DNA from: Sphingobacteriales bacterium
GTDB taxonomy: Bacteria > Bacteroidota > Bacteroidia > Chitinophagales > Chitinophagaceae
NCBI GenBank assembly: GCA_026391525.1
Contig: JAPLEF010000125.1
Span: forward strand, 1 to 34,747
Length of the DNA: 34,747 nucleotides
Direction: 5' to 3'
In this document: positions 1-34,747 of the stretch, one piece after another
Layout: each line of letters opens with the position of its first letter
How positions within the stretch are numbered: the first letter of the stretch is position 1
Position numbers and translations under genes: made by a program
The notes under the pieces: model-generated
What the model saw: only the letters and a program-made list of their open reading frames with translations
Databases searched by the model: none
What the model was told of the DNA's origin: nothing

Positions 1-1
1 C

Positions 2-229
2 AATTTAGGAAAAAACAAGCTTTATGAGGGTGTTCCAGGAAATCTATTTGCTTTTACTTGCAAAACTTCCTGGGACAAAGGCTACCAGGGTTTTGTATCT
101 TTTAATTCTAAAACTAAACTTATTGAACATTATGAAAATAGTTTGGGTGCAACTAATGTAGGTGGACACAAAATGGTAATATTCCCAAATGAAGCACTAA
201 AACTGATTCAAAAATATTATCCAATTTAA
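2..229 (+). CDS. C-terminal end of a GNAT-like acetyltransferase-type protein (5' cut by window edge)
   Basis: An open frame enters from the left edge and runs 75 codons to a TAA. It holds VPGNLFAFTCK, GYQGFVSF, KTKLIEHYENSLGA and GGHKMVIF. This pattern (a strand, then K-T-K-L-I-x-H-Y, then a GG turn) resembles the last third of small GNAT-like proteins often found in Bacteroidota genomes beside a short basic protein. The acetyl-CoA binding loop would lie outside the window, so enzymatic activity cannot be judged. The next gene starts 13 bp after the stop, which suggests co-transcription. Family assignment is from memory of similar pairs and is tentative. Confidence 0.55.
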   Translation, partial: NLGKNKLYEGVPGNLFAFTCKTSWDKGYQGFVSFNSKTKLIEHYENSLGATNVGGHKMVIFPNEALKLIQKYYPI

Positions 230-242
230 AAAATTATACAAA

Positions 243-440
243 ATGGGACTTATAAAAGAACCGAAAGGGGTTGACTTAGTGGTTGGACCATCAGTCTTAA
301 CAGAGAATGATAGAAAATTGATTAGTGAGATAATTGCTAATTATAAACTTACAGGGAAACTTCCAATAAAAAACAAACAAAATAGTACACAGAGAGTGAA
401 TGCTTCTGGAATTCAAAAAAAGAAAAAAGTTACTGCGTAA
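243..440 (+). CDS. Small basic hypothetical protein, partner of the upstream GNAT-like gene
   Basis: 65 residues, starting MGLIKEPKGVDLVVGPSVLT and ending in a lysine-rich tail (QKKKKVTA). There is no signal peptide or membrane segment, so it is probably cytoplasmic. Residues 19-36 look helical and the last 25 look disordered and positively charged. It follows the GNAT-like frame by 13 bp and is closed by a good intrinsic terminator, so the two probably form an operon. Similar short MGLxKEP proteins occur beside GNAT-like genes in other Bacteroidota, and the arrangement recalls toxin-antitoxin pairs, but nothing in the sequence proves that. The ATG is the only sensible start. Base composition is more AT-rich than in the housekeeping genes downstream. 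Confidence 0.7.
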   Translation: MGLIKEPKGVDLVVGPSVLTENDRKLISEIIANYKLTGKLPIKNKQNSTQRVNASGIQKKKKVTA

Positions 441-448
441 TTGTAGCC

Positions 449-477
449 GCCGCCTGGTGTTTTCACCAGCGGCTTTT
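449..477 (+). terminator. Intrinsic terminator after the small basic gene
   Basis: CTGGTG (454-459) pairs with CACCAG (464-469) around a TTTT loop. The stem continues as GCCG/CGGC with one bulged C, and a short T run follows. It begins 8 bp after the stop codon of the 65-residue gene. Confidence 0.75.
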
Positions 478-527
478 AGTTGGTGTACGACTTTAAGACA
501 TTACCATACATTATCATTCAAGTAAAC

Positions 528-684
528 CTACCCCATATAATTTGTAAGCATATCAAACGAACTTGTTACATCATGATAGAATTTAGCGGATGAGTAATAG
601 TAGTCTTCCGGAAGCTTACAAATACCATTTAAATATAGTAGCAGTATAAAAGGCTGGCCATTCGGTTGGGTATGGTGAAATCAT
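528..684 (-). pseudogene. Internally deleted remnant of a REP/IS200-like (Y1) transposase
   Basis: Read on the minus strand from the ATG at 684, the frame gives MISPYPTEWPAFYTATIFKW, ending at about 624. It then meets a stop. One frame over, from 623 to the TAG at 528-530, it continues ICKLPEDYYYSSAKFYHD and ends DMLTNYMG. The first part matches the N-terminal FYTATIxxW signature, and the second matches the (NPVKAG)xCKLPEDYxYSSAxFYH C-terminal signature, of the Bacteroidota REP-associated transposase family, normally about 180-190 residues. The middle, which carries the HUH motif and the catalytic tyrosine, is absent. This is a dead remnant of about 52 codons joined across a deletion with a frame change. 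The identification rests on recalled family motifs. Confidence 0.6.
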
Positions 685-1017
685 AAAGTAAAAATAGAAA
701 AGCTTGTTGGCTTTTGTGGTTCTTAAAATGACGTTGAGTTTGAAGGAAGACCAACGGAGGCGAAAGCAAACTAAAATTGGAGTACATTTGATAGCATCAA
801 ATGATACTATCATGAAACCACCATATAGCATTATTCCCCAAATACAGAAATTGATCAGCGCTATTTCAATTAAAGTTGGAGAAAGCACTTCTAATTTATA
901 AAACTTATCATCTCCACAGCTTCGTAAGATCAATCGAATTTAAACGATTTACTCCTCCTTATTATTTCAAAGGAACACTTTAGCTATCGATCAAATCAAA
1001 ATCATTTTATTTCCATG
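685..1017. other. AT-rich gap with no credible gene
   Basis: Both frames longer than 60 codons here lack recognisable domains, and one runs into the transposase remnant. The only structure seen is a perfect 8-bp hairpin, CATTTGAT-AGC-ATCAAATG, at 785-803. This stretch may be decayed flank of the mobile element. Confidence 0.5.
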
Positions 1018-1043
1018 AAAAAAGGAGCCTCATCAGCTCCCTT
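1018..1043 (-). terminator. Intrinsic terminator of the glutamine synthetase gene
   Basis: On the minus strand GGAGC (1040-1036) pairs with GCTCC (1028-1024) and is followed directly by a run of six T (1023-1018). It lies about 65 bp past the stop codon of the glutamine synthetase gene. Confidence 0.85.
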
Positions 1044-1056
1044 TCATTATCCAAAA

Positions 1057-1106
1057 TTATCAATTCTCCATTATCAATTGTCCATTGTCAACTATCAATT
1101 GATAAT
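1057..1106. repeat. Short tandem AT-rich repeat (TTATCAATTSTCCA units)
   Basis: TTATCAATTCTCCA (1057-1070) is followed immediately by TTATCAATTGTCCA (1071-1084), identical at 13 of 14 positions. A degraded third unit (TTGTCAACT) and the palindrome ATCAATTGAT (1094-1103) follow. The array sits between the terminator hairpin and the stop codon of the glutamine synthetase gene, so it is in its 3' untranslated region. Confidence 0.75.
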
Positions 1107-3302
1107 TTATCTTAGGAACAACAACTCCCTGTATTTCGGCAGCGGCCATAATTCATCTGCCACAACGAGTTCAAGTTTATCGGCGTGATAACGGATCTCG
1201 TCGAAATGCTTACCCTTTACTTCTTCACAATAGGCAATAGCTTTTGCTCTTGTGTCTGCAATATCATTAGCTTGCTTACGCGCCTCAATCATTGCAGCTA
1301 CGTGCGTACTGATAGTGCCGATATGCTCACTCAGTTTGGTAAGGATCGCTTTCTGGCTGCTGAATGCTGTTTCCGGCAATCCTGCTTCTTTCAATCCCTT
1401 GATGTTTTCAACCAGTACATTCTGATACTTCAATGCGGCAGGGATAATCAGGGTGGTGGCCAGATCGCCCATTACTCTGGCTTCAATCTGCACTTTTTTG
1501 ATATAGGCTTCCAGCATGATTTCATGACGGGCCTCTAATTCCAGATGTGTGTATATATGATGGTCTTCAAATAATTTCTTCGCTTTTGCCGCACTGTAGG
1601 CATCTAAAGAAACCGGTGTGGTTTTGATATTCGGTAAGCCTCTTTTTTCCGCTTCCTTTTCCCATTCTTCGCTATAACCGTCTCCTTCAAACAACACTTT
1701 CTTGCTTTCCACAATATACTTCTGTATCACCTGCATGATGGCAATCTCTTTCTTCTCGCCTTTTTCAATCAGGCCATCCACTTCCGTTTTAAAATTTTTC
1801 AAAGTCTCTGCCATGATGGTGTTCAGTACGGTCATCGGACCGGCACAGTTGGCAGAGGAACCTACCGCACGGAACTCGAATTTATTTCCGGTGAAGGCAA
1901 ATGGAGAAGTACGGTTACGATCGGTATTGTCGAGCATCAGCTCAGGGATGCTTTTATGGATGTCTAATTTCAACATCGCTTCGTCCTGCTCATCAAAATT
2001 GCCACCCACTCTTTTTTCTACCTGATTCAGCACATCCGTAAGGTATTTACCGATAAAGATGGAAATGATGGCAGGAGGTGCTTCGTTTGCGCCTAACCGA
2101 TGGTCGTTACCCGCACTGGCGATAGAAGCACGGATGAGTTCTGCATAATCATGAACCGCTTTGATGCTGTTCACAAAAAAAGTGAGGAACATCAGGTTCG
2201 TCTTCGGCGTTTTACCGGGAGCCAGAAGGTTTACACCCGTATCGGTGCTCATACTCCAGTTATTGTGCTTTCCGCTTCCGTTGATGCCGGCAAATGGTTT
2301 CTCATGCAGCAATACGAGAAGATTGTGACGCTTGGCCACCCTCGTCATGATGTCCATCAGCAGGGTATTGTGGTCAACCGCGATATTCATTTCTTCAAAT
2401 ATCGGTGCACATTCAAACTGCGCAGGAGCCACTTCATTGTGACGGGTACGTAAGGGTATGCCTAAACGATAACTCTCATTTTCAAAGTCGCGCATGAAAG
2501 CGTATATGCGTTCGGGTATGGCACCAAAATAATGGTCTTCCAACTGCTGTCCCTTTGCAGGTGCATGTCCGAAAATGGTACGGCCAGTCAATAATAAATC
2601 CGGACGCGCAGTTGCCAAACCTGCATCTACTACAAAATATTCCTGTTCCCAGCCTAAAGTGGCATTTACTTTCGAAACATTTTTATCAAAATACTGGCAT
2701 ACCTCAACAGCGGCCTTATCTAAGGCAACGGCTGCTTTGATCAACGGCGTTTTTGTATCTAATGATTCGCCGGTATAGGATACGAAGATGGTAGGGATGC
2801 ATAAGGTTTTTCCTTCGCCGGTTTCCATAATGAACGCGGGAGAGGAAGGATCCCATGCGGTATAACCACGGGCTTCAAAAGTAGCACGTAATCCACCACT
2901 GGGGAAAGATGAGGCATCTGGCTCTTGTTGTATAAGTGCAGCGCCTTCAAATTCCTGAATCGGGGTGCCATCTCCTTTTAAGGTAAAAAAAGAATCATGT
3001 TTTTCGGCCGATAAACCGGTAAGCGGCTGAAACCAATGGGTGAAATGGGTTACCCCTTTTTCTTCTGCCCAGGCTTTCATGCCATTGGCAATATTGTTAC
3101 CCATAGCACGATCTATTTTTTTACCTCCACGGGTTGAAGCAAGCAGACTTTTATATGCTTCGTCACTTAAATAATGGCGGGCCGTTTTGAGCGTAAATAC
3201 ATTTTCATTAAAAATATCGGCTATTTTTCCGGCTGATTTTACCGGGTAAGGATTAGCGTGATGGGCTAAATTATTGATAGCGTTAAAGCGTAAAGAGCTC
3301 AT
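1107..3302 (-). CDS. glnA: Glutamine synthetase type III (GSIII)
   Basis: Makes glutamine from glutamate, ammonia and ATP in the cytoplasm. At 731 residues it fits GSIII (about 730) rather than GSI (about 470). Family landmarks in order: FTHWFQPLTG (87-96) and EKHDSF (100-105) in the N-terminal domain; GWEQEYFVVD (217-226) with metal-binding glutamates; RHNEVAPAQFE (287-297); GINGSGKHNNWS (339-350), the nucleotide/metal loop; GNDHRLGANEAPP (398-410); NRTSPFAFTG then KFEFRAVGSSAN (463-485). No adenylylation-type C-terminus is expected in this class. ATG start, with a matched promoter 19 bp upstream and its own terminator, so it is probably monocistronic. In other organisms the GSIII gene is called glnN; glnA is the Bacteroides usage. 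Confidence 0.97.
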   Translation of the reverse strand: MSSLRFNAINNLAHHANPYPVKSAGKIADIFNENVFTLKTARHYLSDEAYKSLLASTRGGKKIDRAMGNNIANGMKAWAEEKGVTHFTHWFQPLTGLSAEKHDSFFTLKGDGTPIQEFEGAALIQQEPDASSFPSGGLRATFEARGYTAWDPSSPAFIMETGEGKTLCIPTIFVSYTGESLDTKTPLIKAAVALDKAAVEVCQYFDKNVSKVNATLGWEQEYFVVDAGLATARPDLLLTGRTIFGHAPAKGQQLEDHYFGAIPERIYAFMRDFENESYRLGIPLRTRHNEVAPAQFECAPIFEEMNIAVDHNTLLMDIMTRVAKRHNLLVLLHEKPFAGINGSGKHNNWSMSTDTGVNLLAPGKTPKTNLMFLTFFVNSIKAVHDYAELIRASIASAGNDHRLGANEAPPAIISIFIGKYLTDVLNQVEKRVGGNFDEQDEAMLKLDIHKSIPELMLDNTDRNRTSPFAFTGNKFEFRAVGSSANCAGPMTVLNTIMAETLKNFKTEVDGLIEKGEKKEIAIMQVIQKYIVESKKVLFEGDGYSEEWEKEAEKRGLPNIKTTPVSLDAYSAAKAKKLFEDHHIYTHLELEARHEIMLEAYIKKVQIEARVMGDLATTLIIPAALKYQNVLVENIKGLKEAGLPETAFSSQKAILTKLSEHIGTISTHVAAMIEARKQANDIADTRAKAIAYCEEVKGKHFDEIRYHADKLELVVADELWPLPKYRELLFLR

Positions 3303-3321
3303 TTTTTTATAGTTTAAGCCT

Positions 3322-3351
3322 CAAAAATAGCAATTCAACTCATAAAAACAA
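3322..3351 (-). promoter_or_regulatory. Promoter of glutamine synthetase III gene
   Basis: On the minus strand TTG (3351-3349), 19 bp, then TATTTTTG (3329-3322) match the Bacteroidota -33/-7 pattern TTTG-N19-21-TAnnTTTG. The start codon is 19 bp further on. Confidence 0.7.
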
Positions 3352-3417
3352 GTAATAAATAAAAATTCGCTTAAAAAATTGGCTTAAAATAACAAAATAG
3401 TAAATATGTTAAAATAT

Positions 3418-4722
3418 TTAATGTGTTTGTTTCTTAGAGAAAAGTAAGATTAAGGCAGGCGTAATCAAAAAGGGGAGGTAGAGGCTGCGATAACGCACTA
3501 TCGAACTGATATTGGGAATGAGAAAACCGGTTACCAGTAGCATGGTGAGGCCGATGAATAGTCCGTAATAAATAAAAGGATGTACCACGGGCAGCCTTTT
3601 TTTCTTAATAAGATATACAAATACCGTCAGGGCCAGTACCTGGTAAGCGAAAAGTTCGAGGGCATAAAGCAGACTGAACCTGCCGCCGGAGTCCCAGAGG
3701 TAAGGGCGAAAAAAGCCATGATTAATAGCCTGTGGCAGGTTGTGGAGGAAACTCATGGGATTGGGCTGCAGGGGTTCTAATGCAATCTGGGAGGCCGCTA
3801 AAGGCAAAGCCAGAAAATCAGTCTGTTTTTGAACCCATATTTTTAAGGGGTCTGCTGCAGGAAGCCAATAATGCATCAGGAACATGGCCAAAATCGCGGT
3901 AATAAAAACGCTACTAAAAATCAGAACAGGCTTGTGTTTTAGGCGCAAACACAACCAAAACCCAACAGTGCCCAGCAAGATTACCGGAACAAGGTAGTTT
4001 CTCATCAGCAACAAACCGATAAAACTAAAAAAGAATAGCAGTATTTTTTTTGTAGAAAAACCTTGCTCAGATAGAAAAAACAAGGCATAACTATACCAGG
4101 CCATGAGTGTAAAAACTACCAGATCTTTATGCATACCCGAAGAAAAATACAAGCAGGTGGGGATGAAGAAGCATCCTGTGAGTATGGCCGTTTTTGCACT
4201 TGGGTATAGATAGCTATAAATCCTGTATAAAGCAATAGTAGCCGTGAAACCGATGATACTAAAAAACAGACTATTAATATAATAATTACCCCGGCTGATG
4301 AAATTGATGATAGCCACAATTTTGATGAGCAGGTTGTAACGCAGGTCGTTCCAGTATGAACCCACTGAATCGAAAAAACCACCAAGGCCTTCATAATTCG
4401 AATGAAAAAGCGCGCTGAAAAAAGTACCCGGTGATCGGAGCAGCAGTTGATATTCCTGATAAGCATCGCTGTTGAGGTTCCAGTAATCATTTTGTGGATT
4501 GAGCCTGAAACTGAGCCAGCCCACAAAGCAACCTGTAATAGCTTTCAAAATAAAAAGGCCTTGTAGAGTTGTTTTGCTTAAACCGGTTTTGCGTAAAAAG
4601 CCCCATCTACCGGCAAATGCGGTGAAGAGAACGAACATCAAAACAAAAATGAGAAGCATCAAGGCCTGCAGGGTTTGTTGTGGGAAGATAGTTAAAATAT
4701 TTGCTTCAACTGAGTCCGGCAC
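3418..4722 (-). CDS. Polytopic inner-membrane protein of unknown function (possibly glycan-related)
   Basis: About 434 residues with many hydrophobic segments, starting near residue 20 (ALMLLIFVLMFVLF) and recurring to the C-terminus (LPFLITPALILLF). Between them are short charged loops such as SSGMHKDLVVF and RYRSLYLPF. The layout resembles polytopic proteins of surface-polysaccharide clusters (EpsG/GT-C-like), but no catalytic motif is recognised, so no function is assigned. The open frame starts with GTG at 4722, only 49 bp from the divergent purL start; an ATG at 4659 (residue 22) would remove the polar N-terminus and is an alternative. It lies 115 bp upstream of the glutamine synthetase gene on the same strand, but that gene has its own promoter in the gap. 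Confidence 0.75.
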   Translation of the reverse strand: MPDSVEANILTIFPQQTLQALMLLIFVLMFVLFTAFAGRWGFLRKTGLSKTTLQGLFILKAITGCFVGWLSFRLNPQNDYWNLNSDAYQEYQLLLRSPGTFFSALFHSNYEGLGGFFDSVGSYWNDLRYNLLIKIVAIINFISRGNYYINSLFFSIIGFTATIALYRIYSYLYPSAKTAILTGCFFIPTCLYFSSGMHKDLVVFTLMAWYSYALFFLSEQGFSTKKILLFFFSFIGLLLMRNYLVPVILLGTVGFWLCLRLKHKPVLIFSSVFITAILAMFLMHYWLPAADPLKIWVQKQTDFLALPLAASQIALEPLQPNPMSFLHNLPQAINHGFFRPYLWDSGGRFSLLYALELFAYQVLALTVFVYLIKKKRLPVVHPFIYYGLFIGLTMLLVTGFLIPNISSIVRYRSLYLPFLITPALILLFSKKQTH

Positions 4723-4738
4723 TACAGGATGCAGTTTG

Positions 4739-4746
4739 TACCTTTG
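4739..4746 (+). promoter_or_regulatory. Promoter -7 element of purL
   Basis: TACCTTTG is an exact TAnnTTTG match 25 bp before the purL ATG. No convincing -33 element was found. It lies 16 bp beyond the GTG start of the divergent membrane protein. Confidence 0.6.
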
Positions 4747-4771
4747 CCCTATCTAAAAAATTCTTAGGTAG

Positions 4772-7012
4772 ATGGATATCACTTCACACACGGCCGCACA
4801 GTTACGCATAACGGAAGATGAGTTTGAACTCATCAAAACCAAACTGGGCAGAACGCCAAATTTTACAGAGCTCTGCGCATTCAGCGGCATGTGGAGCGAA
4901 CATTGCAGTTATAAGAATTCCATCAAATGGTTGAAAACTTTACCCCGCGACGGAAAGAAGATGCTGGTGAAGGCCGGTGAAGAAAATGCCGGTTTGATGG
5001 ATATCGGAGACGGATACGGTGTAGTGTTTAAAATCGAATCGCATAACCATCCTTCTGCCATTGAGCCATTTCAGGGCGCAGCCACAGGGGTTGGCGGCAT
5101 CAACAGGGATATTTTTACAATGGGCGCGAGGCCAATCGCATCGTTGAACAGCTTGCGATTCGGAAATATTGAAGATGCCAAAACGCAGCATTTACTGGCA
5201 GGTGTGGTGCATGGCATTGGTCATTATGGCAATTGTTTTGGCGTGCCTACTGTTGGCGGAGAAATTTATTTTGAATCCTGCTATCATACCAATCCGTTAG
5301 TGAATGCCATGAGTGTGGGGATTGTTAAGAACGGTGAAACGGTTTCAGCAACGGCGGAGGGAATTGGTAATCCGGTATTTTTTGTAGGAAGTGCAACAGG
5401 TAAGGATGGTATTGGCGGAGCTTCTTTTGCCAGTGCCGAAATCACAGCCGATAGTGCAGAAGATCTGCCAGCAGTGCAGGTAGGCGATCCTTTTCAGGAA
5501 AAGAAATTACTGGAAGCCTGTTTAGAAGTGATCCAAACCGGCGCAGTGGTTGGCATGCAGGATATGGGTGCAGCGGGCATCATTTGCTCAACTGCCGAAA
5601 TGAGTGCCAAAGGAAAATCGGGGATGCGCATTCAGCTAGATAAAGTTCCTACCCGCCAGCAGGGGATGAAAGCCTGGGAACTCTTACTCAGTGAAAGTCA
5701 GGAACGCATGCTGCTGGTGGTGCAAAAAGGTAAAGAACAGGAAGTACTTGATGTTTTCAGTAAATGGGATCTGCCCTGCAGTGATATCGGAGAAGTAACG
5801 GGCGACGGCATGTTGCGTTTCTACATGAACGATATTGAAGAAGCGGTTTTGCCCGCTGAAGAATTGGTACTTGGCGGTGGAGCTCCTCAATATGAGCGCG
5901 AGTTCCGTAAGCCAGCTTATCTTGATCAGTTGCAAGCTTTTGATACTAACGCTAACCCTGAGCCGAAAGTATTGATGCCTTTAGCCGAAAAACTGTTGGC
6001 CCTTCCCAATATTGCGAGTAAGCGTTGGGTTTATGAGCAATACGACAGTATGGTGGGCGCCGGCAACAGCAATACCAATGCCCCCAGCGATGCAGCAGTA
6101 GTGCTGGCAAAACCAACCGGGAAAGCCATCGCCTTAACAACAGATTGTAACAGCCGTTATGTGCATGCCGATCCTTATGTGGGTGCAATGATCGCCGTTG
6201 CTGAAGCAGCAAGGAATGTCGTGTGCAGTGGTGGTACGCCCCTTGGTATAACCAATTGTCTCAATTTCGGCAACCCCTACGATCCTGAAGTTTACTATCA
6301 GTTTGTAAACGCCATCAAAGGAATGGGTGAGGCCTGCCGGAAATTCGATACGCCAGTAACCGGTGGTAATGTGAGTTTTTATAATCAATCGCCTGATGGC
6401 CCCGTTTACCCCACGCCCACAATCGGGATGGTAGGTTTGCTGGACAATGTGCGTGATAAGATGACGATGGACTTCAAATCTTCAGGCGATAAGATTTATG
6501 TGTTGGGTGTACAAAAGGATGATTTGAATTGTTCTGAATACCTGCATCATGTGTTAGGATATGTGGCTACTCCTGCACCATATTTCAATCTGGATGAAGA
6601 ATTCGCCATGCAGCAATGTTTATGGCAACTGATCAAAGATCGACTGGTTGAGTCGGCACATGATGTGAGTGAAGGTGGGTTAATTGTTAGCTTGCTTGAA
6701 TCTTCGTTCAATCGTAACCGTGGTTTTGATGTGGCTCAACCCGAAAATGCCATTCGTAATGATGCCTTTTGGTTTGGTGAAGCTCAGGGCAGGGCAGTAA
6801 TAACTGTTAAGTCTGAACAGGAGTCGGCCATGTTAACTTCACTGAGTAAGCATAACGTTCCTTATCTGTTGATTGGAACGGTTACCGAATCTGGCATTGC
6901 CGTGCAAAACGAAAATTGGGGCGATGTGCAAAATTGGAAATCTATTTATGAAGATGCAATCGCCGGTTTATTGAAGAATCAGGAAAATGAACAGGCATTA
7001 GCTGCCATTTAA
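4772..7012 (+). CDS. purL: Phosphoribosylformylglycinamidine synthase subunit PurL (small type)
   Basis: Fourth step of de novo purine synthesis: converts FGAR to FGAM with ATP and ammonia supplied by the PurQ glutaminase, with PurS as adaptor. At 746 residues it is the short, glutaminase-free form; long PurL proteins exceed 1200. Motifs: [10 protein letters not shown] (41-50), [20 protein letters not shown] (83-102) and [18 protein letters not shown] (104-121), the first ATP-binding core. [21 protein letters not shown] and [10 protein letters not shown] belong to the repeated AIRS-like halves. purS and purQ are not in this window. It is transcribed from a TAnnTTTG promoter and followed after 9 bp by hldD, so the two are probably co-transcribed. 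Confidence 0.97.
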
Positions 7013-7021
7013 CCCAACAGG

Positions 7022-8008
7022 ATGAATAAAGATGCAACCATTATCGTAACAGGCGCAGCCGGATTTATCGCAAGTTGTCTGGTTTCCTATCTCAACGAAA
7101 ATAAATTCACCAACCTGATTTTGGTAGACCAGTTTGATGAGGAAGAAAAAGAACTCAACCTGCTTCATAAGCAATACCTGGTGAGGGTAGAGCGCGATAA
7201 TTTTTTTGAATGGCTGGGAAATGAAAAGCCAAAAGTAGATTTTGTATTTCACCTGGGTGCCCGAACAGATACTACCGAGTTTGATTATCAGGTGCATTAT
7301 AAGTTGAATGTTTTATTTACGCAGCAAATCTGGAATTATTGCACTGCCAATCAGGTTCCGCTTGTGTATGCCTCTTCCGCTGCAACCTATGGTGATGGCA
7401 GTTTGGGTTACGATGACGACCATGACCTGGTTGCCCGTTTAAAACCGTTGAACCCTTATGGATTGTCGAAAAACAATGTAGATCAGTGGATTCTTGAACA
7501 AGCAGCCAGGCCCCCTTTCTGGGCTGGATTAAAATTCTTCAATGTATACGGTCCGAATGAATATCATAAGGCCAGGATGGCCAGTGTGGTATTTCATGCC
7601 TACAACCAGGTGAAAGATCACGACCTCGTAAAATTATTCCGTTCTCATAAGGAAGGATGTAAAGATGGCGAGCAGCTACGGGATTTTATATATGTGAAAG
7701 ATGTGATCAAAGTATGCTATTGGATGATGGAGCATTTCAGTACCGTTCCATCCGGTTTATACAACCTGGGAACAGGCAAATCGCGCACTTTTATCGATCT
7801 GGTTAAATCGGCCTATAAAGCAATAGATAAACCTGCCGTTATCCAGTTCATGGATATGCCGCAAGACTTACGCGAAACCTATCAGTATTTTACTGAGGCA
7901 CGTATGCAAAAACTTTGGAATGCCGGTTACCGGGAGCCATTTTATAGCCTTGAAGAAGGCGTTTACGATTATGTAAAACATTACCTCATATCCCGCCGGT
8001 ACTATTAA
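7022..8008 (+). CDS. hldD: ADP-L-glycero-D-manno-heptose-6-epimerase (HldD/RfaD)
   Basis: Epimerises ADP-D-glycero-manno-heptose to the L-glycero form, the heptose donor for the lipopolysaccharide inner core. It is an extended short-chain dehydrogenase: NAD(P)-binding VTGAAGFIASCL (9-20), ASSAATYGD (117-125), catalytic YGLSK (Tyr146, Lys150), then FFNVYGPNEYHKARMASV (172-189), which distinguishes HldD from UDP-glucose epimerases. DLRETYQYFTEA near the C-terminus is also typical. 328 residues agrees with the family. It starts 9 bp after purL with no promoter between, so read-through from purL is likely although the pathways are unrelated. Confidence 0.93.
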   Translation: MNKDATIIVTGAAGFIASCLVSYLNENKFTNLILVDQFDEEEKELNLLHKQYLVRVERDNFFEWLGNEKPKVDFVFHLGARTDTTEFDYQVHYKLNVLFTQQIWNYCTANQVPLVYASSAATYGDGSLGYDDDHDLVARLKPLNPYGLSKNNVDQWILEQAARPPFWAGLKFFNVYGPNEYHKARMASVVFHAYNQVKDHDLVKLFRSHKEGCKDGEQLRDFIYVKDVIKVCYWMMEHFSTVPSGLYNLGTGKSRTFIDLVKSAYKAIDKPAVIQFMDMPQDLRETYQYFTEARMQKLWNAGYREPFYSLEEGVYDYVKHYLISRRYY

Positions 8009-8084
8009 CCGTACTGAAATGCATTAAGGTAAATTATATGTATAAAAAAATCCTGGCAAATTTTACTGTCATAAAATTTCCACT

Positions 8085-8092
8085 TATCTTTG
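8085..8092 (+). promoter_or_regulatory. Candidate promoter of pyrG
   Basis: TATCTTTG is an exact TAnnTTTG match, with TTTT (8061-8064) 20 bp upstream as a weak -33 element. It implies an untranslated leader of roughly 135 nt before pyrG. No strong hairpin or T run was seen in the leader. Confidence 0.5.
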
Positions 8093-8222
8093 CATGACCT
8101 CTAGGATATTTTTGTTTCATTCTTCCGGTCATTTTTTTGGTTTCATCGTAGTATAGCATTGCAACGTTTTGTCCTGTTTTTGCAGAATTGGCAATTGGGC
8201 AGCTTAATTGAGAAATTTCTAA

Positions 8223-9890
<1,668 letters not shown>

Positions 9891-9924
9891 GACATTCCTC
9901 AACATCTTAGCGTAAATTTACCGG

Positions 9925-10503
9925 ATGCAGAAACTGAGCATGGAAGCTTTAAACCGGAAATCTGCCGAAGAGTGCAAACGTTCGGAAAAAACGCCGGTCA
10001 TTGCTATTTTGGAGAATATCAGGAGCGCTTATAATGTGGGCAGTGTTTTCCGTACGGCCGATGCCTTTCTTCTGGAAGCTGTCTATTTAACCGGTTATAC
10101 CGCCAAACCTCCTCATAAGGAAATACGGAAAACAGCTTTGGGTGCGGAAGATTCTGTTGTGTGGACGCATTTTGAACGGGCAACCGATGCCATTGAATCA
10201 TTGCATGAACAGGGTTATCTTGTATATGGCATCGAACAGGTAAGCAACAGCATTTCTTTAGAAAATTTCACTTCCGCTCCAACAGATAAGATTGCAGTAA
10301 TTTTTGGCAATGAAGTTACTGGTGTTGAAATAGACACACTTCAACAATGCGATGGCTGTATTGAAATTCCACAGCTTGGCATGAAACATTCACTCAATGT
10401 GGCTACGGCTGCCGGGGTTGTACTCTGGGAAATCATCCGGAACAGGATGCAACAAAAGCAGTTAGAAAATCCACCCATTTCCCTAAACCTCACTAACGAT
10501 TAG
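9925..10503 (+). CDS. SpoU/TrmH-family (SPOUT) RNA 2'-O-methyltransferase
   Basis: Transfers methyl from S-adenosylmethionine to a ribose 2'-OH of tRNA or rRNA; the exact substrate cannot be read from sequence. 192 residues with the three SpoU motifs: ENIRSAYNVGSVFRTADA (30-47, with Asn31 and Arg43), IFGNEVTGV (126-134), and IPQLGMKHSLNVATAAGVVL (148-167), forming the trefoil knot. There is no extra N-terminal RNA-binding domain, unlike RlmB. TAAATTTA (9913-9920), one base off the promoter consensus, lies only 4 bp before the ATG, so any transcript from it would be nearly leaderless; read-through from pyrG is also possible. The UbiA-like gene follows after 2 bp. Confidence 0.92.
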   Translation: MQKLSMEALNRKSAEECKRSEKTPVIAILENIRSAYNVGSVFRTADAFLLEAVYLTGYTAKPPHKEIRKTALGAEDSVVWTHFERATDAIESLHEQGYLVYGIEQVSNSISLENFTSAPTDKIAVIFGNEVTGVEIDTLQQCDGCIEIPQLGMKHSLNVATAAGVVLWEIIRNRMQQKQLENPPISLNLTND

Positions 10504-10505
10504 GC

Positions 10506-11414
10506 ATGAAGGCAGTTCAGCAATATTTTTCTTTGATCAAATTTTCGCATACGGTTTTTGCTTTGCCCTTCGCCCTGATCGGCTTTTTTCTGGCCCTTCG
10601 TGAAACGGTAAGTAAAGCTGAAACGGAATTTTCTTCTTTATCCCTCACCAGCAAAGGTTTTTGGCAAACCAATGGTAGAATTTTTTTACTGGTGTTGTTA
10701 TGCATGGTTTTTGCCAGAAGTGCAGCCATGGCTTTTAACCGGTATCTCGACAGGCATATCGATGCGCGGAATCCACGAACCGCAATCCGTGAAATACCTG
10801 CGGGCATCATAAAGGCTGACCAGGCATTGTTATTTACAATAGTCATGAGTTTGCTTTTTATCATTTGTTGTTGGTTCATTAATTTTTTGTGTTTTTGTCT
10901 GAGTTTTGTAGCATTATTTGTAATCCTTTTTTATAGTTACACCAAACGGTTCACCGCTTTATGTCACCTGGTATTGGGTGTGGGGCTTAGTCTGGCTCCA
11001 ATAGGAGCTTATATTGCCGTCACCGGCGCATTTGCAACATTGCCTTTGTTGTTTTCTGTTGTTGTTTTGTGCTGGGTGAGCGGATTTGATATCATCTATG
11101 CCTTGCAGGATGAAGAATTTGATAAAGCGAATCAGTTAAATTCTATCCCAGCGGCATTGGGTAAAGCTAAAGCACTTAAAGTTTCTGAAGGCTTGCACCT
11201 ACTTGCAGCCATTGCAGTTATTGCAGCTGGCTGGCTTGGCGGGTTTTCCTGGTGGTACTGGATTGGAACTGCTTTTTTCACCGGCATGTTGGTGTACCAG
11301 CATGCTATAGTTAAGCCCAATGATTTGCATCGGGTTAATATCGCATTTATGACGGCCAATGGTATTGCCGCAGTAGTATTTGCCGTTTTCGTAATCACAG
11401 ATATCATCCGATAA
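10506..11414 (+). CDS. ubiA: UbiA-like polyprenyltransferase (probably MqnP-type, menaquinone pathway)
   Basis: Integral-membrane prenyltransferase that joins an aromatic acid to a polyprenyl diphosphate. 302 residues with about eight hydrophobic spans. Two Asp-rich Mg-diphosphate sites are visible: RSAAMAFNRYLDRHIDARNP (71-90, with Asn78, Asp82, Asp86) and DIIYALQDEEFDKANQL (195-211, with Asp202, Asp206). Bacteroidota respire with menaquinone rather than ubiquinone, so a true UbiA role is unlikely; the futalosine-pathway enzyme MqnP, a close UbiA relative, is the better guess. An insertion (about residues 33-53) after the first span is longer than in the E. coli enzyme. Two bp separate it from the methyltransferase and 4 bp from ruvX, so it is in an operon. 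Confidence 0.85.
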   Translation: MKAVQQYFSLIKFSHTVFALPFALIGFFLALRETVSKAETEFSSLSLTSKGFWQTNGRIFLLVLLCMVFARSAAMAFNRYLDRHIDARNPRTAIREIPAGIIKADQALLFTIVMSLLFIICCWFINFLCFCLSFVALFVILFYSYTKRFTALCHLVLGVGLSLAPIGAYIAVTGAFATLPLLFSVVVLCWVSGFDIIYALQDEEFDKANQLNSIPAALGKAKALKVSEGLHLLAAIAVIAAGWLGGFSWWYWIGTAFFTGMLVYQHAIVKPNDLHRVNIAFMTANGIAAVVFAVFVITDIIR

Positions 11415-11418
11415 AATT

Positions 11419-11832
11419 ATGGCAAGAATATTGGCAATTGATTATGGAGGAAAGCGAACAGGGATTGCCGTTACCGATCCTTTACAGATTATAGCCAATG
11501 GATTAACCACCATCGAATCGCAGCAGCTCATTCCTTTTCTTAAAAAATACATCGCTGAGGAATCTGTGGAAAAAATCATCATCGGTCTGCCCAAAAATTG
11601 GGATGAAACGGATACACATGGTACAGCCTTAGCAGCAGAAGCCATCCGCATCGTTAAAAAAAACTTTCCAGCCATACCTGTTGAAGCAGTAGACGAAAGG
11701 TTCACCTCCCGTATGGCAAAAGATGCCATGCTGGAAATGGGTTTGAAAAAGAAAGACCGGCGTAACAAAAAACTGGTGGATGAAATTGCAGCTACCATTC
11801 TGCTTCAGGAATACATGAGCAGGACACATTAA
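11419..11832 (+). CDS. ruvX: Holliday junction resolvase-like RuvX (YqgF)
   Basis: RNase H-fold nuclease of the YqgF/RuvX family, implicated in 16S rRNA 5' processing and Holliday junction cleavage. 137 residues, the usual size. Motifs: ILAIDYGGKRTGIAV (4-18, catalytic Asp8), IIIGLPKNWD, VDERFTSRMA (catalytic Glu) and a late Asp in KKLVDEIAATILLQ. It starts 4 bp after the prenyltransferase gene and is likely the last gene of that run, because def has its own promoter in the following 46-bp gap. Confidence 0.95.
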   Translation: MARILAIDYGGKRTGIAVTDPLQIIANGLTTIESQQLIPFLKKYIAEESVEKIIIGLPKNWDETDTHGTALAAEAIRIVKKNFPAIPVEAVDERFTSRMAKDAMLEMGLKKKDRRNKKLVDEIAATILLQEYMSRTH

Positions 11833-11854
11833 CTTTCTAAAAGTGGTTTTTTAT

Positions 11855-11862
11855 TAACTTTG
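11855..11862 (+). promoter_or_regulatory. Promoter -7 element of def
   Basis: TAACTTTG is an exact TAnnTTTG match, 16 bp before the def ATG. It implies a very short 5' leader. Confidence 0.6.
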
Positions 11863-11878
11863 CATATAATTTTCAAGT

Positions 11879-12457
11879 ATGATCCTTCCAATAGTGGCTT
11901 ATGGAGCGCCTGTGCTGCGTAAACACAGTTCAGCAATTGATGCAGATTATCCCGGCCTTGAAAAGCTGGTTGCCGACATGTGGGAAACCATGTACAATAG
12001 CAATGGCGTTGGGCTCGCTGCGCCTCAGGTGAATAAAGATATCCGGCTTTTTGTAATCGATAGCGAACAGATTTTCCTGAACCAGGAGGAAGATGAAAAA
12101 GGGTTGTATCCCGATGAACCCGGTTTTAAAGGCGTTTTCATCAATGCCGAAATTGAATCTATTGAAGGTGAAAACTGGAGTTACAATGAAGGTTGCCTTA
12201 GCATCCCTAAAGTTCGGGAGGATGTGATGCGCCAATCTGCAGTAACCCTTAATTTTCTCGATCATCAGTTTGTTGCTCATACCAAAACATTCATTGGGTT
12301 AACGGCCCGCATCATTTTACACGAATACGACCATATTGATGGCAAGTTGTTCATAGATCATATTTCTCCACTCAAAAGAACCCTGTTACGCCGAAAACTA
12401 GACGATATCAGCAAAGGAAAAGTGAAAGTAGATTATCGGATGACTTTTCCGAAGTAA
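11879..12457 (+). CDS. def: Peptide deformylase
   Basis: Removes the N-formyl group from nascent proteins; a metalloenzyme acting at the ribosome. All three motifs are intact: GVGLAAPQV (43-51, Gln50), EGCLSIP (104-110, metal ligand Cys106) and HEYDHIDG (148-155, ligands His148 and His152, catalytic Glu149). At 192 residues it is longer than E. coli Def (169), because of an acidic insertion around residues 67-84 (NQEEDEKGLYPDEPG) that is usual in Bacteroidota. The secreted-protein gene follows after 28 bp. Confidence 0.97.
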   Translation: MILPIVAYGAPVLRKHSSAIDADYPGLEKLVADMWETMYNSNGVGLAAPQVNKDIRLFVIDSEQIFLNQEEDEKGLYPDEPGFKGVFINAEIESIEGENWSYNEGCLSIPKVREDVMRQSAVTLNFLDHQFVAHTKTFIGLTARIILHEYDHIDGKLFIDHISPLKRTLLRRKLDDISKGKVKVDYRMTFPK

Positions 12458-12485
12458 CCGGGTTTTATACTGCAAAATAAATCTC

Positions 12486-13409
12486 ATGAAGTTTCCCGCT
12501 CTGCTACTGATCGGTTTATTGGTAAACTTCAAATTGCCAGCACAGGGAAAAGACAGTACCGTGCAGGCTGGAACTCATATCGTAACCTTGAGTGAAGTGG
12601 TGGTTAATACAGGCCTGAACGTAAATACATTTATCAATAGGATAAGGGAAGACAGTAGTTTTTACAAGGCTTTCAAAAACCTGCGTTTGCTGGGTTTCAC
12701 CTCCATCAATGATATCCGCATGCTCACCGCTGATGGCGGATTAGCGGCCTCCCTTCACAGCAAGACCCGGCAATTCAGACAAAATGGTTGCAGAAGCATG
12801 ACCGTACTTGAGGAATCGACCACAGGTTCTTTTTATGATGCGAATGGCGGATATGATTGGTACACTGCTGCCATGTATGCCTCGCTTTTTTTTACAAAAG
12901 ATACGGTTTGTGGTGAAACCAATATCATCGGGAATAATCAACTTACAATAAGCGATAAAAAGGGTATGGAAAAACACAAGGCACAATTGAAAATGCTGTT
13001 TTTCAATCCCGGAAAGCGCATCACCGGCCTCCCTTTCATGAGCAGTAAAACAGAAATCTTTGGCGATGATCTGGCTCCTTATTATGACATGGATATCAGT
13101 TTGGATTTATACAATAACCATACCTGTTATGTACTTCATCAAAAAGTGAAACCGGGTTATGAGGATGATGTGGTAATGGATGAAATGACCACCTGGTTCA
13201 ACGACAGCACTTATGAAGTGGAAGGAAGGAATTACAGTCTGAGTTATGCTGCCGCGGTTTATGATTTCAAAGTAAGCATGGAAGTGAAAATGACCAGGTT
13301 TAATGGGATGACAGTTCCTTCATTGATTCGCTACAATGGAAACTGGAAAGCTATTTTCAAGAAAAGGGAACGTGGCGTTTTTACCGCAACCTTGTTCGAT
13401 TTCGAATAG
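12486..13409 (+). CDS. Secreted protein of unknown function
   Basis: 307 residues with a signal peptide (MKFPALLLIGLLVNFKLPAQ, cleavage near residue 20), so periplasmic or outer-membrane associated. No catalytic motif is recognised. The mature part starts with a short beta-like stretch (GTHIVTLSEVVVNT), then a helical region (NTFINRIREDSSFYKAFKNL), and later sections rich in alternating hydrophobic residues and aromatics, suggesting a beta-rich fold. The helix resembles the INRIREDSSFYKAFKNLR element of Bacteroidota proteins that carry a carboxypeptidase-regulatory-like domain, but that domain is absent. It lies 28 bp after def on the same strand and nearly abuts the convergent DUF3820 gene (3 bp gap, no terminator seen). 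Confidence 0.7.
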   Translation: MKFPALLLIGLLVNFKLPAQGKDSTVQAGTHIVTLSEVVVNTGLNVNTFINRIREDSSFYKAFKNLRLLGFTSINDIRMLTADGGLAASLHSKTRQFRQNGCRSMTVLEESTTGSFYDANGGYDWYTAAMYASLFFTKDTVCGETNIIGNNQLTISDKKGMEKHKAQLKMLFFNPGKRITGLPFMSSKTEIFGDDLAPYYDMDISLDLYNNHTCYVLHQKVKPGYEDDVVMDEMTTWFNDSTYEVEGRNYSLSYAAAVYDFKVSMEVKMTRFNGMTVPSLIRYNGNWKAIFKKRERGVFTATLFDFE

Positions 13410-13412
13410 CAT

Positions 13413-13673
13413 CTATACCTTACCGTTATCCATCTGTTTGAGTTCGAGTAAGATGGATTCGAGTCCGTTCAGTTTGATTTCATAAAGGGTTTCCAGCAGC
13501 TTTCCTAATTTACCTTCAGGGAAACCCTTGCGGCTGAACCATTCCAGATAACTTACCGGCAGTTGATACAATAAGCGGCCTTTGTATTTGCCAAAGGGCA
13601 TCTGCATCCTTATAAGGCCCAGTAACAATTGTGGATCAGGTTGTGGATTTTCTGCAGGATCAAGGTTCGTCAT
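13413..13673 (-). CDS. DUF3820 family protein
   Basis: Small cytoplasmic protein of 86 residues carrying the family signature MPFGKYKGRLLYQLPVSYLE followed by WFSRKGFPEGKLGKLL. Members have been annotated as a putative quorum-sensing-regulated virulence factor, but their biochemical role is unknown. The open frame extends upstream to a TTG at 13709; the ATG at 13673 is preferred because it gives only a 14-bp overlap with the upstream pseudouridine synthase gene and removes a non-conserved tail. The overlap implies translational coupling to that gene. Confidence 0.85.
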   Translation of the reverse strand: MTNLDPAENPQPDPQLLLGLIRMQMPFGKYKGRLLYQLPVSYLEWFSRKGFPEGKLGKLLETLYEIKLNGLESILLELKQMDNGKV

Positions 13674-14751
13674 AGTGTTTATTTTGACTGTATTTGCGCC
13701 ATTTTTCAACTACCAATGCCATGTCTTCAGGCAATTCACTGCTGAAAAGCATTGGTTCACGGGTTTTGGGATGGATAAAACCAAGTTCCTTCGCATGTAG
13801 TGCCTGACGGGGACAGGTGGCAAAGCAATTGTCTACAAACTGCTTGTACTTCTGATAAACAGTGCCTTTGACGATACGGTCGCCGCCATAAAAATCGTCG
13901 TTAAAGAGCGGGTGCCCAATATATTGCATATGCACCCTGATTTGATGGGTACGGCCTGTTTCTAAGCGGCATTCCACCAGCGTAACATAATTGAATCTTT
14001 CCAGTACGCGGTAATGCGTGATGGCATCTTTACCATGTTCACCATCGGGGTAGGCGGTGAACAATTTCCTAAAGCGTTGATGACGCCCCACATGAGCAAT
14101 CACGGTTCCGGAATCTTCTGTAAAATCGCCCCATACCAGGGCAACATAACGGCGGTGAACGGTGTGATTGAAAAATTGTTTGGCTAAATCGCTCATGGCC
14201 TTTTGTGTTTTGGCCATCACTACCAAACCGCTGGTATTTTTGTCGATACGATGAACTAAACCATAACGTGGCAAACCGTTTTCATCAAGTTCGGGATCAG
14301 ATTTTTTGAGATGGAAGGCTGCTGCATTGATCAGTGTTTTATCGGGATTCCCGCTTCCGGGATGAGCAACCATGCCCACCGGTTTATTGATGATCATGAG
14401 GTCGGCATCCTCATAAACGATAGTCAACGGAATATCCTGAGGAATGATTGTTGACGATTCAGGTGCATGGGTTTCGTAAATGATCAACTTATCGCCACCT
14501 TTGATTTTATAATTGCTCTTAACCGTTTTTTCATTCACCAAAACCATTTCGTTTTCGATGGCTTGTTGAATCTTATTACGGGTGGCCCCTTCAATTCTGG
14601 CCATCAGGAATTTATCTATCCGCAGCGGTTCTTGTCCCTTATCAATCACCAACGAGAGCCTTTCAACCCATTCTTCGGTTTCACTTAATTCTTCATCTGG
14701 TTCATTATGCATGCTTTCTGTTTTAAAGTGCCTCACCTTGTTGAATTCCAT
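13660..14751 (-). CDS. rluD: RluA/RluD-family 23S rRNA pseudouridine synthase
   Basis: Isomerises uridines in rRNA to pseudouridine. 363 residues. An S4 RNA-binding domain spans about 40-105 (RIDKFLMARIEGATRNKIQQ). The catalytic domain contains VYEDADLMIINKPVGMVAHP, the HRIDKNTSGLVVMAKT motif with catalytic Asp, RRYVALVWG, and LETGRTHQIRVHMQYIGHP. Together these fit RluD, although RluA/RluC cannot be excluded without alignment. The N-terminal 40 residues are acidic and variable. The ATG at 14751 is used; an in-frame ATG at 14712 (MHNEPDEE) is an alternative. It is divergent from lipB across a 25-bp gap with overlapping promoter elements. The DUF3820 gene overlaps its 3' end. Confidence 0.93.
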   Translation of the reverse strand: MEFNKVRHFKTESMHNEPDEELSETEEWVERLSLVIDKGQEPLRIDKFLMARIEGATRNKIQQAIENEMVLVNEKTVKSNYKIKGGDKLIIYETHAPESSTIIPQDIPLTIVYEDADLMIINKPVGMVAHPGSGNPDKTLINAAAFHLKKSDPELDENGLPRYGLVHRIDKNTSGLVVMAKTQKAMSDLAKQFFNHTVHRRYVALVWGDFTEDSGTVIAHVGRHQRFRKLFTAYPDGEHGKDAITHYRVLERFNYVTLVECRLETGRTHQIRVHMQYIGHPLFNDDFYGGDRIVKGTVYQKYKQFVDNCFATCPRQALHAKELGFIHPKTREPMLFSSELPEDMALVVEKWRKYSQNKHYDEP

Positions 14752-14767
14752 TAATTTTGCAAATTAA
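14752..14767. promoter_or_regulatory. Overlapping divergent promoter elements for lipB and rluD
   Basis: TAATTTTG on plus (14752-14759) is an exact TAnnTTTG match facing lipB. TTAATTTG on minus (14767-14760) matches 7 of 8 and faces rluD. Both lie within the near-perfect palindrome TTAATTTTGCAAATTAA (14751-14767), which is almost the whole 25-bp gap between the two start codons. Confidence 0.6.
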
Positions 14768-14776
14768 ATCAAAGCA

Positions 14777-15493
14777 TTGGATAAGCAGCCTGTACTTTTT
14801 GAAGATCTGGGAATAATACCTTACCAGGAAGCGTGGGATTATCAGGAAATTCTGCTGAAAAAAAATGTAACTATTAAGACTACTGCTCGCGCCCAAACAA
14901 CTTCTCCGGATCCATTTCATACTTCTACAGTGCATCATTTGCTTTTTTGTGAGCATCCTCCCGTTTATACCCTTGGCAAAAGCGGCCATATGAGCAATAT
15001 CCTCATCTCTGAGGAAGAAATGGAAAGATTGGGCATCTCATTTTACAGAAGCAACAGGGGAGGTGATATCACCTTTCATGGTTTGAACCAATTAGTGGGC
15101 TATCCGATATTTGATCTTGAAAAATTTCATACCGATATCGGCAGGTATTTGCGAAATGTGGAAGAAGCGGTGATACAAACCCTTCAACACTATGGCATCA
15201 AGGCCGGAAGAAGTGCAGGTGAAACCGGGGTATGGATTGATGCCGATAAGCCAGGGGCTGAACGCAAGATATGTGCTATTGGTGTTCGATGCAGCCGTTG
15301 GATAACCATGCATGGCTTTGCTTTCAATATCAATACCGACCTTGATTATTTTTCGCATATCATTCCCTGTGGAATTGCAAACAAAAAAGTTACTTCGCTT
15401 GAGGTAGAGCTGGGCAGGAAAGTAGAAATGGACGAAGTGAAAACTAAGCTTAAAGAAAGTTTTGCGGCGGTTTTTTCTATACAACTGATCTGA
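14777..15493 (+). CDS. lipB: Lipoyl(octanoyl) transferase LipB
   Basis: Moves octanoyl from acyl carrier protein to the lipoyl domains of 2-oxoacid dehydrogenases and GcvH. 238 residues. Motifs: HPPVYTLGKSG (60-70), RGGDITFHGLNQLVGYP (94-110), KICAIGVRCSRWITMHGFAF (164-183, with catalytic Lys164) and IIPCGI (195-200, acyl-thioester Cys198), followed by VTSLE. Residues 103-104 are Leu-Asn where the family usually has Pro-Gly (HGPGQ). The start is TTG at 14777: an in-frame stop lies 9 bp further upstream and the next ATG is residue 72, inside the fold. A promoter element ends 17 bp before this TTG. It ends directly against the stop of the convergent Fn3-like gene, with no spare bases. Confidence 0.93.
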   Translation: MDKQPVLFEDLGIIPYQEAWDYQEILLKKNVTIKTTARAQTTSPDPFHTSTVHHLLFCEHPPVYTLGKSGHMSNILISEEEMERLGISFYRSNRGGDITFHGLNQLVGYPIFDLEKFHTDIGRYLRNVEEAVIQTLQHYGIKAGRSAGETGVWIDADKPGAERKICAIGVRCSRWITMHGFAFNINTDLDYFSHIIPCGIANKKVTSLEVELGRKVEMDEVKTKLKESFAAVFSIQLI

Positions 15494-16234
15494 TCAGCGG
15501 TTGTTCTTCTTAGCATCTTTTGCTACAAAGAATTTATTCTTCTCAATCATTTTTTCATTTTCATAAATTTCAAAATGAAACCATCCGGAATGCACAAAAT
15601 TAACTTTTTCAAGAATCAGGTATTCATCAGTTAGTTTGTTGAGTTCAAATAAAAACTGATCATTCTCATCAAAAAAACGAACACGGTATTTTTTAAAACC
15701 CGCATCAGGCAAATGGATGATCACTTGCTGTTGCCTTCCACTGAAGATGCGGCTGCTGGGATAGCTGATCTCATTGGGCTTTTTTACTGTTATCGAATCA
15801 AAGATTTTGTCTTGTTGCCAGGAGAACCTGGTCTTGTCGTCAGGGATAGGTTGATAAGAAGAATCGTTAGTTGATAAAACGGGTTCCGGAATTTCCTTCA
15901 CCGGCCTTACCGAGGGGCCAACCACATAAGTACCGCCTTCAAAGCTGATGGAAAGCCGGTAATACATTTTAAGATAGGGGGGATTATTATCCGGATAGCC
16001 ATTCTCTTTATTTGCCGGATTTAGCACTGTTCCAATGCTGGTGAAGTTTTTTAAACTGTCGTACGAACGCTGTACAATAATATTGGTTACGGGCTTATCA
16101 AAGTCATTCAACCAGCTTACGATAATTTTTCCATTGAGATTTTTTACTGTGATATTGGGTAACGATTCCTGGCTGATAGCCTTTAATCCATTGATGAAAA
16201 ATATGATAAAAAGAAGGATCCTAAGCTTTGCCAT
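15494..16234 (-). CDS. Secreted fibronectin-type-III-like protein
   Basis: 246 residues with a signal peptide (MAKLRILLFIIFFINGLKAIS, cleavage about 21). Residues 25-112 look like one Fn3 domain: LPNITVKNLNGKIIVSWLND, then IIVQRSYDSLKNFTSIGTV, then MYYRLSISFEGGTYVVGPSV. This is the alternation seen in Bacteroidota Fn3 modules. The second half (about 150-240) is beta-rich, with IIHLPDAGFKKYRVRFFDEN, and has no recognised family. There is no T9SS C-terminal signature. A promoter element lies 43 bp upstream of the ATG. Its stop codon abuts that of lipB. Function unknown; a binding or scaffold role is inferred only from the Fn3-like fold. Confidence 0.7.
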   Translation of the reverse strand: MAKLRILLFIIFFINGLKAISQESLPNITVKNLNGKIIVSWLNDFDKPVTNIIVQRSYDSLKNFTSIGTVLNPANKENGYPDNNPPYLKMYYRLSISFEGGTYVVGPSVRPVKEIPEPVLSTNDSSYQPIPDDKTRFSWQQDKIFDSITVKKPNEISYPSSRIFSGRQQQVIIHLPDAGFKKYRVRFFDENDQFLFELNKLTDEYLILEKVNFVHSGWFHFEIYENEKMIEKNKFFVAKDAKKNNR

Positions 16235-16277
16235 AGTGTTTTACCTCATGAACGATCGAAGCACTGAAAAATTCATA

Positions 16278-16285
16278 CAAAGATA
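16278..16285 (-). promoter_or_regulatory. Promoter of the Fn3-like gene
   Basis: On the minus strand TATCTTTG is an exact TAnnTTTG match 43 bp before the ATG at 16234, with a T run about 19 bp upstream as a weak -33 element. The element lies between this gene and the stop of the upstream PLP-enzyme gene. Confidence 0.55.
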
Positions 16286-16300
16286 ACAGTTAACACTAAA

Positions 16301-17209
16301 TTAAAAAACCAATTTGCCTGCAGGAAGAGAATCATTGCCTTGCAACCCCCCGGTGTGCAGGCATGTAACGCAACTTCCTGCTTCAAAGAAACCGTCAGCA
16401 ATCTTTTCTAAAACCGTATGCAACATCTTGGCTGTATATACAAAATCTATCGGGATTTGATGATTGTGATACCAATTGTTCATGAAGCTGATCAATGGTT
16501 CATTCCATTTCGCATATCCAGGTGCAAGTTGATGTTCCCAAATTATAGGTTGGGTATATTTTTGATCGGGTAAAAGATGTTGAATGCTGTCATCGATATC
16601 GTTCCTATTTTTCAAAGCAGGAACCCCTATGATACATTGGCCATCTTCTGCAGCAGCAGATAGTCCGGCAATTGTTGTAGCAGTACCAATGGCTGTGCAT
16701 ATGTGGCTTGCTTCGATACGTTTCAATGAATCCATAATTAAAGCGGCTCCTTGGGCACCTAAAGCATCGTATCCACCTTCGGGAATGATAATACCATTCG
16801 ATGCTTCAGGAATATTCCTTTGCACCCAGTCTGGTGAATCTTTATCAGCATAATTTTCACGGGATACAAATATGAGTTTCATCCCATAGGCTTTACAGGC
16901 CTTTAAGGTGTGCGACAAAGTTGAAGCTGCTTCCCCACGTACCACACCTGTACAAGGAATTTTTAACGCATGGCAATACCAAGCTAATGCAACAAGGTGA
17001 TTAGAATACGCACCTCCAAAACTCAGCACCGGTAGTCTTTTCTGTTGGGCTTCCTCAAGGAAATAAGTAAGCTTAAAAAGTTTATTTCCTGAAACAACCG
17101 GATGAATCAGATCTAAACGAGCCATGAAAAACCTGATTTGGTGCTTGCTGAACAAGGGGTCGTAAAGCTCATCACATCTAAACTGTTGTACCGGAAAAGC
17201 AATTTGCAT
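16301..17209 (-). CDS. PLP-dependent ACC deaminase / D-cysteine desulfhydrase family protein
   Basis: Fold-type II PLP enzyme of 302 residues. SGNKLFKL (40-47) holds the Schiff-base lysine Lys43, and FGGAYSNHLVALA (64-76) is the cofactor/substrate loop. GGYDALGAQG, GTATTIAGL (phosphate cradle) and CLHTGGLQGN near the end are all typical. Members deaminate 1-aminocyclopropane-1-carboxylate or desulfhydrate D-cysteine; the sequence alone does not settle which. Bacteroidota members are usually annotated only to family level. The ATG start lies 70 bp from the divergent nucleotidyltransferase gene. The Fn3-like gene follows on the same strand but has its own promoter. Confidence 0.9.
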   Translation of the reverse strand: MQIAFPVQQFRCDELYDPLFSKHQIRFFMARLDLIHPVVSGNKLFKLTYFLEEAQQKRLPVLSFGGAYSNHLVALAWYCHALKIPCTGVVRGEAASTLSHTLKACKAYGMKLIFVSRENYADKDSPDWVQRNIPEASNGIIIPEGGYDALGAQGAALIMDSLKRIEASHICTAIGTATTIAGLSAAAEDGQCIIGVPALKNRNDIDDSIQHLLPDQKYTQPIIWEHQLAPGYAKWNEPLISFMNNWYHNHQIPIDFVYTAKMLHTVLEKIADGFFEAGSCVTCLHTGGLQGNDSLPAGKLVF

Positions 17210-17235
17210 TTTACTGAAGCTTTATATTATTTTTG
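17203..17235 (+). promoter_or_regulatory. Promoter of the sugar nucleotidyltransferase gene
   Basis: TTTG (17203-17206), 21 bp, TATTTTTG (17228-17235): the clearest full -33/-7 Bacteroidota promoter in the window. The ATG is 44 bp downstream. The -33 box overlaps the start of the divergent PLP-enzyme gene. Confidence 0.75.
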
Positions 17236-17279
17236 TCAGGCATACGAAACGATAAAAATAAACATATTCTATTCGCAAC

Positions 17280-18185
17280 ATGTCGAAACCCACCTTATTA
17301 ATACTTGCCGCCGGGATGGCCAGCAGGTATGGAAGCATGAAACAAACAGAAGGCTTTGGCCCTGCAGGTGAAACCATCATGGATTATTCCATTTACGATG
17401 CCATGAAAGCCGGTTTTGGCAAAGTGGTTTTTATCATCCGAAAAGATTTTGCTGAAAACTTCAAAGCGGTTTTTGGTGCGAAGTTGCAAGGCAAAATGGA
17501 AGTGGATTATGTATATCAGGAAATGGACCGTTATGTAAACGCTGATGACATTCCGGCTGAGCGAACAAAGCCGTGGGGTACCGGGCATGCGGTGTTATGC
17601 GCTGCCGAACAAGTGAAAGAACCTTTTGCCGTGATCAATGCCGATGATTATTATGGTACAGATGCTTTTAACAAAGCTGCAGATTTCTTAAATGATAGTT
17701 GTAATAAAAATACTTATGCCATCATCGGTTACCAACTCGATAAAACATTAAGCGAGCATGGCACTGTAAGCAGGGGAGTTTGTGAAGTGGATAGTTGGCA
17801 TAACCTGGTTTCTATCAACGAACGTACCAAGATTTATCGTGATGGAGAGAAAGTGGTTTATGAAGATGAGAAAGGTTTGCATGAAGTATCCGGAAATTCA
17901 AGTGTTTCTATGAACTTCTGGTGTTTTCATCCGGAACTTTTTAGCAGAACAAAAACCCTTTTCGAAGCTTTTATTCCTGCAAATAAGGCGAATCTAAAAT
18001 CAGAATTTTTCATTCCCATCATTGCGGATGATTTCATACGTGTGGAGGGAAATCAGATCAAAGTTATCCCAACTACTTCTCAATGGTTCGGAGTAACATA
18101 TAAGGAAGATGCGCCCGGAGTGAAAGCGAATATCGATCAACTTATTGCTGATAAGATATACCCAACATCGCTTTGGAGTAGTTAA
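17280..18185 (+). CDS. Sugar-phosphate/NDP-sugar nucleotidyltransferase family protein
   Basis: 301 residues with the nucleotidyltransferase signature at the N-terminus: LLILAAGMASRYGSMKQTEG (6-25), an LxAAGxxxRxGxxKQ pattern, then GPAGETIMDYSIYDA. WGTGHAVLCA and VINADDYYG (metal-binding Asp residues) complete the catalytic core. It should transfer NMP from an NTP to a sugar phosphate or similar acceptor. The acceptor is not evident, and no other cell-envelope sugar gene adjoins it. The beta-rich C-terminal third shows no hexapeptide acyltransferase repeat. It has its own strong promoter and is convergent with the protease gene (52 bp gap). Confidence 0.87.
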   Translation: MSKPTLLILAAGMASRYGSMKQTEGFGPAGETIMDYSIYDAMKAGFGKVVFIIRKDFAENFKAVFGAKLQGKMEVDYVYQEMDRYVNADDIPAERTKPWGTGHAVLCAAEQVKEPFAVINADDYYGTDAFNKAADFLNDSCNKNTYAIIGYQLDKTLSEHGTVSRGVCEVDSWHNLVSINERTKIYRDGEKVVYEDEKGLHEVSGNSSVSMNFWCFHPELFSRTKTLFEAFIPANKANLKSEFFIPIIADDFIRVEGNQIKVIPTTSQWFGVTYKEDAPGVKANIDQLIADKIYPTSLWSS

Positions 18186-18237
18186 TTCAAAATTGGGAAA
18201 CAGGTTGATGAAGAAACTGCACCATCATTTGATAAGA

Positions 18238-19362
18238 TCAATTCCCCTTGATCATAAACACATAATCCTGAAGTTTCTTGATTTGAGATACCCTGTCATT
18301 ACCCTTTAATGTAGGTTTTGAATTCACCTTGATAAGATTGTTTCCCGGTTGTTTTTTCACTTCTTCAATGGCGCGGAAAATATGTGATGTTTTGATAGCG
18401 AAAACCACACCCTGCGCATTAGACTCTTTGCTGGAAATGACGCCTACCAGTTCACCCTGTTTATTGATCACCGGAGAGCCGCTGTTACCTTCATTGGCTG
18501 ATGTGTTGAGCTGGCAGTAGATCGTGTCCATCTCATAGCCGTTTTGGGCACTGATATATCCCTCACCATAAACGATTTCTTCTTTAGGAAATCCTAACAT
18601 GAAAACCTGTTCGCCAAGGTCGGCATTCGATTTTTTGATGCTAAAGGGAAGTGGGGGTAATTTTTTAAAATCGGCATCGATCACTTTCAGGATGGCCAGA
18701 TCGTTTTGGGTATTGACATAAACCGATTGGGTTAGAAACTGTTCCCCTTTGTTGTTTTCAATGATGAGTTTGTTGCGGGCTTCCTTAAGCACGTGAGCAT
18801 TGGTTACGATATAATTGTTAGTAGCATCAATTAAAAAGCCTGTTGCCTGGAATTTACTTTCCACTCTTTGTTTTACAGCAGCGGCATCCGTTTCGATAGT
18901 GGCAGTTTTGATCTGTCCGATTTGTTTTTCGAGTTTACGGTATTTGGCATCCTGTTCATTGATTTGTTTTACCAATGGCTGGATATTGCTTTCTTTATCT
19001 CTGTTCAACGAAGAAATGATGGAGGCACTCAGGATAGAAACCAAACCTGCAATGGAGGCGGCAACAGCAACCGTTCTTTTATAGCGGTTCCAGAAGTAAA
19101 CCAGTTTTGCTTTGCCTTCTATTTTCGATTTGCTGATCAGGCCTTCATCTGAAAGCTTAGCGGCTGTTTCATGCAATTGATGCCTGAATTTCTTGCCTTC
19201 ACTAAATTTTTCAAGCTCGTTCAGGAAAAAAATATGTTCCACAACAGCTTGATCGAGTTCAGGATTGTTTTTCCTGATTTCTTCAAAATAGGTCATTTCT
19301 TCCGGGCTCATTTCGCCTTTAATGTACCTTTCAGCTGCATCAATCAATAAAGTATCTTCCAT
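18238..19362 (-). CDS. Membrane-anchored trypsin-like serine protease with anti-sigma-like N-terminal domain
   Basis: 374 residues in three parts. Residues 1-75 are a helical cytoplasmic domain (AAERYIKGEMSPEEMTYFEE, NNPELDQAVVEHIFF) of the kind found at the N-terminus of Bacteroidota anti-sigma factors. Residues 97-118 form a single membrane span, followed by a coiled coil (about 124-152). Residues 165-335 are a trypsin-like (S1C/HtrA-type) protease domain with a full triad: His190 (TNAH), Asp221 (QNDLAIL) and Ser294 (EGNSGSP). There is no PDZ domain. The start overlaps the stop of the ECF sigma gene (TGATG), a translational coupling typical of sigma/anti-sigma pairs. The inferred role is a sensor that binds sigma inside and carries a protease outside; this is not proven. 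Confidence 0.85.
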   Translation of the reverse strand: MEDTLLIDAAERYIKGEMSPEEMTYFEEIRKNNPELDQAVVEHIFFLNELEKFSEGKKFRHQLHETAAKLSDEGLISKSKIEGKAKLVYFWNRYKRTVAVAASIAGLVSILSASIISSLNRDKESNIQPLVKQINEQDAKYRKLEKQIGQIKTATIETDAAAVKQRVESKFQATGFLIDATNNYIVTNAHVLKEARNKLIIENNKGEQFLTQSVYVNTQNDLAILKVIDADFKKLPPLPFSIKKSNADLGEQVFMLGFPKEEIVYGEGYISAQNGYEMDTIYCQLNTSANEGNSGSPVINKQGELVGVISSKESNAQGVVFAIKTSHIFRAIEEVKKQPGNNLIKVNSKPTLKGNDRVSQIKKLQDYVFMIKGN

Positions 19363-19940
19363 CAGGGTGTATTTTTATATTGGGCAAAAAACAATTTTTT
19401 TAACCGCACAAGGCATTTATATTTCTGCGTTTTTGCATTGTCGGCATTGGTATAGCTGAATTCCTCGGCAATTTGCTGCATGTGTTTCTTTTGCAGATAA
19501 TAGGCTTCCAGCAGACTCTTACAAGGCTCACCTATTTTTTGCAAGGCATTTTCCATGATGTTGAATTCCTGTTGCCTTTTTTCATGAACTTCCATATCCT
19601 CTTCAACTGGCGCAATTTGTTCTAAATCATCGGTTTGCCGGCCGAATCGCTGCTGTTGATTAAGTTTCTTGAGCCATAACCTCCTGCAAACCGAGTAGAG
19701 ATAAGTTTTCAACTGGCAATTGAGCTCAAAATCCTTGCTTTTCGACTTTTCAAACAACACAATCATGCCTTCCTGAAAAACATCGGCAGCATCATCAGGA
19801 TTTCCATTATTGATCATGATCATATGTAAAATCATATGATAATGATCACGGTAAATCTTTTCAATGGCATCTTTTTCGTTTCGGGCAAGCCCTTCCAATA
19901 AAGCAATGTCGGATGCTGATCTGTTCACTTGTGCATGCAT
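19362..19940 (-). CDS. ECF-type RNA polymerase sigma factor
   Basis: 192 residues. Region 2 spans about 23-95 (DAADVFQEGMIVLFEKSKSK, then LKTYLYSVCRRLWLKKL), which contacts core polymerase and the -10 element. Region 4 spans about 125-185 (CKSLLEAYYLQKKHMQQIAE, then AKTQKYKCLVRLKKL), which binds the -35 element. There is no region 1.1 or 3, as in ECF sigmas. The helix-turn-helix insert FSYTNADNAKTQKYKC is typical of the Bacteroidota branch. The protease/anti-sigma-like gene follows with a 1-base TGATG overlap. It is divergent from the small lipoprotein gene across 124 bp that contain an inverted repeat. The target promoter is not known. Confidence 0.9.
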   Translation of the reverse strand: MHAQVNRSASDIALLEGLARNEKDAIEKIYRDHYHMILHMIMINNGNPDDAADVFQEGMIVLFEKSKSKDFELNCQLKTYLYSVCRRLWLKKLNQQQRFGRQTDDLEQIAPVEEDMEVHEKRQQEFNIMENALQKIGEPCKSLLEAYYLQKKHMQQIAEEFSYTNADNAKTQKYKCLVRLKKLFFAQYKNTP

Positions 19941-19961
19941 TAATACTTTAATAAGGTATAA

Positions 19962-20004
19962 GTAACCCTTTCAGGGAAAAAAAATATTTTTCAATCCGGG
20001 TTAC
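19962..20004. promoter_or_regulatory. Inverted repeat in the sigma/lipoprotein divergent gap
   Basis: GTAACCC (19962-19968) and GGGTTAC (19998-20004) form a perfect 7-bp inverted repeat with a 29-bp A/T-rich spacer. Each half carries an AAC core facing one of the two divergent genes, as ECF -35 elements often do. It may be a pair of divergent ECF-dependent -35 boxes or an operator; this is inference. Confidence 0.4.
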
Positions 20005-20064
20005 CTTTATTCAATTCATGTATTAATCTTCAAATTATAATTTTAAATCAAACAAAAAACAACA

Positions 20065-20259
20065 ATGAAAAAGTTTTTAGCAATTGCTTTAATCGCTGCC
20101 TCTTTTACCGCTTGTAACGAAGGCGAAAAGAAAGTTGAAGAAACCACCACCACAACTACCACAGTTCCAGTTGTTGCTGATACAACAATGAAAACAGTTG
20201 TAGATTCGGTTAAAACAACTACCACTACCATTACTGATTCAGTTAAAGCTGCTCATTAA
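20065..20259 (+). CDS. Small Thr-rich lipoprotein
   Basis: 64 residues. The signal peptide ends in a lipobox, SFTAC, with lipidated Cys17 (MKKFLAIALIAASFTAC). The mature part begins NEGEKKVEE, an acidic stretch like Bacteroidota surface lipoprotein export signals. It then consists mostly of Thr/Val/Lys runs (TTTTTTTVPVV, VKTTTTT) with the DSVK motif twice. It is probably an intrinsically disordered envelope lipoprotein; no enzymatic domain is possible at this size. It is divergent from the ECF sigma gene and closed by its own strong terminator. It could be a target of that sigma factor. Function unknown. Confidence 0.75.
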   Translation: MKKFLAIALIAASFTACNEGEKKVEETTTTTTTVPVVADTTMKTVVDSVKTTTTTITDSVKAAH

Positions 20260-20322
20260 TAGTGTGGTGAAAGACATTTGCCGGTCTTTTACGTAAAATT
20301 TTAACAGGCAATCAATCGTATC

Positions 20323-20354
20323 AGCCATTCCGGTTCTCCGGAGTGGCTTTTTTT
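20323..20354 (+). terminator. Strong intrinsic terminator after the lipoprotein gene
   Basis: AGCCATTCCGG pairs with CCGGAGTGGCT over 11 bp (one G-T) around a TTCT loop, followed by a run of seven T. A second, weaker hairpin AAAGAC/GTCTTT lies upstream at 20270-20289. Confidence 0.92.
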
Positions 20355-20437
20355 ATGATATTAAAGGTTCCTTTCATCAATACTCTTTTGAAATATTTTA
20401 CTAATTGATGAACAGGCGGGAATGGGTGAAATAGGAC

Positions 20438-20445
20438 TAATTTTG
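20438..20445 (+). promoter_or_regulatory. Promoter -7 element of the chorismate cluster
   Basis: TAATTTTG is an exact TAnnTTTG match 20 bp before the ATG of the DAHP synthase-chorismate mutase gene. It would drive the four-gene cluster. No clear -33 box was seen. Confidence 0.6.
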
Positions 20446-20465
20446 CAGGGAATCAAACCTTTATC

Positions 20466-21530
20466 ATGGTGAGTTCAATTGACGAGGTATGGAAAAAAAG
20501 GCCACTGATCATTTCAGGGCCATGCAGTGCTGAAACAGAAGAGCAGGTAACTGAAACGGCGATAAGCCTGGCTGCAACCGGAAAAGTTGATATCCTAAGG
20601 GCTGGTATTTGGAAACCCCGAACCAAGCCAGGAATGTTTGAAGGGGTTGGCACTCAGGGACTGGGCTGGTTGAAAGCTGCGGGAAAAAAAACGGGGTTAC
20701 CCGTTACCGTTGAAGTTGCCACCTCAAAGCATGTTGAAGAAGCTTTGCGTTTTGAAATTGATTTATTCTGGATCGGTGCCCGAACAACAGCCAATCCATT
20801 CAGTATCCAGGAACTGGCGGATGCTTTATCTGGAATACAGGTTCCCGTACTTATTAAAAATCCGATCAATCCAGATTTGGAACTTTGGTGTGGTGCCATA
20901 GAAAGAATTCTAAAAGCCGGCATCGAAAAGGTGGGCATGATACACCGTGGATTTTCTTCTTACGGAAACACTCTTTACAGAAATGCCCCGATGTGGCAAC
21001 TGCCCATTGAAATGAAAAGAAGATTTCCCGGAATGCTGATGATTTGCGATCCCTCTCATATCTGCGGTAACCGGAGCCTGCTTCTTGATGTTGCCCAGAA
21101 AAGTATCGACTTGGATTTTGATGGGATTATGCTCGAAAGCCATCGCAACCCCGATCAGGCATGGAGCGACGCTGCACAGCAGGTAACTCCTGAAAAATTC
21201 AGTGAAATGATGGATAAGCTGGTATGGCGTTCTGTACATAGCGAATCAGCACCCAGAACCTTGCTGACGCAACTGAGAACTCAAATTGATTTGATAGATG
21301 ACGATTTATTGTCCTTATTGAGCCAGCGAATGAAACTTGCCGACCAGATCGGGCATTATAAAAAAGAACACAACATGACTATTTTGCAAGCTGAAAGGTG
21401 GAACGGCATCCTCGAGCGCGCAATGGCAAAAGCTGATGAACTTGGCATAAGCAGTGAATTCATCATACGTTATCTGAATGCGGTTCATATGGAAAGCATC
21501 CAACATCAATACGCTGTAATGAACGGTTGA
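20466..21530 (+). CDS. Bifunctional 3-deoxy-7-phosphoheptulonate synthase / chorismate mutase type II
   Basis: Fusion of the first enzyme of the shikimate pathway with the enzyme that turns chorismate into prephenate. Residues 1-260 are a type I-beta DAHP synthase (KDO8P-like TIM barrel): LIISGPCSAETEEQV (14-28), LRAGIWKPRTKPG, WIGARTT, VLIKNP, and DPSHICGNR, a metal-site histidine. Residues about 265-354 are an all-helical AroQ chorismate mutase: LRTQIDLIDDDLLSLLSQRM then ADQIGHYKKEH. In this fusion the mutase domain often confers feedback control by prephenate-derived products. It heads the aroB-aroA-aroC cluster and starts from a promoter 20 bp upstream. aroB begins 11 bp after its stop. 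Confidence 0.95.
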   Translation: MVSSIDEVWKKRPLIISGPCSAETEEQVTETAISLAATGKVDILRAGIWKPRTKPGMFEGVGTQGLGWLKAAGKKTGLPVTVEVATSKHVEEALRFEIDLFWIGARTTANPFSIQELADALSGIQVPVLIKNPINPDLELWCGAIERILKAGIEKVGMIHRGFSSYGNTLYRNAPMWQLPIEMKRRFPGMLMICDPSHICGNRSLLLDVAQKSIDLDFDGIMLESHRNPDQAWSDAAQQVTPEKFSEMMDKLVWRSVHSESAPRTLLTQLRTQIDLIDDDLLSLLSQRMKLADQIGHYKKEHNMTILQAERWNGILERAMAKADELGISSEFIIRYLNAVHMESIQHQYAVMNG

Positions 21531-21541
21531 TAAAATAATTT

Positions 21542-22576
21542 ATGGAAAAAGCAATACCATTTCAATATCAGTTTTCATCAGTTGAATGTTATTTCCAAAG
21601 CAGTTTAGCGTCATTAGATGAATTGGCAGGAAATGCTAAGGTCATAATTCTTACAGATGAAAATCTATATCGTATATACAAGGAAGATATTCAGGCTTAT
21701 CCCATCATAACCATCTCCCCCGGGGAAGAAACGAAGCAACAGCCTACCGCAGATCAAGTCATTAGTGAGCTGCTTAAAATTGGAGCCAACCGTGATGATT
21801 TACTCGTAGGTTTTGGAGGAGGAGTGGTTACCGACCTTGCCGGTTATGTGGCCAGTATTTACAAAAGAGGTATGCGGTTGGGTTTGATTCCAACTTCATT
21901 ACTGGCAATGGTGGATGCTGCTATCGGTGGCAAGAATGGCGTCAACCACGGTTTGTATAAAAATATGGCAGGCACAATTAATCAGCCATCGTTTATCATA
22001 TTCAACATTGATTATTTAAAAAGCCTTCCACATGAGGAATGGGTAAACGGTTTTGCTGAAATCATCAAGCATGCCTGTATCGGTGATGAAGCCATGTTTC
22101 AACTTTTAGAGGAGCATGAGATTGCTTATTGGAAATCGCATCCGGATCATTTAGCTGCATTGATAGAACGAAATGCCCGATTTAAATTAGAAGTTACTGT
22201 TGCAGATGAAAAAGAAAGAGGTATCCGTAAATGGTTGAATTTCGGACATACCATCGGGCATTCCATTGAAAACAGGTACAGCCTTCCGCATGGCAAAGCC
22301 ATCAGTATTGGAATGATGGCTGCTGCTAAACTTTCAGTTGCACTGGAAGGGCTCGATAGTCAATTTCCGGATAGGCTGAAAAAACTACTGCTTACTTATG
22401 AACTTCCTGTTCATTTTGCTGCAGATCACAACAGCCTGATTGAGCTTATGGCTGCAGATAAGAAAATGACTTCAAAAGGCATCGATTTTGTTTTATTGAA
22501 AGCACCAGGAAACCCAACGATAAGAAATATTTCATTGAAAGAGTTAACTGAATTCCTTAAAATATATTTTCAATGA
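21542..22576 (+). CDS. aroB: 3-dehydroquinate synthase
   Basis: Second shikimate step: converts DAHP to 3-dehydroquinate using NAD+ and a divalent metal. 344 residues, close to the family size. The NAD-binding segment is GFGGGVVTDLAGYVASIYKR; substrate and cofactor residues lie in LIPTSLLAMVDAAIGGKNGV and NHGLYKNMAGTINQP. Metal ligands are in GFAEIIKHACIGDE, NFGHTIGHSIE and LPHGKAISIGM. Its last bases overlap aroA by 4 (ATGA), which indicates translational coupling. Confidence 0.97.
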   Translation: MEKAIPFQYQFSSVECYFQSSLASLDELAGNAKVIILTDENLYRIYKEDIQAYPIITISPGEETKQQPTADQVISELLKIGANRDDLLVGFGGGVVTDLAGYVASIYKRGMRLGLIPTSLLAMVDAAIGGKNGVNHGLYKNMAGTINQPSFIIFNIDYLKSLPHEEWVNGFAEIIKHACIGDEAMFQLLEEHEIAYWKSHPDHLAALIERNARFKLEVTVADEKERGIRKWLNFGHTIGHSIENRYSLPHGKAISIGMMAAAKLSVALEGLDSQFPDRLKKLLLTYELPVHFAADHNSLIELMAADKKMTSKGIDFVLLKAPGNPTIRNISLKELTEFLKIYFQ

Positions 22577-23847
22577 TAGCAAGGATAAGTCCTTCAGTTT
22601 TAAATGGCTCCTGCATGGCTCCGCCCAGTAAAAGCATCATGCAAAGGGTTTGTGCACTGGCATTGCTTAATGAAGGAATAATCTGTATTCATTCTCCCGG
22701 AAACAGCGACGACGATAAGGTTGCCATCGGGATAATAAGTCAGCTCGGCGCAACTGTTGATGCAGACAATGGCTCTTTAATCATTACCAGCAATGGTTTC
22801 CCAGGGCCGAAAGGAGATTTGGATTGCGGGGAAAGTGGTTTGTCGCTCCGGATGTTTGCAGCTTTAGCCGCATTATGCAATGAAAGCATAACACTAAAGG
22901 GTAGGGGCAGCTTGTGCAAAAGGCCACAGCACTTTATCGATCAGGTTTTCCCAAAGCTTGGTGTTGAGGTGAAGTCTGCCGGAGGCTTCCTTCCAATTGG
23001 CATTAAAGGGCCATTGGTTCCGGCATCCCTGGTGTTTGATGCTTCACAAAGTTCACAGTACCTCACCGGTTTATTATTTGCCATAGCTCGTGTAACTCAA
23101 CAGCCAATCACCCTTACGGTAAATAATTTACAGAGCAAACCTTACATTGCGCTCAGTTTATCGTGGATGAAAAGATTCGGTTATCTGGTTACTACAAAAG
23201 ATTTCAATCAATTTATTATCGAACCTATACCATCTCCGAAAAGGAACATGGAGGTAACCATCGATGGCGATTGGAGTGGAGCAGCTTTCTTGCTCGTGGC
23301 TGCTGCTATTACTGGAGAGGTAACTGTTAATGGTTTATTGGAAGACAGCCTGCAGGCAGATCGTGCAATCATCAATGTATTAAAAGATGCCGGTGCAGAA
23401 GTGATCCAAACCCAAAATACGGTTAACGTTTTTTGCAATAGCAAACTGAAAGCTTTTGAATTCGATGCTCATGATTGCCCGGATCTTTTTCCACCCTTAG
23501 TGGCACTTGCGTTGGGTTGTGATGGGGTGTCAACCATTAATGGGGCTTCGCGGTTGATAGATAAAGAATCAAACCGTGCAATCAGTCTGCAGGAAGTTTT
23601 TCAGCAATTGGGTGTTACTATCAGGATAGAAGAAGATAGCATGTTTATTTCAGGGCCTGTAAAGGTTATGGAAGGAAGCGTAAGTTCGCATGGAGATCAC
23701 CGTATAGCCATGGCTGTTGCAATTGCTGCCTTGAATGGATTGGGAACAGTGGAGATTTCCGGCGCAGAAGCGGTAAACAAATCTTTCCCCGATTTTTTTT
23801 CTACCCTTTCATCATTAGGCGCTTCATTATCTTTATACGCTGAATAG
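22573..23847 (+). CDS. aroA: 3-phosphoshikimate 1-carboxyvinyltransferase (EPSP synthase)
   Basis: Sixth shikimate step: joins phosphoenolpyruvate to shikimate-3-phosphate. 424 residues in two inverse alpha/beta domains. Motifs: APPSKSIMQR (16-25, shikimate/PEP lysine), CGESGLSLRMFAAL, SQSSQYLTGLLFA, DGDWSGAAFLL, DCPDLFPPLVALAL (catalytic Asp), IDKESNRAISLQEV and SHGDHRIAMAVAIAA near the end. All active-site segments are present. The first substrate loop has PSKSIMQR rather than the PGSKSxxNR of E. coli AroA. Starts within the aroB stop (ATGA). Confidence 0.95.
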   Translation: MIARISPSVLNGSCMAPPSKSIMQRVCALALLNEGIICIHSPGNSDDDKVAIGIISQLGATVDADNGSLIITSNGFPGPKGDLDCGESGLSLRMFAALAALCNESITLKGRGSLCKRPQHFIDQVFPKLGVEVKSAGGFLPIGIKGPLVPASLVFDASQSSQYLTGLLFAIARVTQQPITLTVNNLQSKPYIALSLSWMKRFGYLVTTKDFNQFIIEPIPSPKRNMEVTIDGDWSGAAFLLVAAAITGEVTVNGLLEDSLQADRAIINVLKDAGAEVIQTQNTVNVFCNSKLKAFEFDAHDCPDLFPPLVALALGCDGVSTINGASRLIDKESNRAISLQEVFQQLGVTIRIEEDSMFISGPVKVMEGSVSSHGDHRIAMAVAIAALNGLGTVEISGAEAVNKSFPDFFSTLSSLGASLSLYAE

Positions 23848-23880
23848 GCATTAAAAAATTTATCAGCTTAATCTTTTTGT

Positions 23881-24888
23881 ATGAATAGTTTTGGAAGGAT
23901 TTTCAGAGTTAGCATCTTTGGCGAATCTCATGGCGCTGTTGTTGGTGTGGTACTGGATGGTTGCATTCCGGGCATCGCCATTTCGGAAGCAGATTTCATG
24001 CTTGATTTAGACAGAAGAAGAGGAGGTACAAGAGAAGGCACTACTCCCAGAATGGAAGCCGATCAGCCCGAAATATTATCAGGTGTTTTTAAAGGCACTA
24101 CAACTGGTGCGCCATTGATGATTCAATTCCGCAATACATCCGTACGAAGTGAAGATTACGATTCACAACGTGCCATACCAAGGCCTGGCCATGCAGATTT
24201 TGTTGCCGGCAAAAAATTCGGGGGTTTTGAAGATTACCGGGGTGGCGGGCATTTCAGCGGTAGACTAACGGTTTGCCTGGTTGCGGCAGGAGTGGTGGCA
24301 AAGAAAATATTACAAGCCCTTGCTCCTGAAGGTAGTACCCCTATTTCATCCGAAGCTGTTATCAAAACGATTGGTGGAGAATCAAATCCCGAAAAAGGAA
24401 TCGCTGAAGCGGTTAAAGCTCAGGATAGTGTTGGTGGAATTATAGAATGTACTACGCATCATGTACCCTTAGGATTAGGAGAACCATTTTTCGATTCTGC
24501 AGAATCACTGATCAGTCATGCCGTATTTTCAATTCCAGCTATAAGAGGCATTGAATTCGGTACCGGATTTGCCGCAGCTTCTATGAAAGGCTCGCTTCAT
24601 AATGATGCATTGATGGATGAAACCGGACAAACTTCGTCTAACCATTCAGGTGGCATTGTAGGCGGATTGACCAATGGAAACCCACTTGTATTCCGTGTTG
24701 CCGTAAAGCCTACTTCATCCACACCGCAGACACAGGAAAGTTACAATATGGAAACGGGTAATGTAGAATCCTTTAAAGTTAAAGGACGTCACGATCTTTG
24801 CATTGCTTTACGGGTTCCGGTTGTGTTAGAAGCTGTCACTTCAGCCGTATTGGTAGATTTGCTTTTACTTCAACACAACAAAGGGTGA
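23881..24888 (+). CDS. aroC: Chorismate synthase
   Basis: Last shikimate step: eliminates phosphate from EPSP to give chorismate, needing reduced FMN. 335 residues, slightly shorter than the usual 350-360. Signatures: FGESHGAVVGVVLDGCIPGI (13-32), RRRGGTREGTTPRMEADQPE, SGVFKGTTTGAP, RPGHADF, EDYRGGGHFSGRLT, SNHSGGIVGGLTNG and GRHDLCIALRVPVV. The conserved histidines of the active site (GESHG, RHD) are present. 33 bp separate it from aroA, and it is closed by a hairpin that serves both converging genes. Confidence 0.96.
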   Translation: MNSFGRIFRVSIFGESHGAVVGVVLDGCIPGIAISEADFMLDLDRRRGGTREGTTPRMEADQPEILSGVFKGTTTGAPLMIQFRNTSVRSEDYDSQRAIPRPGHADFVAGKKFGGFEDYRGGGHFSGRLTVCLVAAGVVAKKILQALAPEGSTPISSEAVIKTIGGESNPEKGIAEAVKAQDSVGGIIECTTHHVPLGLGEPFFDSAESLISHAVFSIPAIRGIEFGTGFAAASMKGSLHNDALMDETGQTSSNHSGGIVGGLTNGNPLVFRVAVKPTSSTPQTQESYNMETGNVESFKVKGRHDLCIALRVPVVLEAVTSAVLVDLLLLQHNKG

Positions 24889-24907
24889 TGAATACGGCAG
24901 ACAAAAC

Positions 24908-24938
24908 AAAACCCGCAAGTTTATAGCTTACGGGCTTT
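24908..24938. terminator. Bidirectional terminator between aroC and the T9SS type B gene
   Basis: CCCGCAAG (24912-24919) pairs with CTTACGGG (24927-24934) with one C-A mismatch around a 7-nt loop. The minus-strand side is followed by a T-rich tract (TTTTGTTTTG), the plus side only by CTTTC, so it should work best for the minus-strand gene. Confidence 0.7.
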
Positions 24939-24961
24939 CAAGTTCAATTATGGTGAGAAAA

Positions 24962-27900
24962 TTACTTAATGATCAGTACCGTTCCTCTTTGTTCAACTAC
25001 TCTGCCATTTTTATCTAAACCCTTCACCATCCATACATAGGTTCCCGGATCCTGGCTTTTTCCTAAATAGGAACCATTCCATCCCTGTAACCATCTGTTG
25101 GTTTGGAAAACCATCTGGCCATAGCGATTATACACCCTGAAATATTCGGTGTACGAAATACCAACCGGGATAGCCCGGAAAATATCATTAAGCCCATCAC
25201 CGTTAGGTGTAAACGAATTGGGAACGTAATAGCATGGTCCGGTATATACCTTTATGAATACACTGTCATTACCCAGGCAGCCTTCCGAATCGGTAACGGT
25301 AACCACAAAAAACTGGTCGTTGGTAAGCGTAGCAAGTGGATTTTGTAAAGTGGAAAGGTTTAAAGGGAAGGCAGGCGACCACTCATAACTAACACCACCG
25401 CTCGACATCAGTTGGTGCGGAACACCCAAAACGGCAATCGTATCTTTTCCTGCATAGGCCGGAACCGGCGGTTGAACAGTTACGATAACCTCATCGGTTA
25501 CCAAGAAGCCACAGCCATAATCGTCGGTAACGGTAAGGGTGTACAATTGTGTTGAATCCGGTATGGCAATTGTTGTTGCCTGATCGGGTGTTTGCAGGGT
25601 TTCGGGTGGCGACCATTGGAAGTTTACCGGACCGGATACGTTGGTGGCAGTTCCAACCAGCAAGGTGTCTCGTTTGTAATTACATACAGCTACATTATCT
25701 CCGGCATGAGCTACTGGTTTATGAAGGATATTCACATTGATGGTATCCTCTCTGAAACATACGCCCCATATTGCATTCACAATATAGGTGGTAGTGTCGG
25801 TTGTGGTAGCAGTAGGGTTTTTGATATTGCTATCGTCTAGTGTGCTTACCAAAGCAGAATCAGGTATTGTTCTCCACTTGAAGATATTAGCCTGAGTACT
25901 CACATTAGGTTTGAGAACAATTGACTGCCCGATACAAACACTGGAATCAGGCATTGGAGTAATCACCATATTATCGATAAGCACCACATTCATTACCGTA
26001 TCAGCGATACAACCTTTGTTGTCTTTTACTTTGATATTCGGATAAAATCCTCCAGAAACAATGAATACAGGTGAATTTTGATAAGTCACCCCATTGTCTA
26101 TCGAATACCGGTAGGGAGCTGTACCTCCAGATCCGCTAACCGTGATGCGGCCATCATTACCATTACAGGTACCGGGCTGGCTTGTAGCTGAGGCATCTAA
26201 AACGGTAGGCTCTGTTAAAGTTACTGTGGTGTCTTTCGTGCAACCGGCATTATCGCGAATGGTAAAACTATATGTACCCGCAGGCAGATTAGGGAAGGTA
26301 TTAGCCGGTTGCCAGTTAACACCGTTGTCGATGGTATATTCATAAGGCGTTACGCCTCCTGATGGATTTAGACGAATACTTCCATTGGCATTTCCGTTAC
26401 ATAAAGGTTTTGTAAGGGTAACGGTGGTGGTTAGTGGCGTATTGGTGGTTAGCGTCACATTGCCTGTTCCTATGCAGCCTAATGTGTTCGTAAATGAATA
26501 GGTATAAGTTCCGGGAGCAAGCCCTGTGAAATTGGGATTATTAACTTGTGTAATAGCAGTTGGTAAACCCGGATTCAATACATAAGTATAATTTCCGGGC
26601 ACCGGTGGATTGATGATGATGATACCGTCGTTGATATTGGCGCAAGGTGGATTGGTAACGGTTGGGGCAATAGGAACCAAGGGCCCACCTTGAGCTACTA
26701 CGGGGTTAGGGCTTACCACACCACTGCAACCTAAAGCTGTAGTGAAACTGATGGTATAAGTGCCTGAAGCCAGTCCGGTGAAAACCGGGTTGTTATTTTG
26801 AACTATATTCCCGGGGTTTAGCGTGTAGATAAAAGGACTGCCTGTGGCAGGGGGTGTTATGGTTATCGTTCCATCATTCACGGTGGGGCAAGATGTGGGT
26901 GCTGTACTTGCCTGCGCAGCTACAGGTGCGCCATTAACGATGTTGATATTAGGAATCGTGCCAGAACATCCAATAGCAGTTGTAAAGGCTATGGAATAGT
27001 TATTAGGAGCCAGATTCTGAAATACGGGGTTATTGTTCTGTACAATATTTCCCGGAGTAAGGGTGTAAACAAATGGTGCACCTGTTGCTGGTGGTGTAAT
27101 GGTAATCGTACCATCAGTAAGTCCGGGGCAGGTGGTATTTACCGGTAAAGCTGAGGCTGCCGGATTAGCTCCGTTAGCAACTATGATATTACTCACAGTA
27201 CCCGTACAGCCAATTGGATTCGTAAAAGTAACGGTGTAAGTATTGGGCCCTAAACCTGTGAATACGGGGTTGTTATTCTGAACAATATTACCCGGGGTGA
27301 GGGTATAAACATAAGTGTCAGGTGAATTAGGAGCAACAGTAATGGTTCCGTCTGTGAGCCCGGGGCATGTTGTAGGCTGAGGTGTTGCAGATCCCCCTGC
27401 AAGTCCGCCAACCACAACTGTAGTACTTGCTGTACAAGAATTTCCGGAAGGAGTAGTAGCCGTTACCGTATACGTGTATGAACCCGGAAAAGATGGTGCT
27501 ATTACACCAGTCGGGTTTTGTTGATTAGAAGAAAAACAATTCGGACCCGTCCAGATATAACTTGCACCGGGAAGACTGCTGGTTAGATTGAAATTTTGAC
27601 CCGGACAAACCGGCCCTGTGTTTGCTGCAGTGATATTACAAATTACAGCGCAATTGGTACTGGCATTACCGCCAGACTGCTGGAAGGTGATGCTACCCGC
27701 TTGGTTTGAGTAATTGGTTAACAGTAGCACGTAAAACTGTCCTGCTAATGCACCAGTTATAACAGCCGTTTCATCATTTGAAGTGGAGTAACTGCAACTG
27801 ATATTATTAGCTGCTGTTAGCCCACCACAACTGGCAGCAAGATTGGTAAATGGCCCCCAACATGCAAAATCAACATCCAATGAAGTACCAGTGGCACTCG

Positions 27901-28618
27901 TTTGTACGATATTGATACTTAAATCTCCCGGGTTTTGGATTTGCATGTAATAAAATACAGGATTGGGTGTAGTAAAGAGACATCCATAAATACCACTTCC
28001 ACCTAAAGATGGTACATTGGTGGTATTAGGGAAAGTATAAACATTGCTGGTACAGAATGGGGCAGCAGTTGAGCAACTTCCTCCCGGACCCGGAGGAGGT
28101 AATTCGGTTACACAAATGCCAAAAGTTCCGGGGTTGTTGTTTCCATATTCCCAAACCCGGATCCAAATGGTATCTCCAACCGTTAATCCCGTTCTGCTGA
28201 TTCTTGGCATAGCTCCATTCTGGCTATCATCATCATCACATTCAATGAAAATTAAACTGCTGCAAGTTCCCCTATAGATTGCCATACCGCCATCTGTTAT
28301 CACTCCGTCATCAGTATCAATAACAACACTTCCGCTACAGGGAACCACAATCTTGAACCAAACATCACCACCAGTATAATTGGCACAACCGGGAGCCGGT
28401 ACTCCGGGAGAAGAAGTAGCAGCAACAGTAGTGTAAATCTGATAACTGCAGGTAGGAGCCACATTGAGTAAAATGGCATTACAAGGGTCATCATTGGCTG
28501 GCTGGGCTTTGGCCTGTAAACTGATCATGCTGAACATTATCATAACGTACAGCCAGGGTGCCAACCATTTATTTGCAGGAGAAATGCCAGTGTTTTTTTT
28601 AAGGAAAAAATACTTCAT
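24962..28618 (-). CDS. Large secreted SprB-repeat protein with T9SS type B C-terminal domain
   Basis: 1218 residues from the chosen ATG at 28618; the frame is open to an ATG at 28669. The inner start gives a normal signal peptide (MKYFFLKK, then a hydrophobic stretch ending SLQAKAQ at about 39). Next: two Cys-rich beta domains (about 40-325), a PKD/Ig-like domain (about 325-405), tandem modules of about 80 residues (about 410-725), two canonical SprB-type repeats (PYEYTIDNGVNWQ and PYRYSIDNGVTYQ, about 739-890) and more Ig/PKD-like domains. It ends in a gliding-motility-type (CHU_C) sorting domain from YYVPNSFTPNGDGLNDIF (about 1128) with YNRYGQMVF and PGTYVWMVKG. Exported by Sec and the T9SS to the surface; adhesion or gliding is inferred. 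It has its own terminator. Confidence 0.9.
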   Translation of the reverse strand: MKYFFLKKNTGISPANKWLAPWLYVMIMFSMISLQAKAQPANDDPCNAILLNVAPTCSYQIYTTVAATSSPGVPAPGCANYTGGDVWFKIVVPCSGSVVIDTDDGVITDGGMAIYRGTCSSLIFIECDDDDSQNGAMPRISRTGLTVGDTIWIRVWEYGNNNPGTFGICVTELPPPGPGGSCSTAAPFCTSNVYTFPNTTNVPSLGGSGIYGCLFTTPNPVFYYMQIQNPGDLSINIVQTSATGTSLDVDFACWGPFTNLAASCGGLTAANNISCSYSTSNDETAVITGALAGQFYVLLLTNYSNQAGSITFQQSGGNASTNCAVICNITAANTGPVCPGQNFNLTSSLPGASYIWTGPNCFSSNQQNPTGVIAPSFPGSYTYTVTATTPSGNSCTASTTVVVGGLAGGSATPQPTTCPGLTDGTITVAPNSPDTYVYTLTPGNIVQNNNPVFTGLGPNTYTVTFTNPIGCTGTVSNIIVANGANPAASALPVNTTCPGLTDGTITITPPATGAPFVYTLTPGNIVQNNNPVFQNLAPNNYSIAFTTAIGCSGTIPNINIVNGAPVAAQASTAPTSCPTVNDGTITITPPATGSPFIYTLNPGNIVQNNNPVFTGLASGTYTISFTTALGCSGVVSPNPVVAQGGPLVPIAPTVTNPPCANINDGIIIINPPVPGNYTYVLNPGLPTAITQVNNPNFTGLAPGTYTYSFTNTLGCIGTGNVTLTTNTPLTTTVTLTKPLCNGNANGSIRLNPSGGVTPYEYTIDNGVNWQPANTFPNLPAGTYSFTIRDNAGCTKDTTVTLTEPTVLDASATSQPGTCNGNDGRITVSGSGGTAPYRYSIDNGVTYQNSPVFIVSGGFYPNIKVKDNKGCIADTVMNVVLIDNMVITPMPDSSVCIGQSIVLKPNVSTQANIFKWRTIPDSALVSTLDDSNIKNPTATTTDTTTYIVNAIWGVCFREDTINVNILHKPVAHAGDNVAVCNYKRDTLLVGTATNVSGPVNFQWSPPETLQTPDQATTIAIPDSTQLYTLTVTDDYGCGFLVTDEVIVTVQPPVPAYAGKDTIAVLGVPHQLMSSGGVSYEWSPAFPLNLSTLQNPLATLTNDQFFVVTVTDSEGCLGNDSVFIKVYTGPCYYVPNSFTPNGDGLNDIFRAIPVGISYTEYFRVYNRYGQMVFQTNRWLQGWNGSYLGKSQDPGTYVWMVKGLDKNGRVVEQRGTVLIIK
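26540..27330 (-). repeat. Tandem ~240-bp repeats inside the SprB-repeat gene
   Basis: The segment encoding TPGNIVQNNNPVF recurs at about 27261-27295, 27021-27055 and 26781-26815, exactly 240 bp apart. A more diverged fourth unit (QVNNPNFTGLAPGTY) starts near 26520. Each unit also holds a CPxxxDGTITI segment and an IGCSG-type segment. Confidence 0.85.
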
Positions 28619-28865
28619 TGGTGTTGATATGTTTTTACTTACAATGCTCATTAGTAAGGTGATATTCATTTCATCAGGGTTCTTTATCTTAGAAAGAAGT
28701 GACCTGAAATCCTTGCGGTAAAAGTTCAGGAGATCCTTAATAAGAAATGAGAAGCCGAAATTTTACCCGTGAAGTTAACATTAATTTATGAGTTTTTCCA
28801 CTCCTGACAACTTCTTTTTCAACACTAATTAACAGGAAAAATACACAACGGATTGGTTGAAAAAC
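28619..28865. other. Upstream region of the SprB-repeat gene, no gene seen
   Basis: AT-rich and without a frame of credible coding character. It contains the leader of the minus-strand surface protein gene. No exact TAnnTTTG box was found for that gene. Confidence 0.4.
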
Positions 28866-28910
28866 AAACAGGAAGCGCTTATAAACAACGATATCCTTGC
28901 CTGTTTTTTT
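28866..28910 (-). terminator. Terminator of the S15-type hydrolase pair (also T-rich on plus)
   Basis: AAACAGGAAG (28866-28875) pairs with CTTGCCTGTTT (28896-28906) with one bulged G around a 20-nt loop. T-rich tracts follow on both strands. The only gene that could reach it is the hydrolase gene ending at 29111, read on minus. Confidence 0.6.
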
Positions 28911-29110
28911 ATCCTTTAGCTATAAATTCGAAGGTTTTACCCTAAGAAGCAGATCTAAAGTTCTATAAATTTGGAAATATATATAAGGAAATTATATTAT
29001 ACAAAATGGCATTCAATGAAGCCAAAAATTAGAAACTTGGTGAACTCTTTTCAACTGCCGATTGATTATTTACCATTGCCGGGTGGCTTAGAAGCAGGGT
29101 TGTTTGGTTG
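28911..29110. other. 3' region of the hydrolase operon, no gene seen
   Basis: No credible gene. A TAAATTTG element at 28966-28973 (exact TAnnTTTG on plus) points into the 3' end of the hydrolase gene, but no -33 box was found. Confidence 0.35.
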
Positions 29111-30964
29111 TTATTTCTTCAAAACCGGAAATACCAGTTTACTCGAAAGTTTGCTGTTATGGTATATCAGGATCATGGCTTTTTCAAAATCGGATGCTTT
29201 TGCCTTAGCGATCGGCATAAATTTTTGTGGATTGCGGTCTATCAAAGGAAACCAGCTGCTTTGTATTTGCACCATGATGCGATGCCCTTTTTTGAAAGTA
29301 TGGTGGATATCATTAAGGGCTATACTTACCTGTTCAGGTTTATTTGGGATGAAGCGGATTGGTTTCGATAAATCTTGCCTGAATTTTCCACGGATCACTT
29401 CTGCACGAACCAGCCTTTGGTATCCGGGCATCTGGAAACCTTTAGGGGCATTCTTGAAATTAGGTTCATTATCAGGCAACACATCAATCACTTTTACTAC
29501 AAAATCTGCATCACTACCGGAAATGCTTACCTGCAAATCTGCGGTAATGGAACCGGCAATGGTAAGGTCGGTTGTTAAAGGCACTGTTTGGTAAACCAAT
29601 ACATCCGGTCGCATGGCCGCAAATCGCTGGTCTTCGGCCATATAATCGTTGTTACGCCATCCGAAGATACCACCGGTATAAGGAACCGGTTTGTTCGGGT
29701 CGCTGAGGTATTCATCATACGAATTCTCGGTTACCGGTTTTTGAGTGGTTAGTAATTGATCGGGTTGTAAATAATAAGTAGTGTTTACTTGCTCCGGTGG
29801 CCAGCTTGAATAAGGCCGCCATTGATTGGTACCGGTTTCAAAAATGCTTGCTTTCGGAATTTTCAAACTGCCTTTGTCTTTCAAATAGTAATTGAAAAAA
29901 ACCGTTTCAATGGAATCCTGAAAATAGGCGCTGGTATTGCTTCCAAAATCGTGAGTTGCATATTGATCCCATTTTTGAGCCGCCCATGCACCATGCGTCC
30001 AGGGACCCATCACGAGATAATTTTTATTCTCAGGATTATTTTTTTCTAAGGTTTCATAGGTCTTCAGAGCACCATAAAGATCCTCTGCATCAAACCAGCC
30101 TCCCACAACCAGCGTAGGTACATGGATCTGATGGAGATGGTTACGGATATTCCGGCTCTTCCAGTAATCATCATAAGTATCATGTTGCAGGTATTCATTC
30201 CAATACCTGCTTTTTCCGTTAAAGTATTTTTCGCTTTGTGTAGTTGAAATGGGTCCCATCTTAAGAAAGAAATCATAGGCATCTAAAATCTTTACCGGAA
30301 AAACTTCATCACCATAATCTTTCACCAAACCGTTACGTTCTTTGGCATAATAATTCATGAAATTGAAATTATCCATGAGGAAGAATGCGCCGTTGTGATT
30401 TACGTCGTCGCCCATGAATTCATCGGTTATGGGTGCTTGTGGACTGGCAGCTTTAAGTGCCGGATGAGCATCAGCTAAGGCAGCACTGGCATAAAAGCCC
30501 GGATAAGAAATACCGTAAATACCAGCTCTGCCATTGTTATTGGGAATATTTTTCAAGAGCCATTCAATGGTATCAAAAGTGTCGCTGCTTTCATCAACCT
30601 CCTTTCTATTTTTCTTATCGGGCTGATGTGGTGTTACTTCCAGATTAATTCCTTCACTCATATATCGGCCTCTCACATCCTGGTTCACGAAAATATATTT
30701 CTCCCTTAGCAGGTTAGGGTTTGGCCCTATGCGTCGGGCATATCCGGTGTCGTAAGGTGCTACGGAGTATGGGGTACGCTGGATCAGGAAAGGGTATTTT
30801 TCAGGTGCATCTTTGGGGATGTAAACAATGGTATAGAGTTTAATGCCATCACGCATAGGAATCATGGTGTCGATTTTTCTGTAATTTTCGCGTAGAAAAG
30901 TATCGCTTTGTGCAGTGGCACTAATGGTAGAAAACAAAGTAATGATAAGAAATACCTTCTTCAT
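29111..30964 (-). CDS. Secreted CocE/NonD (X-Pro dipeptidyl-peptidase, S15-like) hydrolase, copy 1
   Basis: 617 residues with a signal peptide (MKKVFLIITLFSTISATAQ, cleavage about 19), so periplasmic. The alpha/beta-hydrolase domain starts MIPMRDGIKLYTIVYIP (34-50) and holds an oxyanion-type stretch (QDVRGRYMSEG) and nucleophile Ser153 in YGISYPGF. Asp292 lies in GGWFDAED and His324 in GPWTHGAW. After about 400 comes the jelly-roll X-Pro dipeptidyl-peptidase C-terminal domain (ITADLQVSISGSDADFVVKV, LNDIHHTFKKGHRIMVQIQS). Family members cleave X-Pro dipeptides, cephalosporin/glutaryl esters or cocaine; the substrate is unknown. It begins 2 bp after the paralogue's stop, so both are in one operon. 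Confidence 0.92.
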   Translation of the reverse strand: MKKVFLIITLFSTISATAQSDTFLRENYRKIDTMIPMRDGIKLYTIVYIPKDAPEKYPFLIQRTPYSVAPYDTGYARRIGPNPNLLREKYIFVNQDVRGRYMSEGINLEVTPHQPDKKNRKEVDESSDTFDTIEWLLKNIPNNNGRAGIYGISYPGFYASAALADAHPALKAASPQAPITDEFMGDDVNHNGAFFLMDNFNFMNYYAKERNGLVKDYGDEVFPVKILDAYDFFLKMGPISTTQSEKYFNGKSRYWNEYLQHDTYDDYWKSRNIRNHLHQIHVPTLVVGGWFDAEDLYGALKTYETLEKNNPENKNYLVMGPWTHGAWAAQKWDQYATHDFGSNTSAYFQDSIETVFFNYYLKDKGSLKIPKASIFETGTNQWRPYSSWPPEQVNTTYYLQPDQLLTTQKPVTENSYDEYLSDPNKPVPYTGGIFGWRNNDYMAEDQRFAAMRPDVLVYQTVPLTTDLTIAGSITADLQVSISGSDADFVVKVIDVLPDNEPNFKNAPKGFQMPGYQRLVRAEVIRGKFRQDLSKPIRFIPNKPEQVSIALNDIHHTFKKGHRIMVQIQSSWFPLIDRNPQKFMPIAKAKASDFEKAMILIYHNSKLSSKLVFPVLKK

Positions 30965-30966
30965 AT

Positions 30967-32862
30967 TTATTTTATTACAGGGATGGAAAATGAGGTTTGG
31001 TTTTTATTTCCATAGAATAAATTAATGATTGCAAGTTGATAATCTTCGGGGTTGGCTAAATAAATATTGGTAAACTTTTGTGGATTTCGGTCTGCTAATG
31101 GAAACCATGAGGCTTGCACCTGAATAACAATTTTATGCCCTTTTAGAAAAGTGTGTGCAATATCCGGCAAGTCGAATTTTACATTGGTTTCTTCGTTCGG
31201 TACAAAAGGCTCAGGTTTACTTAAGCTATTGCGGTATTTACCTCTCATGATTTCTCCGCGTACCAGCATTTGATAGCCACCCATAGGATAGGGTTTGCCG
31301 TTTGATTTCAAAGAATCTGGATAGCTAAAGTCGGCCGGAAATTCATCGATTATTTTCACCACAAAATCTGCGTCAGTTCCTGAAATACTTACCCGTAGAT
31401 TTACAGTAACGGTACCGCCTACACTTAGATCTTCTTTTAGTTCGGGTAGAGTAAAAGTGAGTACGTCTGGGCGGCGTGAAGCAAATCGCTGATCATCGGT
31501 CATATAAGTTGTAGTTCGCCATTCGTGTATATCTTCAGTATAAGGAACGGGGTGTGCAGGGTCGCTCAGGAATGTATATTTTTTAATAGACTCAGAAAGT
31601 TCAGTAATACTTTTTTGTGGTTGTAAGTTATCCATGATCAGGCTTTGATTTGGACCAGGGTAAATCAATTGAACTTGAGTATTTTTAGCTGGCCATGTTG
31701 CCATTGATTTCCATTCGTTGCTTCCGGTAAAAAAGATATGGGCTTCTGCCAGATCCTTCAACGTTCCTTTTCCATTTAAATGGTATTGAAAGAAAGGGAT
31801 TTCGATTTTCTCCTGATACCATAATGATGTATTGCTACCAAATCGGATATTTCCTAAAAAGGATCCTTCCCGGCTCCACTGGCCATGATACCAGGGCCCC
31901 ATTACAATTCGGCTATCTGTTTGCGGACTTTGTATTTCGCATGCTTTATAACTGTTCCATGCACCCCAGCAATCTTCAGCATCAAAAAGACCTCCAACCC
32001 AAAGCATGGCTGGTTTTACATTATACAAACCATTCCTTGCATTACGTGCCTGCCACCAGGCATCATAATCAGGGTGCTGCATCATTTCATGCCAGAAAGC
32101 AATACTGTCGCCAATGAGGCGAGCCAGGTTTTTTGGCGTGCCTTGCTCAAGAAAAAAGGTATAGTTGTCTTTGATAGCAGTGGTAAATCCTTCGCCGTAC
32201 TCCATGGTAGGTTTGGGATGTGGTTTGCCAAATTGGGAGTAAAATGCAAATCCATCCATTGCAAAAAATGCGCCGTTGTGGTGAAAGTCGTCGCCGATGA
32301 ACCAATCGGTAACGGGAGCTTGCGGACTTACCGCTTTTAACGCAGGATGATTGCTGAGTGCGGCTTCCGTAGCGTAAAAGCCCGGGTAAGAAGTACCTAT
32401 TACGCCTACACGCCCATTGTTGTTCGGGATGTTTTTTACTAGCCAGTCGATGGCATCATAGCTGTCGCTGGCTTCATCGATTTCAGTTTTTCCTTTTTTG
32501 TTTTTATTGAAAGGCCTTACATCCTGAAAATCCCCTTCACTCATATACCTGCCACGTACATCCTGAAATACAAAAATATATTGAGCCTTTGCGTATGCCA
32601 TCCGGTAAGATTTCCAGATCTCAGCAAATTTTCCTTCTCCATACGGCCAGCAGGAATAGGGGGTCCTTGTCATCAAAAAGGGATGTTGTTCCTTGGTATC
32701 CCTGGGCATATAAATGCTGGTAAAAAGGCGGATGCCGTCACGCATGCTGATATACTGTTCTTTTTTTGTATAGTTGTTTACGAACCACAAACTGTCTGCA
32801 TCTTGTGCCCGTATTTGTATTACCATCATCGTAAACGCGAAAAAAAGCATTTGTTTTTTCAT
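30967..32862 (-). CDS. Secreted CocE/NonD (X-Pro dipeptidyl-peptidase, S15-like) hydrolase, copy 2
   Basis: 631 residues, paralogue of the gene that follows it by 2 bp. Signal peptide MKKQMLFFAFTMMVIQIRAQ (about 20). Same layout: YISMRDGIRLFTSIYMP (37-53), DVRGRYMSEGDFQDVRP (101-117), nucleophile Ser158 in GTSYPGFYAT, Asp294 in GGLFDAEDCWG, His326 in GPWYHGQW. The C-terminal jelly-roll contains VTVNLRVSISGTDADFVVKI and LPDIAHTFLKGHKIVIQVQA. All triad residues are intact in both copies, so neither is a decayed duplicate. TACATTTA (32890-32883, minus), one base off the promoter consensus, lies 20 bp upstream. It is divergent from the NTF2-like gene. Substrate unknown; peptide or ester hydrolysis in the periplasm is inferred. 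Confidence 0.92.
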   Translation of the reverse strand: MKKQMLFFAFTMMVIQIRAQDADSLWFVNNYTKKEQYISMRDGIRLFTSIYMPRDTKEQHPFLMTRTPYSCWPYGEGKFAEIWKSYRMAYAKAQYIFVFQDVRGRYMSEGDFQDVRPFNKNKKGKTEIDEASDSYDAIDWLVKNIPNNNGRVGVIGTSYPGFYATEAALSNHPALKAVSPQAPVTDWFIGDDFHHNGAFFAMDGFAFYSQFGKPHPKPTMEYGEGFTTAIKDNYTFFLEQGTPKNLARLIGDSIAFWHEMMQHPDYDAWWQARNARNGLYNVKPAMLWVGGLFDAEDCWGAWNSYKACEIQSPQTDSRIVMGPWYHGQWSREGSFLGNIRFGSNTSLWYQEKIEIPFFQYHLNGKGTLKDLAEAHIFFTGSNEWKSMATWPAKNTQVQLIYPGPNQSLIMDNLQPQKSITELSESIKKYTFLSDPAHPVPYTEDIHEWRTTTYMTDDQRFASRRPDVLTFTLPELKEDLSVGGTVTVNLRVSISGTDADFVVKIIDEFPADFSYPDSLKSNGKPYPMGGYQMLVRGEIMRGKYRNSLSKPEPFVPNEETNVKFDLPDIAHTFLKGHKIVIQVQASWFPLADRNPQKFTNIYLANPEDYQLAIINLFYGNKNQTSFSIPVIK

Positions 32863-32912
32863 AATAAACTTACTTTAGTGCTTAAATGTAAGTAAATCTG
32901 AATGATCAGCAC

Positions 32913-33386
32913 ATGAATAATGAAACCGCGATAGTTAATCGATTTTATGAAGCCTTCAGCAAGCGTGATTTCCGAACGATGAACGACTGTTACAGCGATG
33001 ATATCGTTTTCTTCGACCCTGTATTTCAGCTCATCAAAGGCGATCAGGTGAAGAAGATGTGGGAAATGCTTTGCAGGCAGGCAAAAGACTTTGAGCTCAG
33101 TTATCAAAACCCTGTTGCCATTGATCACGAATATATCACTTGTGAATGGGTGGCCACTTATACCTTTTCAAAAACCGGAAAAAAGGTGGTAAACAAAGTG
33201 AAAGCATTCATGCGCATCGCTGATGGTAAGATTATTGAACACAGTGATGGATTTAGCTTACACAAATGGAGTATGCAGGCTATGGGTTTCACTGGCTGGT
33301 TGTTGGGGTGGAACCGTTTTTATCAGCACAGGATTCAGCAGGGGGCAAGAGAAAAATTATTGAAATATATACAGACCAATTCATAA
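32913..33386 (+). CDS. NTF2-like / SnoaL-domain protein
   Basis: 157 residues, cytoplasmic. The cone-shaped NTF2-like fold is indicated by IVNRFYEAFSKRDFRTMNDC (7-26), then YSDDIVFFDPVFQLIKGDQV, a central TCEWVATYTFSKTGK strand and KVKAFMRIADGKIIEHSDGF. Members are small enzymes or ligand-binding proteins (for example polyketide cyclases), and no specific reaction can be assigned. A C-terminal extension (about 120-157, MGFTGWLLGWNRFYQHRIQQ) goes beyond the core fold. It is divergent from the hydrolase pair with a 50-bp gap. Confidence 0.85.
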   Translation: MNNETAIVNRFYEAFSKRDFRTMNDCYSDDIVFFDPVFQLIKGDQVKKMWEMLCRQAKDFELSYQNPVAIDHEYITCEWVATYTFSKTGKKVVNKVKAFMRIADGKIIEHSDGFSLHKWSMQAMGFTGWLLGWNRFYQHRIQQGAREKLLKYIQTNS

Positions 33387-33495
33387 TGCTGAAATGCCTG
33401 TTTGTATATTTTATTTAGATTTCGCAATCTTTCAACTTCACTTCATCATATCTATAAAATATAAAAACTTCATTTCTTGGAGAAATGAAAGGTAG
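33387..33495. other. Gap ending at an in-frame stop; no gene seen
   Basis: AT-rich, 109 bp. An in-frame TAG at 33493-33495 closes the reading frame of the T9SS type A fragment upstream. No promoter is convincing and no coding frame bridges to the fragment. Confidence 0.4.
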
Positions 33496-34620
33496 AAAGG
33501 ATCACTGTTTCAACCATCTAATCCTCCGGCACAAACAACATTCCCAAGTGGAGCAAATAACACGAATTTAGTTATCAGCGTTGGAAATCCATATGCATCG
33601 GCAATAGATTTGAATGCAATGGTTTCGACCGGGGGTTTTAATAATGTTCGTAGTAACGCTTATCGTGTATATGATCCTACACTCGGAAGCCTTGGGGGAT
33701 ATCAGATTTTAGACGCTGCAAACGGATTCACTCATGTTGGTGGTGCAACTACCGCTTATTACACGCTGACCAATCAATATCCACACATTCAAAGCGGGAA
33801 TGCATTTTTTATTTCGCCTGGGTCCAGTGGTGCCGGAAGCGTCACGTTCACCGAAGCGGTAAAATCAACCAGCCAAAAATTGGTAAACCGAACATACCGA
33901 TCAATTGATAGTGTAAAGATGAATGCCACCCTTTACCTTCCCGGGAATAAGGTGGCTGATGGAAATGTAGTATTTTTTGGAAGCAGTTATTCAAATATCG
34001 TAGATAGCAATGATGTACTTAAGTTTCCCAACTTCGGAGAGAATTTCTTCATTTTACAGGATAGTGGAAGCTATATTGTTGCCAAAAGGGATTTAATCGG
34101 CTCATCTGACTCCATTTTTTATTCTTTCAGTAATCTGGTACCCGATACCTATAAGTTAACATTTGGGCCTTCAAATATAGCAGAAGTGGGGCTAAGTGCC
34201 ATACTGATTGATAATTATGCGGATACCAGTTTTGCCATTTCTCTTACAACTGATACCGAAATTACATTCGTGGTAGACAGCAATACTAATTCTCTTCAAG
34301 GCAGGTTTACGCTGGTATTTTCCAGGTCTGCCAGGCCAGGAATCGACATGGCGTCGGAACAAACATTTCGAAAAGTATTTCCTAATCCGGTTACCGACAA
34401 GGAGTTTTTTGTTGAATTAAATAACGAATTATCAGGTAATTGTAACATCCAGGTGGTGAATTCAACCGGTCAGGTTGTTTTCAAACAAATAGTAAGTAAA
34501 GTTGAAAACAAGAAAACGATTAAGGTGAATCTCGACCACAAATTACCTTCCGGCATTTACCATGTTATTCTAACAGATGAAAAAGGAAAGAAAACTACCC
34601 AACACATTGTTGTGAGGTAA
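33496..34620 (+). pseudogene. 5'-truncated T9SS type A sorting-domain protein
   Basis: Open from just after the TAG at 33493-33495 to the TAA at 34620, with protein-like sequence throughout. The part before any usable start already reads FQPSNPPAQTTFPSGANNTN and then VISVGNPYASAIDLNAMVST, typical of the interior of large secreted Bacteroidota proteins. There is no signal peptide and no ATG until 33619; a TTG at 33610 is the only earlier alternative start. The middle part is a beta-rich module (YLPGNKVADGNVVFFGSSY, NFFILQDSGSYIVAKRD). The end is a Por/T9SS type A sorting domain of about 80 residues (VFPNPVTDKEFFVELNN, IQVVNSTGQVVFKQ, LPSGIYHVILTDEKGKKTTQ). Most likely a fragment that lost its front. 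If expressed it could not reach the T9SS without a signal peptide. Confidence 0.7.
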
Positions 34621-34652
34621 AAAACACTGCATTGAATTGACCAAATTTAAAG

Positions 34653-34687
34653 AGGCTGTATCAAAACTATTTGGTACAGCCTTTTTT
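34653..34687 (+). terminator. Strong intrinsic terminator after the T9SS type A fragment
   Basis: A 13-bp stem (34653-34665 with 34670-34682, one G-T pair) with an ACTA loop and a T run. It begins 32 bp after the stop codon. Confidence 0.9.
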
Positions 34688-34747
34688 CATTTTACTCATT
34701 ATTGAGTTTTTAATTTTTGCGAAGAGAAGATTTTTTAAGAAACGTGT

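Follow-up and report, generated by a model that had tools for sequence, protein, structure and literature searches.

In the sigmaE-RseA-DegS system of E. coli and the AlgU-MucA-AlgW system of P. aeruginosa, an ECF sigma factor is combined with a membrane anti-sigma factor, a periplasmic HtrA-type protease and further proteolysis, and AlgW is switched by the C-terminus of the periplasmic MucE (PMC8545111, PMC7593790, in the sections that deal with these systems). Most HtrA proteases are described as trimers (PMC8545111). The RsgI proteins of C. thermocellum are also membrane anti-sigma factors; for most of them the relevant part of PMC12203970 gives periplasmic self-cleavage as a proposal, after which RseP cuts the membrane span and ClpXP reads the XAA end. 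RsgI uses a self-cleavage motif, not a serine protease, and its outer domains are linked to sugars. Its partner sigma factor is of the SigI type, not ECF. In E. coli, too, the cut by RseP leaves RseA with a VAA end.

The unusual Bacteroidota anti-sigma factors described in the literature searched, as far as the sections on them go, are the Dma proteins: Dma1 and Dma2 of Bacteroides are the anti-sigma members of ECF pairs in which the outer part is unusual and the output concerns the envelope (PMC13088901, PMC9308784). Class I anti-sigma domains (ASDI) have four helices, the first three bundled on sigma4 and the fourth on sigma2, and a recognised domain of this class adjoins only about 6% of Bacteroidetes ECF sigma factors (PMC7406223, sections on this class). 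Here we analyse a gene pair in a 34,747-nucleotide stretch of Bacteroidota DNA (the window), for which a first-pass annotation had proposed that one protein holds the sigma factor inside the cell while carrying a protease outside.

Results

Layout of the gene pair

The sigma gene and the gene of its membrane partner both lie on the minus strand and share a single base in a TGATG, the overlap that the first-pass annotation had noted. Their parts are as follows.

19362..19928, minus strand: ECF sigma gene, 188 aa from the likely GTG start
18238..19362, minus strand: putative fusion of anti-sigma factor and protease, 374 aa, overlapping the sigma gene by one base
19114..19362, minus strand: class I anti-sigma-like helical domain, residues 1-83, with no Cys and hence no zinc motif
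19015..19071, minus strand: single membrane span, residues 98-116, the most hydrophobic stretch; N-terminus inside by the charge rule
19057..19065, minus strand: VAA in the span, residues 100-102, a candidate position for site-2 cleavage and a ClpXP degron
18901..18981, minus strand: helix taken as a periplasmic coil, residues 128-154, followed by a low-confidence linker to about residue 170
18352..18852, minus strand: HtrA/DegS-like serine protease domain, residues 171-337, with H190, D221 and S294 and no PDZ
18241..18297, minus strand: C-terminal helix and strand (Qi.K.qDyVFMiK), residues 356-374, conserved to the same degree as the protease core

Judged by its profile matches, the upstream gene is a clear ECF sigma factor: TIGR02937 covers residues 24-182 with 75.6 bits (curated cut-off 42.9) and Pfam Sigma70_r2 matches with 33 bits against a cut-off of 24. 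The Pfam search of this protein gave no region 4 match, and the TIGR02937 match reaches residue 182.

For the partner, the order of parts read from the letters (helical N-terminal domain, one span, coiled coil, protease without PDZ) is borne out by Pfam and by an AlphaFold model of mean pLDDT 83, with helices at residues 3-15, 20-32, 34-72, 84-119 and 128-154, and with the strands of the protease between residues 171 and 373. The charge rule puts the N-terminus inside the cell in 209 of 232 distinct homologues, the set of pairs left after removal of L001 and seven duplicates. Within the span, A101 and A102 are the best conserved positions: each is found in 231 of the 232, both together in 230, and [V/I]AA at residues 100-102 in 216. 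Most other span positions vary, A99 being kept in 189.

The protease domain is covered by Pfam Trypsin_2 at residues 173-308 (4e-25), and the top Foldseek matches of the partner model are DegS delta-PDZ structures (E 3e-12). The Pfam search found no PDZ in the partner at E 0.1, and the chain stops 37 residues past the last helix of the protease domain core. The His190/Asp221/Ser294 triad, reported as intact in the first reading, is present in all 232 distinct homologues, which argues for a working enzyme; a pseudo-protease reading was dropped for the same reason. Against the NCBIfam models the partner scores 57.2 for DegS (cut-off 422.95) and 72.2 bits for MarP over residues 131-337 (curated cut-off 250). 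The C-terminal strand DYVFMIK is similar to AVYKI and AVFKI, the first strand in related proteases, and could be a stand-in for this first barrel strand in circularly shifted position, the covariation in support being weak. At least one further trypsin-like protease is encoded in the window's genome (G000:C181).

Conservation and distribution

In 242 loci, which were picked by similarity to the partner, mostly from listed matches, so that the most divergent family members are under-sampled, the sigma gene stands directly upstream of the partner 240 times, and in 222 of these the two genes are -10 to +19 bases apart. Both loci with no visible sigma gene (L048 and L065) end at contig ends; L002, L116-L130 and L149-L257, which are other proteases or motif sites, were left out of the count. 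Fortuitous neighbourhood was dropped on this basis, and the case that the first-pass annotation had held against itself, a protease gene not conserved beside the sigma gene, is not what we see. Where the protease domain is shared but the N-terminal part is not (L116-L124, L149-L157), none of the 18 inspected loci has an adjoining sigma gene: coupling to sigma follows the N-terminal part, not the protease domain. The proteases at L116-L119 and L124 (family f12, same order) have 513-574 aa, with the same protease domain and C-terminal tail, an unrelated N-terminus and no sigma.

Partner matches at E 1e-10 or better occur in 189 of 195 genomes of the window's family; the weakest of these matches may come from other proteases alone. 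Among named genomes a scan turned up 98 loci, the best 80 of which are mostly from Chitinophagaceae or other Bacteroidota MAGs and from Pedobacter and its relatives. Across the phylum, 21 of 296 genomes have the full architecture (11 in f1, 7 in f23, 2 in f29 and 1, with a shortened N-terminus, in f30), and the other listed matches are to the protease domain only. The search for the same domain order beside ECF genes elsewhere in Bacteroidota, which had been suggested for this locus, thus finds it in four families; judged by the closest loci that bear names, f1, the family of the window, would be Chitinophagaceae and f23 Sphingobacteriaceae. In the f30 homologue (L146, 1480-2487) the first anti-sigma helices are missing and the sigma gene is adjacent; a misplaced start, a frame error or a real truncation of the anti-sigma factor may be the cause. 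A 64% identical copy, L037, comes from a record titled as a Streptomyces griseus MAG, a label that is most likely wrong.

The N-terminal domain

By profile, the N-terminal domain, with its conserved motif E.Yl.Gem..E...FE.LRkn...vD, matches class I anti-sigma domains (ASDI) of the zf-HC2 type, to which it would be related. In hhalign its profile aligned over 24 columns with four zf-HC2 domains taken from elsewhere in the order, at a score of 29.5 (probability 69%), compared with at most 14.5 for 200 column shuffles, 6.9 for the reversed profile and at most 15.7 for other parts of both proteins. Domains of this type share a Y.xGEl..E...F-like motif and an N-terminal helical position, here beside an ECF gene, whereas the window's domain is without their zinc motif and its model shows three helices, the third 39 residues long, instead of four. 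Pfam, run on 53 members, returned zf-HC2 as the commonest family, yet in 5 of the 53 and weakly (best E 0.006). Searches for zf-HC2 in the window's own domain and in the window's genome gave no match, and no second copy of the domain was found in this genome at E up to 10.

Foldseek returned 11 matches for the domain model, none of them significant (best E 4.5). On re-alignment to Foldseek's own 12 chains, Z reached 2 for RsiW (Z 6.3, rmsd 4.2, 69 aligned) and RslA (Z 5.1, rmsd 5.4, 62 aligned) alone, values of a size that is common by chance for helical models. PPAR-gamma nuclear receptors, which account for all 60 matches listed of the 100 in a PDB profile search, were taken as chance (best E 0.076).

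Covariation was computed by mean-field DCA on the 232 sigma-partner pairs (effective number about 156). The top 20-200 pairs are 1.1-1.3-fold enriched in the N-terminal domain, and three shuffled pairings gave 0.87-1.05 in the top 50. Strong covarying pairs number 38 with the true pairing versus 1, 2 and 8 with the shuffled ones; they lie all along the partner, a distribution that common descent can account for. The likeness to Bacteroidota anti-sigma factors that had been noticed at first sight is favoured by the profile relation and the predicted inside N-terminus; the insignificant Foldseek result, the missing zinc motif and the lack of a zf-HC2 match in the window's own domain count against it.

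The promoter element and the start of the sigma gene

Three elements that the earlier account lacked came to light here: the span XAA motif, a promoter element and a divergent lipoprotein gene. The last two have these positions.

19940..19968, minus strand: promoter GGGTTAC-N15-GTATTAA, reading into the sigma gene
19998..20026, plus strand: divergent copy GGGTTAC-N15-GTATTAA, reading towards the lipoprotein gene
20065..20259, plus strand: small Thr-rich lipoprotein, 64 aa, with a lipobox Cys, a conserved divergent neighbour

Searched as GGGTYAC with a spacer of 14-17, GGGTTAC-N15/16-GTATWAA stands before the sigma gene in 214 of the 235 loci with enough sequence (duplicates kept), and the reversed pattern in none of the 235. 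The exact element is absent from 21, and the misses inspected (L112, L356, L361) are near variants in the -10. Two tandem elements precede the sigma gene in L053, L060 and L131.

A three-mismatch scan was exceeded by its control (211 sites vs 310), and for this reason exact matches alone were used across genomes. The window's genome has three: one into the sigma gene, the divergent one, and a third that lies 44 bases upstream of the gene for a 210-aa AMPK1_CBM/helix-hairpin protein. Within the family, 117 genomes contain 233 sites where the reversed control gives 39, and the element occurs in 103 of these genomes, namely in 82/82 with a close orthologue (partner E < 1e-60) and 21/35 others, a comparison that ignores kinship. 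It is present in 34 of 41 genomes of f23 and in 10 of 100 of f25, a family where only protease-domain matches were seen and where reversed controls outnumber sites by 32 to 10, a single genome accounting for 13 of the 32. From position and co-occurrence we infer that this sigma factor reads the GGGTTAC element, and the operon looks autoregulated.

While the identity of the sigma gene as ECF holds, its start at 19940 probably does not. At full length the ORF has 192 aa (19362-19940, minus strand) and its 5' end is inside the promoter: the ATG at 19940 begins with an A that also ends the -10 element, which makes GTG 19928, the next in-frame start at codon 5, the likelier one. GTG is the first in-frame start in 178 of the 214 loci having the promoter element, and in 183 of them the first start comes 3 or 9-13 bases past the -10, a distance that suggests leaderless sigma transcripts. 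In the window itself (19926-19946, minus strand) a likely leaderless GTG directly follows the -10, and the spacing recurs in most homologous loci.

The divergent lipoprotein and the predicted regulon

Of the 126 loci with 700 or more bases upstream, 121 have a divergent small lipoprotein gene, versus 2 of 125 in the downstream control flank. The exact divergent element is present in 96 of the 126, at most 120 bases from the lipoprotein start in 54. Mature lipoproteins have 45-54 residues in 97 of 121 cases; they are rich in Thr, Ala, Lys and Asp with hardly any aromatic residues, and 101 of the 121 have His or Lys as their last residue. In L255, L405, L413 and L414 the same promoter element is followed by tandem copies, two or three in number.

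The regulon sample comprised 80 further stretches around sites plus L158 and L160 (82 loci, 101 sites), some of the stretches being unlinked to the sigma gene and some lying on its divergent side. Downstream of the 101 sites are 34 small lipoproteins, many of which are the divergent neighbour or tandem copies and others far away (L235, L426), 10 AMPK1_CBM-type proteins (two of them tested), 8 secreted proteins of 140-146 aa, the sigma gene itself 6 times, and 43 other cases. These 43 include four lipoproteins missed by the pattern, sites at stretch ends, five DUF4349-like lipoproteins, of which two were tested and stayed below cut-off, and three DUF4294-like proteins, the one tested scoring 27.8 vs 27. 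Also among these other cases are 16 of the 43 sites of the first batch of extra stretches, which stand before unrelated or no genes and look like background. L158 (824-1456, minus strand) encodes an AMPK1_CBM glycogen-binding domain with a weak helix-hairpin-helix match, behind the same promoter element. Predicted from the promoter pattern, the regulon is small and mostly of envelope type; as its recurring classes are mostly lipoproteins and secreted proteins, the system is probably an envelope-stress response.

Discussion

Our preferred reading, to which we give a probability of roughly one half, is that the two genes encode an autoregulated ECF sigma/anti-sigma pair whose site-1 protease is built into the anti-sigma chain, and that this system probably answers envelope stress. 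At rest, the cytoplasmic N-terminal domain of the membrane protein would hold the sigma factor, as family relation, topology and gene coupling suggest. An envelope signal would then activate the periplasmic HtrA-like domain, which would clip the loose linker (about residues 155-170) of its own or a neighbouring subunit; the coil could hold a protease oligomer. A site-2 protease would next cut the span near [V/I]AA and ClpXP would clear the remnant, setting the sigma factor free to act at the GGGTTAC-N15/16-GTATWAA promoters of its own operon and of the divergent small lipoprotein gene, with a small set of mostly envelope-type genes as a probable further output. The proposal that one protein holds sigma inside and carries a protease outside is partly supported, by the coupling, the profile relation and the charge topology.

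The best pointer to release by proteolysis is the [V/I]AA of the span, where A101 and A102 are nearly invariant while most other positions vary. These alanines, with A99 and A105, could serve helix packing instead. One site-2 protease match (PF02163) exceeds the cut-off in the window's genome; this is a weak clue, since all of the 14 control genomes have one as well. A first cut by the fused domain would be the simplest scheme because the triad is intact throughout. A bolder form of the preferred reading, which we put forward tentatively and with more doubt than belief, makes the anti-sigma factor its own site-1 protease that senses, cuts itself within an oligomer and frees sigma, the divergent repetitive lipoprotein being a sensor ligand or decoy substrate; this would be the standard envelope-stress circuit of two large Bacteroidota families, replacing RseA and DegS.

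The fusion might be an anti-sigma factor and yet not be cut by its own protease. Binding of a substrate or inhibitor, for example the co-regulated lipoprotein, would then shift coil and span to free the sigma factor, and the protease would act on other envelope proteins. The long helical connection from span to coil in the model and the conserved lipoprotein neighbour with its product rich in small residues would suit this, but the nearly invariant AA pair in the span suits proteolytic release better, and we consider release without self-cutting unlikely. Still less probable in our view is that a separate protease, HtrA/Deg or other, cuts first and that the fused domain belongs to what the response produces, its tether serving feedback or co-localisation. 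The genome does contain another trypsin-like protease and the operon looks self-regulated; however, a second enzyme would need no fusion, and the fusion occurs in four families with its triad intact in every distinct homologue. That the partner is a membrane protease merely co-expressed with a sigma factor to which its N-terminal domain does not bind, and which is controlled otherwise, as by expression level, would fit the spread of covarying pairs over the whole partner and the insignificant Foldseek match, and is made very improbable by the profile match to zf-HC2, the N-inside topology and a coupling that tracks the N-terminal part and not the protease domain.

In its workings the preferred reading, self-cut release of a held sigma factor, resembles sigmaE-RseA-DegS and AlgU-MucA-AlgW, although sequence relation to these systems was found for the protease domain only. 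DegS and AlgW are separate proteins with PDZ, whereas here the protease is fused to the putative anti-sigma factor and lacks PDZ. As there is no PDZ match and the DegS model stays far below its cut-off, the protein is not, by sequence, a member of the DegS family. It also matches the model of MarP, a membrane-anchored trypsin-like protease, again far below the curated cut-off; we know of no sigma partner for MarP. With RsgI it would have in common an anti-sigma and a cleavage function in one chain, through other chemistry, the cleavage by the window's protein being our supposition. The premise of the first-pass annotation that the outer parts of anti-sigma factors are FecR-like or non-enzymatic is a little too strong, as RsgI6 of C. 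thermocellum ends in a GH10 domain, though one of very low activity (PMC4711584, in the part on this protein). FecR-like surface signalling was dropped, no FecR domain being among the matches. The outer part of the Dma proteins is a tether with an outer-membrane barrel and no protease, while the window's protein carries a protease; the Dma type was dropped since no barrel family is among the matches and the outer part matches proteases.

Among the papers listed by the literature searches none was seen to describe this fusion or its promoter, and the ECF group may be listed in the ECF reclassification (doi 10.1093/nar/gkaa1229). At the terms searched, the reviews PMC8103513 and PMC10202637 hold nothing of the kind in the parts covered. 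The fused anti-sigma/protease is likely new as a variant, with known kin in sigmaE-RseA-DegS and RsgI.

Most genomes sampled in the window's family and in the Pedobacter family retain the module, and with it go a sharply defined promoter element and a small number of likely targets. With protease and putative anti-sigma factor in one chain, single mutants (Ser294, VAA, promoter) test the whole scheme. The module could also be used in Bacteroidota work as a self-contained sigma switch with a distinctive promoter. Elsewhere in the window, 24962-28669 on the minus strand encodes a large protein of SprB repeats that carries a type IX secretion signal (CHU_C).
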